Shown here one piece after another: positions 1 through 64,000 of a stretch of 64,000 bases of DNA. A program made the position numbers and the translations under genes. Positions within the stretch are counted from its first letter, which is position 1, and each line of letters opens with the position of its first letter. Origin of the DNA: Streptomyces sp. Ag109_O5-10 (GTDB taxonomy: Bacteria > Actinomycetota > Actinomycetes > Streptomycetales > Streptomycetaceae); contig NZ_FNTQ01000001.1 of the NCBI RefSeq assembly GCF_900105755.1, positions 6,076,001 to 6,140,000 of the forward strand, in the 5' to 3' direction. The notes under the pieces are model-generated. The model searched no databases, was not told the origin of the DNA, and saw nothing but the letters and a program-made list of their open reading frames with translations.

Positions 1-683
1 GGGTCGGCGCCTTCGTGGAGGGTGCCGGCTTCCTGCCGCACCTGTCCGGCCGGGAGAACCTGGAGCTGTACTGGCAGGCGACCGGACGCCCGCTGGAGGA
101 CTCCCACATCGACGAGGCGCTGGAGATCGCCGGCCTCGGCGACGCGCTGGCCCGCGCGGTCCGCACCTACTCGCAGGGCATGCGCCAGCGCCTCGCCATC
201 GCCCAGGCCATGCTCGGCCTGCCGGACCTGCTCATCCTCGACGAACCCACCAACGGCCTCGACCCGCCGCAGATCCGCGAGATGCGCGAGGTGATGATCC
301 GCTACGCGGCCGCCGGCCGCACGGTGATCGTCTCCAGCCACCTCCTCGCCGAGGTCGAGCAGTCCTGCACCCACCTCGTGGTGATGGACCGCGGCCGGCT
401 CGTCCAGGCCGGACCGGTCGCCGACATCGTGGGCACCGGCGACACCATCCTCGTCGGCACCGGCACCCCGGTGGAGGAGCCGGTCGTGGAGAAGGTGGCC
501 GCGCTGCCCGGCGTGGCCTCCGTGACCAGCACGGCCGACGGCCTGCTCGTCCGCATGGAGCCCGGCGGCAGCGCCCCGCGCCTGGTCGCCGAACTCGTCC
601 GGCTCGACGTCCCGGTGGCGTCGGTCGGCCCGCACCGCCGTCTGGAAGACGCCTTCCTGACCCTGATCGGAGGTTCCGCGTGA
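1..683 (+). CDS. ABC transporter ATP-binding protein, 5' partial
   Basis: This is the ATPase subunit of an ABC-2 type exporter, cut by the left edge of the window, so the Walker A region is missing. What is visible is the ABC signature (SQGMRQRL), a Walker B (LLILDEPTNGLDP) and the H-loop (VIVSSHLLAEVE). A C-terminal domain of about 90 residues follows, as in multidrug or antibiotic-resistance ATPases. The frame is open from base 3, so the GTG at 15 is internal and not a true start. It overlaps the permease gene by GTGA, indicating a translationally coupled pair. The substrate cannot be read from the sequence. Confidence 0.93.
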   Translation, partial: VGAFVEGAGFLPHLSGRENLELYWQATGRPLEDSHIDEALEIAGLGDALARAVRTYSQGMRQRLAIAQAMLGLPDLLILDEPTNGLDPPQIREMREVMIRYAAAGRTVIVSSHLLAEVEQSCTHLVVMDRGRLVQAGPVADIVGTGDTILVGTGTPVEEPVVEKVAALPGVASVTSTADGLLVRMEPGGSAPRLVAELVRLDVPVASVGPHRRLEDAFLTLIGGSA

Positions 684-1543
684 GCACGCTCACCGAGAAG
701 GCCGCGGTCGCCTCCGGCTACCGGGCGGGCCGCACCCTGCCGCTCCGCGTCGAGCTGGTCCGCCAGCTCAAGCGGCGCCGCACCCTGGTGATGGGCGGCA
801 TCCTCGCCGCACTGCCCGTCGTGCTGCTGATCGCGTTCGCGATCGGCGGTCAGCCGGGCCGGCAGAACGGCCAGGTCACCCTCCTGGACACGGCCACCGC
901 GTCCGGTGCCAACTTCGCCGCGGTCAACCTGTTCGTGTCGGCGGGCTTCCTGCTGGTCATCCCGGTCGCCCTGTTCTGCGGGGACACGGTCGCCTCGGAG
1001 GCCAGCTGGTCCTCCCTGCGCTACCTGCTCGCCGCACCCGTGCCGAGGGCCCGGCTGCTGTGGTCCAAGCTGGTCGTCGCGCTCGGCCTCAGCCTGGCCG
1101 CGATGATCCTGCTGCCGCTGGTCGCCCTGGCCGTCGGCACGGTCGCCTACGGCTGGGGGCCTCTCCAGATCCCCACCGGCGGCGCCCTCGACACCACCAC
1201 CGCCACCCAGCGCCTCGCGGTCGTGATCGCCTACATCTTCCTGTCCCAACTGGTCACCGCGGGGCTGGCGTTCTGGCTCTCCACGAAGACCGACGCCCCC
1301 CTCGGCGCGGTCGGCGGCGCGGTCGGCCTGACCATCGTCGGCAACGTCCTCGACCAGGTGACGGCCCTCGGCGACTGGCGCGACTTCCTGCCTGCCCACT
1401 GGCAGTACGCCTGGGCGGACGCCGTACAACCCCACCTGGAGTGGTCCGGCATGATCCAGGGCGCGGCGGTTTCCATAACGTACGCCCTGGTGCTGTTCGC
1501 CCTGGCCTTCCGGGGTTTCGCCCGCAAGGACATCGTCTCCTAG
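680..1543 (+). CDS. ABC-2 type transporter permease
   Basis: This 287-residue membrane protein is the permease partner of the preceding ATPase. A basic N-terminus (RVELVRQLKRRRT) precedes a hydrophobic helix at about residues 33-53. Further hydrophobic segments lie near 78-98, 127-155, 178-200, 208-225 and 255-275, giving the roughly six-helix plan of ABC-2 permeases. The GTG start overlaps the upstream stop codon. Substrate unknown; efflux or lipid/peptide export is the usual role of this pair. Confidence 0.9.
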   Translation: MSTLTEKAAVASGYRAGRTLPLRVELVRQLKRRRTLVMGGILAALPVVLLIAFAIGGQPGRQNGQVTLLDTATASGANFAAVNLFVSAGFLLVIPVALFCGDTVASEASWSSLRYLLAAPVPRARLLWSKLVVALGLSLAAMILLPLVALAVGTVAYGWGPLQIPTGGALDTTTATQRLAVVIAYIFLSQLVTAGLAFWLSTKTDAPLGAVGGAVGLTIVGNVLDQVTALGDWRDFLPAHWQYAWADAVQPHLEWSGMIQGAAVSITYALVLFALAFRGFARKDIVS

Positions 1544-1699
1544 GTCACCGGACGATCTCCCTCCGGCCTCGGAACCCCTGGTCCGTGGCCGCTTCGAGAT
1601 CCATCCGCAACGCATCGGGGCGCACGTTCCGGCCCCCTGCGCCGTCACAGTCGACGAGAAGCCAGGAAGTCGACTCCGACCGGCACAGGGGGCACAGCG

Positions 1700-3184
1700 A
1701 TGAACAGACACCGGACCCGACGACGGACGTGCGCGGCACTGCTCGCCCTCACCACCGCGGGCACCCTGCTGCTGACCGCCTGCAGCGCGGACGAGAACCA
1801 CGCGAACGGCCCGAAGTACACGACCGCCACCCGGGCCCCCGCCCCCTCCCAGGCGGCGGGCAACGAGACCGCCGCGCCCTCCGACCACCTCTCCACCTTC
1901 GCCCTCGACGTCGACACCGCCTCCTACGGCTACGCCCGCCGCACCCTCGCCGACGGCGGCCGCCCCGACCCCTCGACCATCCGGCCCGAGGAATTCGTCA
2001 ACAGCTTCCGCCAGGACTACCGCACCCCCGAGCACAACGGCTTCACGGTCACCGTCGACGGCGCCCGCACCAGCAGGCCGAACTGGTCCCTGGTCAGAGT
2101 GGGCCTCGCCACCCGCCCCGCCGGCGATCCCGGCACCCGCCCCCCGGCCGCCCTCACCTTCGTCGTCGACGTCTCCGGCTCCATGGGCGAACCGGGCCGC
2201 CTCGACCTCGCCAGGAAGTCCCTGGACACGATGACCGACCGGCTGCGCGACGGCGACTCGGTCGCGCTCGTCACCTTCAGCGAACACGCCGAGACCGTCC
2301 TCCCGATGACCCGCCTCGGCGGCCACCGCGCCGAGATCCACGACGCCGTCGACGGCCTGGAGGCACTCTCCTCCACCAACCTCGGCGAAGGCGTCGAGAC
2401 CGGCTACGCCACCGCCGTCGAGGGCCTGCGCAAGAACGCCACCAACCGCGTCGTCCTGATCTCCGACGCCCTCGCCAACGACGGCGAGACCGACCCGAAC
2501 GCCATCCTCCGGCGCATCGACGGCGACCGCCGCGAGTACGGCATCACCCTGTTCGGCGTCGGCGTGGGCAGCGACTACGGCGACGCCCTCATGGAACGCC
2601 TGGCCGACAAGGGAGACGGCCACACGGTGTACGTCTCCGACACCGCGACCGCCGACGACGTCTTCTGCCGCCAACTCCCGCAGAACATCGACCTGGTGGC
2701 TCGTGACGCCAAGGCCCAGGTGGCCTTCGACCCGCACACGGTCGCGGAGTTCCACCTGATCGGCTACCAGGACCGCAAGGTCGCCGACCAGGACTTCCGC
2801 AACGACACGGTGGACGGCGGCGAGGTCGGCCCCGGCCACACGGTCACCGCCCTCTACGCCGTCCGCACGAACCCCGGCACCGACGGCCACCTGGCGACCG
2901 CCACCGTCCGCTGGCTCGCCCCCGACACCCGCACCCCGCACGAGAACACGGGCGCGATCGAGACCGGCGCCCTGCACCACGACATCTGGTCGGCCTCCCC
3001 GCGCTTCCAGGTGACGGCGGTGGCGGCCTACTTCGCGGACGCGCTGGCAGACGGCGAGTACGACATCCCGGGAGCACCGAGCCTCACGAGGCTCCAGTCC
3101 CGGGCGGCCACGCTGGCGGAGGTGACCGAGGACAAGGACGTCGCCGGCCTCTCAACCGCGATCAGCGAGGCGGCGCCCCTTTAG
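1700..3184 (+). CDS. von Willebrand factor type A domain lipoprotein
   Basis: The 494-residue protein begins with a basic signal peptide and a lipobox (LLLTAC), so it should be exported and lipid-anchored through the Cys. A vWA N-terminal region (FALDVDTASYGYARRTL, close to the YfbK family) precedes the vWA fold. The MIDAS motif DVSGSMG lies near residue 157, with further metal-site residues around TFSEHAE and ISDALAND. Such proteins bind Mg2+ and act in protein-protein contacts at the cell surface; the exact role is unknown. It has its own 156-bp upstream gap and appears monocistronic. Confidence 0.9.
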   Translation: MNRHRTRRRTCAALLALTTAGTLLLTACSADENHANGPKYTTATRAPAPSQAAGNETAAPSDHLSTFALDVDTASYGYARRTLADGGRPDPSTIRPEEFVNSFRQDYRTPEHNGFTVTVDGARTSRPNWSLVRVGLATRPAGDPGTRPPAALTFVVDVSGSMGEPGRLDLARKSLDTMTDRLRDGDSVALVTFSEHAETVLPMTRLGGHRAEIHDAVDGLEALSSTNLGEGVETGYATAVEGLRKNATNRVVLISDALANDGETDPNAILRRIDGDRREYGITLFGVGVGSDYGDALMERLADKGDGHTVYVSDTATADDVFCRQLPQNIDLVARDAKAQVAFDPHTVAEFHLIGYQDRKVADQDFRNDTVDGGEVGPGHTVTALYAVRTNPGTDGHLATATVRWLAPDTRTPHENTGAIETGALHHDIWSASPRFQVTAVAAYFADALADGEYDIPGAPSLTRLQSRAATLAEVTEDKDVAGLSTAISEAAPL

Positions 3185-3224
3185 GGGCGCTGGGGGTACC
3201 CCCGGCCGAAGGCTGGGGGAGGAA
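3185..3224. repeat. GC-rich palindromic repeat, probable terminator
   Basis: Starting directly after the vWA stop codon, this element contains GGGGGTACCCCC and a CCGGCCGAAGGCTGG stem followed by GGAGGAA. Closely related elements occur at 27858 and 48462 and, in a shorter form, in the arrays at 51.4 and 61.3 kb. It probably works as the terminator of the lipoprotein gene and is a typical Streptomyces intergenic repeat. Confidence 0.7.
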
Positions 3225-3278
3225 CCGGGCGCTCAGCCCCCACCCACCCGCACCCGAACCCCATACCGTCCGAACCCA

Positions 3279-3306
3279 TTGACCTCCCCTTACTTCCGAG
3301 TAAGTT
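3279..3306 (+). promoter_or_regulatory. Promoter with CTTACT-TCCG-AGTAAG palindrome, likely leaderless
   Basis: A TTGACC hexamer (3279-3284) lies 16 bp from TAAGTT (3301-3306). A perfect 6-bp inverted repeat with a 4-bp centre (3289-3304) overlaps the -10 region. No Shine-Dalgarno sequence precedes the ATG at 3315, and the predicted transcription start falls within a few bases of it, so a leaderless mRNA is likely. The palindrome resembles TetR-type fatty-acid regulator operators; that link is inferred. Confidence 0.55.
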
Positions 3307-3314
3307 GACGGCCC

Positions 3315-5225
3315 ATGAGCGTACGCAGCGACCTCGCACGAGCACGTCGGCGGACGGACCTGGCAGACCGGGGCAAGGTCGAGGTCGTCAGGGACGAGGC
3401 CGGGGTCGTGCGGGAGGCACGCCGCCCGCCCCTCGCCGCCCCGCTCACGAGCGGCTCCCTCGCCGACCTCCCGTACACCAACGCGGCAGAGGAACCCCAC
3501 GCCACGGCCATCCGCCGCAGCGAGGGCACGGTCACCGCGGCAGCCTTCGCCGCCCAGGTGACCGCCACCGCGAAGGGCCTGATCGCCGCCGGCCTCGCCG
3601 CAGGCGACCGCGTCGCCGTCATGTCCCGCACCCGCTACGAGTGGACGGTGCTCGACTTCGCCATCTGGGCGGCCGGCGGTGTGACCGTCCCGGTCTACCC
3701 CACCTCCTCCGCGGAGCAGGTGGAGTGGATCGTCCGGGACTCCGGTGCCCGCCACGTCGTCACCGAGACCCCGCAGAACACCGCCACCGTCACCACCGGC
3801 ACGGCCTCCCACGCACACCCGCCGCGCATCTGGGAGCTGGACGCCGGCGCACTCGCCGACCTGACCACCCTCGGTCGCGCCGTCCCGGACGAGGAGGTGG
3901 CCGAACGCCGCGGCGGCCTGACCCCCGACACCACGGCCACGGTCTGCTACACCTCCGGCACCACCGGCCGCCCCAAGGGCTGTGTCCTCACCCACGCCAA
4001 CCTGCACGCCGAGGCCGCCAACACGGTCGAGCTGCTGCACCCCGTCTTCCGGGCGGTCACCGGCCGGACCGCGTCCACCCTGCTGTTCCTGCCCCTCGCC
4101 CACATCCTGGGCCGTACGCTCCAGCTCGCCTGCCTGCTGGGCCGGATCGAGATGGGCCACTTCCCGAGCGTGAAGCCCGACGAACTCCGCCCCGCGCTGC
4201 GGGAGTTCCGGCCCACGTTCCTGGTCGGGGTGCCGTACCTCTTCGAGAAGATCCACGACACCGGGCGGGCGACGGCGGAGAAGATCGGGCGCGCCGCGTC
4301 CTTCGACCGGGCCGAGCGGACCGGGGTGCGGTTCGCCGCGGCCCACCTGGAGAAGTCCCTCGGCACGGGGAAGGGCCCCGGCCCGGGTCTGTACGCCGCC
4401 TGGGCGCTGTACGACCTGCTGGTCTACCGCCGTATCCGCAAGGAGCTCGGCGGCCGGATGCGGTACGCCGTCAGCGGCGGCTCGCCCCTCGACCGCGACC
4501 TGAACCTGTTCTTCCACGCGGCCGGCATCGCCGTCTACGAGGGCTACGGCCTGACCGAGACCAGCGCTGCCGCCACCATCGTGCCGCCGCTCGCCCCGCG
4601 GCCCGGCACGGTGGGGCAGCCGATCCCGGGGGCGGCCGTCCGGATCGCCGAGGACGGCGAGGTGCTGATCAAGGGTGCGGTGGTGTTCGGGTCGTACTGG
4701 AACAACCCGGCCGCGACCGCCGAAGTGCTCGCGGACGACGGCTGGTTCGGGACCGGTGACCTCGGGGCCCTGGACGCGGACGGCTATCTCACCATCACCG
4801 GCCGCAAGAAGGACATCCTGGTCACCTCCGGCGGCAAGAACGTCTCCCCGGCCGTCCTGGAGGACCGGCTGCGCAGCCGGGCGCCCGTCGGCCAGTGCCT
4901 GGTGGTCGGCGACAACCGGCCGTTCGTCGCCGCGCTGGTCACCCTGGACCCCGAGGCGGTCGCCCACTGGCTGGCAGTACGGAAGCTGCCGCCCGACACC
5001 CCGCTCGCGGAGCTGGTGCGCGACGACCGGATGCGAGCCGAGGTGCAGAAGGCGGTCGACCACGCCAACCTGGCCGTCTCCCGGGCCGAGTCGATCCGTG
5101 CCTTCGTCCTGGTGGAGGGCGAGTTCACCGAGGAGAACGGCCTGCTCACGCCGTCCCTGAAGGTCAAGCGGCATGCGGTGACGGCCCGCTACGCGGCCGA
5201 GATCGAGGCGCTGTACCGCAGGTGA
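3315..5225 (+). CDS. AMP-dependent long-chain acyl-CoA synthetase
   Basis: The protein (636 residues) activates a fatty acid to acyl-AMP and then acyl-CoA. The adenylate P-loop TSGTTGRPKG is near residue 213, the A5 motif YEGYGLTET near 412, and the hinge/core GRKKDILVTSGGKNVSP near 496. Length and motif order match FadD15-type bacterial long-chain acyl-CoA synthetases. It is monocistronic and convergent with a rodlin gene, separated by a perfect 16-bp terminator stem. The upstream palindrome suggests control by a fatty-acid-responsive repressor. Confidence 0.93.
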   Translation: MSVRSDLARARRRTDLADRGKVEVVRDEAGVVREARRPPLAAPLTSGSLADLPYTNAAEEPHATAIRRSEGTVTAAAFAAQVTATAKGLIAAGLAAGDRVAVMSRTRYEWTVLDFAIWAAGGVTVPVYPTSSAEQVEWIVRDSGARHVVTETPQNTATVTTGTASHAHPPRIWELDAGALADLTTLGRAVPDEEVAERRGGLTPDTTATVCYTSGTTGRPKGCVLTHANLHAEAANTVELLHPVFRAVTGRTASTLLFLPLAHILGRTLQLACLLGRIEMGHFPSVKPDELRPALREFRPTFLVGVPYLFEKIHDTGRATAEKIGRAASFDRAERTGVRFAAAHLEKSLGTGKGPGPGLYAAWALYDLLVYRRIRKELGGRMRYAVSGGSPLDRDLNLFFHAAGIAVYEGYGLTETSAAATIVPPLAPRPGTVGQPIPGAAVRIAEDGEVLIKGAVVFGSYWNNPAATAEVLADDGWFGTGDLGALDADGYLTITGRKKDILVTSGGKNVSPAVLEDRLRSRAPVGQCLVVGDNRPFVAALVTLDPEAVAHWLAVRKLPPDTPLAELVRDDRMRAEVQKAVDHANLAVSRAESIRAFVLVEGEFTEENGLLTPSLKVKRHAVTARYAAEIEALYRR

Positions 5226-5231
5226 GCAAAA

Positions 5232-5268
5232 GGCGGCGGGCCACCGGAGGAACCGGTGGCCCGCCGCC
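5232..5268. terminator. Bidirectional terminator between acyl-CoA ligase and rodlin
   Basis: A perfect 16-bp stem (GGCGGCGGGCCACCGG, with its complement at 5253-5268) encloses the loop AGGAA. It lies between two convergent genes and can serve both. Confidence 0.85.
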
Positions 5269-5283
5269 CACGGCGTCCGAGGA

Positions 5284-5694
5284 CTACTGGTTCGCGGTGC
5301 CGTTCGCCGACAGCGCGGAGATGTCGTCCAGGACGTGCGACAGCGGCTCGTCGCCCTTGGCCTGGGTGGAGTTCTCCACGCACTGCTGGTTCTGCGGCGC
5401 GGACAGGATCGGCACGTCCTGGGCGACGCCGACGGCGACCGCACCGACGAGACCCTGCAGGTTCGCCTTGAGCGGGAGACCGACGCACGGCTTGTTCAGC
5501 GATCCCTGGACCAGCGAGAGCTGCGGGCTCAGGTCGCCGAAGGTGGCCGAGTTGCCGAACTCCGACTTGGCTTCGTTGCCGCTGAGGGAGGTGGTGCCGG
5601 TGTCGTTGCCGGTGGCCAGGGCCTGGGGAGCGGCCGTAGCCGCGAAACCGGCGACGGTGACGGCGACAGCCGCGGTCGCCCACAGCTTCTTCAT
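5284..5694 (-). CDS. Rodlin protein (copy 1)
   Basis: This 136-residue secreted protein belongs to the rodlin family, which forms the paired-rod (rodlet) layer on aerial hyphae and spores together with chaplins. A Sec signal peptide (MKKLWATAAVAVTVAGF, cleavage after about APQALA) precedes a mature part with the family hallmarks TGND, SPQ, the two cysteines in LNKPCVGLP and [16 protein letters not shown], and the end [15 protein letters not shown]. The ATG at 5694 is chosen because AAGGGAAC lies just upstream and the signal peptide begins there. It is the first of three rodlin copies here. Confidence 0.93.
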   Translation of the reverse strand: MKKLWATAAVAVTVAGFAATAAPQALATGNDTGTTSLSGNEAKSEFGNSATFGDLSPQLSLVQGSLNKPCVGLPLKANLQGLVGAVAVGVAQDVPILSAPQNQQCVENSTQAKGDEPLSHVLDDISALSANGTANQ

Positions 5695-5849
5695 GATTGT
5701 TCCCTTCGAAAGGCGGACTCCGGGGAGGAGCTGCGTGATCGTCAACTTACCCGGATTCGCCCAGGTTGCGTGGTATGCCCCGATTGGCGGAGCGCAGTCC
5801 GATCAGTCGACCGGCGCGCCCTCGAACCGGGGCCCGGAGTGCTTCCGGA

Positions 5850-6263
5850 CTACTTGTTGCCGGTGCCGTTCGCGGACAGCGCGGAGATGTCGTCCAGGAT
5901 GTGCGACAGCGGCTCGTCGCCCTTGGCCTGGGTGGAGTTCTCGACGCACTGCTGGTTCTGCGGCGCGGACAGGATCGGCACGTCCTGCAGGACGCCGACG
6001 GCACCCAGGCCGACCAGGCCCTGGAGGTTCAGCTTCGCCGGGAGGCCGATGCAGGGCTTGTTGAAGGAGCCCTGGATGAGCGCCAGCTGGGGGCTCATGT
6101 TGCCGTACGTGGCGGAGTTGCCGAACGCCTGCTGGGCGTCGTTGCCGCTGAACGAGGTGGTGCCGTGGTCGTTGCCGGTGGCCAGGGCCGGCGAGGCGGC
6201 GGCAGCGGAGGCGCCGATGGCGGAGGCTGCGACTGCGGCGGCGGCCAGAACCTTCTTGATCAC
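5850..6263 (-). CDS. Rodlin protein (copy 2)
   Basis: A 137-residue rodlin with a signal peptide ([17 protein letters not shown], cleavage after about SPALA). Its mature part is very close to copy 1, keeping LNLQGLVG, the two-cysteine pattern ([16 protein letters not shown]) and [10 protein letters not shown]. The start is GTG with GAAGGGAAC upstream. It lies in tandem with copy 1 (155 bp between them) and divergent from copy 3, the arrangement expected for rdl gene pairs with one extra duplication. Confidence 0.93.
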
Positions 6264-6529
6264 TTGTCAGTTCCCTTCTGAGGACACCCCGTCCACCGGA
6301 GCGCACTGGTCAACTGCGCGCGCTCTGGTTGGTTGCTCCGCTTCACTCCAACGGCCCACGCCGGGAAATCGCCCGTTTGCGGGAAGGCCCGGTTTTCCGG
6401 GGAATTCCGGGAGGCCGTCGGTCCGAACGGGTGACGTGGCGCCCGGTGCCGCAACCATTCCGGACGCGCGCGGTTGATGCCGGACAGGAACGTCCGTCTT
6501 GGCCTGAGCGCCGGGAAAGGAAAAGCGAA

Positions 6530-6946
6530 ATGCTGAAGAAGGCAATGGCCGCGGCGGCGGTCGCCGTGTCCGTCGTAGGTGTGTCGGCGGCGGCAGCCCC
6601 CCAGGCGCTTGCCACCGGCAACGACCACGGCACCACCTCCGCGAGCGGCAACGGCGCCCAGGAGGCGTTCGGCAACTCGGTGACCAAGGGCAAGATGAGC
6701 CCGCAGGCCACACTGGTCCAGAGCTCGCTCAACAAGCTCTGCGTCGGCCTTCCCGCGAAGGCGAACGCCCAGGGGATCCTCGGCCTCATCGCCGCCGTCG
6801 GGGTGGCCCAGGACATCCCGGTCCTGTCCGCGCCGCAGAACCAGCAGTGCGCCGAGAACTCCACCCAGGCCAAGGGCGACGAACCGGTGTCGCACATCCT
6901 GGACGACATCTCCGCGCTGTCGGCCAACGGCGTCGCCAACCAGTGA
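6530..6946 (+). CDS. Rodlin protein (copy 3)
   Basis: A 138-residue rodlin, divergent from copy 2. The signal peptide ([17 protein letters not shown]) is followed by mature [16 protein letters not shown], two cysteines ([17 protein letters not shown]) and the conserved tail [15 protein letters not shown]. The ATG at 6530 is preceded by GGGAAAGGAAAAG. The 266-bp divergent spacer to copy 2 should hold both developmental promoters. A strong terminator follows at 6961. Confidence 0.93.
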
Positions 6947-6960
6947 CCCCGGTCCTGTGA

Positions 6961-7007
6961 AGCCCGCCCGGGCGGTGCGCGTGACCGCGCCGCCCGGGCG
7001 GGCTTTT
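6961..7007 (+). terminator. Intrinsic terminator after rodlin copy 3
   Basis: A long GC stem (AGCCCGCCCGGGCGGTGCGC paired with its complement ending GGGCGGGCT) is followed by TTTTG. Confidence 0.9.
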
Positions 7008-7225
7008 GTCGTGCCCCGAAATTCCGCCGCGAGGAGAAGCGTTTCCTCTCTCCGTGTCAATTCTCGGCGGGCGTTCGAGTGAATTGGTCGAAGAGGCACG
7101 TTCCGTAGTTTCTTCGACCGTCTATTCCTCGTTCTACAGCCTGCCGGTCATGGTGCGAGCCGTTCATGCTGTGCTCGCTCGGTTTCGGCCGACATACGGG
7201 CATGACCGCAGAGAAGGGAAAGTTC

Positions 7226-7453
7226 ATGAAGAAGACCGCTGCTGTGGTCGCCGGCGCGCTCCTGGCGCTGGGCGGTGCCATCCCCGCTTTCGCCTCCGCC
7301 GGTGCGGAGGGTGCTGCCGCCAACTCCCCGGGCGTCGTCTCCGGCAACGTGATCGAGGTCCCGGTCCACGTCCCGGTCAGCGCCTGCGGCGACACCGTCG
7401 ACGTCATCGCGCTGCTGAACCCGGCGTTCGCCGGCGTCTGCGCCAACAGCTGA
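7226..7453 (+). CDS. Short chaplin
   Basis: This 75-residue protein has a signal peptide (MKKTAAVVAGALLALGGAIP, cleavage after about AFA) and one chaplin domain (NSPGVVSGNVIEVPVHVPV, then ACGDTVDVIALLNPAFAGVCAN). The two cysteines are the pair that forms the disulfide in short chaplins. Chaplins assemble into amyloid-like surface films that let aerial hyphae break the water surface. The ATG at 7226 follows AAGGGAAAG. Its position beside the rodlins resembles chpD of S. coelicolor, but I do not assign the symbol on position alone. Confidence 0.93.
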   Translation: MKKTAAVVAGALLALGGAIPAFASAGAEGAAANSPGVVSGNVIEVPVHVPVSACGDTVDVIALLNPAFAGVCANS

Positions 7454-7493
7454 CGACGTCACACGGCGCACCAGCCCTCTCGGCTGTGGCACG

Positions 7494-7540
7494 GCCGGCC
7501 CCGGAACGCCGATCCTTCGCATCCGCGTTCCGGGGCCGGC
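7494..7540. terminator. Terminator between chaplin and oxidoreductase remnant
   Basis: A 16-bp perfect stem, GCCGGCCCCGGAACGC with GCGTTCCGGGGCCGGC, encloses a 15-nt loop and is followed by CTCTTCC. It separates convergent genes. Confidence 0.8.
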
Positions 7541-7603
7541 TCTTCCGCTCTCCGGCCGGGAGGGCGGTGCCGGAAGCCCGCAGCGAGGCCCGGCACCCGC
7601 CCG

Positions 7604-8834
7604 TCAGCCGCGCACCACGTCCGGTGCGGACTCCCGCCGCCCGGCCGGGACGCCCCAGCCAGCCGGCCCCGAGCGCAGCCGCCGCCGTACCCCGCGCACC
7701 AGCGTCCCGGCGGTGAAGCCGGCGCCGTGCACGAAGCGCATGGCAGGACCGAAGCCCGCCGCCGTGACCAGACCGGCCAGGAACAGCCCGGGATACGACG
7801 ACTCGAAGTCCCGGCCCACCTCGGGCGCCCCGTCGGCCCCGGTCACCAGGGCCGTCCGCAGGTCGTCGGCGAGCAGTGCGAGCCGTCCGCGCGTCGCCCT
7901 GAACCCCGTTGCCGCGACGACGTGTCCGGTCTCCAGGGTGACCGCCCCGCCACCGCGCACCGTGGTGTCCAGGCGGACTCCGCTCGCCGTCGCGCGCGCC
8001 GCCGTCACCTCGCGGCCCAGCAGCACCTCCACCCCGGACTCCACCCGCTCCCGCACCCACCAGGCGCCGGCCGGGCCGAGGGCGCTCGCCGCGATCCGGG
8101 TCCGGATGGGCTCCGCGAGCCGCCGGTACAGGCCGGGCCGCTCGGCGTAGAACCAGTTCCGCCAGCCGGGGCCGAGCCCGCTGTGCGGGGCGCGGACCGA
8201 CTGCCACCAGGGGCGCTGCCAGGGCGGCGGCACCTCGTTCCAGGACAGTCCGTCCGCGCGCACCAGCACCCGTACCCGGCTGCCCAGTTCGGCGAGGAGC
8301 GCCGCCGTCTCCAGGGCCGTCCCGGCCTCGGAAGCGGTCCAGGTCGGCGTGGTGGCTGCTGTGCGTGACCAGGTCGGGGGAGAGGCCGCGCAGGGCCGCG
8401 GGGATCTCCACGAACGGCAGCACACCGATGGCGAGGGCGACCGTCCGGCCGCGCAGCACCTCGCCGTCCGCCGTCGTCGCCTCGAAACCGCCGGTGTGCG
8501 GCGCGACCCGGGTGACCACGCGTTCGTCGACGGGCGGCGCGGCGTTGCGGGCGAACCACAGGCCGTACTCGGCGAACATCTCCAGTGGGATCGGCTGCCC
8601 GTGCCGGACGGTCACGCCGCGGCCCGCGCAGCACACGTCCAGCCGCCAACGCGCCTCGGGGTCCGACAGGTCGGAGGCCCAGGGCTCGGACTTGAGGAAC
8701 ATCCCGCGGGGCATGTGGTCGCGCCAGGACGCCATCGGGCGGCCGAAGACCCGCACGTTCAGGCCCGCCGCGGCGGCGTGGGACGCGATGGACAGGCCGT
8801 ACGGGCCCGCTCCCACCACCAGCAGGTCGTACAT
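7604..8834 (-). pseudogene. FAD/NAD(P)-binding oxidoreductase, frameshifted
   Basis: Two frames together encode one protein of about 410 residues. The N-terminal frame (ATG at 8834) carries the FAD motif VVGAGPYGLSIASHAAAAG and runs to ADLDRFRGRD. The C-terminal frame resumes at ALETAALLAELGSRVRVLVR and runs to 7604. At the junction near 8318 the expected NAD(P)-binding GxGxS segment is absent, as if about 26 bp were deleted, which also shifts the frame. The start overlaps the stop of the ATP-grasp gene (TGATG), so the two were coupled. The gene is broken unless this is a sequencing or assembly error. Confidence 0.75.
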
Positions 8835-10219
8835 CAGCAGCTGCTCGCTTTCTCGTCGTCGGACCGGTCGGGCTGACCAGAGAGGGCGGAGACGCCGGGC
8901 GCGGCGGGGACACCGGCCCCACCGGCCGATTCCTCGTCCCGGGCGGCGGGCACGAGGGGTTCCGCGGTCTGGGGGGCGGGCACGAGGGGCTCCCCGGCCT
9001 GGCGGACCACGGGCGCGTGCGGCCGCGGCGCCCGGTCGGCGGTCCCGTCGCGCAGCCGGTCCAGCAGCCGGGCCGCCACGTGCCGGCCCCACAGCGCCCA
9101 CATCGCGAGGCCTGGACCCCGGTCGTCCGGCGCGGACCAGGCCAGCTCCCGCCCGCGCGGCGCCGGCCGCAGCGCCCTCAGCGGCGCGTAGTTCTCCACC
9201 ACGAACGCCCGCCCGGCCAGCGGTGCCCCGTCCGGTAGCGGACGGTGCGTCAGGTCCAGGTGCAGGGCGCGTACGACGTCCAGGCCGGCGCTGTCCGCGA
9301 AGAGCCGGAACTGGGCGCCCGGACGGGGGTTGAAGTCGAGGAGGTGGTAGCGGCCGGTGCCGCCGCAGCGCCGGAAGTCCAGGTCGAAGATGCCCCGGTA
9401 GCCGAGCTCGCCGGTGAGCCGCTCGGCCAGCTCCCGCACCTGCGGGTTCGGCGTCCACAGGCCGACCGCGGTCAGCCCGGCTCCGCGCGGCCAGGCGCGC
9501 TGCTTGCGGCCGGGGCCGCCCGCGCGCACCTGCCCGGTGCGGTCGGCGTAGCCGTGGAAGAACCAGTCGCGGTCCTGGCCCGGCGGCAGGAACTCCTGCA
9601 GCAGCAGCCTGCTGCCCGCCTCCTCGCTGCGCAGGAACAGCTCCACCGCCTCCCGAGCCGAGCGCACCACGACCGTGCTGCGCAGCCCGGATGCGGCCGG
9701 CAGCAGCCAGGGCCGGCTCCACTTGGCGATCACCGGCAGCCCGAGCCGCCGGACCGCGGCGGCGGTCTCCTCGGTGCTGTCCGGGACCAGCGTCGGCGGG
9801 TGCGGGACGCCGGCCGCCGCGCACACCTCGGCCAGCTCGGCCTTGTCGGCGACACGCTCGGGCAGCGTGCCGGGCTGCTGCGGGAGCAGGTAGGCGGGCG
9901 CGAGGTCCGCGCGGAACCGGCCGGCCGCGACGGCGCTCGCGTCGTCCATCGGGATCAGCACGGCCGGGCGGGCGATCCGCGCCGCCACCCGGCGCAGCAC
10001 GGCGACGATCTCGGTGGGCGACGCGCCCGGCGCCGGCGGCGGGTGCAGCCGCCGTACGAAGCGGGACCTGCGGACCGGGCTGCCCGCGGAGTCGGCGACC
10101 ACGTGGACCTCCACCCCGGCTCTGCCGAGCGAGCGCACGGCCCCCAGGGTGCCGTGGTGAAAGGGGTTCCGGTCGATCCGCAGCAGAACCGCGGGAACCC
10201 GGATGTCTAGCAGCGACAC
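8834..10219 (-). CDS. ATP-grasp domain protein
   Basis: This protein of about 461 residues has an ATP-grasp fold: an N-terminal pre-grasp region (DRNPFHHGTLGAVRSLGRAG), an ADKAELAEVC region, IAKWSRPW as part of the ATP-binding lysine region, and the metal-binding end FDLDFRR...LLDFNPRPGAQ. ATP-grasp enzymes ligate a carboxylate to an amine or thiol through acyl phosphate; the substrate here is unknown. The GTG at 10219 is preferred because AAAGGAAATGG precedes it. The C-terminal 80 residues are Pro/Ala-rich with two copies of EPLVPA. It heads the leftward pair with the broken oxidoreductase and is divergent from the hydrolase gene. Confidence 0.8.
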   Translation of the reverse strand: MSLLDIRVPAVLLRIDRNPFHHGTLGAVRSLGRAGVEVHVVADSAGSPVRRSRFVRRLHPPPAPGASPTEIVAVLRRVAARIARPAVLIPMDDASAVAAGRFRADLAPAYLLPQQPGTLPERVADKAELAEVCAAAGVPHPPTLVPDSTEETAAAVRRLGLPVIAKWSRPWLLPAASGLRSTVVVRSAREAVELFLRSEEAGSRLLLQEFLPPGQDRDWFFHGYADRTGQVRAGGPGRKQRAWPRGAGLTAVGLWTPNPQVRELAERLTGELGYRGIFDLDFRRCGGTGRYHLLDFNPRPGAQFRLFADSAGLDVVRALHLDLTHRPLPDGAPLAGRAFVVENYAPLRALRPAPRGRELAWSAPDDRGPGLAMWALWGRHVAARLLDRLRDGTADRAPRPHAPVVRQAGEPLVPAPQTAEPLVPAARDEESAGGAGVPAAPGVSALSGQPDRSDDEKASSC

Positions 10220-10294
10220 GGACCATTTCCTTTGCGTCGGTTCACCCGTGCGGTCGTCCGGGGCACCCGAAAGCCGCAGCCGCACTGGCGTAAT

Positions 10295-10308
10295 TCATAT
10301 TGATATGA
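10295..10308. promoter_or_regulatory. TCATAT-TG-ATATGA palindrome in divergent promoter region
   Basis: A 14-bp perfect palindrome lies in an unusually AT-rich stretch between the divergent ATP-grasp (start 10219) and hydrolase (start 10393) genes. A second imperfect inverted repeat (AAGTG ... CACTT) follows at 10311-10331. The site is well placed to control both genes; the protein that binds it is unknown. Confidence 0.45.
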
Positions 10309-10392
10309 CTAAGTGTCAGTAAGTGGCACTTCCTCAGGAGTGCTGCGAACAGACGAGCAAACGGACTGTCAACGACGGAGAAAGGAGCAGGC

Positions 10393-11796
10393 ATGACCCC
10401 ACAGCGGCGAGAGCGAACGCGGTTCCGGCGGTATCGGCCGGCCGTGGCCGCGGCGGCCGTCGCCGTCGCCTCGGCGACCCTGGCGACCGGCCCGGGATTC
10501 GCCGCGGGCGCGGGGGCGGCGCGGGTCACCGGCCCTCCGGCTCCGGCACCCGCGACAGCCGTCCCGGCACCCGCGACAGCCGTCCCGACACCCGCGACGT
10601 CCGTCCCGGCACCCGCGACGTCCGTCCCGACACCCACGACGTCCGTCCCGGCACCCGCGACAGCCGTCCCGACACCCACGACGTCCGTCCCGGCGTCGGC
10701 GGCCCCCCTGCCGACCCCGACCCCGGCCGCCGACGCACCTGCGGTCGGCACGCCGGCCAGGGCGACGCCCCCCGCCTTCGGGGCGTTCCTCGACTCCGGC
10801 CCGCTCGGCGTCGCCCGCATGGCCCAGCTGAGCAGCTGGCTCGGCGGCACCGAGCTCAAGGTCGCGCACACGTATCTCCCCGGCAACCGCTGGGCCGACA
10901 TCGAGGGCGCCCCCGGCTTCCTGGACGTCTGGGCGCACTGGCGACGGGAGAAGGCCGACCGGACGCTCGTCCTCAACGTGCCCATGCAGGAGCGCAACGA
11001 GGAGGGCATCGGGGACGACGAGGTCCGCTCGCTGCTGCGGCAGGGCGCGGCCGGGGCGTTCGATCACCACTTCCGGGCCCTGGCCCAGCGGCTGGTGGAC
11101 CTGCGGGTCCCGGACACGGTCATCGTGCTCGGCTGGGAGATGAACGGCATTACCTACACCCATCGTTGCGGGCCGGACCCGGAGGCCTGGAAGACGTACT
11201 GGCGACGGATCGTCACCACCATGCGCGCGGTGCCGGGCCAGAAATTCCGGTTCGACTTCACGTCGAGCCGGGGCCGCGACGCCGTTCCGTGGACGCAGTG
11301 CTATCCCGGGGACGACACGGTCGACATCATCGGCATGGATTCGTACGACCAGCCCAGCGGACTTTCCTTCGACCAACAGGTGCGGGAGCCCTACGGACTT
11401 CAGGAGCACGTCGATTTCGCGAAGGCGCACGGAAAGCCGGTCTCCTATCCGGAATGGGGCCTCTTCCGCAACGGTGACAACGCCGAGTACATGCGCCGGA
11501 TGCTCGCCTGGATGGACCAGCACAAGCCGCTGTACAACACGCTGACCGACTACTGCCCGCACGGCGTCTGGCAGTGCTCGGTCAACCCGCGCTCCGCGCA
11601 CGTCTACCGCGAGGTCCTCTTCGGCCGCACCGACACCACGACCCCGACGCCGGCCACTCCCAGACCGACCCCGACCCCGACCCCGACCCCGTCCGCCACG
11701 CCGAGTGCCACGCCCACGTCCTCCTGCACATCGATGGAGCTGGGCGCCTGGATCGAGTACTGGCTCGGCGGCAAGCTCTGCTTCAGCCTCGACTGA
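10393..11796 (+). CDS. Secreted GH26-like glycoside hydrolase
   Basis: The 467-residue protein has a signal peptide (to about AGAGAARV) and then a Pro/Thr/Ala linker of near-identical repeats (residues about 50-105). A TIM-barrel catalytic domain follows (about 125-415), then a second PT linker and a short Cys-containing tail. Likely catalytic acids are Glu in LGWEMNG (acid/base) and Glu in YPEWGLF (nucleophile), the spacing used by GH26 mannanase-type enzymes. The ATG follows AAAGGAGCAGGC. Its place inside the exopolysaccharide locus suggests trimming or release of that polymer; the substrate is inferred. Confidence 0.82.
   Translation: MTPQRRERTRFRRYRPAVAAAAVAVASATLATGPGFAAGAGAARVTGPPAPAPATAVPAPATAVPTPATSVPAPATSVPTPTTSVPAPATAVPTPTTSVPASAAPLPTPTPAADAPAVGTPARATPPAFGAFLDSGPLGVARMAQLSSWLGGTELKVAHTYLPGNRWADIEGAPGFLDVWAHWRREKADRTLVLNVPMQERNEEGIGDDEVRSLLRQGAAGAFDHHFRALAQRLVDLRVPDTVIVLGWEMNGITYTHRCGPDPEAWKTYWRRIVTTMRAVPGQKFRFDFTSSRGRDAVPWTQCYPGDDTVDIIGMDSYDQPSGLSFDQQVREPYGLQEHVDFAKAHGKPVSYPEWGLFRNGDNAEYMRRMLAWMDQHKPLYNTLTDYCPHGVWQCSVNPRSAHVYREVLFGRTDTTTPTPATPRPTPTPTPTPSATPSATPTSSCTSMELGAWIEYWLGGKLCFSLD
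10543..10705 (+). repeat. In-gene tandem repeats coding VP(A/T)P(A/T)T linker
   Basis: Near-perfect direct repeats of about 21 bp (GTCCCGGCACCCGCGACAGCC and variants, A/C at one position) encode alternating VPAPATA and VPTPTTS units. The repeat is in frame and keeps codons nearly identical, indicating recent expansion or contraction by slippage. Confidence 0.85.
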
Positions 11797-11819
11797 CGGG
11801 CGGGTGCGCCCGGCGCCCC

Positions 11820-12938
11820 CTACTCCTGCCGGCGCTCCTTCCACCGCTGCCGCACCTCCTTGATCCGCTGCCGGGCGGCGGCGTCGCAGAGCGCCGCCGA
11901 CAGCAGCGGGGCGGTGCGCCGCCGGGCCAGCAGCAGCCGCTGGTTGACGACCGGCTCGGGCCGCCAGTGGTGCTTGTACGGCTCGTCGCCGCGCAGCAGG
12001 CTCAGCGTGCCGCGCTCACCGGTGCCGGTGTGCTGGGTGCAGGCGTCCAGCAGCATCACCGCCACGTCCGCCTTGCGCTCCCGCAGCCGGGGATGCGCGC
12101 CGTACAGGTAGCCGCCGGCGAGACTCGGCGCCAGCAGGGTCAGGTCGACGGCGACCACCTCGTCGTCGAGCCGGAACTCGGTGACCACCGCGTCCCCGGA
12201 CCGCACCATCGGCCCCACCGAGCGCACCAGATGCTCCTGGAACCGGGACTGGAGGTGCTCGGTGGTCACCTTCCGCCCCTGCCACTGGAGCCGGTGCAGG
12301 TCGAGCAGGCGGCGCAGTGCCGCGTCCACCCCGTCGGGCGGCACGACGTCCCGGCGCACCCCCAGCGAGCCCAGCTTGCGCAGCTTGGCGCGGACCCGCT
12401 GGGCCTTGCTCGACGGCAGCCTGCCGACCAGCTCGTCCATCGACACGGCCGGCAGCTCCAGGCAGACCGAGTCCGGCAGCTTCCGGCACGGGCCGCGCCA
12501 GCGGTCGTAGACCCGCTCCGCCGCACCGCCCGGCCGCACCTCGCGGAAGTCGATCAGCGCCGTCCGCGCCGCCTCCGCCAGCTCCCGGGTGAGGGCGTCC
12601 GTCACCCGGCCGTCGTCGGCGTCGGCGAGCAGCACGTCCGCGTAGTCCGAGATCGCCCCGCCCAGCGGCACCAGCGCGGGCAGCGGCCGGTGCACCAGCG
12701 TCAGCGGGGCCGCGCCGACCAGCTCACCGCCGTAACGGACCAGGACGAGGCGGAGCCGGCCGGGGGTTCCGTAGGAGCGCCACCAGGAGTGCAGCCAGGC
12801 GTGGCTCTGGAACGGGGTGGCCGTGCCACACCGCCGGTAGAGGCGGCCCCAGGCCGGGGCCAGCTCGGCGAAGGCGCCCTCGTCGGTGACGAGTTCGGTG
12901 GTGTACGCGGCGAGCGTCGGGGGGGCCGTCGTGGTCAC
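11820..12938 (-). CDS. GNAT/FemX-like acyl- or aminoacyltransferase
   Basis: A protein of about 372 residues of the CelD/BcsL-type acetyltransferase family (Acetyltransf_6). It shows FQSHAWLHSWWRSYG near the N-terminus, LVRYGGELVGAAPL, and the C-terminal catalytic part VVAVDLTLLAPSLAGGYLYGAHP and DEPYKHHW. In polysaccharide loci such proteins are thought to acylate sugars or the polymer. The GTG start overlaps the Wzz-like gene stop (GTGA), so it is the last gene of a tightly coupled leftward operon. Confidence 0.8.
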   Translation of the reverse strand: MTTTAPPTLAAYTTELVTDEGAFAELAPAWGRLYRRCGTATPFQSHAWLHSWWRSYGTPGRLRLVLVRYGGELVGAAPLTLVHRPLPALVPLGGAISDYADVLLADADDGRVTDALTRELAEAARTALIDFREVRPGGAAERVYDRWRGPCRKLPDSVCLELPAVSMDELVGRLPSSKAQRVRAKLRKLGSLGVRRDVVPPDGVDAALRRLLDLHRLQWQGRKVTTEHLQSRFQEHLVRSVGPMVRSGDAVVTEFRLDDEVVAVDLTLLAPSLAGGYLYGAHPRLRERKADVAVMLLDACTQHTGTGERGTLSLLRGDEPYKHHWRPEPVVNQRLLLARRRTAPLLSAALCDAAARQRIKEVRQRWKERRQE

Positions 12939-13576
12939 AGCTGCCCGTGCACGTCGGCGGCGACGGCCGGACCGGGCACCGAGGCCTGCAGCGCGGACTC
13001 CGCGGGCCGGCGCCGGGGCCGCACCAGGAGCGCGAGACCGCCCAGCAGCCCGCCCGCGCTCGCGCCCACCAGAGCGGTCACCTTCGAGGACGCGGAGGTC
13101 GGCGTGGTCGGCTTCGGCGCACGGGAGAACTGCAGGAGTTCGACGTTCGTGTCGCTCTTGGTGTCGTTGGCGTGCTGGATGAGCGAGCGGGCCACCGCGT
13201 TGGCCATGTCGGTGGCCTGCAGGGCGTGCGGTGAGCTGGCCGAGACGGCGACCATCGGCGCGTCCGGCGAGGTCTCCGTCTGGACACTGTTCTGCAGCGT
13301 CTTCAGCGGCACGCCGGCCCACATCTGTGCGTCCCCGAGCACCGCGAGCTGGGTGGCGACCCGGCCGTAGGCCTGCGCGAACCCCTGCGCGGACGCGGTG
13401 TCGGACTTGTCAGCGGTGACGGCGATGACGTAGGCGGTCGCCGTGTAGCTGGGCGGCGTCAGCACGCCGTAGGCGCCGCCCAGCAGCCCGCCGGCCAGGA
13501 CCCCGGCCGCCAGCAGTGACCAGGGCGGGATGGCGCGCGGGAACGGGCGGGGTGCTCGGACGGTGTTCTCGGTCAT
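12935..13576 (-). CDS. Wzz-like polysaccharide co-polymerase (chain-length) protein
   Basis: The 213-residue protein has one N-terminal membrane helix (WSLLAAGVLAGGLLGGAYGV) and one near the C-terminus (VTALVGASAGGLLGGLALLV), flanking a predicted extracytoplasmic region. This is the Wzz/YveK plan without a kinase domain. The periplasmic-type region starts TPPSYTATAYV, a common Wzz feature. It overlaps its neighbours by ATGA and GTGA on each side. The role is chain-length control or export of the exopolysaccharide made by this locus. Confidence 0.83.
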   Translation of the reverse strand: MTENTVRAPRPFPRAIPPWSLLAAGVLAGGLLGGAYGVLTPPSYTATAYVIAVTADKSDTASAQGFAQAYGRVATQLAVLGDAQMWAGVPLKTLQNSVQTETSPDAPMVAVSASSPHALQATDMANAVARSLIQHANDTKSDTNVELLQFSRAPKPTTPTSASSKVTALVGASAGGLLGGLALLVRPRRRPAESALQASVPGPAVAADVHGQL

Positions 13577-14712
13577 GGCGTGCTGGCTCCCTGAGGTGTG
13601 GTGGCGAGTGCGGCCGCGTAGACGTCCATGAGCTGGGCGGCGCTGCGGGTGATGCTGTAGTGACGGGCGGCGTCCGGCGCGCCGCGCGGGCCGGGTCCGG
13701 CGGCGCGGGCTGCGGCCAGCGCCCCGGCGTAGGCGGCGGCGCCGCCCGTGACGCGGCGGGCGCCCGGCGCGGCGGCGGGCGGCAGGTCCTCGACGGCCGG
13801 GCAGGCGCTGTAGAGCACGGGCAGCCCCGCGGCCAGCGCCTCGACGACCGCCAGCCCGAAGGCCTCCTCGGCGGAGGGCGAGGCGAACACGTCCATGGCG
13901 GAGGTGAGGGCGGGCAGGTCGGGGTCCTGGTCGTCGTCGGAGGCGTAGGGCCGCTCGCCGGCGAACAGCACCCGGCCGGCGACCCCGGCCGCCCGTGCGG
14001 TGCGGCGCAGGGCGGCCTCCTCAGGACCGCCGCCCACCAGCAGCAGCCTGCAGTCGGCGGGGAGAGCGGCGAGGGCCTCGACCAGGACGGCGAACCGCTT
14101 GCCGGGCGCGAGCCGCCCGACGGCGCCGACGACCCAGGCGTCCTGCGGGATGCCCAGGCGGTCGCGGACGCGCCGGCGCCGGGCCGCGTCGAAGCGGAAC
14201 CGGTCCAGGTCGATGCCGTTCGGCACGACCTCGATCCGCGGTCCCGGCACCCCCCACCGGCGCAGCCGCTCGGCGACGGTCGGCGAGACGGCCACCGTGG
14301 ACCGCCCGAGCCGCTCACCCGCCAGGTACAACGCTCTTACGCCCGCGGTCAGGTCGCGCCCCTCCAGCTGAGAGTCGCCGAGTGAGTGCTCGGTGGCGAC
14401 CACGGCCCGCACCCCCGCGAGCCGCGCGGCGATCCGGCCGTACAGGCAGGCCCGGTAGAGGTGGGTGTGGACGAGGTCGTAGCGGCCCCGGCGGATCAGC
14501 CGCACCAGGCGGGGCAGCGCGGCCAGGTCCCGGTTCCCGGCCATCCCCAGGTGGACCACCCGCACCCCGTCCGCGGCCAGCCCGGCCGCGACCGGCCCCG
14601 GGTTGGTGAGCGTGACGACGTCGCAGGCCACCGGAAGGTGCCGCAGCAGCAGCCGCAGTTGCTGCTCCGCGCCGCCGGTCCCCAGGCCCGTGATGACGTG
14701 GAGGGCCCTCAT
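13573..14712 (-). CDS. Glycosyltransferase family 4
   Basis: A 379-residue GT-B enzyme. The N-terminal acceptor domain begins MRALHVITGLGTGGAEQQL, typical of GT4. The donor domain has GAVGRLAPGKRF and the EX7E-type motif SPSAEEAFGLAVVEALA. It should transfer a nucleotide-activated sugar to the growing lipid-linked repeat unit on the cytoplasmic face. It overlaps the Wzz-like gene by ATGA and lies 1 base from the deacetylase gene. Donor and acceptor are unknown. Confidence 0.9.
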   Translation of the reverse strand: MRALHVITGLGTGGAEQQLRLLLRHLPVACDVVTLTNPGPVAAGLAADGVRVVHLGMAGNRDLAALPRLVRLIRRGRYDLVHTHLYRACLYGRIAARLAGVRAVVATEHSLGDSQLEGRDLTAGVRALYLAGERLGRSTVAVSPTVAERLRRWGVPGPRIEVVPNGIDLDRFRFDAARRRRVRDRLGIPQDAWVVGAVGRLAPGKRFAVLVEALAALPADCRLLLVGGGPEEAALRRTARAAGVAGRVLFAGERPYASDDDQDPDLPALTSAMDVFASPSAEEAFGLAVVEALAAGLPVLYSACPAVEDLPPAAAPGARRVTGGAAAYAGALAAARAAGPGPRGAPDAARHYSITRSAAQLMDVYAAALATTPQGASTP

Positions 14713-14713
14713 C

Positions 14714-15469
14714 TCACAGCCCCTGGACGGGACGGCGGCGGAGCCGGTGCAGCCGGTACTTCAGGAAGAGGCGCCCGGCGTGGTCGTTCTGCCCGACGTG
14801 CACGCGGGGCAGGGCGTACGGGCCGCCCAGCGGGCCCGGGTCGATGGCGCAGCCGTAGCCGTAGCCGGCGTCCCGCACGGCGTCGACGGCCCGCTGGTCG
14901 ACGCTGCCGTAGGGGTAGCAGAAGCCCTCGACGGGGGACTGGACCAGCTCCTCCAGCCGCGCCCGGCTGTCGGCGGTCTCGGCCCGCAGGGTCTGCGCGT
15001 CGGCCTTCGTCAGGTCGGCGTGGGTGAGCCCGTGGGAGCCGATCTCCACCCCGCTGCCGGCGGCCCGCCGGACGCCGTCGGCGGTGAGCAGCGGCTTGCG
15101 CGGGCCCAGCGGGTCCCAGGCGTTGTCACCGCCCAGCCGTCCGGGCAGCACGAACAGGGTGGCGCCGCAGCCCCAGCGGTCCAGTAGCGGCAGGGCGTGG
15201 TCGAGGAAGTCGGCGTACCCGTCGTCGAAGGTCAGCGCCACCAGCCGGCGCCCCTCGCCGCGGGCGCGCGCGGCGAGCAGCCCGGCCACCGACACCCCGC
15301 GCAGCCCCCGCCGGCGCAGCCAGCCCAGCTGCTTCTCCAGGCGCCCGGGGGAGACGGTGACGCGGTACGGGTCGTCGGAACAGTCGCCCACGGAGTGGTA
15401 CATGGCGACCCAGGGGACCGGACCGGTGAGGCGTCCGGCCCTCGCGGCGGACTCAATGGAAGACGGCAT
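14714..15469 (-). CDS. NodB-type polysaccharide deacetylase
   Basis: This 251-residue carbohydrate esterase (CE4/NodB fold) has motif 1 TFDDGY (catalytic Asp and metal Asp) and motif 2 SHGLTH (HxxxH metal ligands). Motif 3 appears as FCYPYGSVDQRAVDAV. No clear signal peptide is visible, so the protein may act inside or leave by another route. The 5' end overlaps the flippase gene by 17 bp, implying translational coupling. It likely N-deacetylates an amino sugar of the exopolysaccharide. Confidence 0.9.
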   Translation of the reverse strand: MPSSIESAARAGRLTGPVPWVAMYHSVGDCSDDPYRVTVSPGRLEKQLGWLRRRGLRGVSVAGLLAARARGEGRRLVALTFDDGYADFLDHALPLLDRWGCGATLFVLPGRLGGDNAWDPLGPRKPLLTADGVRRAAGSGVEIGSHGLTHADLTKADAQTLRAETADSRARLEELVQSPVEGFCYPYGSVDQRAVDAVRDAGYGYGCAIDPGPLGGPYALPRVHVGQNDHAGRLFLKYRLHRLRRRPVQGL

Positions 15470-17162
15470 GCGCGAGCCTTCGGGTGACGGTGGCTACGGA
15501 ACGGAGTGCGGGTGCGAAGCCCTGGGCGCCCAGGGCCCGGCCGAGCAGGACGAAGACGACGGTGACGGCCGTGGCGCCGGCGGCCAGACCGGTGAGCGGG
15601 TCCGCCGGCCGGGCGGCCGCGAAGAGCCCGACGGCGGTCGCGGCGACCGCCGCCCGCACCGGCCGGCTCAGCTCGACGAGCACCCGCCGGGTACGGATCG
15701 GGACGCTGCGCGGGCCCGTCCCGGCCAGCAGGAGCACGGCGGTCGCGGTGATGCCGGCGGCGTTGGCGGCGGCGATGCCGGTGACGCCGTACGCGCCGAC
15801 CGTCAGGGCGCCGATCCAGGAGGTCAGCACGATCCCGGCGGCCATGGCGCCCACCGGGTACCAGGAGGCGCGGCCCGCCGAGAAGTAGGAGCGGACCAGC
15901 ACCCCGACCAGGGTCTGCCCGAGCAGCCCGAGCGCGTAGACGCGCATCACCCCGGCCGTCGCGGCGGTGTCCACGGAGGTGAACGCGCCGCGCTGGAACA
16001 GCAGCTGGATGAGCTGCGGCGCACACGCCACGACCACGGCGGTGCCGAGCAGCACCACGCTCGCGGCCACCGACAGGTCCCGCTCGACCCGGCTCCGGGC
16101 CCGCTCGGTGTCGCCCTCGGCCAGCGCCCGGGCCACCACGGGGAAGGTGACCGTGCACAGCATCATCGACATCGTCATCGGGATCTGCGCGACCTTCTGC
16201 GCGTAGTTGAGGTGCGAGATGGCCCCGGAGTGCAGGTGCGAGGCGAGGAACCGCTCGATCAGCACCTGCGACTGCCGGCACAGCGCGAACAGCAGCACGG
16301 TGGCCATCAGCGCCACGTTCAGCGGCCGCTCCTCGGTGACGGCCGGGCCGCCCTCCTGCCGCGCCTTCGGCCGGTGCCGCAACTGCCCGAGCAGCGACGG
16401 AAGCTGTACGGCGACCATCAGGGCACCCCCGGCCGCCACCCCGAACGCCGCCGACCGCACCCCCCAGTGGCCGCCGAGCGCGAACATCGCCGCGATGATC
16501 CCGGCGTTGTAGGCGACGTAGATCGAGGCCGGGGCGAGGAACCGCCGGTGCGCGCGCAGAGCGGCGCTGCAGTACCCGGCCAGCCCGAAGGTCAGTACAC
16601 AGGTGGCCGTGAGCCGGGTGCAGCCGACGGCGAGGCCGGGGTCCCGCAGCCCCGGCGCGAGCACCGCGACGAGCTGCGGGGCCCCGCCGATCAGCAGGGC
16701 GCCGACGCCCGCGAAGGCCAGGGTCAGCTTGGGCAGCGTCCCGGCGACCAGGCCCCGCACGGGATCGCCGGACGCCCCCTGCGTCCGCCGGGCCAGGGCC
16801 ACGCTGAACGCGGGCACGAGCGCGAACGCCAGCCCGTCCTCGATCAGCAGCGTCGCCGCGAACTCGGGCACGGTCCACGCCACGAGAAACGCGTCGGTGT
16901 CCCGCCCGGCCCCGAACAGCCGCGCGAGCGACTGGTCCCGGATCAGCCCGAGCAGCGACCCGAGCACGGAGAACACGGCGGTACCGAGAGCGGCCTTGGC
17001 GAGAAAGCCACGAGTGGGGCCGGCGTTCTCGGTGCCGGCGCCGGCGACCTCCTTCTCGGGGGCGCGGGGCTGTGACACGTGGGGCTCCGCCGCGTGGGCC
17101 CGACCGGCCACATCGGACCCGTGGTCGACATCCGACCCTTCAACCCCCGGCGCCGCAGTCAT
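15453..17162 (-). CDS. MurJ/MviN-like lipid-linked oligosaccharide flippase
   Basis: A protein of about 569 residues, mostly hydrophobic, with the MurJ/MviN pattern: AVFSVLGSLLGLIRDQSLARLFGAGRDTDAFLVAW at the first helices, then around a dozen further helices. The ATG at 17162 overlaps the ligase stop (ATGA). An N-terminal stretch of about 55 residues before the first helix is hydrophilic. Since it sits in the polysaccharide operon it is probably the Wzx-equivalent flippase for the repeat unit rather than the housekeeping lipid II flippase. Confidence 0.87.
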   Translation of the reverse strand: MTAAPGVEGSDVDHGSDVAGRAHAAEPHVSQPRAPEKEVAGAGTENAGPTRGFLAKAALGTAVFSVLGSLLGLIRDQSLARLFGAGRDTDAFLVAWTVPEFAATLLIEDGLAFALVPAFSVALARRTQGASGDPVRGLVAGTLPKLTLAFAGVGALLIGGAPQLVAVLAPGLRDPGLAVGCTRLTATCVLTFGLAGYCSAALRAHRRFLAPASIYVAYNAGIIAAMFALGGHWGVRSAAFGVAAGGALMVAVQLPSLLGQLRHRPKARQEGGPAVTEERPLNVALMATVLLFALCRQSQVLIERFLASHLHSGAISHLNYAQKVAQIPMTMSMMLCTVTFPVVARALAEGDTERARSRVERDLSVAASVVLLGTAVVVACAPQLIQLLFQRGAFTSVDTAATAGVMRVYALGLLGQTLVGVLVRSYFSAGRASWYPVGAMAAGIVLTSWIGALTVGAYGVTGIAAANAAGITATAVLLLAGTGPRSVPIRTRRVLVELSRPVRAAVAATAVGLFAAARPADPLTGLAAGATAVTVVFVLLGRALGAQGFAPALRSVATVTRRLAHAVFH

Positions 17163-18454
17163 TCCGCACGCTCCGCCCCCGCCAACGCCCACCAGCCGAC
17201 CGCCCCGAACAGCACCGCCGTGAGAACCGTCGACGGCCCCCCGATGTCGGCGTACGCGAAATCGACGAGCTGCCAGATCAGCAGCCCGCACCCCACCAGG
17301 GCGCAGTCGAGGCCGTCACCGCCCCGCACCCGCCACAGCCCCCGTAGCCCGCACGCCAGCAGCGCCAGCCAGCTGCCCGCCAGGGCGAGCAGCCCGAGCA
17401 GGCCCTGCTCGCTGAGGACCAGCAGGTACATGTTGTGCGGCGACAGCAGCGGCTGCTTCCGGTACGCCGTCCCCGCCCCCTCCGTGTCGCTCCCGGACGA
17501 CAGCGCCAGCGAGGCGTGCGAGTCCCGGTACGCGGGGAAGTTCTTCAGGCCGACGCCGGTCACCGGGTGCTCGCGCCACATCCCCGTCGCCGCCGCCCAC
17601 AGCGTGTACCGGTCGACCACCGACTGGTCCGGCGCGTCCGTGACCTGCCCGATGCTGCTGAGCCGCTCCTGGAGCATGGCGGTACCCACCCCGAAGCCGC
17701 CCACCAGCACCACACCGGCCGCGACCGCGACCGCCGCCACCTTCAGGGCCCGCCGCAGCCCGGCCAGGGCGAGCTGCACACCGCAGGTCAGGACCGTGGC
17801 GATCCAGGCGCCCCGGCTGAAGGAGACGGCCAGCGGCAGCAGCAGCCCGAGCGCGCACGCCCCCGCCGCCACCCGCTGCCGTACCGGGGAACGCCCGAGC
17901 GCCAGCCCGAGCGCGCAGACCAGGCCGAACGACACCACCGTCGCCATGCCCATCACGTCCTGCGGCCCGAAGGTGCCGACCGCGCGGATCTCCTCGCCCT
18001 GGTACGACGCCCCGGTGCCGGTGACGTACTGGTGCAGCCCGACCGCGCCCTGCCAGACCGCGAGCCCCACGAACGACCAGGCGAGGAGCCGGAAGTCGGC
18101 ACGGTCCCGGACCAGCAGCACGACGGCGGCGGGGACCAGGACGAACACCTGGAGGTAGCGGCCGAGGCCGGTCAGCCCGGCGCCGGGCGAGGCCGCGCCC
18201 ATCGCCGCGACGGCCAGTCCCACGACCGGCAGGCCGAGCACCGCCACGGCCGTGGCGGACAGCGGGCGCCGCCGCTCCCGCAGCGTGCGCAGCGCGGCGT
18301 ACAGCACCACAAGGGCGGACACCGCGTCGGCGGGCCCCGCACCGCCCTCCTCGCCGCCCGGGGCGAGCGGCAGCGCGAGGACCGCGAGCACGGCGACCGC
18401 GGCCAGCACCGGCGGCAGCCGCAGCGGCCTGGCCGGTGACAGTGCGAAGCTCAT
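17159..18454 (-). CDS. O-antigen ligase/polymerase-like membrane protein
   Basis: A protein of about 431 residues with ten or more hydrophobic helices. Its large extracytoplasmic loop contains YTLWAAATGMWREHPVTGVGLKNFPAYRDS and LSPHNMYLLVLSEQGLLG, the hallmarks of the Wzy_C/WaaL O-antigen ligase family (the Pro-His-Asn motif is typical). It should join lipid-linked repeat units or attach the polymer outside the membrane. The start is ATG at 18454, just after the sugar-transferase stop. Confidence 0.88.
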   Translation of the reverse strand: MSFALSPARPLRLPPVLAAVAVLAVLALPLAPGGEEGGAGPADAVSALVVLYAALRTLRERRRPLSATAVAVLGLPVVGLAVAAMGAASPGAGLTGLGRYLQVFVLVPAAVVLLVRDRADFRLLAWSFVGLAVWQGAVGLHQYVTGTGASYQGEEIRAVGTFGPQDVMGMATVVSFGLVCALGLALGRSPVRQRVAAGACALGLLLPLAVSFSRGAWIATVLTCGVQLALAGLRRALKVAAVAVAAGVVLVGGFGVGTAMLQERLSSIGQVTDAPDQSVVDRYTLWAAATGMWREHPVTGVGLKNFPAYRDSHASLALSSGSDTEGAGTAYRKQPLLSPHNMYLLVLSEQGLLGLLALAGSWLALLACGLRGLWRVRGGDGLDCALVGCGLLIWQLVDFAYADIGGPSTVLTAVLFGAVGWWALAGAERAE

Positions 18455-18456
18455 TC

Positions 18457-19878
18457 TCAGCTCCCCGTCGAGCGCACGAGCGCGGCCGCGGTGCGCAGCA
18501 GGATGCAGACGTCCTGCCACAGCGACCAGTTGTCGATGTAGGCGTTGTCGAAGCGGGCCCGGTCCTCGATGGAGGTGTCGCCGCGCAGCCCGTTGATCTG
18601 GGCGAGTCCCGTGATGCCGGTCTGCATCCGGTGGCGGGCCGCGTAGCCCGGGTAGGTCTGGCTGAACTGGCCGACGAAGTAGGGCCGTTCGGGGCGCGGG
18701 CCGACCAGGCTCATGTCGCCCCAGAGCACGTTCCACAACTGCAGCAGCTCGTCCAGGGAGGTCTGGCGCAGGAAGCGGCAGAAGCGGCTCATCTGGATCT
18801 CGCCGGCCACGCTCCAGCGGGTGGCGGCCTCGTGCTCGTCGACCGGGCGGTGGGTGCGCAGCTTCAGCAGGGTGAAGGGGCGGCCGTCCTTGCCGATCCG
18901 CTCCTGCCGGAAGACGACCCCCGGCCCGTCGGTGATCCGCAGCACGGTCGCGCAGACCAGCAGCAGCGGCCCGGCCAGCACCAGCGCCGCCCCGGAGACG
19001 GCGATGTCCAGGACCCGCTTGCCGATGCTGCCGCGCCGCCGCGAGCCCATCTCCAGGCGGCGGCAGGAGAACCCGGCGAGCTGGTCGCGCGTCTCGTACG
19101 CCGGTGAGTCCGCGTCGACCTCCCACACCACGCAGCCGGACTCGGCCAGCGCCCGCAGCAGCGGGCCCTGTTCGGTGCGGACGGCGGGGTGGACGGTCAG
19201 GACCGCCCGGACCCCGTTCTGGATCAGGGCCCGCTCGACCTCCTCGCCGGTGGTCAGCACGGGCAGGCCCTCGGCGCCCTCGGGGTGTTCGGCGACGACG
19301 CCCACCGGGCGCACTCCGCAGGACGGGTGGCGCAGCACGGCGGCGGCGACCCGCTGAGCGGTGGCGGCCGGCCCGACGACCAGGGCGGCGCGAGGCCGGC
19401 GCAGCAGGGCGCGGCGGCGCCGCCCGTGCACCAGGCCACGGCCGGCGCCGGCCGCCGCCGCGTGCAGGGCGAAGCCGAGCAACAGGGCGCGGACGGACAG
19501 CGCACGGTCCGGGGTCCAGGCGGCGACGGCCGCGGCCAGGCCGAGCCAGACCACGGCGATCCGGCCGCAGACGGACGGGAGTTCGTCGAGGATCCCGGTC
19601 ATCCGCCGGACCGTCTGCGGGCGCAGCAGTATCGCCCCGGCCACCAGCAGGGCGACCAGAACGGGCCGGCGGACGGCCTCGTCGAGCGCGGCTCCGCCGA
19701 GCAGCGCGGCACCCAGGTCGGCGGCGAGCAGCGGCACCGGGGAGGCGGGCCGCACGGGCGGCCGCCGCAGCGGGAACCGGAAGCCGCCGGCGGTGCGCGG
19801 CGGCAGCACGGAGACGGGCGAGAGTCCGTGGTCCCGGGGCTTTGCGCCGGGGGAGGGGACGGTGCTTTCCGCGGTCAC
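18457..19878 (-). CDS. Polyprenyl-phosphate sugar phosphotransferase
   Basis: A protein of about 473 residues of the WcaJ/EpsL type: N-terminal membrane helices, a central Rossmann-like CoA-binding-type domain (AALVVGPAATAQRVAAAV), and a C-terminal bacterial sugar transferase domain. The last contains KRVLDIAVSGAALVLAGPLLLV, VFRQERIGKDGRPFTLLKLRT and LWGDMSLVGPRPERPYFV. It loads the first sugar-1-phosphate onto undecaprenyl phosphate, so it starts repeat-unit assembly. The GTG at 19878 overlaps the upstream glycosyltransferase stop. Confidence 0.9.
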   Translation of the reverse strand: MTAESTVPSPGAKPRDHGLSPVSVLPPRTAGGFRFPLRRPPVRPASPVPLLAADLGAALLGGAALDEAVRRPVLVALLVAGAILLRPQTVRRMTGILDELPSVCGRIAVVWLGLAAAVAAWTPDRALSVRALLLGFALHAAAAGAGRGLVHGRRRRALLRRPRAALVVGPAATAQRVAAAVLRHPSCGVRPVGVVAEHPEGAEGLPVLTTGEEVERALIQNGVRAVLTVHPAVRTEQGPLLRALAESGCVVWEVDADSPAYETRDQLAGFSCRRLEMGSRRRGSIGKRVLDIAVSGAALVLAGPLLLVCATVLRITDGPGVVFRQERIGKDGRPFTLLKLRTHRPVDEHEAATRWSVAGEIQMSRFCRFLRQTSLDELLQLWNVLWGDMSLVGPRPERPYFVGQFSQTYPGYAARHRMQTGITGLAQINGLRGDTSIEDRARFDNAYIDNWSLWQDVCILLRTAAALVRSTGS

Positions 19879-21017
19879 GAGTGGATGGACTCCCTGCGCT
19901 CGAAGGACACCAGCGGCCGCCCGCCGAGGAGTTCGCGGTACAGCTCCGCGACCGCCTCCGCCGTGCGCCGCACATCGTGCGTGGACAGGACGTGCCGGCG
20001 CCCCCGGCCGCCGAGCGAGGCGCGCAGCTGCGGGTCGAGGAGCAGCGTGGCGACGGCCCCGGCCAGCGCACCGGGCCGGCCCGGTGGGACCAGGCAGTGC
20101 GCCGCGTGGCCGGGCGGCAGGCTCTCGCGGGCGCCGTCGACATCGGTGACCAGCGCCGGCCGCCCGCAGGCCAGCGCCTCCAGCGGGGCGAGCGCCATGC
20201 CCTCCCAGCGCGAGGGCAGCACCACCAGGTCGGCGGCCCGGTACCAGGGGCGGACGTCCGCGACGGGGCCCACGAACTCGACGGAATCCGGAGCGAGCCG
20301 ACGCAGCGCGTCCCGGTCGGGTCCGTCGCCGACCAGGGCGAGCCGGGCGTCCGGCACCCGGCGCAGCACCTCGGGCCAGGCCCGCAGCAGCACGTCCTGG
20401 CCCTTCTGCCGGCACAGCCGCCCGACGCAGACGACCAGGGGAGCCCCGGCGGGCTGCTCGCCCGGGCCGGCCGGTGTGAAGTGCTCGGTGTCGATGCCGT
20501 TCGGGACGACCGTGTACCGGGCGCGGATCCCGGCGCGCATGCCGGTCGTGCGCTCGGCCTCGCTGACGCACACCACCCGGTGCGCCCAGCGCGCGCCCCA
20601 CCGCTCCCACCGCAGGGCCAGCGCGGCGGTGGCGCCGCCGACCGCCTCGAAGGACCAGGCGTGCGGCTGGAACAGGGTCGGGACGCGCCCGCGCACGGCG
20701 AGCCGTCCGGCGAGACCCGCCTTCGCGCTGTGCGCGTGCACCAGGGCGGGCCGTGCCTCGTCGAGCAGCCGGCCGAGGCGTCGTACCTCGTCCGGGAGAC
20801 CGGTACCCGGGGAGCGGTCGGCGTGCCACCCGCGCACCTCGGCGCCCAGGGCCCGCGCGCGTTGCGCCAGTTCACCACCGGGGCAGGCCACCGTGACCCG
20901 CAGACCGGCCGTGAGCTGGGCCTTCGTCAGATCCAGGACGACCCGGGCCACTCCGCCCTCGACGGGCTGCGCCAGGTGGAGGACCCGTGGCCGAGGGTCG
21001 GTGGCTGATCGGTGCAT
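19875..21017 (-). CDS. Glycosyltransferase family 4
   Basis: A 380-residue GT-B enzyme, first gene of the leftward polysaccharide operon. VLHLAQPVEGGVARVVLDL opens the acceptor domain. The donor domain has VCVGRLCRQKGQDVLL and the motif PSRWEGMALAPLEALACGRPALV, which keeps the second Glu of EX7E. It overlaps the sugar-transferase gene by GTGA. It probably adds an early sugar to the lipid-linked primer. Confidence 0.9.
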   Translation of the reverse strand: MHRSATDPRPRVLHLAQPVEGGVARVVLDLTKAQLTAGLRVTVACPGGELAQRARALGAEVRGWHADRSPGTGLPDEVRRLGRLLDEARPALVHAHSAKAGLAGRLAVRGRVPTLFQPHAWSFEAVGGATAALALRWERWGARWAHRVVCVSEAERTTGMRAGIRARYTVVPNGIDTEHFTPAGPGEQPAGAPLVVCVGRLCRQKGQDVLLRAWPEVLRRVPDARLALVGDGPDRDALRRLAPDSVEFVGPVADVRPWYRAADLVVLPSRWEGMALAPLEALACGRPALVTDVDGARESLPPGHAAHCLVPPGRPGALAGAVATLLLDPQLRASLGGRGRRHVLSTHDVRRTAEAVAELYRELLGGRPLVSFERRESIHS

Positions 21018-21075
21018 ACGCGGATTCCTCGCTCACGGGGGGCGCGCTCGGGACTGCGGGCGGGGACGCGGCGTA

Positions 21076-21945
21076 CTACCGCGCGTCCACGGCGGCGAAG
21101 AGCGCGCCCGCCCACGCCGCGTCGCGCTGGGAAACGAGCCGGAAGGTCAGCTGGTCACCGCCGTGGGCGAGACCGGTACCTGGATCGAACACATCCGAGT
21201 CGTAGCCGAGCGTGTTGGCGTACGCGGGCTCACGCCGGGCGCGTACCGGGCCGGGTTCGTTGATCGTGGAGTCGAGTACGTCGTCGGCCGGGTCGGCGGA
21301 GTCCTGGAGCGGGACGGGAGCGTGGCCGGCCGTGGTGTACGTGAGCGAGTCGCCGGTTACGCCCCGGGCGCCGTTGTAGGCCATGAGACCCACCAGGCCG
21401 CCGGCGCCACGCGGGGCGGGTAGCCCGTTCAGGCGTACCTCGGCCGGTGTGCCGAGGTACGCGAAGCCGTCCCGGAGGGAGAGCGTGCGCAGCGGCTGCG
21501 CCGGGTCCCCGTACCCCACGACCAGCGTCCAGCCGCCCCAGGCACCGGCCGCGGACCGGCCCGCGGCCGCGCTCACCCGGCCGACCGTCCACGGTCCCGC
21601 GCCGCCGGAGCGGACCGGTTCGGTCGCGTCCCTCGAGGCCTGGAAGGCGTCGGCGCCGTGGTCCGCACGGTGGCCCACGACCGTGTCGGCGAGCAACTCC
21701 GCGCAGGCGCCGCCGGGTTCGGCGATCAGCACCCGGCCGTCGTCCGCGCCCGGCTGCTGCTCGCCGGCCGGCAGGTTGCCGCCCCCGTACAGCAGCGGCG
21801 CGTGGTAGCGCTCGGCGAAGGGGATGCGCGGAGCCTCGGGGACGGGCGGAGCCGTCGCCCGGGCGGTGCCCGGTGCCCGGACCGAGGCGAGGACGAACGC
21901 GCTCGCCGACGCACGGCACAGCAGCGGGCCCAGGAGATTGCGCAT
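21076..21945 (-). CDS. Secreted protein of unknown function
   Basis: A protein of about 289 residues with an N-terminal hydrophobic segment (MRNLLGPLLCRASASAFVLA) compatible with a signal peptide. The rest is Gly-rich and beta-type, including GGWTLVVGYGDPAQPLRTLSLRDGFAYL and LGYDSDVFDPGTGLAHGGDQLTFRL. I recognise a general likeness to actinobacterial surface proteins of the DUF3344 kind but no enzyme motif. It may be the first gene of the polysaccharide transcription unit (58 bp before the glycosyltransferase). The ATG at 21945 is chosen because the signal-like segment begins there. Confidence 0.7.
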   Translation of the reverse strand: MRNLLGPLLCRASASAFVLASVRAPGTARATAPPVPEAPRIPFAERYHAPLLYGGGNLPAGEQQPGADDGRVLIAEPGGACAELLADTVVGHRADHGADAFQASRDATEPVRSGGAGPWTVGRVSAAAGRSAAGAWGGWTLVVGYGDPAQPLRTLSLRDGFAYLGTPAEVRLNGLPAPRGAGGLVGLMAYNGARGVTGDSLTYTTAGHAPVPLQDSADPADDVLDSTINEPGPVRARREPAYANTLGYDSDVFDPGTGLAHGGDQLTFRLVSQRDAAWAGALFAAVDAR

Positions 21946-22007
21946 GACCGGCTTCGTTCTTTCAGGGGGAGGGGCGGGAGGGGGGCGGGAAGAGTCCGAT
22001 GTGATGG

Positions 22008-22055
22008 CAATACGGGTAAGTCCGGAGGTTCGCAACTCTAGTCGCTATCCGTATT
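22008..22055. promoter_or_regulatory. Inverted repeat AATACGG...CCGTATT upstream of polysaccharide operon
   Basis: The only AT-richer stretch upstream of the leftward polysaccharide genes carries AATACGG (22008-22014) and its exact complement CCGTATT (22049-22055), 34 bp apart. The spacing suggests two operator half-sites or a looping site in the divergent region shared with the chaplin gene. Confidence 0.35.
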
Positions 22056-22206
22056 AATCCGTCAAAACCGGTCAAGTGTGTCGGAGTCGTGAAGGCGGCT
22101 GCCCGGAGATCACCCCGATGGCGGCACAACCCGGCGCGGTGCCACGCGTTGACACAGCGCTGGGCATCCGCCCGTATGTTTGTTTCGACCCCAAGGAGAC
22201 CTCTCC

Positions 22207-22446
22207 ATGTCGCGTATCGCGAAGGGCCTGGTCCTGTCCACCGCCGCCGTCGCGGCCGTCGCCGGCGGTGCCGCCGCGGCTGTCGCCGACAGCGGCGCGA
22301 ACAGCGCCGCCGCCCACTCCCCGGGCGTGCTGTCGGGCAATGTGATCGAGGTTCCGATCCACGTGCCGGTCAACGTCTGCGGTGACACCATCGACGTGAT
22401 CGGCCTGCTGAACCCCGGCTTCGGCAACACCTGCGTCAACGACTGA
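22207..22446 (+). CDS. Short chaplin
   Basis: A 79-residue chaplin with a signal peptide (MSRIAKGLVLSTAAVAAVAG, cleavage after about AVA) and one chaplin domain. The domain contains HSPGVLSGNVIEVPIHVPVNVCGDTIDVIGLLNPGFGNTCVN with both disulfide cysteines (segment quoted in two parts: HSPGVLSGNVIEVPIHV and CGDTIDVIGLLNPGFGNTC). AAGGAGACC precedes the ATG. A very strong terminator follows. It assembles into the hydrophobic amyloid coat of aerial hyphae. Position relative to melC resembles chpF of S. coelicolor. Confidence 0.94.
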   Translation: MSRIAKGLVLSTAAVAAVAGGAAAAVADSGANSAAAHSPGVLSGNVIEVPIHVPVNVCGDTIDVIGLLNPGFGNTCVND

Positions 22447-22467
22447 CGCATCGGCTGTTCCCTTCGG

Positions 22468-22514
22468 CCGGCCGTCCGCCCGCGCCCCCGCGGGCGGACG
22501 GCCGGTCCGTTTTT
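22468..22514 (+). terminator. Strong intrinsic terminator after chaplin
   Basis: A perfect 17-bp stem (22468-22484 with 22489-22505) with loop CCCC is followed by GTCCGTTTTT. Confidence 0.93.
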
Positions 22515-22670
22515 CCGGCCGCTTCCCGGACCGTGCCCGGTCCGGACGGTGCCTTCGGGATCTCATATGTCTTCCGAAAACGGGGTTTCCGGTCCGCCGG
22601 GACATCGTTGGACATGACGTCGAATTCCCCCGGGCGGCTTGCGTTGCCGAAAGTCGCCGAAGAAAGGAAC

Positions 22671-22964
22671 ATGATGAACTCGCTGAAGGCCGTCGCCGTC
22701 GCCGCCGGTTCCGTGGCCCTCGTCGGCGTCGCCGCGCCCGCGTTCGCCTACAACACCGCCGACCTCACGCCCACCAGCCTCAACGGCGCCGTGAACACGA
22801 TCACCAAGGACGGCCTGGACCTGAACCAGGCGATGCCGCTGCGGCACCAGTCGAACGCGCTCGACACCGAGAACAAGCGCTCCCCGCTCAACACGGTCAA
22901 GGCCGCGGCCGGCGCCCTCAACCGGCACAACCCGCTGCTGGGCGGCCTGCCGCTGCAGAGCTGA
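22671..22964 (+). CDS. Small secreted protein, unknown
   Basis: A 97-residue protein with a clear signal peptide (MNSLKAVAVAAGSVALVGVAAPAFA, cleavage after AFA). The mature part of about 71 residues begins YNTADLTPTSLNGAVNTI and contains no cysteine. GAAAGGAAC precedes a double ATG; the first is given. Its position next to chaplins and an expected hyphal-surface function are suggestive only. It could be a surface component or a developmental peptide; no family is recognised. Confidence 0.8.
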   Translation: MMNSLKAVAVAAGSVALVGVAAPAFAYNTADLTPTSLNGAVNTITKDGLDLNQAMPLRHQSNALDTENKRSPLNTVKAAAGALNRHNPLLGGLPLQS

Positions 22965-23105
22965 GCCGGTGGGGGACGCGCCGGGCCGGGAGTGTTCGAG
23001 GGGCACCGAGGGGTGTCCCTCGTTCGTGTGGCCCGGCCGGCGGGCGTCCGCCGACCGGGTGAGCGGGCCCCCGGCCGCCGCACGGCCCGTCGGTAGGGTC
23101 GCGCG

Positions 23106-23606
23106 GTGACCTCAACCCCTAGCGCAACCCACCCGTTCCGCCTCGCCGACCTCGGCACGCTCGTCGTGCTGGCCTGGAGCGGCGAGGCCCCCGACGGCAG
23201 TGACATGCCCTACCTGCTGGCCTACTCCCTCGGTGACGCCGAGGGGGGTGCCGAGGCCACCGCGGCCGCGATCGAGGCGCTGCTGGCGAACAACGGGCTG
23301 CCGGTCGGCGGCGACCTCGTCGACGGCACCGCCCGGCCCGGCCTGCCCGTCACCCTGCTCGTCGAGGCCGGCCAGGCCGTCCTCAGCCTCGCACCGCTCA
23401 ACGCCCAGTGTCCCGCGCCCGCGGAGTGGCTCGCCGCGGTCGGCGAACGCGGCTACGCCTACCTGGTGTTCACCACCCGCCCGTGGCCCGAGGGCGAACC
23501 CGGCAGGCCCGTCGACCCCGAGGCGCTGCGGGACTTCGCCGGGGCCGAGGAGACCCTGACCGCCGCCGCGCACGTCGTCCTGCCGGCCCGCAGCCTGCGC
23601 GGCTGA
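23106..23606 (+). CDS. Small conserved Streptomyces protein (DUF5949-like)
   Basis: A 166-residue cytoplasmic protein, GTG start. It has no membrane helix, signal peptide or catalytic motif. The pattern LGTLVVLAWSGEAPDGSDMPYLLAYSLGD is, from memory, that of the Streptomyces family DUF5949; that name is uncertain. The stop overlaps the VKOR gene by one base (TGATG), so they form an operon. Function unknown. Confidence 0.75.
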   Translation: MTSTPSATHPFRLADLGTLVVLAWSGEAPDGSDMPYLLAYSLGDAEGGAEATAAAIEALLANNGLPVGGDLVDGTARPGLPVTLLVEAGQAVLSLAPLNAQCPAPAEWLAAVGERGYAYLVFTTRPWPEGEPGRPVDPEALRDFAGAEETLTAAAHVVLPARSLRG

Positions 23607-24190
23607 TGGCCGAGGCCGCGGGGGCCGGGCGGGGGTTCGCGCTGCTGACGGTGGTCGCGGGGGCGGCCGGGCTGCTGGCCTCCTGGGTCATCACCCTCGA
23701 CAAGTTCAAGCTCCTCGAGAACCCGCGCTTCGTGCCCGGGTGCAGTCTGAATCCGGTGGTGTCCTGCGGCAGCGTGATGAAGAGCGCCCAGGCCTCGGCG
23801 TTCGGGTTCCCCAACCCGATGCTGGGCCTGGTGGCCTACGCCGTGGTGATCTGCGTCGGCACCGGCCTGCTGGCCGGCGCCCGCTTCCCCGCCTGGTACT
23901 GGCTCGCCTTCGACGCCGGCTGCGCCTTCGGCATCGGGTTCGTGTCCTGGCTGCAGTTCGAGTCGCTGTACCGGATCGGCGCGCTGTGCCTGTGGTGCTG
24001 CCTGGCCTGGGTCGCCACCATCGTCCTGTTCTGGTACGTCACCGCCTTCGTCGTACGCCGGCGGTTCCTGCCCGCGCCGCGCCCGCTGCGGGAGTTCCTC
24101 GGCGAGTTCACCTGGGTGCCGCCGGTGCTGCACACCGGGGTCGTCGGCATGCTCGTCCTGACCCGGTGGTGGGACTTCTGGACGAGCTGA
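23606..24190 (+). CDS. Vitamin K epoxide reductase (VKOR) family protein
   Basis: A protein of 194 residues with four or five membrane helices. It has the VKOR cysteine pairs: the loop pair in PGCSLNPVVSCGSVM and the active-site CLWCC. Bacterial VKOR reoxidises a DsbA-like thiol oxidase, passing electrons to quinone. It may support disulfide formation in exported proteins such as the cysteine-containing chaplins and rodlins nearby; that link is inferred. The ATG overlaps the upstream stop. Confidence 0.9.
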   Translation: MAEAAGAGRGFALLTVVAGAAGLLASWVITLDKFKLLENPRFVPGCSLNPVVSCGSVMKSAQASAFGFPNPMLGLVAYAVVICVGTGLLAGARFPAWYWLAFDAGCAFGIGFVSWLQFESLYRIGALCLWCCLAWVATIVLFWYVTAFVVRRRFLPAPRPLREFLGEFTWVPPVLHTGVVGMLVLTRWWDFWTS

Positions 24191-24213
24191 ACAACGGAAC
24201 TACGGAATACCCG

Positions 24214-24242
24214 AATTTCAGAGAAGTGAAATTTCAGAGAAG
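24214..24242. repeat. Two direct repeats AATTTCAGAGAAG in AT-rich leader
   Basis: AATTTCAGAGAAG occurs at 24214-24226 and again at 24230-24242 (16-bp period) in a strikingly low-GC stretch between the VKOR gene and the next secreted protein. Related GGAAATCCGG and GGATTCCGG units follow. It is probably a regulatory or promoter region for the downstream gene. Confidence 0.45.
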
Positions 24243-24403
24243 CGGAAATCCGGAGGAGTGGGATTCCGGAAGAGCGGACGAGTGCGGATTGGTGTACAGC
24301 CGACTAATGCTGCACCCGGGCGAATTGTGAACTGATGCCGATTCCGGCTCGTTACCCGGTACGGACCCCGCTCCTCTCGTATCCCGAAAGGCCCGTACCT
24401 GAC

Positions 24404-24925
24404 ATGAAGCCGACCACCCGAGGAACCCTTGCCGTCGTCGTCGCGGGCGTCGCCGTCGCCATGGGCGCGGCCGCCACGCCCGCCGCCGCGACCGACGGGG
24501 TCCCCGTTCCCGTGCCGCTGGACGGCGCCGAGAAGTCCCTCGGCATCGAGATGCCCAAGCTCGGCATGGAGCTGCCGCTGCTGATCCCCGGCGTCCCCGA
24601 GGGGCCCCGGTATGTCGAGGGCCGGCTCATCCCGGAGGGCGCGCTGCCGCGGGTGCCGATGAACGGCCAGCTGCCGGGCGTCGGCCTCAGCGTGCCGCTC
24701 CCGCGTGCCCTCGGCGCCGGCTTCGACCACGTCGGCGTCGACCTCCCCGCCTCCGACCTGCGCACCCTCACCCCTGGCCTGGCGCTGGACGCGCCCCTCA
24801 GCGCGCCCGACCCGCAGCACTACGGCGTGCCGCACCTGAAGATGCCCGAGGTCGGGGTGCTCGCCCCGGTCCTGCAGACGGTCGTCGGCGGCAAGCTCGG
24901 CGCCGGCTCCGGTACCGGCCGGTAA
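24404..24925 (+). CDS. Secreted Pro/Leu/Gly-rich protein, unknown
   Basis: A 173-residue protein with a signal peptide (MKPTTRGTLAVVVAGVAVAMG, cleavage after about PAAA). The mature part is rich in Pro, Gly and Leu with several hydrophobic blocks (MPKLGMELPLLIPGVP, GVLAPVLQTVVGGKLG) and no cysteine. The ATG at 24404 is chosen for the signal peptide; AAAGG lies 12 nt upstream. No family is recognised. It lies among chaplin and tyrosinase genes, so a cell-surface role is plausible. Confidence 0.75.
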   Translation: MKPTTRGTLAVVVAGVAVAMGAAATPAAATDGVPVPVPLDGAEKSLGIEMPKLGMELPLLIPGVPEGPRYVEGRLIPEGALPRVPMNGQLPGVGLSVPLPRALGAGFDHVGVDLPASDLRTLTPGLALDAPLSAPDPQHYGVPHLKMPEVGVLAPVLQTVVGGKLGAGSGTGR

Positions 24926-25049
24926 CCCTCCTCGGGGTACGGCCCTTTCGGCCCGGTCCCGCGCCGGACGGCGGCGCGGTGGTGACCGGGCGCCCCCTCG
25001 GACGGTTACCGGTACCGACAGTGGTCGGTTAACCGTACGAGGAGTGAGC

Positions 25050-25529
25050 ATGGTCGTCGGAATCGGTGGTGTGGCGGTGGGCGCGGAGCCGGGAGCCGGG
25101 CAGCCGGGCAGAGCCGGGACGGGCAGACCGACGCGGCGCGAGCTGACGCGGGGGCTGTTCGCCTCCGTGGTCGCCCTGGCGTTCGCCCCGGTCGTCGCCG
25201 CCTCCCGCCCCTCGCCCCCGGCCGCGGCGCCCGCGGGCACCTCCTTCGACGAGTCCTACCGGGGCCGCCGTATCAGGGGCGCCCTGGTACCTGCGGCCGG
25301 GCGGGCCGTCGACGGGGGCCAGTGGCAGGTCACCGTCGACGGCCGCCCGCTGCATCTGATGCGGCGGGCCGACGGCAGCTGGCTCAGCATGGTCGACCAC
25401 TACAGCTCGTACCCGACCCCGCTGGCGGCGACCCGCGGGGCCGTCGACGAGATGGGTCCCGGCCAGCGGCTGCGCGATCCGGCGCCGGGCCACCTGCACA
25501 TGGGGGGAGACCATGGCGTACGTGCGTAA
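25050..25529 (+). CDS. melC1: Tyrosinase copper chaperone (MelC1 type)
   Basis: A 159-residue cofactor protein with a twin-arginine-type signal (RRELTRGLFASVVALAF). It binds apo-tyrosinase, delivers copper and carries it out through Tat, since the tyrosinase itself has no signal. SFDESYRGRRIRGALVP and a GxPLHLMRRADGSWLSMVDHY region match the MelC1 family; the Tyr in the latter region is the caddie-type residue near the copper site. GGAG precedes the ATG at 25050. Its end overlaps melC2 by 17 bp. Confidence 0.93.
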   Translation: MVVGIGGVAVGAEPGAGQPGRAGTGRPTRRELTRGLFASVVALAFAPVVAASRPSPPAAAPAGTSFDESYRGRRIRGALVPAAGRAVDGGQWQVTVDGRPLHLMRRADGSWLSMVDHYSSYPTPLAATRGAVDEMGPGQRLRDPAPGHLHMGGDHGVRA

Positions 25530-26379
25530 GGACGTCAGCAGGCTGACGGCCACCGAGCGGGGGCGGCTCGTCAAGGCGTTCCTGGAGGTCAAACGGCGGG
25601 GCGAGTACGACGAGTTCGTGCGGACGCACATCGAGTACTACACCCCGGACGGCGAGGACGGACTGCGCGCCGCCCACATGGCGCCCTCCTTCCTGCCCTG
25701 GCACCGCCGCTTCGTGCTCGACCTGGAGCAGGCCCTGCGCCGGGTCGACGGGTCGGTGACGGTGCCGTACTGGGACTGGACGAGGGACCGTTCGGCGTCC
25801 GGTGTGCCGTGGACGAAGGACCTGCTCGGCGGCAACGGCCGGCCCCGCGACCAGCAGGTGATGACCGGCCCGTTCGCCTATGCGGCGGGGCACTGGACCA
25901 TCACGGAGGGCATCACCGACGGCGAGTTCCTCGCCCGGGACCTGGGCCGGGCCCACGATCCGATCGACCTGCCCACCGGGGCCGAGCTCGACCGGGCGCT
26001 GGCCGACCCCGCCTACGACGTCCCGCCGTGGGACTCGACGGTCGCCCGGGGTTTCCGCAACCGGCTGGAGGGCTGGGGGACCGGCAGCGGCAAGGCGTCC
26101 TGGCACAACCACAACCGGGTGCACCGCTGGGTCGGCGGGGCCATGCTCGGCGGCGCCTCCGTCAACGACCCCGTCTTCTGGCTCCACCACGCCTTCCTCG
26201 ACCTCCAGTGGGAGCGCTGGAGGTCCCGGCACCGCGGGCAGCGCTACCTGCCGGCGAAGCCGCCGGGCCCGGGCGACCCGCAGCGCGACCGGATCGTCGC
26301 CCGCGGCGGGAAGCTGCCGCCGTGGGACGTCACCCCCGAGTCGCTGGAGGACGTGAGCCGGATCTACCGGTACGCCTGA
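25513..26379 (+). CDS. melC2: Tyrosinase
   Basis: A 288-residue type-3 copper enzyme that oxidises tyrosine to DOPA and DOPAquinone for melanin. Copper A ligands are His39, His55 and His64 (THIEYY, AAHMAPSF, PWHRRFVLDLE). Copper B ligands lie in WHNHNRVHRWVGG and in NDPVFWLHHAFLD. GGGGGAGACC precedes the ATG, inside the end of melC1. There is no signal peptide, consistent with export on MelC1. A bidirectional terminator follows. Confidence 0.97.
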   Translation: MAYVRKDVSRLTATERGRLVKAFLEVKRRGEYDEFVRTHIEYYTPDGEDGLRAAHMAPSFLPWHRRFVLDLEQALRRVDGSVTVPYWDWTRDRSASGVPWTKDLLGGNGRPRDQQVMTGPFAYAAGHWTITEGITDGEFLARDLGRAHDPIDLPTGAELDRALADPAYDVPPWDSTVARGFRNRLEGWGTGSGKASWHNHNRVHRWVGGAMLGGASVNDPVFWLHHAFLDLQWERWRSRHRGQRYLPAKPPGPGDPQRDRIVARGGKLPPWDVTPESLEDVSRIYRYA

Positions 26380-26396
26380 GCCGGTCCGGACACGGG

Positions 26397-26429
26397 AGGA
26401 GCCCCGGCGCCCAGGGCGCCGGGGCTCCT
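26397..26429. terminator. Bidirectional terminator between melC2 and chaplin
   Basis: A perfect 15-bp stem (AGGAGCCCCGGCGCC with its complement at 26415-26429) has a 3-base loop between convergent genes. Confidence 0.88.
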
Positions 26430-26443
26430 TGACGGGCGGCGGC

Positions 26444-26728
26444 TCAGGAGCCGTAGCCGCCGTTCTTGCCGTCACCGGCCTTGAGGTGGCCCTCGTTGCC
26501 GCAGGTGCTGCCGAACGCCGGGTTCAGCAGACCGATCACGTCGACGGTGTCGCCGCACACGTTCACCGGGATGTTGACCGGGACCTGGATGACGTTGCCG
26601 GACACCACGCCGGGCGAGCTGACGGCCTCGCCGTTGGCACCCGCGTCGGCCAGGGCCAGGCCGGCGCCGCCGATCACCACAGCGCCGGTGCCGAGGGCTA
26701 CGACGGCGGCCTTCGCGATGCGAGACAT
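26444..26728 (-). CDS. Short chaplin with C-terminal extension
   Basis: A 94-residue chaplin. The signal peptide is MSRIAKAAVVALGTGAVVIG (cleavage after about ALA). The chaplin domain holds SPGVVSGNVIQVPVNIPV and CGDTVDVIGLLNPAFGSTC, with both cysteines. Unlike the other two, it continues with a 15-residue Gly/Lys tail (EGHLKAGDGKNGGYGS). AAGGAG precedes the ATG. By position next to melC2 it resembles chpG of S. coelicolor. Confidence 0.93.
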   Translation of the reverse strand: MSRIAKAAVVALGTGAVVIGGAGLALADAGANGEAVSSPGVVSGNVIQVPVNIPVNVCGDTVDVIGLLNPAFGSTCGNEGHLKAGDGKNGGYGS

Positions 26729-26850
26729 CACGTTCTCCTTCTTGTTGCTCGGGGAGTGCGGCGGCAGGACCAGCCGCCGCACTCCCCGTTCAACGCCCCG
26801 ACCTGCGGCTGGTCACGCCGATCAGCGGACGATCACTCCAAGGGCCGGAG

Positions 26851-27822
26851 TCAGGACACCCCCCGAGGCAGCCGCCGTACCGGGGCGCCCGCCAGGAAGG
26901 CCCGGATGTTCTCCACGGCCTGGCCGTAGTAGGTCGTGTAGTTGGCGTAGGAGACGTAACCGAGGTGGGGCGTGGCCAGCAGCCGGGGCGCGGTGCGCAT
27001 CGGGTGGCCGGCGGGCAGCGGCTCGGTGTCGAAGACGTCGACGCCGGCGCCCGCGATCCGGCCCTCGTGCAGCGCGGCGAGCAGCGCGTCCTGGTCCACG
27101 ATGGCCGCGCGGGAGGTGTTGACGAGGTAGGCGGTGGGCTTGAGGAGGGCGAGTTCGGCGGCGCCGAGCAGCCCCCGGGTGCGGTCGCCGAGCGCCAGGT
27201 GGACGGAGACGAAGTCGCTGGTGGCGAGCAGGTCCTCCTTGCTCGGCGCGAGGCCGACGCCGACCTCCTCGGCGCGCTCCTTGCTGAGGTTCTGGCTCCA
27301 GGCGCTGACGTGCATGCCGAAGGCGAGCCCGACCCGCGCGACCTTGCTGCCGATCTTCCCCAGGCCGAGCAGCCCGAGCCGGCGCCCGTGCAGATCGGCG
27401 CCGACGGTGGACTGCCAGGGCCCGCCGTCCCGCAGCGCCGCGCTCTCCTGGACCAGCCCCCGGGCCAGCCCGAGCAGCAGCGCCCAGGTCAGCTCGACCG
27501 GCGGCGTCGAGGAACTCTCCGTCCCGCACACCGTGATCCCGCGCGCCTCGGCGGCCGCGTAGTCGATGACGCTGTTGCGCATCCCGGAGGCGATCAGGAG
27601 CCGCAGCCGGGGCAGCCGCCCGAGCACCGAGGCGGGAAAGGCGACGCGCTCGCGCAGGGTGACCACGATGTCGAAGCCGGCGAGAGCCGCGACGAGTCCG
27701 TCCTCGTCCCCGGGATGCTCCCGCAGCGACACCACCTCGACCTGACCGGCGAGCGAGGCCCAGTCCCCGAACTCCCCGCCAACGCCTTGAAAGTCGTCAA
27801 TCACAGCACAACGAAGACCCAT
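26851..27822 (-). CDS. D-isomer 2-hydroxyacid dehydrogenase family
   Basis: A 323-residue NAD-dependent dehydrogenase. The Rossmann motif GLLGLGKIGSKVARVGLAFGM lies near residues 150-170. The catalytic triad is visible as Arg in NTSRAAIVD, Glu in DVFDTEPLPAGHP and His in TPHLGYVS. It reduces 2-oxo acids to D-2-hydroxy acids or the reverse; phosphoglycerate dehydrogenase-like proteins share the fold. The ATG at 27822 is chosen over an upstream extension that crosses a repeat element. It marks the right border of the conserved surface locus. Confidence 0.87.
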   Translation of the reverse strand: MGLRCAVIDDFQGVGGEFGDWASLAGQVEVVSLREHPGDEDGLVAALAGFDIVVTLRERVAFPASVLGRLPRLRLLIASGMRNSVIDYAAAEARGITVCGTESSSTPPVELTWALLLGLARGLVQESAALRDGGPWQSTVGADLHGRRLGLLGLGKIGSKVARVGLAFGMHVSAWSQNLSKERAEEVGVGLAPSKEDLLATSDFVSVHLALGDRTRGLLGAAELALLKPTAYLVNTSRAAIVDQDALLAALHEGRIAGAGVDVFDTEPLPAGHPMRTAPRLLATPHLGYVSYANYTTYYGQAVENIRAFLAGAPVRRLPRGVS

Positions 27823-27857
27823 TGCCTCACCGTACCGGCGACTCCGACGCGCCCCGG

Positions 27858-27914
27858 CAGGGGCGCTGGGGGTACCCCCGGCCGAAGGCCGGCGGAGGAA
27901 CTGCGCGGCCGGCC
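27858..27914. repeat. Streptomyces GC palindromic repeat
   Basis: This contains GGGGCGCTGGGGGTACCCCC, GGCCGAAGGCC and GGAGGAACTGCGCGGCC, the same modules as at 3185 and 48462. It lies upstream of the dehydrogenase start on the border between the surface locus and the polyketide cluster. Confidence 0.75.
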
Positions 27915-27988
27915 GAAGACCACCCGCGGCCGCCCGACAACTGGTCCCGGCACCCCCGTTGGCGCACAGCACGGCACCGCACGAAAAA

Positions 27989-28041
27989 GCCGCCCCTGAT
28001 CAGGGCGGCGCAAAGGGGTCCGGTGGGTGGGGCCACCGGAC
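27989..28041. terminator. Two adjacent hairpins at the left edge of the polyketide cluster
   Basis: GCCGCCC-N7-GGGCGGC and then GTCCGGTGG-N6-CCACCGGAC follow each other downstream of the leftward epimerase gene and probably terminate its transcription. Confidence 0.7.
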
Positions 28042-28075
28042 CCGGTACCGGGCGCAGCGGGTGCCGGGCGGAACG

Positions 28076-29005
28076 TCAGTTCGTCGCAAGGATGGAGCGG
28101 TACCACGGTTCGGCCAGGCCGAACCACGTCTCGAAGCCACCCCCCGGCCGCTGACCGAGATCCGCCCAGAGCGCGTCGGCCGCGAAGAAGTGGTCCGTCG
28201 TGAGGATGTCGAGCGTGCCCTGCGGAACCCCCTTCGCCGCGAGGATCGCCTTGGCCCCCTCGACGGTGAGGTTGTCACGCGGCCAGTCGATCCCCGCACA
28301 CCCGGCGACCGCCCGCAGCGCACTGCCCACGGTGACCGGCGCCGGATCCGCGGCGTGGTACACCCGCGAGGTCAGGACCCCGTCCGGCGCCAGCGCGGTC
28401 GCGACCAGCAGCCGGGCCAGGTCCGGCGCGCCGATGACCGACGCCCGTGACAGCCAGCCGGCCACCACTCCCGGCAGGGCCCGCAGCAGCCGTGCCAGGG
28501 TCGGGCCGACCCACAGGTCCCCCACTCCGAAGACCAGATGGGGCCGGAGCACCACGCCGCCGGCCGAGAGGACCGCGTCCTCCGCCGCCGCGCGGGTGCG
28601 GGAGGTGACGGAGCCCGGATTGCGGGTGAGCTCCTCGGGCCGGAGGCCGCGGAAGGTGCCGCGGCCGTACACCGAGGCCGTGCTGAGCTGGACGATCCGG
28701 CGCACTCCGGCCCGCCGCGCCTCGGCGACCAGCGCGGCCGTGCCGCGTGCGTTGACCGCCTCGTTGGCCGCGGCGCTGCCGCCTATCTGTGCCGCGCAGT
28801 GCAGGAGCACGTCGACCCCGTCGCACACCCCGCGCAGCGAGCGGGGGTCGGTGAGGTCGGCGTGCACGGTCCGGGCCCCTGAGCAGGACCGCGGCAGGGA
28901 CCGGCGGTGGCTCATGAGCCTGAGGTCGGCCCGCCGGCGCTGTGCCTCGCGCGTCACGTGGGCCCCGACGAACCCGGACGCGCCGGTGATGAGAAGGATG
29001 GACAC
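28076..29005 (-). CDS. NAD-dependent epimerase/dehydratase-like protein
   Basis: A 309-residue extended-SDR protein with N-terminal TGASGFVGAHV (NAD site), the Ser motif LSTASVYGRG, and LRPHLVFGVGD. At the place where YxxxK should follow the Ser motif the sequence reads SVTSRTRAAAEDAV, so the catalytic Tyr and Lys seem replaced. The start is GTG with GGGAG upstream. It lies 27 bp after the AfsA-like gene in the same direction, so a role in making or modifying the butyrolactone signal is plausible; a non-catalytic or altered mechanism is possible. Confidence 0.75.
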   Translation of the reverse strand: MSILLITGASGFVGAHVTREAQRRRADLRLMSHRRSLPRSCSGARTVHADLTDPRSLRGVCDGVDVLLHCAAQIGGSAAANEAVNARGTAALVAEARRAGVRRIVQLSTASVYGRGTFRGLRPEELTRNPGSVTSRTRAAAEDAVLSAGGVVLRPHLVFGVGDLWVGPTLARLLRALPGVVAGWLSRASVIGAPDLARLLVATALAPDGVLTSRVYHAADPAPVTVGSALRAVAGCAGIDWPRDNLTVEGAKAILAAKGVPQGTLDILTTDHFFAADALWADLGQRPGGGFETWFGLAEPWYRSILATN

Positions 29006-29032
29006 GGGGAGACTCCCGGGAAGCGGTCGCGG

Positions 29033-29989
29033 TCAGCGGACACGGGGCCGCAGGAGGAGTTCGGCGGTGAAGACCGTCTCCTGCCGCTGGCTGCCGCGCA
29101 CCCGCACCAGCAGGTCGCCGCGGTCGCCGTGGGGTTCGGGGTCGGCCGTGATCCAGCAGGGCGCGTCGAGTTCGGCGTACCGCGTGAACTCGCTGCGCGT
29201 GCCGAGCAGCAGGGCGCAGGGTGCCCCGGTGCGGGCGTGCGCGGCCTGCCGGGCGGCCTCCAGGAGGAACATGCCGGGTATGTGGTCGACCGGGTGGTCG
29301 AAGTAGGTCGGGTGCGCGGTGTCGACCCGTAGTTCCCATCTGCCCCGGGTGCCCGGCGCGGGTTCGCACAGGGCGACGTGCCGCGCGGTGGCGTGACCCA
29401 CGGCGGCCGGGTCGAGGGCCGGCGGCGGGGTGCGGTCGGTGCTGGTGGGGCGCTCCCCGCGCATGCGCCGGTACACGTCCGGGCTCATGCAGCGGAACGC
29501 GGCCGAGGCGGTGGCGCGGGCCCCGTTCTCCCGGACCACGGTCACGTCGTAGCGCATCTCCCGCAGCCGGCCGGCGCGGCGGACGACGTCCCGGCAGACC
29601 GCGTGCATCTCGACGTCGGTGGGGACCGCGTCCGCGACGAGCAGGTCGGGCTCGGCGGTCACGGACATGTCAGACATGAGGAACTGGTAGCCGAACGGCA
29701 CGTCGAACTCGGCGTGGGCGAGCAGGGATCCGATCTGGCGGATCGACTCGATCAGCAGCATCGGGTCCTGGTATCCGCCGTCGGGGGCGAACAGCGCGTG
29801 GCTGCGCGGCCATTGGGCCCGGACGACGAAGCCGTCGAAGCCGTCGGCGCCCGGGGACTCGTCGCGCTCCCAGCCGGTGAGCAGGACTTCGGAGACCGCC
29901 GCGCGGTGGACGTACTCACGCGGCACAGTGGTGGTCAGTCCGGGAAGCAGGGGCTTCGGGGCGATGGCCCGGTCGGTGAGGTGCGGCAT
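29033..29989 (-). CDS. AfsA/ScbA-type gamma-butyrolactone synthase
   Basis: A 318-residue protein with two A-factor hotdog repeats. It contains VPREYVHRAAVSEVLLTGW at the start and DHPVDHIPGMFLLEAARQAAHARTG in the second repeat, both typical of AfsA. It condenses a beta-ketoacyl chain with dihydroxyacetone phosphate, the committed step to a gamma-butyrolactone or related signal. The ATG at 29989 is chosen because ACAGGAG lies just upstream. Its promoter spacer carries a butyrolactone-receptor operator (30086). Together with the receptor genes at 31434 and 32054 it forms a complete signal system. Confidence 0.92.
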   Translation of the reverse strand: MPHLTDRAIAPKPLLPGLTTTVPREYVHRAAVSEVLLTGWERDESPGADGFDGFVVRAQWPRSHALFAPDGGYQDPMLLIESIRQIGSLLAHAEFDVPFGYQFLMSDMSVTAEPDLLVADAVPTDVEMHAVCRDVVRRAGRLREMRYDVTVVRENGARATASAAFRCMSPDVYRRMRGERPTSTDRTPPPALDPAAVGHATARHVALCEPAPGTRGRWELRVDTAHPTYFDHPVDHIPGMFLLEAARQAAHARTGAPCALLLGTRSEFTRYAELDAPCWITADPEPHGDRGDLLVRVRGSQRQETVFTAELLLRPRVR

Positions 29990-30079
29990 GTGCAGCGCTC
30001 CTGTGTCGGTGTGACGGGAAGGAGGGGGCAACAAGCCGTACGCCGGCTGTCACCCCCCGTGGCCGACGTTCTGCCCCAC

Positions 30080-30110
30080 AAGATACAGACAGGTCGGTCC
30101 GGTTCTGCAA
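30080..30110 (-). promoter_or_regulatory. afsA-like gene promoter with receptor operator in spacer
   Basis: Reading leftward, TTGCAG (30110-30105) and TATCTT (30085-30080) are 19 bp apart. The spacer holds CCGACCTGTCTG (complement of 30086-30097), one mismatch away from the palindrome seen at 30379, 31390 and 32863. A receptor bound here would sit between -35 and -10 and repress signal synthesis. Confidence 0.7.
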
Positions 30111-30193
30111 GAGGCGAAGCGATTTCTTGGGCGAGTCGGGATGCCTTGAGGGCTTGCCATCGATGTCAACGGTCCGATATGTCGGCATTGTAA

Positions 30194-30225
30194 CCATGAA
30201 ACGTACAAGGTTGTATGGTTCATGG
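30194..30225. promoter_or_regulatory. 32-bp near-perfect palindrome, second-TetR operator candidate (site A)
   Basis: CCATGAA at one end and TTCATGG at the other enclose a core of ACGTACAAGG and TTGTATGG. Only a few of the 16 base pairs mismatch. Its complement shares 20 of 24 positions with 32721-32744, just upstream of the TetR gene at 32054. It lies between the divergent afsA-like and response-regulator genes. Confidence 0.7.
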
Positions 30226-30370
30226 AAGATGTATGACCCTTGGCCAAGTCTTTCCGTGGGGCGACTTAACGGAGTCTGACCTCCCACTTGTCCGGTATTC
30301 CGACGAAATCGCAGCTCAAGATAGGGGTGTTAAGGGGTGGCGCGAGCGGCGCGCCTCTGGCTCGGGGCAG

Positions 30371-30401
30371 TTGACAATCAGACAAGTCTGTTTGGTACGG
30401 T
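30371..30401 (+). promoter_or_regulatory. Response-regulator promoter with receptor operator in spacer
   Basis: TTGACA (30371-30376) and TACGGT (30396-30401) are 19 bp apart. The perfect palindrome CAGAC-AA-GTCTG (30379-30390) fills the spacer. This is the same layout as the afsA-like promoter on the other strand. Confidence 0.75.
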
Positions 30402-30454
30402 CTGGTCGTGAACCCGCAGTCCGAGATGACGTGGATGTGCCTCAGGGGGAGCAG

Positions 30455-31276
30455 ATGAAGCGCCAGTACGCGGACCTCGTGGCGCCGTCGCCGCGCCGCC
30501 ACCGCTCGCACGGCCCGCTCGTCCCGGCCGGTCACCCGGCCGGCCACTCGGCAGCGCACCCGGCCCACCGGGCCCCCGCGTACGGCGCGCCCCGCGCGGG
30601 CGCGCTGCACGTCCTGGTCGTCGAGAACGACCCACGGGCCGCCGACCCCCTCCTGCAGGGGCTGGCCCGGCACGGCTACGCCACCCACGGCGCGACCACC
30701 GGCGCCCAGGCGCTGCGCGCCCACCGGGAGGCCGACCTGGTCCTGCTCGACCTCGACCTGCCCGACCTCGACGGCCTGGAGGTGTGCCGCGGCATCCGGG
30801 CGGTCAGCGACCTGCCGATCATCGCCGTGACCGCACGCGGCTCGGAACTCGACTGCGTGCTCTGCCTGCAGGCCGGTTCGGACGACTACCTCGTCAGGCC
30901 GTACGGCTTCCGGGAGCTGCTGGCCCGGATGGAGGCGGTACTGCGCCGGGTGGGGGTCCGGCCGGCGGACGAGCCGGCGGCCGGCCGGGTCGTCACCCAC
31001 GGGCCGCTGCGCATCGATCCGGGCGCCCGCACGGCCGTCCTCGACGGGCGGCCCCTCGACCTGACCCGCAAGGAGTTCGACCTCCTGCACCTGCTGGCCT
31101 CGCAGCCCGGCACGGTGATCCCGCGCCGCCAGATCATGGCCCAGGTGTGGGACGACGCGTGGTCGCCGCGCGGCCGCACGGTCGACACCCACGTGGGCAC
31201 CCTGCGCGGCAAACTGGGCTCCAGTGCCTGGATCGTCACCGTCCGGGGGGTCGGCTTCCGGATCGGCAGTCCCTAG
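30455..31276 (+). CDS. Atypical OmpR-family response regulator (JadR1 type)
   Basis: The 273-residue activator has a receiver domain (about 51-163) and an OmpR winged-helix DNA-binding domain (about 175-272, ending TVRGVGFRIGSP). Phospho-acceptor position Asp99 is kept (LVLLDLDLPDLDG). The acidic pair is changed to EN at 57-58 and the invariant Lys before Pro is Arg148 (LVRPYGF), so normal phosphorylation is doubtful, as in JadR1-like regulators that bind end products. A 50-residue His/Pro-rich N-terminal tail precedes the receiver. GGGGGAGCAG precedes the ATG at 30455. No sensor kinase lies nearby. Likely the pathway-specific activator. Confidence 0.88.
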   Translation: MKRQYADLVAPSPRRHRSHGPLVPAGHPAGHSAAHPAHRAPAYGAPRAGALHVLVVENDPRAADPLLQGLARHGYATHGATTGAQALRAHREADLVLLDLDLPDLDGLEVCRGIRAVSDLPIIAVTARGSELDCVLCLQAGSDDYLVRPYGFRELLARMEAVLRRVGVRPADEPAAGRVVTHGPLRIDPGARTAVLDGRPLDLTRKEFDLLHLLASQPGTVIPRRQIMAQVWDDAWSPRGRTVDTHVGTLRGKLGSSAWIVTVRGVGFRIGSP

Positions 31277-31382
31277 CCCTCTCCCGCGTTATCCCAGCTC
31301 ACGTCCGATTCCGGCGCACGGCTCGGGAACCGCTTGCCGACAACTCCCGCCGCGGTACTGACCGTGAGCCGCCTGTGCGGCT

Positions 31383-31408
31383 TACGATACAGACCAGTCT
31401 GTTGAATT
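31383..31408 (+). promoter_or_regulatory. Receptor gene promoter with autoregulatory operator
   Basis: A -10-like TACGAT (31383-31388) is followed at once by the palindrome CAGAC-CA-GTCTG (31390-31401), so the operator covers the transcription start. This fits autorepression of the receptor gene starting at 31434. Confidence 0.7.
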
Positions 31409-31433
31409 CAGCGGGAGAGCGTAAGGATCTGGC

Positions 31434-32042
31434 ATGGCTCAGCAGGAACGCGGCAAGCGGTCACGGCGGTCGATCCTGGAGGCGGCGGCCCAGGTCTTCG
31501 ACGAGCGCGGCTACGACGCCGCCAGCACCAACGAGATCCTGGCCCGCACCGGACTCACCCGGGGGTCCCTCTATCACCACTTCCCCTCCAAGGAAGCCAT
31601 CGCGCTGGCCCTGGTGCAGGCCCACGCCGAGGCCCTGCAAGTGCCCGAACGGCCGATCAGGCTGCAGTCGGTGATCGACCTGACCCTGGAGTTCGCCCGG
31701 CGCCTGCAGCACGACGCGGTGCTGCGCGCGAGCGTGCGGCTGACGACGGAGCAGACGTCGTTCGACTGCCCGCCGCAGACCACCTACGAACAGTCCATGG
31801 ACACCATCCTGACGCTGCTCCAGGAGGCCGAGAAGCGGGACGAGATCCTGCCGGGGGTGGACGTGCGCGAGGTGGCCTCGCTGGTCGTCGGCTCGTTCAC
31901 CGGTCTGCAGATCATGTCCCAGGCCTACACCGGCCGCGCCGACCTGCCCGAACGCACCAGCGTCCTGTGGAAGTTCCTGCTGCCGGGACTCGCCACGCCG
32001 GGCCTGGTCGGGCGGCTGCGCACGACGCCGCCCGAGGAGTGA
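31434..32042 (+). CDS. Gamma-butyrolactone receptor, TetR family (ScbR/ArpA type)
   Basis: A 202-residue repressor. The N-terminal HTH (ILEAAAQVFDERGYDAASTNEILARTGLTRGSLYHHFPSKEAIA, quoted here as AAAQVFDERGYDAAST and LTRGSLYHHFPSKEA) is that of butyrolactone receptors. The all-helical ligand domain follows, with SVRLTTEQTSFDCPP and GLQIMSQAYTGRADL in the typical places. AAGGATCTGGC precedes the ATG. It should release its operators when the AfsA-derived signal binds. Four matching operators lie in the window. Confidence 0.9.
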   Translation: MAQQERGKRSRRSILEAAAQVFDERGYDAASTNEILARTGLTRGSLYHHFPSKEAIALALVQAHAEALQVPERPIRLQSVIDLTLEFARRLQHDAVLRASVRLTTEQTSFDCPPQTTYEQSMDTILTLLQEAEKRDEILPGVDVREVASLVVGSFTGLQIMSQAYTGRADLPERTSVLWKFLLPGLATPGLVGRLRTTPPEE

Positions 32043-32053
32043 CCGGCCCGCCC

Positions 32054-32638
32054 TCAGATCCTGCGCTCGCCGCCCCGGCCCGGCGGCAGGTCCCGGTCGA
32101 ACAGCGGGCGCAGCAGCCGCCACAGGCGCTGGGTGATCTCGCCGTCCCACCAGCCCGGGTCGGTGTGCCCGAGGGCCTCGACGCCCGCGGCCATCACCAC
32201 CGCCAGGTCGGCGAGGTCCCCGGCCTGCTCCGCGGACTCCTTCTGTGCCTCCGTCACCCGCTCGTGGACCGCGGCGAGCAGGTCGTCGCGCAGCCGGGGC
32301 GGTCCGGCCGAGCCGTCCGCGGCCAGCTGCATGCCCGCCCGGACGACCTTCTCGGTGCGCATGGCCTCGCCGAGCGCGAACAGGAAGCGCTTGGGCGCGT
32401 CCGCCGCCGGCCCCGCGAAGGCCTCCTCGGTCAGCGCCTCCACCCGCGCTCTCGCCTCCTCGTACACGGCCGCGGTCAGCGCGGTGGTGGAGGCGAAGTG
32501 GTGGTAGAGCGCCCCCCGGCTGACCCCGGCTCGGCGGCAGATGTTGACCAGTCCCGCGTCGGACAGCCGACCGTCCGCGATGAGCTCGGCGGTGGCATGG
32601 ACGAGAGCCTGACGCGTGTGCTCGGATCGCGCCTGCAT
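32054..32638 (-). CDS. TetR regulator, pseudo-butyrolactone-receptor type
   Basis: A regulator of about 194 residues with the N-terminal pattern MQARSEHTRQALVHATAELI and HTH VNICRRAGVSRGALYHHFASTTAL. The ligand domain is looser than in the receptor at 31434, as in ScbR2/JadR2 pseudo-receptors that often bind antibiotics instead of butyrolactones. The ATG at 32638 fits the family start; an in-frame ATG at 32698 would add 20 residues without family likeness. It is convergent with the receptor gene. A matching operator (site B) lies upstream. Confidence 0.85.
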   Translation of the reverse strand: MQARSEHTRQALVHATAELIADGRLSDAGLVNICRRAGVSRGALYHHFASTTALTAAVYEEARARVEALTEEAFAGPAADAPKRFLFALGEAMRTEKVVRAGMQLAADGSAGPPRLRDDLLAAVHERVTEAQKESAEQAGDLADLAVVMAAGVEALGHTDPGWWDGEITQRLWRLLRPLFDRDLPPGRGGERRI

Positions 32639-32720
32639 CAGGTCGTACCCGCCTTCCCTGCCAGCAGTGTGCCCGGTACGTGCACGCGCTGCGGGCATCG
32701 GTACCAATGGTGGTAAGAAT

Positions 32721-32744
32721 CATACAACCATGCCTGTTTCATGG
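32721..32744. promoter_or_regulatory. Second-TetR operator candidate (site B)
   Basis: CATACAACC followed by ATGCCTGTTTCATGG agrees at 20 of 24 positions with the complement of site A (30194-30225). It lies 83 bp upstream of the TetR start at 32638, placing it at the promoter of that gene. Confidence 0.68.
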
Positions 32745-32862
32745 GAGGACCCCGGCGGTGGCCTACCTCCGCATGATCTCCACACGATCCCAACTTCCCT
32801 GGCGGCAGGGGTGGGTGTCCGGAAACATGCGCGGTGAGCGACGTCCCGAATGCGTCCTCAAT

Positions 32863-32874
32863 CAGACAGGTCTG
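32863..32874. promoter_or_regulatory. Butyrolactone-receptor operator, fourth copy
   Basis: CAGAC-AG-GTCTG is a perfect 5+2+5 palindrome, flanked by AT on the left and TTTGTAA on the right as at 30379. It lies in the divergent region between the TetR gene (leftward) and the gene at 33038, 39 bp upstream of the TTGACAC repeats. Confidence 0.75.
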
Positions 32875-32901
32875 TTTGTAAAAGAGTGCGAATCCGGCCA
32901 G

Positions 32902-32944
32902 TTGACACAGGGTTGACACTCCGCTGACAGAGCTGCGGAGGATT
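32902..32944 (+). promoter_or_regulatory. Heptamer direct repeats TTGACAC/TTGACAC/CTGACAG, SARP-box-like
   Basis: Three heptamers start at 32902, 32913 and 32924, an exact 11-bp period with 4-bp spacers. Eight bp after the third lies AGGATT as a possible -10. SARP-type and OmpR-type winged-helix activators bind this layout. The target would be the gene at 33038. The likely binder in the window is the response regulator at 30455; no SARP gene is present. Confidence 0.6.
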
Positions 32945-33037
32945 GTGGGAAGCCTGAACCGCCGTGCGTTGAAGCGGCCGCCCGCCCCCGTGAGACTGGA
33001 CGCAGTTCCACACGGACCGAGGATTCGGGGGATCCGA

Positions 33038-33667
33038 ATGGAAGAGCCGGAGCGACTCACGGACGACCACGTCAGCCGCGACTGCCGCAGGCGCTGCGGC
33101 CGGATCTGCGTCCGCTGCCTGGACCGGATCGACGGCGGCCTGCGCACCCTGCTCGACCTGTACCGGGAGAGCGACCAGGCGCTGGTGCCCGGGGCGCCGG
33201 TGCTGCGCGAGCGGGTGAGCGGCAGCCGCGCCACCGTCGGCATCGTGCTCGACGAGCGGACGCTGGCCCTGCGGGCCCGGGCGGCCGAGGTCATGGCGCT
33301 GTGGGCGCGGCTCGTCGTGGACGAGCGCGCCGGCGCCCGGCCCGCGGACCGCGGGGTGCCCGCACTGGTCGGGTTCCTGCGCGGGCAGCTGTCCTGGTTC
33401 GCCGGGCACCCGGCGGGCGCCGACCTCGACGAGGAACTCGCCGAGCTCCTCACCGACTTCGGCCACCTGCTCGGCCCCGGCCCGGTCCGCCGGTTCGCCC
33501 TCGGCGCCTGTACCCGGCCGGAGTGCGCCGGGACGCTCTACGGCGTCCTGCCGGCGGACGGCGGCGACCGGGTGCCGGACCAGGTGGCCTGCGACGCCGG
33601 CCACGCGCTGCCGCCGCGCCAGTGGCTGCTGGTCGCGAACCGGGCGCGGGAGGCGGTGACGACATGA
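33038..33667 (+). CDS. Cys-rich protein of unknown function, paired with HTH gene
   Basis: A 209-residue protein. The N-terminus has a Cys cluster (RDCRRRCGRICVRCLDRIDGG). The C-terminus has a second group (GACTRPECAGTLYG, QVACDAGHALPPRQW). Together they could bind zinc. The middle is helical. I recognise it only as one of a Streptomyces family commonly paired with a small excisionase-like HTH protein. It overlaps the next gene by ATGA. A receptor operator and SARP-like repeats lie directly upstream, so it probably belongs to the regulatory cascade. Confidence 0.75.
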   Translation: MEEPERLTDDHVSRDCRRRCGRICVRCLDRIDGGLRTLLDLYRESDQALVPGAPVLRERVSGSRATVGIVLDERTLALRARAAEVMALWARLVVDERAGARPADRGVPALVGFLRGQLSWFAGHPAGADLDEELAELLTDFGHLLGPGPVRRFALGACTRPECAGTLYGVLPADGGDRVPDQVACDAGHALPPRQWLLVANRAREAVTT

Positions 33668-33882
33668 CGGGCACGGGAGACGGTGACGGCGGGACGGTGC
33701 CCGCGGCCGCCAAGCCGCGCACGGTCCCGACGGAACTGGCGGCCCTCGCGATGGGCGTCACCCAGGCGACCATCCGCAAATGGGCCAGCCGCGGCAAACT
33801 CACCCGCCACGGCGGCCCCCGGCGCGCCGAGTACGACCTCGACGAACTGTTCGCACTGGTGCGCAGGGGCGAGACCGAATAG
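33664..33882 (+). CDS. Excisionase/MerR-like small HTH protein
   Basis: A 72-residue protein with a single winged HTH: PTELAALAMGVTQATIRKWASRGKLTRHG followed by AEYDLDELFALVRR (first part quoted in under 30 letters as MGVTQATIRKWASRGKL). This is the excisionase/MerR-N fold, used both in phage excision and in small transcription factors. The ATG overlaps the previous stop, so the two are coupled. No integrase is near, which argues for a regulatory role. Confidence 0.8.
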   Translation: MTGTGDGDGGTVPAAAKPRTVPTELAALAMGVTQATIRKWASRGKLTRHGGPRRAEYDLDELFALVRRGETE

Positions 33883-33994
33883 CCGGCGCGAGGCCCCAAA
33901 ACCACAGCGAATTCGAGTAAGTCCGCGCCGCCGCACGGAATTCACCGACCATCACCGCAAGAAACCGGATCCGTGCGGGGATCCGGTACGAAGC

Positions 33995-34033
33995 AGCCCC
34001 CGCGGCCCGTCCCCCTGCCGCGGGGGCTTCTTC
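33995..34033 (+). terminator. Intrinsic terminator after the regulator pair
   Basis: AGCCCCCGCGG (33995-34005) pairs perfectly with CCGCGGGGGCT (34018-34028) and TCTTC follows. It closes the transcript of the HTH gene before the next promoter. Confidence 0.8.
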
Positions 34034-34075
34034 GGTTACCGCCCTGATCATCAACTCGCTTCATTTAAAGGGCAG

Positions 34076-34251
34076 TTGACGCATCCGAACAGAGGTGTCA
34101 CACTCTTTTCGGCGCCCCCCTGCCCAGACGGCGGCGGCGCTTCTTGCGGGCTTCTGCATTCGAGCCCGTGGCATCCATCCCGAAATCCGTGCCCCGACCG
34201 GGGCGCGGATTTTTTGTTTTCCCTCCGCCCCGACTTGAGGAAGTGTGGTCG
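34076..34251 (+). promoter_or_regulatory. Leader A: promoter motif plus attenuator-like terminator
   Basis: TTGACG (34076) and TGTCACACT (20 bp downstream) form the presumed promoter/operator. A 13-bp stem (34183-34195 with 34200-34212) runs into TTTTGTTTT, 37 nt before the ATG at 34252, with GAGGAAG as ribosome site. An earlier weaker hairpin (CGGGCT/AGCCCG, 34147-34167) could compete. The space between terminator and start is too small for another promoter. Leader B at 41673 has the same motif spacing and nearly the same length. Confidence 0.6.
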
Positions 34252-34623
34252 ATGCCTGTTTCCACCTGGACACCCGTCGGACAATGGACGGGTACGGTCA
34301 CGCACGACGGCGAGGTGGACGAGTACACCGTCGCCTTCGCCCCGGACGGCTCGCTCTCGGTCACCACGCGCAAGAGCACCGGAACCGGCGCCTGGACCGT
34401 CACCGGCGACGACTCGCTGGAGTTCTCCCTGCGCGAGGACTTCAACCTCGACGTCACCCAGATCAGCCCCAACGGCCACCGGGCCGCGTACATCCAGATC
34501 GACATCACCGCGCGGCACGACGGCGACGCGCTCACCGGCGAGGGCAAGGCCGTCGTGCACGGCCCCGACGACGTCGTGATCTACGCGACGGACGCCCGGA
34601 CCGAAGCGCGCCGGGTGTCATGA
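34252..34623 (+). CDS. Small protein of unknown function in polyketide operon
   Basis: A 123-residue soluble protein with alternating hydrophobic/polar strands (GQWTGTVTHDGEVDEYTVAFAPDG, AYIQIDITARHDGD), which suggests a small beta-barrel like lipocalin or allene-oxide-cyclase folds. No catalytic motif is recognised. It heads the first accessory operon of the cluster and overlaps the next gene by ATGA. GAGGAAG precedes the ATG. A role in binding or cyclising a polyketide intermediate is only a guess. Confidence 0.7.
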   Translation: MPVSTWTPVGQWTGTVTHDGEVDEYTVAFAPDGSLSVTTRKSTGTGAWTVTGDDSLEFSLREDFNLDVTQISPNGHRAAYIQIDITARHDGDALTGEGKAVVHGPDDVVIYATDARTEARRVS

Positions 34624-35630
34624 CGGCCGAGGTCGCCCGGCTCACCGACGTGCTGAGCCTCAGGGACCTGGCCGGGCGCTATCTGGCCGGCCTCGACGAG
34701 GGCGGCTTCGACGAGACCTGGGCGAGGTCCCTGTTCACCGAGGACATCGAGATGACGTTCCCGGTGGGCAGCCACCGGGGCCTCGCCGGGGTGTCCGGCT
34801 TCACCACCGAGATCATGGCGCGCTGGGGTCGTACCCACCACCACGGCTCGGAGACCCAGGTCGACGTCGACGGCGACCGGGCCGAACTGAGCTGGAGCCT
34901 GATCGCCTCCCACGTGCACCACGGCTCGCCGCTGCCGCCGGACCCCACCCAGTACTTCCAACTCGGCGGCCGCTTCACCGGCACGGCCCGGCGCACCCCC
35001 GGCGGCTGGCGTTTCGACCGGCTGCGGCTGCGGATCGTGTGGACGACCGGCGCCGTGCCCAGGGGAGTGACCCAGGTCGACCGGCAGACCCTCGACACCC
35101 GGGGAAACCTGCCCCCTTCGGCAGCCGCTTCGGCAGCCACTTCAGCAGAGGAGAACGCACCCATGCCGACCACGCTCACCGCGGACCAGCAGAAGGAACT
35201 GATCGAGAAGGTCTTCCACGAGGGCCTCGACCTCGGCGACCTGTCGGCCGCCGACCGCTACCTCACCGCCGACTTCCGCAACCACGGCAGCCACGACGAC
35301 TCGATGCGCGGCCCGGAGGCGTTCAAGCACACCATCCGGATCCAGCAGTCCGCGTTCAGCGACATCAAGTACGAGATCCTCGACTTCATATCGATGGGCG
35401 ACAAGGCCGCCATCCGCTGGGTCATGCACGGCCGGCACACCGGCCCCTTCATCGGGATCCAGCCGACCGGGCTGCAGGTGCAGCACCAGGCGATCATCTG
35501 GTTCCGCTTCGAGGGCGACCGGATCGCCGAGCGCTGGGGCATCGTCGACAACTTCGCCCTGCAGAAGTTCCTCCAGTCCGGCGGCAGGCCGGCCGGCCCG
35601 CTGACTCCGGCGGGCAAGCCCGCGGCCTGA
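34620..35630 (+). CDS. Tandem NTF2/SnoaL-like protein, in-frame fusion with internal start
   Basis: One 336-residue reading frame holds two NTF2-fold domains. The first (about 1-150: LRDLAGRYLAGLDEGGFDETW, FTEDIEMTFPVGSHRG, HHHGSETQVDVDGD) resembles SnoaL_4 proteins. The second (about 182-330: EKVFHEGLDLGDLSAADRYL, DFRNHGSHDDSMRGPEAFK, RFEGDRIAERWGIVDN) resembles SnoaL/ester-cyclase proteins. Between them, GAGGAG (35148-35153) lies 9 nt before an in-frame ATG at 35163, so the second domain can also be made alone. SnoaL-fold enzymes cyclise or hydroxylate aromatic polyketides. Confidence 0.85.
   Translation: MTAEVARLTDVLSLRDLAGRYLAGLDEGGFDETWARSLFTEDIEMTFPVGSHRGLAGVSGFTTEIMARWGRTHHHGSETQVDVDGDRAELSWSLIASHVHHGSPLPPDPTQYFQLGGRFTGTARRTPGGWRFDRLRLRIVWTTGAVPRGVTQVDRQTLDTRGNLPPSAAASAATSAEENAPMPTTLTADQQKELIEKVFHEGLDLGDLSAADRYLTADFRNHGSHDDSMRGPEAFKHTIRIQQSAFSDIKYEILDFISMGDKAAIRWVMHGRHTGPFIGIQPTGLQVQHQAIIWFRFEGDRIAERWGIVDNFALQKFLQSGGRPAGPLTPAGKPAA
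35148..35165 (+). promoter_or_regulatory. Internal ribosome site and start for second NTF2 domain
   Basis: GAGGAGAACGCACCCATG lies inside the open frame with ideal Shine-Dalgarno spacing, in the Ala/Ser-rich linker between the domains. The ATG at 35163 begins MPTTLTADQQKEL, a natural family start. Confidence 0.75.
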
Positions 35631-35726
35631 GCCGCGCCCGGCCGCGCGGCCCGGCCCCCGCTGACGGCGGCGGGGGCCGGGCCGTGCCGCCATGGAATCG
35701 ACGTGCCCTACGGAGGGACCTGAGTC

Positions 35727-36137
35727 ATGCCGATCGACAGGAAAGTCGCCCGCTTCAACCGGCGGTTCGCCAACCACTTCGTCGGGCCGCTGTTCAGCCG
35801 GCTGCCCGGTTTCGGGAAGGTGCACCACCGCGGCCGCAAGTCGGGGCGCGAGTTCGCCACCCCCGTCAAGCTGTTCCGGCGCGGCGCGGACATCGTCATC
35901 ACACTGCCGTACGGGCCCGGCTCCGACTGGGTCAAGAACGTGCTGGCGGCGGGCGGTTGCGAGATCACCACGCGCGGCCGCCGGATCCGGGTCACCGCGC
36001 CGGTGGTCTTCACCGACGACGGTACGACGCAGATGCCCGCCCTGACCCGGCGGATCCTCTCCCGGGTCGAGGCCACCGAGTTCCTCGCGCTGACGCCGGT
36101 CGCCGAACCGGCGCGGCTGCGGGCGGCCCGGCCGTGA
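35727..36137 (+). CDS. F420-dependent nitroreductase-family (DDN-like) protein
   Basis: A 136-residue split-barrel protein with the deazaflavin-dependent nitroreductase signature (HRGRKSGREFATPVKLFRRGADIVI, GSDWVKNVLAAGGCEI). These enzymes use F420 or bind other cofactors to reduce quinones or double bonds. ACGGAGGGACC precedes the ATG. It overlaps the FMN reductase gene by GTGA. A role in reducing a quinone or an enone of the polyketide is plausible. Confidence 0.85.
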   Translation: MPIDRKVARFNRRFANHFVGPLFSRLPGFGKVHHRGRKSGREFATPVKLFRRGADIVITLPYGPGSDWVKNVLAAGGCEITTRGRRIRVTAPVVFTDDGTTQMPALTRRILSRVEATEFLALTPVAEPARLRAARP

Positions 36138-36724
36138 CCGCCGCCGGTCTGGTCACCCGACCGGTCAGGGTGGTGCTGCTGGTCGGCTCGGCCCGTGACG
36201 GGCGGCTCGCCCCGGACGTCGCGGGCTGGTTCGCGCGGGTCGCCGCTTCCCGCGACGACCTGGTCCTGGACGTCGTCGACGTGGCCGAGCACCTGCTGCC
36301 GGCGGGCCTCGACGAGGCCGACCCACGGGCGGCGGCGCTGCGGCCGCGGCTGGGCGGGGCGGAGGCGTACGTGGTCGTCGTACCGGAGTACAACCGGAGC
36401 GTTCCGGGGCCGCTGAAGACCCTCATCGACAGCTTCCAGACCGAGTGGCAGGCCAAGCCGGTCGGGTTCGTCGGCTACGGCCTCGGCACGGCGGGCGGGG
36501 TGCGGGCGATCGAGCATCTGCGGCAGATCTTCGCCGAGTTCCACTGCGTGGGGATGAAGGACGTCGTGACGTTCCCGCGGGTGCTGGAGCACTACGGTGC
36601 CGACGGCACGTTTCCCGCGGAGCCGGCGGGGGCCGAGGCCGCGGCCAAGCTGATGCTGGACCAGCTCACGTGGTGGGCGACGGCGCTGCGTGACGCCAAG
36701 TCCGCGCGTCCCTACGGGACGTGA
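36134..36724 (+). CDS. NADPH-dependent FMN reductase-like flavoprotein
   Basis: A 196-residue flavodoxin-fold protein: VVLLVGSARDGRLAPDVAGWF (FMN phosphate loop), VVVPEYNRSVPGPLKTLID (flavin contact) and FVGYGLGTAGGVRAIEHLR, all typical of the NADPH-dependent FMN reductase/chromate reductase family. It may supply reduced flavin or act as a quinone reductase. GTG start coupled to the previous gene. Last gene of the first accessory operon. Confidence 0.88.
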   Translation: MTAAGLVTRPVRVVLLVGSARDGRLAPDVAGWFARVAASRDDLVLDVVDVAEHLLPAGLDEADPRAAALRPRLGGAEAYVVVVPEYNRSVPGPLKTLIDSFQTEWQAKPVGFVGYGLGTAGGVRAIEHLRQIFAEFHCVGMKDVVTFPRVLEHYGADGTFPAEPAGAEAAAKLMLDQLTWWATALRDAKSARPYGT

Positions 36725-36742
36725 CAGTTCCGGCGGCGACAA

Positions 36743-36913
36743 CGCGCCCCGCAAGGGGCGCGGGGAACTGCGCGACCAGCCACATCGGACCTGCGGTCGG
36801 CCCACCACGGAGCGCGGCGCTTCGTGCGCATCGCGGTGCCTCGTGTGGTTGCCGGGCGACCGCGGCGCTGTCGTGGCTGATCGCCCAGTTCCCCGCGCCC
36901 CTGAAGGGGCGCG
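36743..36913. repeat. Two inverted copies of the GC palindromic repeat
   Basis: GGGGCGCGGGGAACTGCGCG (from about 36754) and its inverted relative CAGTTCCCCGCGCCCCTGAA (36886 on) face each other about 110 bp apart, each with its own short palindrome. The pair could fold into one long stem. It fills the 220-bp gap before the antiporter gene and may terminate the upstream operon. Confidence 0.75.
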
Positions 36914-36944
36914 TCACCTGATCCCACTTCATGAGGAGAACGCG

Positions 36945-38249
36945 ATGGCTGCCGTCGCCCCCGATCCGCTCACCCCTCTTCTCGTCGCCGTGCCTGTGGT
37001 GATCCTCGCCTGCAGGGCCGGGGCCCAGCTGCTCAGGCGGCTCGGGCAACCCCCTGTCGTCGGCGAGATAGTCGTCGGCATCCTGTTCGGCCCGTCCCTG
37101 CTGGGCTGGCTCTGGCCCGGCGCCCAGACCTGGCTGTTCCCGCAGTCGGCGCTGCCCTACATCGGCGTGCTCGGGAACATCGGCCTGCTCGTGTTCATGT
37201 TCCTCGTCGGACTCGAACTCGACCTGAAGTCCCTGCGCGGCCACAGCAGAACGGCCGTAGCGGTCTCCCAGGCCGGGATCGCGCTGCCGCTGCTCCTCGG
37301 CACGCTGCTGGCCCTCGGCATGTACGGCGACTTCGCCCCGCCCGGCACCGAGAAGCTGCCGTTCGTGCTGTTCATCGCGGTGTCGATGAGCATCACCGCG
37401 TTCCCGGTGCTGGCCCGCATCCTGACCGACCGGGGCCTGTACCGGACCCGGCTCGGCGCACTCGCCATGGCCAGCGCGGCCGTGGACGACGTCAGCGCCT
37501 GGTGCCTGCTGGCCGCGGTGGTGGCGGTGACGAAGAGCAACTCGCCGCTGGAGGCCCTGACCACCGCCGGGTACGCGCTCGCCTTCGCCGCCGTGATGTT
37601 CCTCGTCGTACGGCCGCTGCTGGCCAGGTGGGCCGCGCGGGCGGAACGCCGGTACGCCGACGCGGTCGTGCTGGTGGTGCTGTTCAGCGGGCTGAGCCTG
37701 GCCGCCTTCGCCACCGACCGGATCGGGGTGCACGCGCTGTTCGGCGCCTTCCTGTTCGGGGTGGTCACCCCGCGCGGCAGCCGGCGGATCGAGGCCACGG
37801 CGGCCCGGATGCGGGCCTTCGCGGTGCCGGTGCTGCTGCCGCTGTTCTTCGTCAGCACCGGGCTGAAGACCGACGTGGGGCTGCTCGGCGGCAGCGGTGC
37901 CCAGTGGCTGTGGGCGGGGGCCGTGCTCGCCGTCGCCGTGGCCGGCAAGTGGGGCGGCGGCACGCTCGCCGCGCGGCTCTCCGGCCGGGACTGGCGGGAC
38001 TCCATGTCGCTGGGCGCGCTGATGAACTGCCGTGGCCTGACCGAGCTGATCGTCCTCAACATGGGGCTCGGTCTCGGGGTCATCGGGCCGGAGCTGTTCA
38101 CGGTCCTCGTGCTGATGGCGCTGCTCACCACGGCCATGACCACCCCGGCGCTGACCCGGATCCGCAAGGGGATCGACGAGGAGCCCGAGCGGGAGACGGC
38201 CGGAACCGGCCAGGACGAACCCGCTCTGGAGATCGCGAGAACCCGCTGA
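36945..38249 (+). CDS. CPA2 (KefB-type) cation/proton antiporter
   Basis: A protein of 434 residues with about 12-13 membrane helices. It has LGQPPVVGEIVVGILFGPSLLGW near the N-terminus and SITAFPVLARILTDRGL and ASAAVDDVSAWCLLA in the transport core, the CPA2 pattern with a conserved Asp pair. No TrkA-N domain is attached. MNCRGLTELIVLNMGLGLGVI is a further family block. GAGGAGAACGCG precedes the ATG. Such antiporters recur in polyketide clusters and may aid proton-driven resistance or export. Confidence 0.9.
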   Translation: MAAVAPDPLTPLLVAVPVVILACRAGAQLLRRLGQPPVVGEIVVGILFGPSLLGWLWPGAQTWLFPQSALPYIGVLGNIGLLVFMFLVGLELDLKSLRGHSRTAVAVSQAGIALPLLLGTLLALGMYGDFAPPGTEKLPFVLFIAVSMSITAFPVLARILTDRGLYRTRLGALAMASAAVDDVSAWCLLAAVVAVTKSNSPLEALTTAGYALAFAAVMFLVVRPLLARWAARAERRYADAVVLVVLFSGLSLAAFATDRIGVHALFGAFLFGVVTPRGSRRIEATAARMRAFAVPVLLPLFFVSTGLKTDVGLLGGSGAQWLWAGAVLAVAVAGKWGGGTLAARLSGRDWRDSMSLGALMNCRGLTELIVLNMGLGLGVIGPELFTVLVLMALLTTAMTTPALTRIRKGIDEEPERETAGTGQDEPALEIARTR

Positions 38250-38313
38250 CCTGCGCCTGCGGGCGGGGCAGCGGCGTCAGCCGCCGACCGGCGAACAGTT
38301 CCGGCCCTGATGG

Positions 38314-38343
38314 TTGGAAGATTGCTAGTTGGAAGCTTGATAG
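38314..38343. promoter_or_regulatory. Tandem 15-bp repeat TTGGAAGNTTGNTAG, operator candidate
   Basis: Two contiguous copies (38314-38328, 38329-38343) differ at two positions. They lie in an AT-rich stretch 64 bp before the hemerythrin start, directly upstream of TTGACGATACTC. Placement fits a repressor site; the two-domain MarR protein encoded at 40723 is the natural candidate. Confidence 0.55.
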
Positions 38344-38406
38344 ATAAGTGAGTTGACGATACTCTCGCCGTACGACGCAGCAAGTGAGGCAGTGAGGGAG
38401 AGAACG

Positions 38407-39066
38407 ATGAGCCAGGACTTCAAGAACCTCGACATGACGATGATGTTCGCCATCCACGACGCGCTCCGCCGCGAGCTGGAGCGGATCGCCCGGATCACCG
38501 CGCGGGTCGACGAGGACCCCCGGCACGTACTGAGCACCGCGGTCGGCTGGGAGCTGTTCAAGAAGTTCCTGACCATCCACCACACCTCCGAGGACGTGAA
38601 GATCTGGCCGGTCATGGAGACCGCGCTGGCCGGCCAGGACTCCGAACTGGCGCTGCTCGCCGACATGGAGGCCGAGCACGGCGTCATCGACCCGCTGCTC
38701 GCCGACATCGACGCGGCCCTCGCCGACCGCGATTCCGGCCTGGAGCGCCTGACCGGCCTGACCGACGCCCTCTACACCAAGCTCGGCGCCCACCTCGACC
38801 ACGAGGAGCGGGACGCCCTGCAGCTGATGGACATCACGCTCTCCCAGGAGCAGTGGGCGGCCTTCGCCGGCGAGCAGCGCACCCGGGTCGGCGACGACTC
38901 CGTCCGCTACCTGCCCTGGCTGCTCGACGACGTCGATGCCGCGAAGGCCGCCAAGCTCCTCGGCGGCCTGCCCGAGCCGCTGCGCAACGCCTACGAGAAC
39001 GACTGGCGCAAGGCCTACGAGGACCTCGGCATCTGGACCCCCGAGACCGCCACCACCAGCCGCTGA
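38407..39066 (+). CDS. Hemerythrin-domain protein
   Basis: A 219-residue protein with a four-helix hemerythrin-like HHE domain. Possible iron ligands are His in FAIHDALRRE, His in LTIHHTSEDVKIWPVM (HHxxE), His in EAEHGVIDPLL, and HLDHEERDAL. Such domains bind a di-iron centre and sense or store O2 or NO. GAGGGAGAGAACG precedes the ATG. It is followed within 66 bp by the exporter gene. Its presence may connect efflux control to oxygen or redox state. Confidence 0.87.
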   Translation: MSQDFKNLDMTMMFAIHDALRRELERIARITARVDEDPRHVLSTAVGWELFKKFLTIHHTSEDVKIWPVMETALAGQDSELALLADMEAEHGVIDPLLADIDAALADRDSGLERLTGLTDALYTKLGAHLDHEERDALQLMDITLSQEQWAAFAGEQRTRVGDDSVRYLPWLLDDVDAAKAAKLLGGLPEPLRNAYENDWRKAYEDLGIWTPETATTSR

Positions 39067-39131
39067 CCGGATCCCGAGGGGTTCCGCTCCGCTCGACACC
39101 CCCAACCCTGAGACAGACACGGAGACATCCC

Positions 39132-40601
39132 ATGTCGCTGCAAGACCGCACTCAGGCCGTCCCCAAGGCCGCGGCCCCGCCGCAGCAGGACGGCAAACTC
39201 GGACTGGCGTTACTCGTGATCGCCGCGGCCCAGCTCATGCTCGTCCTCGACAACACGATCGTCGCCGTCGCCCTGCCCAGCATGCAGAGCGCCCTCGGGC
39301 TCAGCGAGTCCGGCCTCGGCTGGATCGTCACCGCCTACGCCCTGGCCTTCGGCGGTCTGCTGCTGGCCGGCGGCCGCGCCGGCGACCTCTTCGGCCGCCG
39401 CCGGGTCTTCCGCACCGGCCTCGTCCTGTTCACCGCCGCCTCGCTGCTCGGCGGCCTGGCCCAGAGCGGCGAACTGCTCATCGCCGCCCGCGTGATCCAG
39501 GGCGCGGGCGCCGCCATCGCCGCCCCGACCGCCCTGTCCCTGCTGGCCACCACCTTCCCGGCCGGCCCCGCCCGCAACAAGGCGCTCGGCGTCTACGGCG
39601 CGATGGGCGGCCTCGGCTCGGTCGTCGGCCTGCTGCTCGGCGGCGCGCTCACCGAGTACCTGAGCTGGCGCTGGGTGATGTTCGTGAACATCCCGATCGC
39701 CCTGGCCGTCCTGTTCGGCACCGGCGTCCTCGTCGAGGGCGAGCGCGAGCGCGGCAAGGTCGACGTGCCCGGCGCGCTCACGGCCACCCTGGGCTTCGGC
39801 TCGCTCGTCTACGCCATCAACCGCGCCGGCGACAAGGGCTTCGGCGACAGCGTCACCCTGGCCGGGCTGGGCGCCGCGCTGGTCCTGATCCTCGCCTTCG
39901 TCCTCATCCAGCGCGCGAGCAAGGCGCCGATGATCCCGGGCGGCGTGCTCGCCGACAGGAGCCGCGTCGGCGCCAACCTGATCATGTTCCTGGTCGGCGC
40001 GGGCATGCTCGCCACCTTCTACTTCCTGACCCTCTACATGCAGCTGGTCAAGGGCTACGCCCCGATGGTCACCGGCGTCGCCTACCTGCCCTTCGCCCTC
40101 GGCATGGGCATCGCGGCCGGCGGCGTCGGCCCGCAGCTGCTAGCCAAGCTGCCCGAGCGCAACGTGATCGCCCTCGGTCTGCTGATCGGCACCGCGGGCA
40201 TGGTCTGGTTCAGCTTCATCGAGCCCGGCCAGACCCCGTGGGCCGCGCTGCTGCCGGCCCAGCTGGTCGCCGGTCTCGGCCTCGGCATGGTCTTCGTGGC
40301 CGTCACCATCGTCAGCGTCCGCGGGGTCGCCCCGCAGGCCACCGGCGCGGCCTCCGGACTGGTCAACACCGCCCAGCAGATCGGCGGCGCCATCGGCCTC
40401 GCCGCGCTCGCCGCGGCGGCCACCGCCATCACCGACCACGAGCTGCCGGGCAGCGTCCCGCACGCCCTCACCACCGGCTACTCGTACGGGTTCCTGCTCG
40501 GCGGCGGCTTCTACCTGCTGGCCCTGATCGTGGCCCTGGCCACCCTGCCGGGCACCCGCCCCCAGCAGCAGGACGCCGAACACCCGCCCGTCGCCCTGTG
40601 A
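39132..40601 (+). CDS. MFS exporter, DHA2 (EmrB/QacA) family, TTA codon
   Basis: A 489-residue proton-driven drug exporter with about 14 helices. Motif D1-type LDNTIVAVALPSMQ is in helix 1, motif A GRAGDLFGRRRVF is in loop 2-3, and motif C-like GAMGGLGSVVGLLLGGAL is in helix 5. It is the likely resistance or export pump for the polyketide. Codon 27 is TTA (39210-39212), the only leucine TTA codon I found in the cluster. Translation should therefore need the bldA tRNA. GGAGACATCCC precedes the ATG. Confidence 0.92.
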   Translation: MSLQDRTQAVPKAAAPPQQDGKLGLALLVIAAAQLMLVLDNTIVAVALPSMQSALGLSESGLGWIVTAYALAFGGLLLAGGRAGDLFGRRRVFRTGLVLFTAASLLGGLAQSGELLIAARVIQGAGAAIAAPTALSLLATTFPAGPARNKALGVYGAMGGLGSVVGLLLGGALTEYLSWRWVMFVNIPIALAVLFGTGVLVEGERERGKVDVPGALTATLGFGSLVYAINRAGDKGFGDSVTLAGLGAALVLILAFVLIQRASKAPMIPGGVLADRSRVGANLIMFLVGAGMLATFYFLTLYMQLVKGYAPMVTGVAYLPFALGMGIAAGGVGPQLLAKLPERNVIALGLLIGTAGMVWFSFIEPGQTPWAALLPAQLVAGLGLGMVFVAVTIVSVRGVAPQATGAASGLVNTAQQIGGAIGLAALAAAATAITDHELPGSVPHALTTGYSYGFLLGGGFYLLALIVALATLPGTRPQQQDAEHPPVAL

Positions 40602-40650
40602 CCGACCCCGGCGGCCCCGCCCTGACGACCCGGGCGGGGCCGCCGGTTCC

Positions 40651-40683
40651 CCGGTACCGGCGCCGCGTCGGTGCCGGTACCGG
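40651..40683 (+). terminator. Hairpin after the MFS exporter gene
   Basis: CCGGTACCGGCGCCG (40651-40665) pairs with CGGTGCCGGTACCGG (40669-40683). There is no U-run, but the stem is 15 bp. It lies just before the MarR gene promoter (TATACT at 40699). Confidence 0.6.
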
Positions 40684-40722
40684 TCGGGGCGCCGTCGATA
40701 TACTCGGGCAGGAGGTGCTGTC

Positions 40723-41676
40723 TTGCGGTACGAGAGCGACGACGATCGCGGTCCGGTGACCCGGACCGAGCAGACCGCGGAGGTCCCGGGCGTCCTCCCG
40801 GACGCGCTCACCGACTTCATCGGTTACCTCCTGCGCCGCGTCTACGCACAGTTCGCCGCCACCGACGACGGCGGTGACAGCGACCCCCGTGACTTCCTGG
40901 TCCTCGACGCGCTCACCGGCCGCGACTGGGAGTCCCAGCTCGACCTCGCCGAGCGGCTCGGCATCAACCGCACCATCATGGTCGGCGTCATCGACCGCCT
41001 GGAGGCCCGCGACGAGGTCCGGCGCACCCGCAACCCCGACAACCGGCGCCAGTACGTGCTCTCCCTGACCGACAAGGGGCGCGAGGCCGTCGAGGCCAGC
41101 CGGCGGGCGGTCGCCGAGCGGGACGCCCGGCTCACCGCCGTACTGACGGACGAGGAGACCGCCCGGCTCGACGAGCTGCTGGGCCGGCTGCTGCCCGAGT
41201 CCGCGCAGCCCCTCGTGCAGGGCACCGAGTACCTGGTCGGGCAGGCCCATCACCGGCTGCGCAAGCACGGCGACGACAAGCTGGCCGGCACCGGCCTGCG
41301 GGTGCGGCACTACGGCCCGCTGTCCGCGCTCGACGTGCTCGGGCCCATCGCCCAGCAGCGGCTCGCCGAACTGCTCGCCATCACCGGACCCGCCGCCTCC
41401 CAGCTCGTCGACGAACTGGTCAAGCTGGGCCTGGTGCGCCGCGGCCGGGACCCGCACGACCGGCGCCGCTACGCCCTCGAAGTCACCGACCTCGGCCGCG
41501 AGCAGCTCGGTGTCGTGGCCCGGGCCGTCGCGGGCCTCGCCGCGGACGTCTCCGCCATGCTCGGCCCCGGCGGCGAGGACGAACTGCGGGAGCTCCTGCT
41601 GAAACTCCTCGCCCCGACGCATTCCGGGCCGGCATTCGCCGAGAACGCCAAGTCATCCGTCCCCGCCAGGGGTTGA
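40723..41676 (+). CDS. Double-domain MarR regulator
   Basis: A 317-residue protein with two MarR winged-helix domains fused in tandem. The first has QLDLAERLGINRTIMVGVIDRLEARDEVRRTRNPDNRRQYVLSLTDKG (wing DNRRQY). The second has RLAELLAITGPAASQLVDELVKLGLVRRGRDPHDRRRYALEVTDLG (wing DRRRY). Each corresponds to one ordinary 140-residue MarR subunit, so the protein may act as an intramolecular dimer. AGGAGGTGCTGTC precedes a TTG start. It probably controls the adjoining exporter and hemerythrin genes in response to the product. Confidence 0.88.
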   Translation: MRYESDDDRGPVTRTEQTAEVPGVLPDALTDFIGYLLRRVYAQFAATDDGGDSDPRDFLVLDALTGRDWESQLDLAERLGINRTIMVGVIDRLEARDEVRRTRNPDNRRQYVLSLTDKGREAVEASRRAVAERDARLTAVLTDEETARLDELLGRLLPESAQPLVQGTEYLVGQAHHRLRKHGDDKLAGTGLRVRHYGPLSALDVLGPIAQQRLAELLAITGPAASQLVDELVKLGLVRRGRDPHDRRRYALEVTDLGREQLGVVARAVAGLAADVSAMLGPGGEDELRELLLKLLAPTHSGPAFAENAKSSVPARG

Positions 41677-41847
41677 CCCTCTGGCCAAAGGATGTCACGC
41701 TTAATTCAGCGGATACCCCGCGCCCTTTTCCAGACCTTTTCCAGGCTCTTCGCGCCGCCCTTCCGAACTACTTACGGAAGGGCCGCGAGGGGCCTTTTTT
41801 CATGCTGATTTCCCGTTGCGCACCGCCCCTCGACGAAGGAGACAGTC
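41673..41847 (+). promoter_or_regulatory. Leader B: promoter motif plus attenuator-like terminator before halogenase
   Basis: TTGACC (41673) and TGTCACGCT, at the same spacing as in leader A, lie 175 nt before the halogenase ATG (176 in leader A). A CCCTTCCG/CGGAAGGG hairpin (41759-41783) and a GGCC-rich stem end in TTTTTT (41795-41800), 48 nt before the ATG. CGAAGGAGACAG is the ribosome site. The arrangement suggests premature termination controlled by a factor or by ribosome/RNA folding. Confidence 0.6.
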
Positions 41848-43563
41848 ATGGTCGCCCAGAAGACCGACGGCGCGCCGGAACCGGCGCGCACACCCGAGGA
41901 CATGACCTTCGACGTCATCATCCTCGGCTCGGGCCTCGCCGGCTCCGTCACCGGTGCCGTCCTGGCCAGGCACGGCGCCAAGGTGCTGCTGGTCGACGCC
42001 GCCGCGCACCCGCGCTTCGCCATCGGCGAGTCCATGACCCCGCAACTCGTGGAATGGATCCACATCCTCGCCGAACGCCACGACATTCCCGAGCTGAAAA
42101 GCCTGGCGAGTGTCGAGGCCTCCACCCGTGACATCGGTCCCACCTTCGGCACGAAGGCCCACTTCGGATTCATGAAGCACGAGGTCGGAAAAGAGCCGAA
42201 CCCGCGCGAGGCCACCCAGCTCGCCCTGCCGAAGATATTCCACCAGAACAGCCACATGTTCCGGCAGGACAGCGACTCCTTCATGTTCCACGTCGCCGTC
42301 AAGTACGGCTGCACCCCTCGGCAGAACTGGCGTGCGAACGAAGTCGACTTCGACGACGACGGCGTCACCGTCCTCGGCCGCAGCGCCGCCCCCGGCGCCG
42401 AGCCCGAGCGGTACCGGGCCAGGTACCTGGTGGACGCCTCCGGCTTCCGCTCCCCGCTCGCCGACAAGTTCGACCTGCGCGACAAGCCCACCGCCCGCTT
42501 CAAGCACCACTCCCGCTCGATGTTCACGCACTACGTCGGCATCAAGCGGTTCGACGACGTCAGCGGCCACCCCCAGGACCTGCGCCCGCCGGCCGACTGG
42601 CACACCGGCACCATGCACCACCTCATCGAGCGCGGCTGGTTCTGGATCATCCCCTTCGACAACCACGCCAAGTCCCGCAACCCGCTGTGCAGCGTCGGCC
42701 TGACGATGGACGAGCGCACCTACCCCAAGCCGAAGGACCTCACCCCGGAGCAGGAGTTCCAGTCCTTCCTCGACAAGTACCCGGCGGTCAAGCGCCAGTT
42801 CGACGGCGCCACCCGGGTCCGCGAGTGGATCTCCACCGACCGGCTGCAGTACTCCTCCAGGCAGACCATCGGCGACCGCTGGTGCCTGATGTCGCACGCG
42901 GCCGGCTTCCTCGACCCGCTGTTCTCCCGCGGCCTGTCCAACACCATGGAGGTCGTCGACGCGCTCACCTCCCGGCTGATCCCCGCCCTGAAGGACGGCG
43001 ACTTCTCCGCCGAGCGCTTCGAGTACGTCGAGCGCGTCGAGCAGGGCCTGCTCCAGTACAACGACGACCTGGTCAACAGCTCCTTCATCGCCTTCTCCCA
43101 CTTCCGGCTCTGGAACGCGGTCTTCCGGGTCTGGGGCTCCTTCATCACCCCCGGCACCATGCGGCTGACCCGGGCCCGCCTCAAGCACTTCAAGGACCAC
43201 GACACCCGCCACTTCGAGGAGCTGGAGAAGGTGGCCCACCCGGGCCTGTGGTGGCCGCAGAGCGACTCCTTCAAGCGGATCCTGGAGGCCACCGCCGAGA
43301 CCTGCGAGAAGTACGAGGCCGGCGCGCTCACCGGCGACGAGGCCGCCGACATCGTCTTCGGGCTGCTCAAGGAGTCCCCGGTCGTCAACCCGGTCTTCGG
43401 CTGGAAGGACGAGGAGAAGCGGTTCATCTACCCCTCCACGCTGACCATGGCCCGCTTCCTGTACTGGGCCTCCGTCGAGGCCCCCGCCGAGATGAACAGC
43501 GTCGGCCGCGAGTTCCTGCTCGGCATCCTCAAGGCCGGTGCGAAGGTCCGCAAGCTCCTCTGA
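41848..43563 (+). CDS. FAD-dependent halogenase
   Basis: This 571-residue flavin halogenase uses FADH2, O2 and halide to halogenate an aromatic ring. The FAD motif is LGSGLAGSVTGAVLARHGAKV (about 29-50). The halogenase signature WxWxIP appears as WFWIIP near residue 262, and FxxPxxSxG-like FLDPLFSRGLSNT lies near 354. Length and motifs fit the carrier-free phenolic group rather than tryptophan halogenases. It starts the second large operon, with its flavin reductase directly downstream. The halide and ring position are not readable from sequence. Confidence 0.9.
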   Translation: MVAQKTDGAPEPARTPEDMTFDVIILGSGLAGSVTGAVLARHGAKVLLVDAAAHPRFAIGESMTPQLVEWIHILAERHDIPELKSLASVEASTRDIGPTFGTKAHFGFMKHEVGKEPNPREATQLALPKIFHQNSHMFRQDSDSFMFHVAVKYGCTPRQNWRANEVDFDDDGVTVLGRSAAPGAEPERYRARYLVDASGFRSPLADKFDLRDKPTARFKHHSRSMFTHYVGIKRFDDVSGHPQDLRPPADWHTGTMHHLIERGWFWIIPFDNHAKSRNPLCSVGLTMDERTYPKPKDLTPEQEFQSFLDKYPAVKRQFDGATRVREWISTDRLQYSSRQTIGDRWCLMSHAAGFLDPLFSRGLSNTMEVVDALTSRLIPALKDGDFSAERFEYVERVEQGLLQYNDDLVNSSFIAFSHFRLWNAVFRVWGSFITPGTMRLTRARLKHFKDHDTRHFEELEKVAHPGLWWPQSDSFKRILEATAETCEKYEAGALTGDEAADIVFGLLKESPVVNPVFGWKDEEKRFIYPSTLTMARFLYWASVEAPAEMNSVGREFLLGILKAGAKVRKLL

Positions 43564-43594
43564 CCACTCCCAGCCCAGCCAGAAAGGGATGCGC

Positions 43595-44164
43595 ATGTCC
43601 GCAGCAGCGCGGTCGCTGACCCGCGCCGAAGAGACCCGGCCCGTCGAACCGCTGGATCTGCGCCGCGTGTGCGGCCTGTTCACGACCGGCGTCACGGTCA
43701 TCACCACCGGCCCCGACGGCGACGCGGACGGCACCACCGTCAACTCCTTCACCTCGGTCTCGCTGGAACCCCCGCTGGTGCTGTTCTGCCTGCACCACCG
43801 GTCCCGGCTGCACACGCTCCTGGAGCGCAGCGGCGGCTTCACGGTCAACTTCCTGTCCGGCCGGCAGCAGCCGCTGGCCCGGCACTTCGCCGGACGCCGG
43901 GCCACCGCCGGCGCGGACGCCTTCGAGGGCGTCCCGCACCACTTCACCGAGGACGGGCTGCCCGTGCTCAGCGAGGCCCTCGCCCACCTGACCTGCACCA
44001 CGGTCGACGTGCACACCGCAGGGGACCACGACATCGTCATCGGCGAGGTGGTGGAGCTGGGCGTCCCCGAGCACGGCCTGGAACCGCTGATCTTCTTCGA
44101 CGGCTCCCTGGGCCCGCTGGAGACCGGCGCGGACCGCTTCCAGCACGCCCGGCAGGCGTCCTGA
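43595..44164 (+). CDS. Flavin reductase (HpaC/FRed family)
   Basis: A 189-residue flavin reductase domain protein: [45 protein letters not shown] covers the flavin-binding core (key blocks [19 protein letters not shown]). [16 protein letters not shown] follows. It makes free FADH2 or FMNH2 for the halogenase. The ATG at 43595 has GAAAGGG at good spacing; an ATG at 43589 is too close to it. It ends 1 base before the carboxylase gene. Confidence 0.92.
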
Positions 44165-44165
44165 C

Positions 44166-45929
44166 ATGCGCAGGGTGCTCATCGCCAACCGTGGCGAGAT
44201 AGCCGTCCGTGTGGCCCGGGCCTGCCGGGACGCCGGGATCGCGAGCGTCGCCGTCTACGCGGAACCGGACCGCGACGCCCTGCACGTCCGGGCCGCCGAC
44301 GCGGCCTTCGCGCTGGGCGGTGAAACCCCCGCCACCAGCTACCTGGACATCGGGAAGGTCCTGCGGGCCGCCCGGGAGACCGGCGCGGACGCCGTCCACC
44401 CCGGCTACGGGTTCCTCTCGGAGAACGCGGAATTCGCGCAGGCGGTCCTGGACGCGGGCCTGACCTGGATCGGCCCGCCGCCGCAGGCCATCCGCGACCT
44501 GGGCGACAAGGTGGCCGCCCGGCACATCGCCCAGCGGGCGGGCGCCCCGCTGGTGGCCGGCACCCCGGACCCGGTCTCGGGTGCCGACGAGGTCGTGGCG
44601 TTCGCCGAGGAGCACGGCCTGCCGATCGCCATCAAGGCGGCCTTCGGCGGCGGCGGGCGCGGGCTGAAGGTCGCCCGGACCCTGGAGGAGGTGCCGGAGC
44701 TCTACGAGTCGGCGGTGCGTGAGGCGGTGGCCGCCTTCGGCCGCGGCGAGTGCTTCGTGGAGCGCTACCTGGACCGGCCGCGGCACGTCGAGACGCAGTG
44801 CCTCGCGGACCGGTACGGCAACGTCGTGGTCGTATCGACCCGTGACTGCTCGCTGCAGCGCCGCCACCAGAAGCTGGTCGAGGAGGCCCCCGCGCCGTTC
44901 CTGACCCCGGAGCAGACCGCCGAGCTGTACCGGGCGTCCAAGGCCGTCCTCAAGGAGGCCGGCTACGTCGGCGCGGGCACCTGCGAGTTCCTGGTCGGGC
45001 AGGACGGCACGGTCTCCTTCCTGGAGGTCAACACGCGCCTCCAGGTCGAGCACCCGGTGACCGAGGAGGTCGCCGGCATCGACCTGGTCCGCGAGATGTT
45101 CCGCATCGCCGACGGCGAGGTGCTCGGCTATGGCGACCCGGAGCTGCGCGGTCATTCCTTCGAGTTCCGCATCAACGGCGAGGACCCGGGCCGGGGCTTC
45201 CTGCCCGCCCCGGGCACGGTGACGCTCTTCGAGCCGCCGTCGGGTCCGGGCGTACGGCTGGACGCCGGCGTGGAGTCGGGCAGCGTGATCGGCCCGGCCT
45301 GGGACTCGCTCCTCGCCAAGCTGGTCGTCACCGGCCGCACCCGCGCCGAGGCGCTGCAACGGGCCGCGCGGGCGCTCGACGAGTTCCGCGTCGAGGGGAT
45401 GGCCACGGCGATCCCCTTCCACCGCGCGGTCGTCAGGGACCCGGCCTTCACCGCGGACCCCTTCCGCATCCACACCCGCTGGATCGAGACCGAGTTCGTC
45501 AACGGGATCGAGGCCTTCACGGCGGCCCCGGCCGCCGGTGCCGAGCCCGAGGCGGCCGGTCGCGAGACGGTGGTCGTCGAGGTCGGCGGGCACCGGCTTG
45601 AGGTCTCGCTGCCGGCGGTGCTGGGCAGGGTGCCCGACCGCACGCTCGTGGCGGCGGCCGCCACCCCCAGGTCCCGCCGCCGCACCGCCGGCGGTGCCGT
45701 GCCGGCCGCCTCCGGGGACACGCTCACCTCGCCCATGCAGGGCACCGTCGTCAAGGTCGCCGTCGCCGAGGGGCAGACGGTCGAGAAGGGCGACCTGGTC
45801 GTCGTACTCGAGGCCATGAAGATGGAGCAGCCGCTCGCCGCGCACCGCTCCGGCACCGTGACCGGGATCGCCGCCGAGGTGGGGCAGGCCCTCGCCGCCG
45901 GCGCCCCGGTCTGCGACATCAAGGACTGA
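44166..45929 (+). CDS. Acyl-CoA carboxylase alpha subunit (biotin carboxylase + BCCP)
   Basis: The 587-residue protein joins a biotin carboxylase ([20 protein letters not shown] at the N-terminus; ATP-grasp loop [12 protein letters not shown]; catalytic [15 protein letters not shown]) to a biotinyl domain (EAMKMEQPL, biotin Lys near 552). With the beta subunit (59361) and epsilon subunit (60977) it makes malonyl-CoA for the polyketide. It lies in the same operon as halogenase and oxygenases, so precursor supply is co-expressed with the pathway. Confidence 0.94.
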
Positions 45930-45955
45930 TCCGGACCCACCGAGGACTGATCGTT

Positions 45956-46894
45956 TTGGCAGCACTCACCTATTCCGACGCCATGAACGATGCCCTGGAG
46001 CGGCTGCGTTCCGTGGGGTACGAGTACGGGCGCGGCTTCGTCAACCACGCGCCGATGGCCGCCGAGGCCCTGGCCCACATGGGGTACGCCGACGAGGTGC
46101 CCGGCTGGGTGGAGGGCCATCTGCGCAGCCACACCTTCCACGACGTGCCCGAGCGGCGGTTCGCCCTCGACCCGTCCGACGAGGCCGACTGGCGGCAGGC
46201 GCTCGGCGAGTTCGGCCGGGTCGCCGACTGGACCGCCCTGTTCGAGCGTGAGCTGGCCGAGGGCGAGTGGACCGACGTCCTGGCCCGCTGGTGGCCCCGG
46301 CTGCTGCCCGGCCTGTCCGGGGTGCTCACGCACGGGGTGATCCGCACCGCGCACGCGGTCCGGGCGGTGGTGACCGCCGGGCCCGACAGCCGCCTGCGGC
46401 TGGCCGAACTGGCGCAGGGGCTGGGGTACTGGGCGGCCCGGTACTCCGAGGGCGGAGTGGTGGTCCAGGAGAGCGGGGGCGAGGGCGGTGACGTCGTAGG
46501 GGCGCTGGACGAGCTCGTCGCCGAGTTCTCCGGGATCTACGCCACGCTCTCCCTGCCGCACCCGGTCCCGCTGATCCACTCGGTCACCGGGCCCGCCGCC
46601 GTACGGCTGGTGGTGGAGCACCTGCCGGCGGACCAGCGGTGGCCGTCGTACCGGGTGGCGCGGGCCGTCAGCCGCACGATGCTCGACTGGTTCCACGCCG
46701 TGCCCCGGCCCGCGGCCCCGCTGCCGGACGCCCCCGACCCGGCCGCCCTGTTCGCCGAGGCCGTCCAGATCGGCGACGAGCACGCCATCAAGCTCGCCGA
46801 AGTGGCCGTACGGCACGAGGCGCTGGCGCCCGACCCGCGGCACGCGGCGGCCGCGCACGTGGCCAACCGGGCGATCGGGCGCCTGTACCGCTGA
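45956..46894 (+). CDS. Questin oxidase-like protein (DUF4243)
   Basis: A 312-residue helical protein with the questin-oxidase family pattern: GYEYGRGFVNHAPMAAEALAHMG (N-terminal His), LTHGVIRTAHAVRAV (His pair) and IHSVTGPAAVRLVVEHLP. Fungal members (GedK type) open anthraquinones in a cofactor-poor Baeyer-Villiger-like oxidation. In this cluster a ring-cleaving or rearranging oxidation of the angucyclinone is therefore possible. The start is TTG with GAGGACTG upstream; an ATG at 45983 is an alternative. Confidence 0.8.
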   Translation: MAALTYSDAMNDALERLRSVGYEYGRGFVNHAPMAAEALAHMGYADEVPGWVEGHLRSHTFHDVPERRFALDPSDEADWRQALGEFGRVADWTALFERELAEGEWTDVLARWWPRLLPGLSGVLTHGVIRTAHAVRAVVTAGPDSRLRLAELAQGLGYWAARYSEGGVVVQESGGEGGDVVGALDELVAEFSGIYATLSLPHPVPLIHSVTGPAAVRLVVEHLPADQRWPSYRVARAVSRTMLDWFHAVPRPAAPLPDAPDPAALFAEAVQIGDEHAIKLAEVAVRHEALAPDPRHAAAAHVANRAIGRLYR

Positions 46895-46956
46895 CAGTTC
46901 GTCTTCGCCGACGGTCTCCCCGACGGGGCCGTACGGAACCGTTCCGGAGGAGTGTC

Positions 46957-48414
46957 ATGGACGCACAAGTCATCGTCGTGGGCGCCGGCCCGGCCGGCAT
47001 GATGCTCGCGGGCGAGCTACGGCTCGCGGGCGCCGACGTCATCGTCCTGGAGAAGCTGCCCGCGCGCACCGGAGAGTCGCGCGGGCTCGGCTTCACCGCC
47101 CGCACCATGGAGGTCTTCGACCAGCGCGGACTGCTGCCCCGCTTCGGGGACATCGAGGTCAGCAACGTGGGCCACTTCGGCGGCCTGCCGGTCGACTTCG
47201 GTGTCCTGGACGGCGCCCACCAGGCTGCCAAAACGATCCCGCAGTCGGTCACCGAGACCGTCCTGGAGGAGTGGGCCGGCCGGCTCGGCGCGGACATCCG
47301 GCGCCGGCACGAGGTGCTGTCCGTCAAGGAGAAGGAGGACAGCGTCGAGGTCGAGGTGCGCGGCCCCGAGGGCGTGCACCGGCTGCGCGCCGAGTACCTC
47401 GTCGGGTGCGACGGCGGCCGCTCGACCATCCGCAAGGCCGCCGGCTTCGACTTCCCGGGGACGCCGTCGACGCTGGAGATGTACCTCGCCGACGTGAAGG
47501 GCATCGAGCTGGAGCCCCGGATGATCGGGGAGACCCTGCCCGGCGGGATGGTCATGGTCGGCCCGCTGCCCGGCGGCACCACCCGGCTGATCATCTGCGA
47601 ACGCGGCACCCCGCCGCAGCGCCGCGACAAGCCGCCGACCTGGGCGGAGGCCGCGGCGGCCTGGCAGCGGCTGACCGGCGACGACATCTCGCACGCCGAG
47701 GCGGTGTGGGTGTCGTCGTTCGGCGACGGCACGCGGCTCGTCACCGAGTACCGGCGCGGCCGGATCCTGCTCGCCGGCGACTCCGCGCACATCCACCTGC
47801 CGGCCGGCGGGCAGGGCATGAACACCAGCATCCAGGACGCCGTGAACCTCGGCTGGAAGCTGGGTGCGGTGGTGCGGGGACGGGCGCCGGAGACGCTGCT
47901 CGACACGTACCACGACGAACGGCACCCGGTCGGGGAGCGGCTGATGATGAACACCCGGGCGCAGGGACTGCTGTTCCTGTCCGGGCCCGAGGTGCAGCCG
48001 CTGCGGGACGTGCTGAACGAGCTGATCCGCTATCCGGAGGTCGGCAGGCACCTGGCGGCGATGGTGTCCGGACTCGAGATCCACTACGACGTCGACGGGG
48101 GCGGGCATCCGCTGCTCGGCCGACGGTTGCCGAACGTGCCGCTCACCGGGCACCGGAGGGTGTCCTCCAGCACCGAGGCGCTGCGCGCCGGGCGGGGTGT
48201 GCTGCTCGACCTCGCCGGCAACGAGAGGTTGCGGGACCGCGCCTGGGCCTGGCGGGACCGGGTGGACGTGGTGACGGCGGTGGCGGCCAACGGCTCGCTC
48301 GCGGCTACCACGGCTGTGCTGGTGCGGCCGGACGGGTACGTGGCGTGGGCGGCGCCGGGCAGTCACGCGGATCTGCCGATGGCCCTCGAGCGGTGGTTCG
48401 GGCCTGCGCGTTGA
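46957..48414 (+). CDS. FAD aromatic hydroxylase (PgaE/UrdE type)
   Basis: The 485-residue class A flavoprotein monooxygenase has VIVVGAGPAGMMLAGELRLAG (ADP-binding), the DG motif VGCDGGRSTIRKAAG, and the GD motif ILLAGDSAHIHLPAGGQGMNTSIQDAVNLGWKL (key residues GDSAH). Its C-terminal thioredoxin-like domain ends VLVRPDGYVAWAAPG, as in angucycline hydroxylases. It sits directly before the cyclase-KS-CLF genes, the position of urdE/pgaE, so C-12/C-12b hydroxylation of a prejadomycin-type intermediate is the expected reaction. GGAGGAGTGTC precedes the ATG. Confidence 0.93.
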   Translation: MDAQVIVVGAGPAGMMLAGELRLAGADVIVLEKLPARTGESRGLGFTARTMEVFDQRGLLPRFGDIEVSNVGHFGGLPVDFGVLDGAHQAAKTIPQSVTETVLEEWAGRLGADIRRRHEVLSVKEKEDSVEVEVRGPEGVHRLRAEYLVGCDGGRSTIRKAAGFDFPGTPSTLEMYLADVKGIELEPRMIGETLPGGMVMVGPLPGGTTRLIICERGTPPQRRDKPPTWAEAAAAWQRLTGDDISHAEAVWVSSFGDGTRLVTEYRRGRILLAGDSAHIHLPAGGQGMNTSIQDAVNLGWKLGAVVRGRAPETLLDTYHDERHPVGERLMMNTRAQGLLFLSGPEVQPLRDVLNELIRYPEVGRHLAAMVSGLEIHYDVDGGGHPLLGRRLPNVPLTGHRRVSSSTEALRAGRGVLLDLAGNERLRDRAWAWRDRVDVVTAVAANGSLAATTAVLVRPDGYVAWAAPGSHADLPMALERWFGPAR

Positions 48415-48461
48415 GGGCGCCGCCGAGAGTGCCGGGATCTGTCGTCCCGCGGCTGCCCCGC

Positions 48462-48536
48462 CGTCGTGGCCGGTCGCGCAGTTCCTCCCCCAGCCTTCGG
48501 CCGGGGGTGCCCCCCAGCGCCCCTGTGGGGGGCGCT
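48462..48536. repeat. GC palindromic repeat between oxygenase and cyclase
   Basis: GCGCAGTTCCTCCCCCAGCC, TTCGGCCGGGGGTGCCCCCC and AGCGCCCCTGTGGGGGGCGC are the repeat modules found at 3185 and 27858, here in inverse order. It splits genes that are usually tightly linked in angucycline clusters. Confidence 0.78.
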
Positions 48537-48562
48537 TTGGACCCCTTTAAGGAGTGAACCCC

Positions 48563-48892
48563 ATGCACAGCACCTTGATCGTCGCCCGGATGGAACCGGG
48601 GAGCAGCGCGGAGGTCGCGCGGCTGTTCGGGGAGTTCGACCGGACCGAGATGCCGCATCTGATGGGCACGCGGCGCCGGGAGCTCTTCGCCTACCGCGGG
48701 CTGTACTTCCACCTCCAGCACTTCGACACCGACAACGGCGGTGAGCTGATCGAGGAGGCCAAGAGCGACGAGCGGTTCGTGCGGATCAGCGAGGACCTGA
48801 AGCCGTTCATCCAGGCGTACGACCCCGCCACCTGGCGCTCTCCCGCCGACGCGGTCGCCACGCGCTTCTACGACTGGGAGGGCCGGGCGTGA
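48563..48892 (+). CDS. Polyketide cyclase, JadI/UrdF family
   Basis: A 109-residue dimeric ferredoxin-like cyclase of the TcmI group: [22 protein letters not shown] opens the fold and [20 protein letters not shown] and FYDWE end it. In angucycline pathways this protein closes the last, angular ring after the didomain aromatase/cyclase. GGAG precedes the ATG at 48563. The stop overlaps the KS-alpha GTG (GTGA). Its order before KS-alpha is the diagnostic angucycline arrangement. Confidence 0.92.
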
Positions 48893-50163
48893 ACGCCAGG
48901 CGAGTGGTCATCACCGGGGTCGGCGTCATCGCCCCCGGCGGTGTCGGCACCAAGAACTTCTGGAACCTGCTCAGCGAGGGCCGCACCGCGACCCGCGGCA
49001 TCACCTTCTTCGACCCGTCCTCCTTCCGGTCCCGGGTCGCCGCCGAGGTCGATTTCGACCCCGAGGAGCACGGGCTGAGCCCGCAGGAGATACGGCGGAT
49101 GGACCGGGCGGCCCAGCTGGCCGTCGTCAGCGCCCGCGAGGCCCTCGCCGACAGCGGGCTCGACCTGTCCGGCGCCGACCCCCACCGGGTCGGGGTCACC
49201 ATCGGCAGCGCGGTCGGCGCGACCATGGGGCTCGACCAGGAGTACCGGGTGGTCAGCGACGGCGGCCGGCTCGACCTGGTCGACCACACCTACGCCGTCC
49301 CGCACCTCTACAACTACCTGGTGCCCAGCTCGTTCGCGGCGGAGGTCGCCTGGGCGGTGGGCGCGGAGGGCGCCGCCACGGTGGTCTCCACCGGCTGCAC
49401 CTCGGGGCTCGACTCCGTCGGGCACGCGGTGGAGCTGATCCGGGAGGGCTCGGCCTGCGCGATGATCGCCGGCGCCACCGACGCCCCGATCTCCCCGATC
49501 ACCCTGGCCTGCTTCGACGCCATCAAGGCCACCACCCCGCGCAACGACGACCCCGAACACGCCTCCCGCCCCTTCGACGGCACCCGCAACGGCTTCGTGC
49601 TGGGGGAGGGGTCGGCCGTGTTCGTCCTGGAGGAACTGGAGGGCGCGCGGGCACGCGGGGCGCACATCTACGCCGAGATCGCCGGGTACGCCTCCCGCTG
49701 CAACGCCTTCCACATGACCGGGCTGCGGCCCGACGGCGCGGAGATGGCCGAGGCCATCACGGTCGCCCTCGACGAGGCGCGCCTCAACCCCGAGGCCGTC
49801 GACTACATCAACGCGCACGGCTCCGGCACCAAGCAGAACGACCGGCACGAGACCGCCGCGTTCAAGAAGAGCCTCGGCGACCACGCCTACCGGACCCCGG
49901 TCTCCTCGATCAAGTCGATGGTCGGGCACTCGCTCGGCGCGATCGGCTCCATCGAGATCGCCGCGTCCGTCCTCGCCATGGAGCACAACGTCGTGCCCCC
50001 GACGGCCAACCTGCACACCCCCGACCCCGAGTGCGACCTGGACTACGTCCCGCTCACCGCCCGCGAGCACCGCACCGACGCGGTGCTCACCGTGGGCAGC
50101 GGGTTCGGCGGCTTCCAGAGCGCGATGGTGCTCGCCCGACCGGAGAGGAGCGCGGCCGCATGA
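48889..50163 (+). CDS. Type II PKS ketosynthase alpha (KS-alpha)
   Basis: The 424-residue condensing enzyme has the active-site Cys in [13 protein letters not shown] (Cys170), the His motifs [12 protein letters not shown] and [13 protein letters not shown]. With the CLF it forms the heterodimer that elongates the poly-beta-ketone on ACP from malonyl units; angucycline systems make a decaketide. GTG start coupled to the cyclase gene; the stop overlaps CLF by ATGA. Confidence 0.97.
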
Positions 50164-51368
50164 GCACGCGGACCGTGGTGACCGGGCTCGGCATCGCCGC
50201 GCCCAACGGCCTTGGCACGACCGACTACTGGGCGGCCGCCCGCGCCGGGAAGAGCGGGATCGGCCGCATCACGCGGTTCGACCCGTCCGGGTATCCGGCG
50301 AAGCTGGCGGGTGAGGTGCCCGGGTTCAGGGCCGCGGAGCACCTGCCGAACCGGCTGCTCGCCCAGACCGACCACATGACCCGCCTAGCGCTCGTCGCGA
50401 CGGACTGGGCGCTGGCCGACGGGGGGGTCACTCCGGCCGACCTGCCCGCCTACGACATGGGCGTCGTGACCGCCAGCTCCTCCGGCGGCTTCGAGTTCGG
50501 GCAGGGGGAACTGCAGAAGCTGTGGAGCCAGGGCAGTCAGTTCGTCTCGGCATACCAGTCGTTCGCCTGGTTCTACGCCGTCAACAGCGGCCAGATCTCC
50601 ATCCGCAACGGCATGAAGGGCCCGAGCGGTGTCGTCGTCTCCGACCAGGCGGGCGGCCTCGAAGCCCTCGCGCACGCGCGCCGGCAGATCCGCAAGGGGA
50701 CGCGGCTCATCGTCTCCGGGGCGATCGACGCGTCCATCTGCCCGTGGGGGTGGGTGGCGCAGCTCGCCAGCGACCGCCTGTCCACGTCGGAGGAGCCGGA
50801 CCGCTCCTACCTGCCGTTCGACTCCGCGGCGGCCGGGCACGTGGCCGGCGAGGGCGGCGCGATCCTGATCCTGGAGGCCGAGGAGACGGCCGTACGGCGC
50901 GGTGCCCGGGTGTACGGGGAGATCGCGGGGTACGGCGCGACGTTCGACCCGGCGCCGGGGAGCGGGCGGCCGCCCGGGCTGCGCAAGGCGATCGAGCTGG
51001 CCCTCGCGGACGCGGGGGCGGACGCGGCCGACGTCGACGTGGTGTTCGCCGACGCGGCGGCCGTGCCGGAGCTGGACCGGGTGGAGGCCGACGCGATCGC
51101 CGACGTGTTCGGGCCGCACGGGGTGCCGGTGACGGCGCCGAAGACGATGACCGGGCGGCTGTACTCGGGGGCTGCGCCGCTGGACGTCGCGACGGCGCTG
51201 CTCGCCGTCCGCGACGGGGTGGTGCCGGCGACGGTGAACGTCTCACCGGAGACCGGGTACGACCTCGACCTGGTGGTCGGGGAACCGCGCCTGACCGAGG
51301 TACGGACGGCCCTGGTGCTGGCGCGCGGGTACGCCGGCTTCAACTCGGCGATGGTCGTGCGGGCGTAG
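50160..51368 (+). CDS. Type II PKS chain-length factor (KS-beta)
   Basis: A 402-residue KS homologue in which the catalytic Cys is replaced by Gln in [12 protein letters not shown] (Gln163), the hallmark of CLF/KS-beta. It pairs with KS-alpha, primes synthesis by decarboxylating malonyl-ACP and sets chain length. The ATG overlaps the KS-alpha stop. Unlike most type II clusters it is followed not by ACP at once but by a 715-bp gap with a tandem array. Confidence 0.97.
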
Positions 51369-51389
51369 CCCGCCCACGACCGCAGCGGC

Positions 51390-51925
51390 TCGCGCGATGC
51401 CGCGGCCGCGGCCCGGTGGGGGCTGGTCGCGCGGTTCCCCGCGCCCCTGACGGGGCGCCGCAGTCGGGCCTTCCAGTCGTGCCGCCGACGACCGTGGGTG
51501 TTTGTGCGGTGTCGCGGCTGCGGCCCGGTGGGGGCTGGTCGCGCGGTTCCCCGTGCCCCTGGCGGGGCGTTGTAGTCGGGCCTTTCAGTCGCGCCGCCGA
51601 CGACCGTGGACGCTTGTGCGGTGGCGCGGCCGCGGCCCGGTGGGGGCTGGTCGCGCGGTTCCCCGTGCCCCTGGCGGGGCGTTGTAGTCGGGTCTTTCAG
51701 TCGCGCCGCCGACGACCGTGGACGCTTGTGCGGTGTCGCGGCCGCGGCCCGGTGGGGGCTGGTCGCGCGGTTTCCCGCGCCCCTGGCGGGGCGTTGTAGT
51801 CGGGCCTTCCAGTCGTGCCGCCGACGACCGTGGGTGTTTGTGCGGTGTCGCGGCCGCGGCCCGGTGGGGGCTGGTCGCGCGGTTTCCCGCGCCCCTGACG
51901 GGGCGCTGCAGCGTGCCGTAGGGCG
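51390..51925. repeat. 112-bp tandem array, about five copies
   Basis: The motif GGTGGGGGCTGGTCGCGCGG begins at 51415, 51527, 51639, 51751 and 51863, an exact 112-bp period. Each unit holds the palindrome CGCGGTTCCCCGCGCCCCTG with GACGGGGCG or GGCGGGGCG, then TTGTAGTCGGGCCTTTCAGT and CCGCCGACGACCGTGG. Units differ by a few substitutions. The unit length is not a multiple of three and no real gene is present. The array lies between CLF and ACP. Confidence 0.95.
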
Positions 51926-52005
51926 GCGCGGGTGCGGCGGCACCCGGGAAGCGCCGGTGAGTGTCCCCACCCCCTCCCCGCAAATAAAGAGACCCACCCG
52001 TCCTT

Positions 52006-52055
52006 CCGGCCCCTTCCGTCTCTCCCACGTCCGGGGCCGGCAGGGCGGGCGTTTT
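52006..52055 (+). terminator. Terminator-like hairpin just before ACP gene
   Basis: CCGGCCCC (about 52006-52013) pairs with GGGGCCGG (52033-52040), with further GC pairing, and GCGTTTTC follows, only 29 nt before the ACP start. It may end transcripts from the CLF side or attenuate those entering the ACP operon, as in leaders A and B. Confidence 0.5.
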
Positions 52056-52083
52056 CATTCTCAGTCGTGAAAGGAAGATCACC

Positions 52084-52356
52084 GTGGCCACCCAGTCCTT
52101 CACCCTCGACGACCTCAAGCGGATCCTGCTGGAGGCCGCCGGTGCCGATGAGAGCGTCGACCTCGACGGGGACATCCTCGACACCGACTTCGAGGAGCTC
52201 AGCTACGAGTCCCTCGCCATCCTGGAGACCTGCGGGCGCATCGAGCGGGAGTACGACATCACGCTGGACGACACCGTGGTGACCGAGGCCAGGACGCCCC
52301 GCGAGCTGCTCGCCGTCGTCAACACGCAGCTCGGTGACGTCGCCGCCGCTGCCTGA
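52084..52356 (+). CDS. Type II PKS acyl carrier protein
   Basis: A 90-residue ACP. The phosphopantetheine Ser is Ser43 in ELSYESLAILE (the usual DSL is ESL here). FTLDDLKRILLEAAG opens helix 1. It carries the growing poly-ketone for KS-alpha/CLF. The start is GTG with GAAAGGAAG upstream. It begins a separate transcription unit after the tandem array, followed by ketoreductase. Confidence 0.95.
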   Translation: MATQSFTLDDLKRILLEAAGADESVDLDGDILDTDFEELSYESLAILETCGRIEREYDITLDDTVVTEARTPRELLAVVNTQLGDVAAAA

Positions 52357-52431
52357 CCCCCCTCCGGCCGCCGGCGCCCGTCCTGACCGGGCGCCGGCGG
52401 CTCCCCCATGTCCTGAAAGGGAGCTGCAGAC

Positions 52432-53217
52432 ATGTCCGAACAGCAGCAGAGGGTCGCCCTGGTCTCCGGGGCCACCAGCGGAATCGGTCTCGCCGCGGCG
52501 CGGCTGCTGGCCCGGCAGGGCCACCGCGTCTTCATCGGCTCCCGCGACGCCGGGAACGTCGAGCGGACCGTGAAGGAACTGCGTGCGGAGGGGCTCGACG
52601 TCGACGGGACCACCCTCGACGTGCGGTCCGCGCTGTCCATCGAGACCTTCGTGCGGGCCGCCGTGGAGCGGTACGGCACCGTCGACGTGCTGGTCAACAA
52701 CGCCGGCCGGTCCGGCGGTGGCGTGACCGCCGACATCGACGACGAACTCTGGTACGACGTCGTCGAGACCAACCTCAACAGCGTCTTCCGCCTCACCCGC
52801 GCCGCCCTCACCACCGGCGGCATGCGGGAGAAGAGCCGGGGGCGGATCATCAACATCGCGTCCACGGCCGGGAAGCAGGGCGTCGTGCTCGGGGCGCCGT
52901 ACTCCGCCTCCAAGCACGGCGTGGTCGGCTTCACCAAGGCCCTCGGCAACGAGCTGGCCCCCACCGGCATCACCGTCAACGCCGTCTGCCCGGGATACGT
53001 GGAGACGCCCATGGCACAGCGGGTGCGCGCCGGTTACGCCGCCGCCTACGACACCAGCGAGGACGCCATCCTCGACAAGTTCACGGCGAAGATCCCGCTC
53101 GGCCGCTACTCGACCCCGGACGAGGTCGCCGGCCTCGTCGGCTACCTCGCCTCCGACACCGCCGCCTCCATCACCGCGCAGGCCCTCAACGTCTGCGGCG
53201 GCCTCGGCAACTTCTGA
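52432..53217 (+). CDS. Polyketide C-9 ketoreductase (SDR)
   Basis: A 261-residue SDR with the NADP motif SGATSGIGLAAARLL, NNAG in VLVNNAGRSGGGV, and catalytic Ser and YSASK (Tyr near 158). Length and the phrase PGYVETPMAQRVRAGYA are those of aromatic polyketide ketoreductases of the ActIII/UrdD group, which reduce the C-9 carbonyl of the nascent chain. GAAAGGGAGCTGC precedes the ATG. Confidence 0.95.
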   Translation: MSEQQQRVALVSGATSGIGLAAARLLARQGHRVFIGSRDAGNVERTVKELRAEGLDVDGTTLDVRSALSIETFVRAAVERYGTVDVLVNNAGRSGGGVTADIDDELWYDVVETNLNSVFRLTRAALTTGGMREKSRGRIINIASTAGKQGVVLGAPYSASKHGVVGFTKALGNELAPTGITVNAVCPGYVETPMAQRVRAGYAAAYDTSEDAILDKFTAKIPLGRYSTPDEVAGLVGYLASDTAASITAQALNVCGGLGNF

Positions 53218-53246
53218 AAACCCCGGCACCCTCTAGGAGTTCACCC

Positions 53247-54185
53247 ATGTCCGAGCCGAAGGAAGTCGAGCACGAGATCATGGTCTCGGCGCCGGCCGCC
53301 GAGGTCTACCGGCTGATCGCCGACGTGGCCAACTGGCCGCGGATCTTCCCGCCGACCATCTACGTCGACCACCTGGAGCGCTCCGGGAACGAGGAGCTGA
53401 TCGGGATCTGGGCCACCGCGGGCGGCGAGGCCAAGAACTGGACCTCGCGCCGCGTCCTGGACCCCGAGGGCCTGCGGATCACCTTCCGCCAGACCGTCTC
53501 CACCCCGCCCGTCGCGACCATGGGCGGCACCTGGATCATCGAGCCCGCCGGCGAGGGGGCCTCGCGGGTGCGGCTGCTGCACGACTACACCGCCGTAGGC
53601 GACGACCCGGCGGGCCTGGCCTGGATCGACGAGGCCGTCGACCGCAACTCCCGCTCCGAGCTGGCCGCGCTGAAGACGAACCTCGAACTCGCCACCGCGG
53701 CCGAGGAGCTGACGTTCTCCTTCGAGGACACCGTGCGGGTCGACGGGGCCGCCAAGGACCTCTACGACTTCGTCAACGAGGCCGACCGCTGGTCCGAGCG
53801 GCTGCCGCACGTGGCGACCGTCCGGCTCACCGAGGACACCCCGGGCCTGCAGACCCTGGAGATGGACACCCGCGCCAAGGACGGCTCGACGCACACCACC
53901 AGGTCGTACCGGGTCTGCCTCGACGGCCGGAAGATCGCCTACAAGCAGACCACCCTGCCGGCCCTGATGAACCTGCACACCGGCTACTGGACCTTCCGCG
54001 AGACCGACGAGGGCACCTTCGCCTCCTCGCAGCACACCGTCGTGCTGCGGCCCGAGAACATCACGAAGATCCTCGGTCCCGAGGCGGGCGTCGCCGAGGC
54101 CCGGGAGTACGTGCAGGGCGCGCTCAGCACCAACAGCCGCGCCACCCTGAACCACGCCAAGGCGTACGCCGAAGCGAGGCGCTGA
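53247..54185 (+). CDS. Didomain aromatase/cyclase
   Basis: A 312-residue protein with two START/Bet v1-like domains: EHEIMVSAPAAEVYRLIADVANWPRIFPP (1-150) and FSFEDTVRVDGAAKDLYDFVNEADRWSERLP (about 157-305). Didomain ARO/CYCs act on C-9-reduced chains to form and aromatise the first ring. This is the urdL/pgaL position. Its stop lies 3 bases before the oxygenase-reductase start, so they are coupled. Confidence 0.94.
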   Translation: MSEPKEVEHEIMVSAPAAEVYRLIADVANWPRIFPPTIYVDHLERSGNEELIGIWATAGGEAKNWTSRRVLDPEGLRITFRQTVSTPPVATMGGTWIIEPAGEGASRVRLLHDYTAVGDDPAGLAWIDEAVDRNSRSELAALKTNLELATAAEELTFSFEDTVRVDGAAKDLYDFVNEADRWSERLPHVATVRLTEDTPGLQTLEMDTRAKDGSTHTTRSYRVCLDGRKIAYKQTTLPALMNLHTGYWTFRETDEGTFASSQHTVVLRPENITKILGPEAGVAEAREYVQGALSTNSRATLNHAKAYAEARR

Positions 54186-54188
54186 CCG

Positions 54189-56453
54189 ATGGCCGGTGCC
54201 GACGCGGTCGACACGCACGTCCTGGTGGTCGGCGCCGGACCCGTCGGGCTCATGCTCGCCGGGGAACTGCGCCTCGGCGGCGCCGACGTGACCGTCCTGG
54301 AACGGCTGGCCGTCCCCACCACGGAGTCCCGGGCGTCCACCCTGCACGCACGCACCATGGAACTGCTGCGGCAGCGCGGGCTGCTGGAAGGGCCCGGTGG
54401 CTTCGCCGACCCCGAACCGCCGCCGAACGAGCCCCGCGGCCACTTCGGCGGCCTCCCCCTCGACCTCACCCTGCCCAGCAGCCACCCCGGGCAGTGGAAG
54501 GTCCCGCAGACGCGCACCGAGGAGGTCCTCGGCGCCTGGGCCGAGCGGCTCGGCGCGCGGGTGCTGCGCGGACACGAGGTCTTCGCCCTCACGCGGCACC
54601 CGGACCACGTCACCGTGGCGACCGAGGAACAGGGCCACCGACGGGAGTTCACCGCCCGGTACGTCGTCGGCTGCGACGGCGAGCAGTCGGCCGTACGGCG
54701 CCTCGCGGGCATCGCCTTCCCGGGCGACGCGGCCGGACGGGAACTGATCCGCGCCGACGTCGACGGCATCGACATCCCGAACCGGCGCTTCCAGCGGCTG
54801 CCGAACGGGCTGGCCATCGCCGCCAGACGCGGCGACGGCGTCACCCGGGTCATGGTCCACCGGTTCGGCACCCCGCCGCGCACCGCGCAGACCCGCTTCG
54901 CCGACATCGTCGCCGCCTGGCGGGACGTCACCGGCGAGGACATCGGCCACGGCACCCCGCTGTGGGTGAACTCCTTCGGCGACGCCTCCCGGCAGGCCGA
55001 GCGTTACCGCGCGGGCCGGGTGCTGCTGGCCGGCGACGCGGCCCACCAGCAGATGCCGATCGGCGGCCAGGCCCTCAACCTCGGCCTCCAGGACGCCGTG
55101 AACCTCGGCTGGAAACTCGCCGCCACCGTCCTCGGCCGGGCCCCGGCCGGACTCCTCGACAGCTACCACGACGAACGGCACGCCGTCGGGCGCCGCGTCC
55201 TGTCCGCCATCCGCGCCCAGGCCCGGCTGCTGCTGGGCGGACCAGAGGTGGAGTCACTGCGTTCCGTCGTCGGCGAACTCACGTCGTACGAGAAGGTCCG
55301 GACCCACCTCGCCGGGACGATCAGCGGCCTCGACGTGCGGTACGGGGACGACGACCGGCAGCCGCTGATCGGCTCGCGGCTGCAGGAGGTGCGGCTCGAC
55401 TCCGGGGCGACCACGGCCGAACTGCTCTGCCCGGCACGCGGGTTGCTGCTCGTGACGGACCCGGCGCTGGCCGGGGCGGTGGGGGACCGGTCGGCGTCCG
55501 TCGACACGGTCGTCACCCGTCCCGCGGGGCCCCTCGACGGCCTCGCCGCCGTGCTCGTACGCCCGGACGGCTACGTCGCCTGGGCCGGCCCCACCGCGGA
55601 CGGCCTGCACGAGGCACTCGGCCGCTGGTTCGCACCCGACCCGGGCGCCCCCGCCCCCCACCCACCACAACCAATCGTCAGGAGAAGGAAGATGGGCAAC
55701 CTGGCCGGAAAGACCGCCCTCGTCACCGGCGCCAGCCGGGGCATGGGCCGGGCCACCGCCGAACGGCTGGCCGCCGACGGCGCGCTGGTCGCCGTGCACT
55801 ACGGCAGCAGCGCGGAGGCCGCCGCCGAGGTGGTCGCCGGGATCGAGAAGGACGGCGGGCGGGCCTTCGCCGTCGGCGCCGAACTGGGCACGACCGGCGA
55901 CGTCCACGAGCTGTTCCTCGCCCTGGAGGCGGGCCTCAAGGAGCGCACCGGCGAGACCGAGCTGAACATCCTCGTCAACAACGCGGGCGTGATGGGCGGG
56001 GTGAAGGCCGAGGACACCACCCCGGAGGAGTTCGACCGGATCTTCGCCGTCAACGCCAGGGCGCCGTTCTTCGTCATCCAGCGGGCGCTGGCCAACATGC
56101 CCGACGGCGGCCGGATCGTGAACATCTCCTCGGGGCTGACCCGGTTCGCCAACCCGGACGAGATCGCCTACGCCATGAGCAAGGGCGCGGTGGAGCAACT
56201 GGCGCTCCACTACGCCAAGCTGCTGGGCCCGCGCGGGATCACCGTGAACAGCGTCGCGCCGGGCATCACCCGCAACGGCAACCCGCTGTTCGACGTCCCC
56301 GAGGCCGTCGAGGCCATGTCCGCGCTGTCCGCCTTCAACCGCGTCGGCGAACCGCAGGACGTCGCCGACGTCATCGCCTTCCTCGTCTCCGACGACGCCC
56401 GCTGGGTCACCGGCTCCTTCGTCGACGCGAGCGGCGGCACCCTCCTCGGGTGA
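54189..56453 (+). CDS. Oxygenase-reductase fusion (PgaM/UrdM type)
   Basis: The 754-residue protein joins an FAD monooxygenase (1-about 495: VLVVGAGPVGLMLAGELRLGG, VVGCDGEQSAVRRL, LLAGDAAHQQMPIGGQALN) to an SDR ketoreductase (502-754: LVTGASRGMGRATAERLAADG, LVNNAGVMGG, YAMSK). In gaudimycin/urdamycin pathways such enzymes hydroxylate C-12b and reduce C-6. An ideal AGGAG lies 7 nt before the internal ATG at 55692, so the reductase is probably also made alone, as reported for PgaM. Confidence 0.94.
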   Translation: MAGADAVDTHVLVVGAGPVGLMLAGELRLGGADVTVLERLAVPTTESRASTLHARTMELLRQRGLLEGPGGFADPEPPPNEPRGHFGGLPLDLTLPSSHPGQWKVPQTRTEEVLGAWAERLGARVLRGHEVFALTRHPDHVTVATEEQGHRREFTARYVVGCDGEQSAVRRLAGIAFPGDAAGRELIRADVDGIDIPNRRFQRLPNGLAIAARRGDGVTRVMVHRFGTPPRTAQTRFADIVAAWRDVTGEDIGHGTPLWVNSFGDASRQAERYRAGRVLLAGDAAHQQMPIGGQALNLGLQDAVNLGWKLAATVLGRAPAGLLDSYHDERHAVGRRVLSAIRAQARLLLGGPEVESLRSVVGELTSYEKVRTHLAGTISGLDVRYGDDDRQPLIGSRLQEVRLDSGATTAELLCPARGLLLVTDPALAGAVGDRSASVDTVVTRPAGPLDGLAAVLVRPDGYVAWAGPTADGLHEALGRWFAPDPGAPAPHPPQPIVRRRKMGNLAGKTALVTGASRGMGRATAERLAADGALVAVHYGSSAEAAAEVVAGIEKDGGRAFAVGAELGTTGDVHELFLALEAGLKERTGETELNILVNNAGVMGGVKAEDTTPEEFDRIFAVNARAPFFVIQRALANMPDGGRIVNISSGLTRFANPDEIAYAMSKGAVEQLALHYAKLLGPRGITVNSVAPGITRNGNPLFDVPEAVEAMSALSAFNRVGEPQDVADVIAFLVSDDARWVTGSFVDASGGTLLG
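55680..55694 (+). promoter_or_regulatory. Internal ribosome site and start for the reductase domain
   Basis: AGGAGAAGGAAGATG lies in frame within the fusion gene. Codon 502 starts MGNLAGKTALVTGASRG, a normal SDR N-terminus. The preceding linker is Pro-rich. Confidence 0.85.
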
Positions 56454-56457
56454 CGCG

Positions 56458-58044
56458 GTGACCAGGACCCTTCCGGCACCGGCCGCCGCGGGCACGGACG
56501 AGCGGTTCGGCCGGCTGTGGGGGCTGCTGCTCGTCCTCGCCGGCAACATGCTCATCGACGCGCTGGAGGTGTCCGTCGCGGTGGTGGCGCTGCCCGCCAT
56601 CGGCACGGACCTGGGACAGCCGCCGACCGTCACCCAGTGGGCGATGACCGGCTTCGCCGCCGGCTTCGGCGGACTGCTCCTCTTCGGCGCCCGCGTGGTG
56701 ACCCTCCTGGGCCGCCGTCGCGTCTACCTCGCGGCCCTCCTCGCCTTCGCCGCCGCCTCCGTGCTCAGCGCCCTCGCCCACGACCCCTGGCTGCTCCTGG
56801 CCACCCGCCTGGCCAAGGGCTTCTGCGCCGCCCTGACGGCCCCCACCGGCCTCGCCATCATCACCGGCCACTTCCCCGAGGGCGGGCCCCGCAACAGGGC
56901 GGTCTCCGTCTACACCCTGTTCGGCGCGGGAGGCTTCACGGCCGGCCTGATCCTCTCCGGCTGGCTGACGGAGACGTCCTGGCGCTGGGCCTTCGCCTTC
57001 CCGGCCCCGGTGGTGCTGCTGCTCTTCGCGTGCGGGCTGCGCCTGATCCCGAGGAGCGACGAGGGCACCGCCCCGAGCACTCCGAGAGGAGCCACGGAAA
57101 ACACCGCAAAGGGCCGGAGCGTTCCAACGGGGGCCGCGGAAAGCGCCCTGAAGGGGCGCGGGGAACTGCGCGACCAACCCCCACCGGGCCGCACCCGGAC
57201 GACGACCCGGCACTTCGGCATCCCCAGCGCCCTCACTCTCCTCGGAGCCCTCCTGGCCCTCGTCCAAGGCATCACCCAGCTCCCGGCGCACGGCTGGAGC
57301 GACCCGAGAGCCGTCGGGCCGCTCTGCACCGCTGCCCTGCTGCTGTCGGCCTTCCGGCAGATCGAGCGTCGCTCCACCGCCCCGCTCCTGAACCTCGGCC
57401 CCCTGCGAGGCAACCCCACCCTCATCCGCTCCGCCGTCGGCGCCGCCTGCCTCAACGGCTCCTATCTGGGCCTCCTGTTCGTCCTGACGTACCAGGCCCA
57501 GACCCTCGCCGGCTGGTCCCCCCTCCGCACGGCGTTCGCCCTGCTCCCGGCCGCCGCGCCCCCTGCGCTCACCGCGCCGGCCGCCGGCCGCCTGGTCGCC
57601 AGGTTCGGCGCCCCGCGCCTCATCGTGGCCGGCGCGGCCTGCGCGTTCGCGGGCACCCTGCTGCAACTCCGGCCGCATCCATGGCCGTTGGACTACCCGG
57701 CCCGGATGCTGCCGACGCTCCTCCTCGTCGGCGCCGCCTTCGTGCTCTCCTTCGCCGCGCTCAACATGCAGGCGATGTCCCGCCTCGCCCCCGCCGACCG
57801 GCTCACCGGCAGCGGCCTGTACCAGACGGCCGTCCAGCTCGCCGCGGTCCTCGCGGTCGCGCTCTGCGCCGCCCTGCTCGCCGCCCACGCGCCGGTGCCC
57901 GGCGCGGGCCCGGCCGCCGCGGCGGCGGCCTGCCGGCCGGCACTGACCCTGGTCGCCGCCCTCGGCCTCCTCGGTCTGCTCGTCGGCCTCACCGGCCTGA
58001 TCCGCACCCAGCCCCCACCCTCCTCACCACACCACGGGGAATGA
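56458..58044 (+). CDS. MFS exporter, DHA2-like, with repeat-derived loop
   Basis: A 528-residue exporter: LEVSVAVVALPAIGTDL in helix 1, VVTLLGRRRVYLAALL in loop 2-3, TLFGAGGFTAGLILSGWL in helix 5. The GTG start has little ribosome site and probably depends on coupling. The central loop (about residues 203-247) is coded in part by a reverse copy of the GC palindromic repeat (57144-57193), giving the hydrophilic stretch AAESALKGRGELRDQPPPGR. It likely exports the product. Helices continue in frame after the loop. Confidence 0.88.
   Translation: MTRTLPAPAAAGTDERFGRLWGLLLVLAGNMLIDALEVSVAVVALPAIGTDLGQPPTVTQWAMTGFAAGFGGLLLFGARVVTLLGRRRVYLAALLAFAAASVLSALAHDPWLLLATRLAKGFCAALTAPTGLAIITGHFPEGGPRNRAVSVYTLFGAGGFTAGLILSGWLTETSWRWAFAFPAPVVLLLFACGLRLIPRSDEGTAPSTPRGATENTAKGRSVPTGAAESALKGRGELRDQPPPGRTRTTTRHFGIPSALTLLGALLALVQGITQLPAHGWSDPRAVGPLCTAALLLSAFRQIERRSTAPLLNLGPLRGNPTLIRSAVGAACLNGSYLGLLFVLTYQAQTLAGWSPLRTAFALLPAAAPPALTAPAAGRLVARFGAPRLIVAGAACAFAGTLLQLRPHPWPLDYPARMLPTLLLVGAAFVLSFAALNMQAMSRLAPADRLTGSGLYQTAVQLAAVLAVALCAALLAAHAPVPGAGPAAAAAACRPALTLVAALGLLGLLVGLTGLIRTQPPPSSPHHGE
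57144..57193 (-). repeat. GC palindromic repeat inside MFS coding region
   Basis: GGGGCGCGGGGAACTGCGCG, then ACCAACCCCCACCGGGCCGC, is the reverse complement of the 112-bp array unit with few changes. It is in frame and lies in the cytoplasmic loop between helices 6 and 7. Confidence 0.88.
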
Positions 58045-58046
58045 CC

Positions 58047-58502
58047 ATGGACCAGACAACGCAGACCTGGGTCTTCGACGACCTGGACGACGAACTCGAC
58101 GATCTGGACTACGAGTTCGAGCGCGACCAGATCGTCGAGGTGGTGCCGCCCAGCCTCGCGCACCTCGCCTCCGTCGGCCTCGCCGAGCGCACCCGGCTCA
58201 TCGACGCGTACGTGCGCGGCGAACTCGCCCGGGTGCTGCGGGTCGCCCCGGAGAGCATCGACACCGTGGGCCGCCCGATGAACAGCCTGGGCATCGGCTC
58301 CATCAACGGCCTGGAACTCCAGCGCCGCATGGAGGCCGCGCTGCGTGTCGACGTCAACCTCAACCGGCTGCTGCGCGCCAACAGCGCGGCCGAGCTGGTC
58401 GACTGCCTCGCCGGCCAGCTCGGCCCGGAGGACAGCCCGCACAAGCACGCCGGCCGCGGCTGGCACCACCTGGTCGCGCACCACGTGCCGAGCCCGAGGT
58501 GA
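58047..58502 (+). CDS. Free-standing carrier protein with acidic N-terminus
   Basis: A 151-residue protein. A very acidic start (FDDLDDELDDLDYEFERD) is followed by a helix (LAERTRLIDAYVRGELARVL) and a carrier motif MNSLGIGSINGLELQRRMEAAL with Ser85 as the probable phosphopantetheine site (GxGSI in place of GxDSL). Length and SLGIGS resemble carrier domains of modular PKS/NRPS rather than type II ACPs. GGGGA precedes the ATG. No cognate condensing or loading enzyme is in the window. It is coupled with the PPTase gene. Confidence 0.82.
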   Translation: MDQTTQTWVFDDLDDELDDLDYEFERDQIVEVVPPSLAHLASVGLAERTRLIDAYVRGELARVLRVAPESIDTVGRPMNSLGIGSINGLELQRRMEAALRVDVNLNRLLRANSAAELVDCLAGQLGPEDSPHKHAGRGWHHLVAHHVPSPR

Positions 58503-59353
58503 TCGGGGAGATGCCGGTCCTGGAGTTCGGCACGGCCACCCTCGCCGCCGCGCCGAGACTGCCCGCCGCCGGCCGGCTGGACGTCTGGCTGGTCCGCCGG
58601 GCCGCCCTGGAGACCGCGGCCGAACTGCTCGACCTGTCCGAGCTGAGCGAGGCGGAGCGCCGGCGGACCGCGTCCTTCGTCCGGCCGGCGGACGGGGTGA
58701 CGTACGCCTCCGCGCACGTCGCCCTGCGCCGGCTGCTCGGCGGCTACCTGGGGCTGCCCCCACGGGACGTGCCGTTCGTGCGGGAGCCCTGCCCGGGCTG
58801 CGCCGAGCCGCACGGCCGGCCGGCGGTCGCGCACCCCGACCCGCCGCTGCACTTCTCCCTCGCGCACAGCCACGGCATGGCCGTGGTCGCCGTCTCCCGT
58901 ACGGTCGTCGGCGCCGACGTGGAGCGGCTGCCGCGGGCCGAGACCGTCGAGGTCTGCACCCCGGCCCTGCACCCGGGGGAGCAGGCCGAGCTGGCCGCGC
59001 TCGGCGACGCCGGGGAACGGCGCGCCGCCTTCGGGCGGCTGTGGACCCGCAAGGAGGCCTATCTCAAGGCGCTCGGCACCGGGCTCTCCCGCGACCCCGG
59101 CCACGACTACCTGGGCGCCGACCCGCAGCGCAGGCCGGCCGGCTGGACGCTGCTCGACCTGCCGTCCGGGCCCCGGCACAACGCGGCCGTCGCGGTGCGC
59201 GGTGCGGCGCCGGACCAGGTCACCGTGCGCTGGGTGCCGCCGGCCGCGCTGTACGCGGGCGAGACGGTCGACCTGGACGCCGACGGGACGGTGGGCGTGC
59301 CCGTCCCCGTGCCCGTGGGCGTGACCACCCGAGTATCCGACTGGGGAGCGTGA
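58499..59353 (+). CDS. Sfp-type 4'-phosphopantetheinyl transferase
   Basis: A 284-residue PPTase that converts apo-carrier proteins to holo form using CoA. The motifs are HFSLAHSHG, VVGADVERLPR (Mg-binding Asp and Glu) and LWTRKEAYLKALGTGL (WxxKEA). GTG at 58499 overlaps the carrier gene stop; an ATG at 58511 is an alternative. It probably activates the three carrier proteins of the cluster. Confidence 0.92.
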   Translation: MIGEMPVLEFGTATLAAAPRLPAAGRLDVWLVRRAALETAAELLDLSELSEAERRRTASFVRPADGVTYASAHVALRRLLGGYLGLPPRDVPFVREPCPGCAEPHGRPAVAHPDPPLHFSLAHSHGMAVVAVSRTVVGADVERLPRAETVEVCTPALHPGEQAELAALGDAGERRAAFGRLWTRKEAYLKALGTGLSRDPGHDYLGADPQRRPAGWTLLDLPSGPRHNAAVAVRGAAPDQVTVRWVPPAALYAGETVDLDADGTVGVPVPVPVGVTTRVSDWGA

Positions 59354-59360
59354 CCCGCCA

Positions 59361-60980
59361 ATGTCACTCGAACAGAAAGCCGGTCCAGCGGCCGGCCGCC
59401 CGAGCCTGCACGACCGTGAGCACCGCGGCCAGTGGACCGCCGCCGAGCGCATCGAGGAACTCGGCCTGATGAAGGAGGCCGCCCGCCACGGCGACCCCCT
59501 CGCCACCGAGCGCCAGCACGCCAAGGGCAAGCTCACCGCGTACGAACGTATCGAACTCCTGCTCGACGAGGGGTCGTTCAACGAGGTCGAGATGCTCCGC
59601 CGGCACCGTGCCACCGGCTTCGGCCTGGAGAAGAAACGGCCGTACACCGACGGGGTGATCACCGGCTGGGGCACCGTCCACGGCCGTACCGTCTTCGTCT
59701 ACGCGCACGACTTCCGCATCTTCGGCGGCGCCCTCGGCGAGGCCCACGCCCAGAAGATCCACAAGATCATGGACATGGCCATGGCGGCGGGGGCCCCGCT
59801 CGTGTCGCTGAACGACGGCGCCGGCGCCCGGATCCAGGAGGGCGTCTCGGCGCTCGCCGGCTACGGCGGCATCTTCCAGCGCAACACCCGCGCCTCCGGC
59901 GTGATCCCGCAGATCAGCGTGATGCTCGGCCCGTGCGCGGGCGGCGCCGCCTACTCGCCGGCCCTGACCGACTTCGTCTTCATGGTCCGGGACATCTCCC
60001 AGATGTTCATCACCGGACCGGACGTGGTGAAGGCGGTGACCGGCGAGGAGATCACCCAGAACGACCTCGGCGGCGCCGACGTCCACGCCGGCGCCTCCGG
60101 CGTGGCCCACTTCGCCTACGACGACGTGCGCGGCTGCATGGAGGACGTACGGCACCTGCTGTCGCTGCTGCCGTCCAACAACCGTGAGCTGCCACCCCGT
60201 TCGGCGACCACCGACCCGGCGGACCGCCGTACCGACCGGGTGGTGGAACTGGTCCCGGACGACCCCGGGCGGGTCTACGACATGCGGACCGTCATCGAGG
60301 AGATCGTCGACGACGGCGACTACTTCGAGATCCAGCCCGGCTGGGCCACCAACGTGGTGTGCGCGCTGTCCCGGCTGGACGGCGAGGTGGTCGGCCTCGT
60401 CGCCAGCCAGCCGGCCTCGTTCGCCGGGGTCCTGGACATCGACGCCAGCGAGAAGGCGGCGCGGTTCGTGCAGTTCTGCGACGCCTTCAACATCCCGCTG
60501 GTCACCCTGATCGACGTCCCCGGTTTCCTGCCGGGCGTGGACCAGGAGCACAACGGCATCATCCGGCGCGGCGCCAAGCTGCTCTACGCGTACTGCAACG
60601 CGACCGTGCCGCGGATCTCCCTGGTGCTGCGCAAGGCGTACGGCGGCGCGTACATCGTCATGGACTCCCGGTCCATCGGCACCGACCTCGCGCTCGCCTG
60701 GCCGTCCAACGAGATCGCCGTGATGGGCGCCGAGGGCGCGGCGAACGTCATCTTCCGCCGGGAGATCGCGGCCGCGGACGACCCCGAGTCGACCCGCGCG
60801 CAGAAGATCAAGGAGTACCAGGCGGAGCTGATGCACCCCTACTACGCGGCCGAACGCGGTCTGATCGACGACGTCATCGACCCGCGGCAGACCCGGAGCA
60901 CCCTCATCCGCGCCCTCGCGATGCTGCGCAGCAAGCAGGCCGACCTGCCGTGCCGCAAGCACGGCAACCCGCCGCAGTGA
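59361..60980 (+). CDS. Acyl-CoA carboxylase beta subunit (carboxyltransferase)
   Basis: The 539-residue carboxyltransferase has two crotonase-like halves. GVITGWGTVHGRTVFVYAHDF and LGPCAGGAAYSPALTDFVFM are in the N half. LVTLIDVPGFLPGVDQEHNGIIRRGAKLLYAY and LRKAYGGAYIVMDSRSIG are in the C half. It transfers CO2 from biotin on the alpha subunit (44166) to acetyl- or propionyl-CoA. The residue controlling substrate size cannot be set without alignment. It overlaps the epsilon gene by GTGA. Confidence 0.95.
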   Translation: MSLEQKAGPAAGRPSLHDREHRGQWTAAERIEELGLMKEAARHGDPLATERQHAKGKLTAYERIELLLDEGSFNEVEMLRRHRATGFGLEKKRPYTDGVITGWGTVHGRTVFVYAHDFRIFGGALGEAHAQKIHKIMDMAMAAGAPLVSLNDGAGARIQEGVSALAGYGGIFQRNTRASGVIPQISVMLGPCAGGAAYSPALTDFVFMVRDISQMFITGPDVVKAVTGEEITQNDLGGADVHAGASGVAHFAYDDVRGCMEDVRHLLSLLPSNNRELPPRSATTDPADRRTDRVVELVPDDPGRVYDMRTVIEEIVDDGDYFEIQPGWATNVVCALSRLDGEVVGLVASQPASFAGVLDIDASEKAARFVQFCDAFNIPLVTLIDVPGFLPGVDQEHNGIIRRGAKLLYAYCNATVPRISLVLRKAYGGAYIVMDSRSIGTDLALAWPSNEIAVMGAEGAANVIFRREIAAADDPESTRAQKIKEYQAELMHPYYAAERGLIDDVIDPRQTRSTLIRALAMLRSKQADLPCRKHGNPPQ

Positions 60981-61222
60981 GCGCGCCGGAGAACCCGGAC
61001 GGCGCGGAGGGCGCCCTGCTCATCAGGGTCGTGAAGGGGCAGGCGAGCCCCGCCGAGCTCGCCGCCCTCACCACCGTCCTGCTCGCCCGCGCCGCCACCC
61101 TGGCCGCGCTGGACCCCTGCCCCGTCGCGCCCCGCCCGGTGGCCGGCTGGCGCCGCCCGGAACGCATCACCACGCACCGCGACCCCCGCGGCTGGCGCCT
61201 CACCGACACCCGAGCAGCATGA
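60977..61222 (+). CDS. Acyl-CoA carboxylase epsilon subunit
   Basis: An 81-residue small subunit with the epsilon pattern LIRVVKGQASPAELAALTTVLLARA and the C-terminal GWRLTD. Actinobacterial epsilon peptides bind and activate the carboxyltransferase. GTG overlaps the beta stop. With the alpha and beta subunits it makes a full actinobacterial acyl-CoA carboxylase dedicated to this cluster. Confidence 0.9.
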   Translation: MSAPENPDGAEGALLIRVVKGQASPAELAALTTVLLARAATLAALDPCPVAPRPVAGWRRPERITTHRDPRGWRLTDTRAA

Positions 61223-61269
61223 CGACGGCCCGGACAGCGGCTCCCGTAGGACGCCCGGTACTACGCCAC

Positions 61270-61662
61270 CGGCCACGACGACGCCACGACCGGCCGACGG
61301 CTTGTCGCGGCTCTTCCGGTTGACCGGCCCCCTTGCGGTTCGGCAGTGCCCTCGCAGGGGCGCGGGGAACTGCGCGACCGGCCACGATGGCGCCGCGGCC
61401 GGTCGACGGTTTGTCTCGGCTCTTGCGGTCGGTCGGTCTTCTTGCGGTTCGGCAGCGCCCCCGCAGGGGCGCGGGGAACTGCGCGACCGGCCACGACGGT
61501 GCGGTGGCCGGTCGACGGTTTGTCTCGGCTCTTGCGGTCGGTCGGTCTTCTTGCGGTTCGGCAGCGCCCCCGCAGGGGCGCGGGGAACTGCGCGACAAGC
61601 CACGACGGCGCCGCGGCCGGTCGACGGCGCATCACGGCGCTTCCAGCCGACCGGCGCCCCCA
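61270..61662. repeat. 109-bp tandem array, three copies plus degenerate edges
   Basis: CGCGGGGAACTGCGCGAC begins at 61361, 61470 and 61579, an exact 109-bp period. Units also share CGGTCGACGGTTTGTCTCGG, CTCTTGCGGTCGGTCGGTCT and TCTTGCGGTTCGGCAGCGCC. It has the same palindrome core as the 51.4-kb array but different flanks. It fills most of the 468-bp gap between the epsilon and NTF2-like genes and holds no gene. Confidence 0.94.
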
Positions 61663-61690
61663 TCCCCGACAGAATCGGAGTCCCGGCCCC

Positions 61691-62266
61691 ATGACCTCCC
61701 CCTCCCTCGACCGCACCGACGCGGTCACCGAACTCCGCGCCGAACTCGACGCCCTGCGTGCCGAGTTCGGCGCCCTCGCCGACCGCGCGGCGGTCGCCGA
61801 GCTGGTCGACCGCTACATCACCCTGCTGGACACCCAGGACGACCACGGCTTCGACCCCACCTGGCCGGCCACGGTCTTCACCCCGGACTGCCGCCTGGAG
61901 TTCCCGGTCGGCACCGTCGAGGGCCGCGACCGGGCCGCCGCCTTCCACCACGACCGCAAGTCCCGGTTCGCCCGCACCCACCACCTGGCCGCCAACTACG
62001 GCATCCGGGTGTCGGGGGACACCGCCCGGATCCGTGTCCACCTCCTCGCGTCCCACGTCCACCACGAGGACGGCCCGGACCCGGACGGCCGCTTCGACAT
62101 CGGCGGCTACAGCGAGGGCGAGGCGTTCCGCACCCGGGACGGCTGGCGGCTGCACCGCTGGCGGTTCCGGCTGGTGTGGTCCGACGGCGCGGGCCCGCGT
62201 CCTGGCCCCGATCCCCGCGAACTGCGCAGTTCCCAGCCACGACCACGCCACCCGAAAGGACGATGA
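61691..62266 (+). CDS. NTF2/SnoaL_4-like protein
   Basis: A 191-residue NTF2-fold protein. The N-terminal helix (VTELRAELDALRAEFGALADRAAVAELVDRY) is a likely coiled coil. TWPATVFTPDCRLEFPVGTVEGRDRAAAFH and HHLAANYGIRVSGDTARIRVHLLASHVHHEDG match the first domain of the fusion at 34620, keeping the HH and SHVHH elements. It may share that domain's substrate. It could be a cyclase, hydroxylase or binding protein. No clear ribosome site precedes the ATG. Confidence 0.82.
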   Translation: MTSPSLDRTDAVTELRAELDALRAEFGALADRAAVAELVDRYITLLDTQDDHGFDPTWPATVFTPDCRLEFPVGTVEGRDRAAAFHHDRKSRFARTHHLAANYGIRVSGDTARIRVHLLASHVHHEDGPDPDGRFDIGGYSEGEAFRTRDGWRLHRWRFRLVWSDGAGPRPGPDPRELRSSQPRPRHPKGR

Positions 62267-62270
62267 GACC

Positions 62271-62579
62271 GTGTCAGGCACACCGACGACCGCCTTGGAT
62301 CTGGGCGCCTTGCGCGACACCTCCCGCGACGACCGCAGGCAGGCGTTCGAGACGTTCCTCTGCCACAACCTCGCCCAGCACCTGGACATCCCCCCGGCCC
62401 ACCGCATCGCCCGCGACCGCCCCCTCTACACCCAGGGCATCGACTCCCTCACCGCGCTCACCCTCCAGCGCACCCTGGAGTCGGCCCTGAACATCCCGGT
62501 GCCGGCCCACCACCTGCTGCGCGAGCAGTCGGTGGGCGAACTGGCCGCGACCCTGAGCGAACTGGTCGACCGGACCTGA
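62271..62579 (+). CDS. Free-standing acyl carrier protein
   Basis: A 102-residue ACP with LYTQGIDSLTALTLQRTLE; Ser59 is the phosphopantetheine site. The N-terminal helix is RQAFETFLCHNLAQHLDIPPA. The GTG follows GAAAGGACGATGAGACC. It resembles discrete ACP/PCPs of hybrid pathways more than the type II ACP at 52084. It is the last gene of the cluster by direction and context. No cognate condensing enzyme is seen. Confidence 0.88.
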   Translation: MSGTPTTALDLGALRDTSRDDRRQAFETFLCHNLAQHLDIPPAHRIARDRPLYTQGIDSLTALTLQRTLESALNIPVPAHHLLREQSVGELAATLSELVDRT

Positions 62580-62584
62580 GCCCC

Positions 62585-62645
62585 GGGTGCGCCCGATGCC
62601 ACCGGTGGGACGACGGCACGGCCACCGGTGACATCAGGCGCACCC
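62585..62645 (+). terminator. Long imperfect hairpin at the right edge of the cluster
   Basis: GGTGCGCCCGATGCCACCGG (from 62586) pairs with its near complement at 62622-62645 over about 24 bp. It closes the last polyketide transcript. Confidence 0.75.
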
Positions 62646-62652
62646 GCCTTCT

Positions 62653-62664
62653 GACAACGTTGTC
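62653..62664. promoter_or_regulatory. GACAAC-GTTGTC operator upstream of TetR gene
   Basis: A perfect 12-bp palindrome, extended to CTGACAACGTTGTCCAG with one missing base, lies 70 bp before the GTG at 62734. It fits a TetR autoregulatory operator. Confidence 0.65.
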
Positions 62665-62733
62665 CAGCGTCCCGGGGCGCCCATGTCAGAATGAGGACGC
62701 CCGTCGCCCGTCCGGTCTTCATCGAGGTAGTCC

Positions 62734-63393
62734 GTGTCCCAGCCCGTCGGCCGCGTGCCGCAGCGTCGCAACGCACGGTCCAACCGGGCGCGGATCCTGG
62801 CCACCGCCCGCCAGGAACTCGGCCGGAACCCCGACATCACCCTGGAGGAGCTGGCCCGCGCCTCCGGTGTCGTACGGCGCACGCTCTTCGGGCACTTCCC
62901 GGGGCGCGCCGCGCTCCTGGAGGCGCTGGCCGAGGAGGCCGCCGAGGCGCTCCAGGCGGCCGTGGCACGGGGAGCGCAGCCCGCGGAGCCGGCCGACCGG
63001 GCCCTGGCGCGCTTCTGCCTGTCGATGTGGCCGGTGGGCGACCGCTACCGGATGCTGCTGGCCCTCGCCCACCGGGACCTGGGCGCGGAACGCGTGACCG
63101 GGATCCTCCGGCCCGCCAGGCTGCGGGCCACGGCCGTCGTGGAGCACGGCCAGCGGGACGGCGTCTTCCACCCCCACCTCCCGCCCGCGGTGCTCGCCGC
63201 CGCCCTGGAGGGCATGGCGATCGCCCTCCTGGAAGAGGTCAACGGCGGAACGTTCGAGGACGACGGCACCCGCACGGCCGTCGCCACGCTGATCGCGGCC
63301 GGCGTCCCGGAGGGGCGGGCCCGCACGGTGGTCGGCGAGGTCGCCGGCGAGGTCGCCGCCGCGGCCGTGCCGGAGGAGCCCGCGGGGGCCTGA
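62734..63393 (+). CDS. TetR-family regulator
   Basis: A 219-residue repressor. The N-terminal HTH is RILATARQELGRNPDITLEELARASGVVRRTLFGHFPGRAALL (core LEELARASGVVRRTLFGHF). The C-terminal helical domain shows LALAHRDLGAE and LLEEVNGGTFEDDGTRTAV. The start is GTG; an obvious ribosome site is lacking. It is unlike the butyrolactone receptors. It may control a neighbouring exporter or lie outside the polyketide cluster. Confidence 0.87.
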   Translation: MSQPVGRVPQRRNARSNRARILATARQELGRNPDITLEELARASGVVRRTLFGHFPGRAALLEALAEEAAEALQAAVARGAQPAEPADRALARFCLSMWPVGDRYRMLLALAHRDLGAERVTGILRPARLRATAVVEHGQRDGVFHPHLPPAVLAAALEGMAIALLEEVNGGTFEDDGTRTAVATLIAAGVPEGRARTVVGEVAGEVAAAAVPEEPAGA

Positions 63394-63493
63394 ACCACCC
63401 GCTCCCGCGCCGCGGGAGGCTCGTAGGTACAGTCCGGGGGGCGTGGCATGCTGAGGGCGCGCCTTCGGCGCAACCGACCGGGAGGTGGTGGAC

Positions 63494-64000
63494 GTGACGG
63501 ACTGGGCCTGGTTCGCGCAGCAACTGGCGGCGATGGCGCGGGACCTGCTGGCGCAGGAGTCGGTCGACGCCACCCTGGGCCGGATCACCGCCTCGGCCGT
63601 GGAGCTGGTGGAGGGCTGTGACGCGGCCGGCATCCTGGTGCTGAACGGCGGGAAGGTGCGCACGCTCGCGCCCACTGAGCAACTGGTGGTCGACAGCGAC
63701 CGGTTGCAGGAGCGGCTGGGCGAGGGGCCCTGCTTCGACGCGGCCCGCACCAGGGCGGGGGAGCGGGTGTTCCGGATCCGGGACCTCACCCGTGAGCAGC
63801 CGCGCTGGCCCGCCTTCGGCCCGGAGATCCACCGGCTCGGCGTCGGCAGCATGATGGGGTTCCTGCTGTACACCGAGGACGAGGAACTCGGCGCGCTGAA
63901 CATCTACTCCCGCCGGCCCGGCGCCTTCACCGAGGCAAGTGAGCTGGCCGGCTGGCTGCTGGCCTCGCACGCGGCGGTCGCCTTCTCCAGCGCCCGCACC
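63494..64000 (+). CDS. GAF-domain protein, probably GAF-ANTAR, 3' partial
   Basis: The frame runs open off the right edge (169 residues visible). It begins VTDWAWFAQQLAAMARDLLAQ and holds a GAF domain (TASAVELVEGCDAAGILVLNGG, LGEGPCFDAARTRAGERVFRI, GFLLYTEDEELGALNIYSRRP). In Streptomyces such proteins usually end with an ANTAR RNA-binding domain, which is beyond the window. GGAGG (63481-63485) precedes the chosen GTG. TACAGT near 63427 may be its -10. Confidence 0.85.
   Translation, partial: MTDWAWFAQQLAAMARDLLAQESVDATLGRITASAVELVEGCDAAGILVLNGGKVRTLAPTEQLVVDSDRLQERLGEGPCFDAARTRAGERVFRIRDLTREQPRWPAFGPEIHRLGVGSMMGFLLYTEDEELGALNIYSRRPGAFTEASELAGWLLASHAAVAFSSART

Follow-up and report, generated by a model that had tools for sequence, protein, structure and literature searches.

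Does a short palindrome that recurs between the regulatory genes beside a type II polyketide cluster mark the operators of a signalling switch encoded at the same locus, and if so, which protein reads it and what releases it? In the window, the whole 64-kb stretch of Streptomyces DNA analysed here, the initial annotation had proposed four copies of CAGAC-N2-GTCTG as operators of a butyrolactone receptor. We consider it highly probable that these sites are the operators of an autoregulator switch, complete in itself, that lies beside the polyketide cluster. Five putative operators would provide a complete, testable wiring diagram for this cluster and therefore a rational route to wake it, by deleting the repressor or supplying the signal. 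The receptor also belongs to a clade lacking a residue held essential for butyrolactone binding, which raises the question of what these AfsA-linked systems sense.

Regulatory genes of the locus

An AfsA/ScbA-type signal synthase gene of 318 aa (29033-29989, minus strand) reaches 332.7 bits against NF041195 (cut-off 200), matches Pfam AfsA and is 46% identical to the SagA-position protein of pSA3239; the pSA3239 record lists products without these gene names, and SagA, SagR, Aur1P, Aur1R and Aur1O are assigned here by position and product. Adjoining it is an NAD-dependent epimerase/dehydrogenase gene (28076-29005, minus strand; Pfam Epimerase), syntenic in relatives, whose product is possibly a signal-tailoring enzyme. 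A response-regulator gene of 273 aa (30455-31276, plus strand; Response_reg and Trans_reg_C) encodes a protein 58% identical to the Aur1P-position protein. Read from the sequence, and presuming the roles of its acidic pair and receiver Lys, its phosphorylation pocket is altered, with D-D reading E-N and the Lys reading Arg. OmpR architecture combined with such a pocket places it among the atypical response regulators of the JadR1/Aur1P type, and it is the probable cluster activator.

Two TetR-type genes follow. The first, of 202 aa (31434-32042, plus strand), is ScbR-family and receptor-like (NF041196 197.2 bits, cut-off 150); the second, tetR2, of 194 aa (32054-32638, minus strand; TetR_N), scores 91.3 bits with NF041196, below the cut-off. 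The likely tetR2 start is ATG 32638, which is the gene call and the point where similarity begins in most relatives, and TTG 32707 is a possible one. Beyond lie an OvmZ/Aur1O-type co-activator gene of 209 aa (33038-33667, plus strand), 34% identical to the Aur1O-position protein (E 4e-21) and without a significant Pfam match, and, overlapping it, an OvmW-type gene of 72 aa (33664-33882, plus strand) with weak MerR/HTH_17 matches (E 0.002-0.005, below cut-offs). The assignment as a pair of OvmZ/OvmW type follows from an OvmZ homologue, recognised by comparison with the Aur1O-position protein, preceding a small MerR/HTH_17-like gene.

Palindromes in the window and the genome

The four proposed copies were found on re-checking, perfect at 30379, 31390 and 32863 and with one mismatch at 30086, but the count was too low: there are at least five sites, the fifth at 32722-32739. 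A whole-genome motif scan, suggested beforehand as a check, yielded eight perfect cores, three of them inside 2.5 kb at this locus, and one match to the reversed control pattern. Scanning the genome with the flanked pattern AWACAGACNNGTCTGTWT at up to three mismatches gave 14 places (control pattern, 2): three with one mismatch, which are the 30379, 31390 and 32863 sites and the genome's three best A/T-flanked matches, none with two, and 11 with three, including 30083 and the new site at 32722.

Looser patterns showed no enrichment in the window, neither the bare core with up to two mismatches (25 found, 40.3 expected) nor ACAGACNNGTCKGT with up to two mismatches (12 found, 10.2 expected). Since cores with one mismatch are present at 37125 and 52427 too, 30086 would be unconvincing on its own. 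In the open-access literature, five papers contained one of the four operator strings, and judged by title none of them concerns Streptomyces.

Conservation in related loci

For comparison, the best 80 of 286 relatives were kept; 31 of these (L072-L102), being distant or partial, were excluded, leaving 49 loci. Genes in them were placed by tblastn hit starts, and since some loci are cut off by the end of a contig, the apparent lack of a neighbour need not be genuine in every case. A weight matrix from these relatives, whose 111 training sites were chosen with the pattern suggested by the window, ranks as its top five in the window 30376 (36.3 bits), 32860 (34.6), 31387 (24.1), 30083 (22.2) and 32722 (17.6), against a best score of 14.6 bits in 60 random 64-kb sequences. 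We did not count as operators the match at 52424 (11.0 bits), which extends across the start of the 52432 gene, or the weak matches at 30171 (11.2 bits) and 30199 (9.1 bits) in the gap between afsA and the response-regulator gene. In alignments with relatives, the 30199 match falls on degenerate inverted repeats.

A reverse test, with a matrix from the four window sites only, is cleaner, because the 111 sites had been picked with a window-suggested pattern. Applied to the 49 loci, it scored upstream regions above the 99% null for afsA in 36 of 42 (6 below), the response regulator in 30 of 36 (6 below), the receptor in 45 of 49 (4 below) and tetR2 in 28 of 29 (1 below), counts taken over loci that are not independent of one another. 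Half-sites were compared as well. CAGAC accounts for 33/54 and CCGAC for 14/54 in the receptor clade (27 of 49 loci with a site at up to one mismatch); upstream of canonical receptors (15 of 30 loci) they are mixed, with CGGAC 5/30, CCGGC 4/30 and CAGAC 2/30.

Could such palindromes simply arise by chance in a GC-rich genome? The lack of enrichment of loose two-mismatch cores would fit this, but conservation in relatives refutes it and the genome scans also speak against it, as do the matrix ranking and the promoter registers described below; we regard chance as a negligible prospect.

In the 3.5-kb loci of four further ScbR homologues in this genome (L103, L104, L106 and L107) the scan gave weak matches only, at best 12.5 bits, and cross-talk sites there were rejected for this weakness. 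The genome carries a second AfsA/ScbR pair at 354-357 kb.

Promoters and putative operators

Two sites had been described as filling 19-bp promoter spacers, and both descriptions hold. The afsA promoter with putative operator O1 (30080-30110, minus strand) reads TTGCAG (30110-30105) and TATCTT (30085-30080), with the 18-mer 30083-30100 in the spacer; among 38 related sites of at least 15 bits, TANNNT is present at the -10 in 31 and TTG at the -35 in 21. The response-regulator promoter with putative operator O2 (30371-30401, plus strand) reads TTGACA (30371-30376) and TACGGT (30396-30401), with the 18-mer 30376-30393 filling the spacer. Here the 19-bp spacing is kept in the related sites, with TTGACA in 25 and TANNNT in all 30 (at least 15 bits), and TTGACAATCAGACAAGTCTGTTTG is preserved in most aligned relatives, its flanks having diverged. 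At the receptor promoter (31383-31404, plus strand), the third site abuts the -10 TACGAT (31383-31388) as noted; putative operator O3 (31387-31404) overlaps this -10 and the presumed start site, and a TANNNT occupies the same position in 35 of the 42 related sites that score at least 15 bits.

The register test, which covers only related sites of at least 15 bits, found these exact registers repeatedly, where the background for TANNNT is 0.0007. A consensus sigma-70 scan limited to spacers of 16-18 bp found no promoter in 29900-33100; the promoters proposed here rest on the conservation of their elements in relatives. The A/T-flanked palindrome lies in promoters of receptor, synthase and regulator genes, as is typical of AREs. 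What was observed directly is that the sites exist, that they are rare and that they keep their position within promoter elements which are themselves conserved; the sites look like operators of a locus-encoded ScbR-type system.

Looping between paired operators is not claimed. Spacing between the afsA and response-regulator sites showed no helical phasing (p 0.19-0.98 over five assumed periods), and for the near and far tetR2 sites p was 0.40, 0.11, 0.07, 0.04 and 0.01 at 10.0, 10.4, 10.5, 10.6 and 11.0 bp, values that are untreated for multiple testing or kinship and that reach their minimum at a period other than the 10.5 bp of B-DNA.

The receptor and its ligand pocket

The ligand-pocket Trp of the family (W119 in ArpA, W121 in ScbR, W127 in CprB) is Ser in the 31434 protein, and it is absent from all 50 members of the receptor clade, that is, this protein and 49 relatives from the best 80 of 286, one of which was undecided at the Trp column and was settled by a search of residues 113-140 for Trp at any position. 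It is present in 30/30 canonical homologues, in 5/5 ScbR-family proteins from pSA3239 160001-210000 and in the PDB chains 6wp7 (AvaR1), 5xaz and 6srn, the latter two presumably TylP and MmfR. In ArpA, this Trp is needed for butyrolactone binding (PMC3461410). The reading as a butyrolactone receptor is thus retained in part: family membership and operator-like sites support a receptor of ScbR type, but its signal need not be a butyrolactone, since neither this receptor nor any of its 49 relatives carries the Trp (0/50 against 30/30 in canonical homologues). With this key residue missing, the signal is probably something other than a standard butyrolactone, or is bound differently.

True receptors have an acidic to neutral pI. 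The 31434 protein, at 5.87, falls in this range; so does the tetR2 protein at 5.88, and pI therefore does not discriminate here. An AfsA-type synthase match accompanies the receptor in 42 of the 49 loci (among the best 80 of 286), as expected of a partnership.

Sensing of a polyketide intermediate or antibiotic has been reported for Aur1R, JadR2 and SfbR2. The 31434 protein might similarly be a functional pseudo-receptor, using the same operators and responding to such a compound instead of an AfsA-made signal. It lacks the ligand Trp, and its gene adjoins the response-regulator gene as the Aur1R-position gene adjoins aur1P. Yet Trp loss is not a mark of pseudo-receptors, because the Aur1R-position protein and, as described in PMC7480387, SfbR2 retain it. 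Furthermore, the 31434 protein is nearer to the SagR-position protein (41%) than to the Aur1R-position protein (33%), and both its acidic pI and the accompanying afsA matches speak against this reading; we hold a pseudo-receptor to be rather unlikely.

Going beyond the receptor assignment, we tentatively suggest, at somewhat less than even confidence, that the 31434 protein heads a clade of its own among autoregulator receptors (Trp lost, YHHF), with its own AfsA, dedicated CAGAC-N2-GTCTG operators and a signal other than a classical butyrolactone, forming a channel separate from canonical ArpA/ScbR in the same cell. The clade was found in the 49 loci (among the best 80 of 286) and in 0 of 60 sampled same-genus genomes. 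Of the four papers that a search of the open-access literature for Trp-lacking receptors gave, two concern Streptomyces pseudo-receptors, and these matched on terms other than the Trp phrases.

The tetR2 protein and its putative operator

Putative operator O4 (32719-32739, minus strand), the fifth site, consists of the 18-mer 32722-32739, ATACAACCATGCCTGTTT, and overlaps the tetR2 -10 TATGAT. Its counterparts reach at least 12 bits in 17 of 29 relatives; among the 10 with at least 15 bits, nine have a TANNNT -10 and the -35 consensus is absent.

The end of the recognition helix reads YHHF in 27/30 tetR2 proteins and 50/50 receptors of the clade, as opposed to YFHF in 30/30 canonical receptors, and the tetR2 protein may share operators with the 31434 receptor. 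Might it even be the main or a competing binder, with the 31434 protein taking part of the sites? The receptor and pseudo-receptor of S. filipinensis share their binding sites (PMC7480387), and two loci whose tetR2 proteins have xFHF (L066, L067) are without strong tetR2 operators, although these proteins are similar and the two loci may therefore represent a single event. Receptor operators, however, also occur in loci without a separate tetR2 match, such as L047, L048 and L068, and sites at afsA, response-regulator and receptor genes are the usual targets of a receptor. On balance, such a role for tetR2 appears distinctly unlikely.

The divergent tetR2/ovmZ region

As to the targets, afsA, the response regulator and the receptor fit the initial annotation, with conserved upstream sites, but of all the edges in the wiring diagram, the one leading from the 32863 site to the 33038 pair is the weakest. 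In this genome the site, putative operator O5 (32860-32877, no strand assigned), lies outside an intact promoter spacer: the -35 position reads TCCTCA (32855-32860) and the -10 position AAAAGA (32880-32885), both decayed. TTGACA and TANNNT are each present in 11 of 24 related sites of at least 15 bits. Downstream are three TTGACAC-like heptamers (32902-32944, plus strand) starting at 32902, 32913 and 32924, an 11-bp period, and ending 8 bp before AGGATT. SARP/OmpR-type activators recognise heptamer repeats at 11 bp that end 8 bp before the -10, and the repeats at 32902 are a putative activator site belonging to the 33038 operon. The triple is the sole one in the window and has no counterpart in 20 random sequences.

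O5 may accordingly be a relic or serve tetR2 only, with the 33038 pair driven from the heptamer-repeat promoter by an OmpR/SARP-type activator. The decayed promoter elements point this way, as does the retention of the heptamers, with at most a few changes, in four OvmZ-bearing relatives (L023, L024, L026, L027). In both relatives checked (L028, L037), moreover, an intact O5-type operator-promoter lies ahead of a gene whose product has histidine-kinase matches, and in other relatives such elements are followed by similar predicted N-termini. Against this, the operator is near-perfect here and weaker in the OvmZ-bearing L026 and L027 (16.4 bits), and so may still be selected; it could, for instance, obstruct an activator whose site is about 25 bp away. 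We place the relic reading slightly short of an even chance.

Proposed switch

In the switch that we favour, the ScbR-family repressor encoded at 31434 would bind CAGAC-N2-GTCTG palindromes with A/T flanks, blocking RNA polymerase at afsA and the response-regulator gene from within the 19-bp spacers and at its own gene from over the -10 and start site. A weaker operator would cover the -10 of the neighbouring tetR2, and another would lie in the divergent tetR2/ovmZ region. Accumulation of the AfsA-made signal would release the repressor from DNA, leading to more signal and to expression of the Aur1P/JadR1-like activator. This activator, which may also act at the 32902 heptamers, or the OvmZ/OvmW-like pair would then turn on the polyketide genes.

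Comparison with known systems

By analogy, the switch appears to resemble SagA/SagR-Aur1P of the auricin cluster (S. lavendulae CCM 3239, pSA3239). Shared are the AfsA homologue (46%), the ScbR-family receptor (41%), an atypical response regulator (58%) under receptor control (predicted in the window), the Aur1O/OvmZ-type co-activator (34%) and a type II PKS; both SagR and Aur1R are described as binding the aur1P promoter (PMC8910723). In the auricin cluster, however, the genes are dispersed, the Aur1O-position gene follows aur1P, and the SagR- and Aur1R-position proteins retain the Trp, whereas the window has a pair of a shorter OvmZ plus an OvmW type. Matrix scores there reach 11.0 bits at aur1P (ACAAACCGCTGCGTCGGTTTGT) and at most 15.5 bits across that 50-kb region.

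In the kinamycin cluster of S. ambofaciens, AlpZ represses alpV, alpXW and its own gene, that is, an activator gene, a second-regulator operon and itself, with an afsA-like gene nearby, and the signal is believed to be something other than a butyrolactone (PMC7343708). Unlike the response regulator of the window, AlpV is a SARP, and the likeness of AlpZ is by description. The sfb cluster of S. filipinensis also has five AREs in one regulatory cluster, each footprinted, with an 18-nt consensus, and bound by receptor and pseudo-receptor (SfbR and SfbR2); it differs in having StrR- and SARP-type regulators among the targets and in the Trp retained by both proteins, according to the account in PMC7480387. 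Lastly, in the OvmZ/OvmW pair, too, a gene of OvmZ type is followed by a small one of MerR-like kind beside a type II PKS (PMC11264864, PMC8910723). The control of ovmZ described in PMC11264864 is by AdpA, whereas the pair in the window is preceded by an autoregulator operator and heptamer repeats.

Operator-like sites and gene neighborhood

The window (6,076,001–6,140,000 of contig 1; genome of 9.46 Mb in two contigs) carries an epimerase gene (28076–29005, − strand), afsA (29033–29989, −), an OmpR-type response regulator (30455–31276, +), an ScbR-family regulator, here called the receptor (31434–32042, +), a second TetR gene, tetR2 (32054–32638, −), an OvmZ-like gene (33038–33667, +) and a small OvmW-like gene (33664–33882, +). 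Type II polyketide genes start at about 48.5 kb, downstream of the regulatory genes. Genes at 5284–7453, 22207–22446 and 26444–26782 encode a number of small proteins that are probably secreted; an SGN motif occurs in some, and we take the proteins to be chaplin-like.

The four CAGAC-NN-GTCTG palindromes reported in the initial annotation at 30086, 30379, 31390 and 32863 were all found there, but a fifth site (32722–32739) had been overlooked. With a matrix built on 111 sites from loci L025–L071 of receptor relatives, the four rank first in the window and the fifth next, at 17.6 bits; the best score among 60 random 64-kb sequences was 14.6 bits. The fifth site overlaps a TATGAT −10 element upstream of tetR2 and scores at least 12 bits in 17 of 29 relatives. 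Operator-like sites are present at afsA, the response regulator, the receptor, tetR2 and in the tetR2/ovmZ gap.

On its own, the core carries little weight, since copies with up to two mismatches are rarer in the window than expected (25 versus 40.3) and one-mismatch cores also occur elsewhere in it; the flanked motif is decisive. Perfect cores number 8 genome-wide, 3 of them inside 2.5 kb. In the whole-genome scan that had been proposed, the three best places for AWACAGACNNGTCTGTWT were 30376, 31387 and 32860, and no others came within one mismatch; none in the whole genome had two mismatches and 11 had three, this region contributing two (30083, 32722).

Three weaker matches were also seen. 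One (52424, 11 bits) overlaps the start of a reductase gene (52432) in the polyketide region. The others are palindromes in the afsA–response regulator gap (30171–30216). The second of these, which lines up with degenerate inverted repeats of relatives, is a possible target of a different regulator.

Conservation and promoter geometry

The nearest relatives of the receptor are from Streptomyces. From 286 confirmed relatives, the best 80 were kept as loci, of which 31 were set aside and 49 used (L023–L071; Streptomyces, Streptacidiphilus and Kitasatospora; receptor identity 56–97%). None of 60 other genomes drawn from the same genus had the receptor at E ≤ 1e-60; the clade is therefore scattered, not general. 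In a reverse test, we built a matrix from only the four window sites and compared the best site before each gene with the 99% point of randomised sequence. This point was exceeded before afsA in 36 of 42 relatives, before the response regulator in 30 of 36, before the receptor in 45 of 49 and before tetR2 in 28 of 29.

Promoter elements were counted at fixed distances from related sites of at least 15 bits. The response-regulator promoter has TTGACA in 25/30 and TANNNT in 30/30, spaced by 19 bp, and the afsA promoter TTG at −35 in 21/38 and TANNNT in 31/38. At the receptor, TANNNT abuts the operator in 35/42; the site near tetR2 has TANNNT in 9/10 and TTG at −35 in none, and the far site, in the tetR2/ovmZ gap, has each of TTGACA and TANNNT in 11/24. 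Against a TANNNT background of 0.0007 per position, these counts show that the location of operators within spacers or over the −10 or start is real and conserved. A consensus promoter scan, which admits only 16–18 bp spacers, finds none of these promoters.

At 32863, proposed as the operator before the 33038 pair, the operator itself is nearly perfect, but an intact promoter is not present: the −35 position reads TCCTCA and the −10 position AAAAGA, so that the promoter looks decayed. The next rightward gene in the window is the OvmZ-like one. In many relatives, the far operator precedes the gene for a predicted protein of some 370–435 residues; the N-termini are similar, and histidine-kinase models match both of those scanned (L028:7550–8707, L037:5772–6875). 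The far operator-promoter preceding the gene predicts, in these two loci, a sensor kinase under an autoregulator operator.

Upstream of the OvmZ-like gene, three TTGACAC-like heptamers with an 11-bp period (32902–32930) lie 8 bp before AGGATT (whole element 32902–32944). No further triple was found elsewhere in the window or in 20 random sequences, and four OvmZ-bearing relatives (L023, L024, L026, L027) keep the heptamers with at most a few changes. Sites of SARP/OmpR-type activators have this layout, which makes the element a putative activator site; the obvious candidate for binding it would be the 30455 response regulator. OvmZ/OvmW pairs are described as interdependent activators of angucyclinone clusters (PMC11264864, PMC8910723).

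Receptor, tetR2 and signaling

The description of the 31434 protein as a butyrolactone receptor holds for family membership, as it scores over the ScbR-family cut-off, but not for the ligand-binding tryptophan, which is replaced by serine. None of the 50 clade members has tryptophan in that segment (Ser in 37, Ala in 12, one settled by a segment-wide check for tryptophan). The residue is present in all 30 canonical homologues from same-genus genomes, including our genome's own protein at 354 kb, and in three further homologues of this genome (L104, L106, L107). Unlike the window receptor, all five ScbR-family proteins compared from the auricin plasmid pSA3239 keep it, as do, by alignment, PDB chains 6wp7 (AvaR1), 5xaz and 6srn. 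PMC3461410 reports that this tryptophan takes a direct part in ligand binding and that ArpA mutated at W119 does not bind butyrolactone. Simple loss of signaling is disfavored, since 42 of the 49 loci have an afsA match. We read the receptor system as a true autoregulator switch whose signal would be bound differently or be chemically different.

With SagR and Aur1R names assigned from position, the highest identity of the receptor among these five pSA3239 proteins is 41%, both to the SagR-position protein and to an unnamed one; the Aur1R-position protein reaches 33%. The tetR2 protein (91.3 bits, under the ScbR cut-off; also without the tryptophan) forms a group with two pSA3239 proteins, one of them the Aur1R-position protein (support 0.91 in a small unrooted FastTree tree). 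Its recognition helix ends in YHHF (27 of 30 tetR2 proteins), as in the receptor, and that of canonical receptors in YFHF (30 of 30). This common helix end makes it likely that the two share operators. Shared operator use has been shown for SfbR and SfbR2 (PMC7480387).

In the wiring suggested by these sites, the 31434 protein would repress, an AfsA-made signal would relieve repression, and the response regulator would activate 33038–33882, upon which the polyketide genes would be switched on. A single further AfsA gene is present in the genome and adjoins another ScbR homologue with a canonical, tryptophan-bearing sequence (C1:354456–357539; loci L103, L112), so that two signaling channels probably coexist.

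Relation to known systems

A 630-kb linear plasmid of Streptomyces sp. ADI95-16 (L117) bears the same epimerase–afsA–response regulator–receptor–tetR2 module next to a set of genes that looks different (P450, rubredoxin, desaturase), and other S. goshikiensis plasmids also give receptor and regulator matches. The module may therefore travel between clusters.

We found no description of a tryptophan-less clade with a uniform operator set in the open-access papers searched. The logic of AfsA, ScbR-type receptor, ARE and atypical response regulator is already known from auricin, and the same logic from kinamycin, there with a SARP activator. Judged from sequence, the clade and its operator set would represent a variant of this known autoregulator logic.
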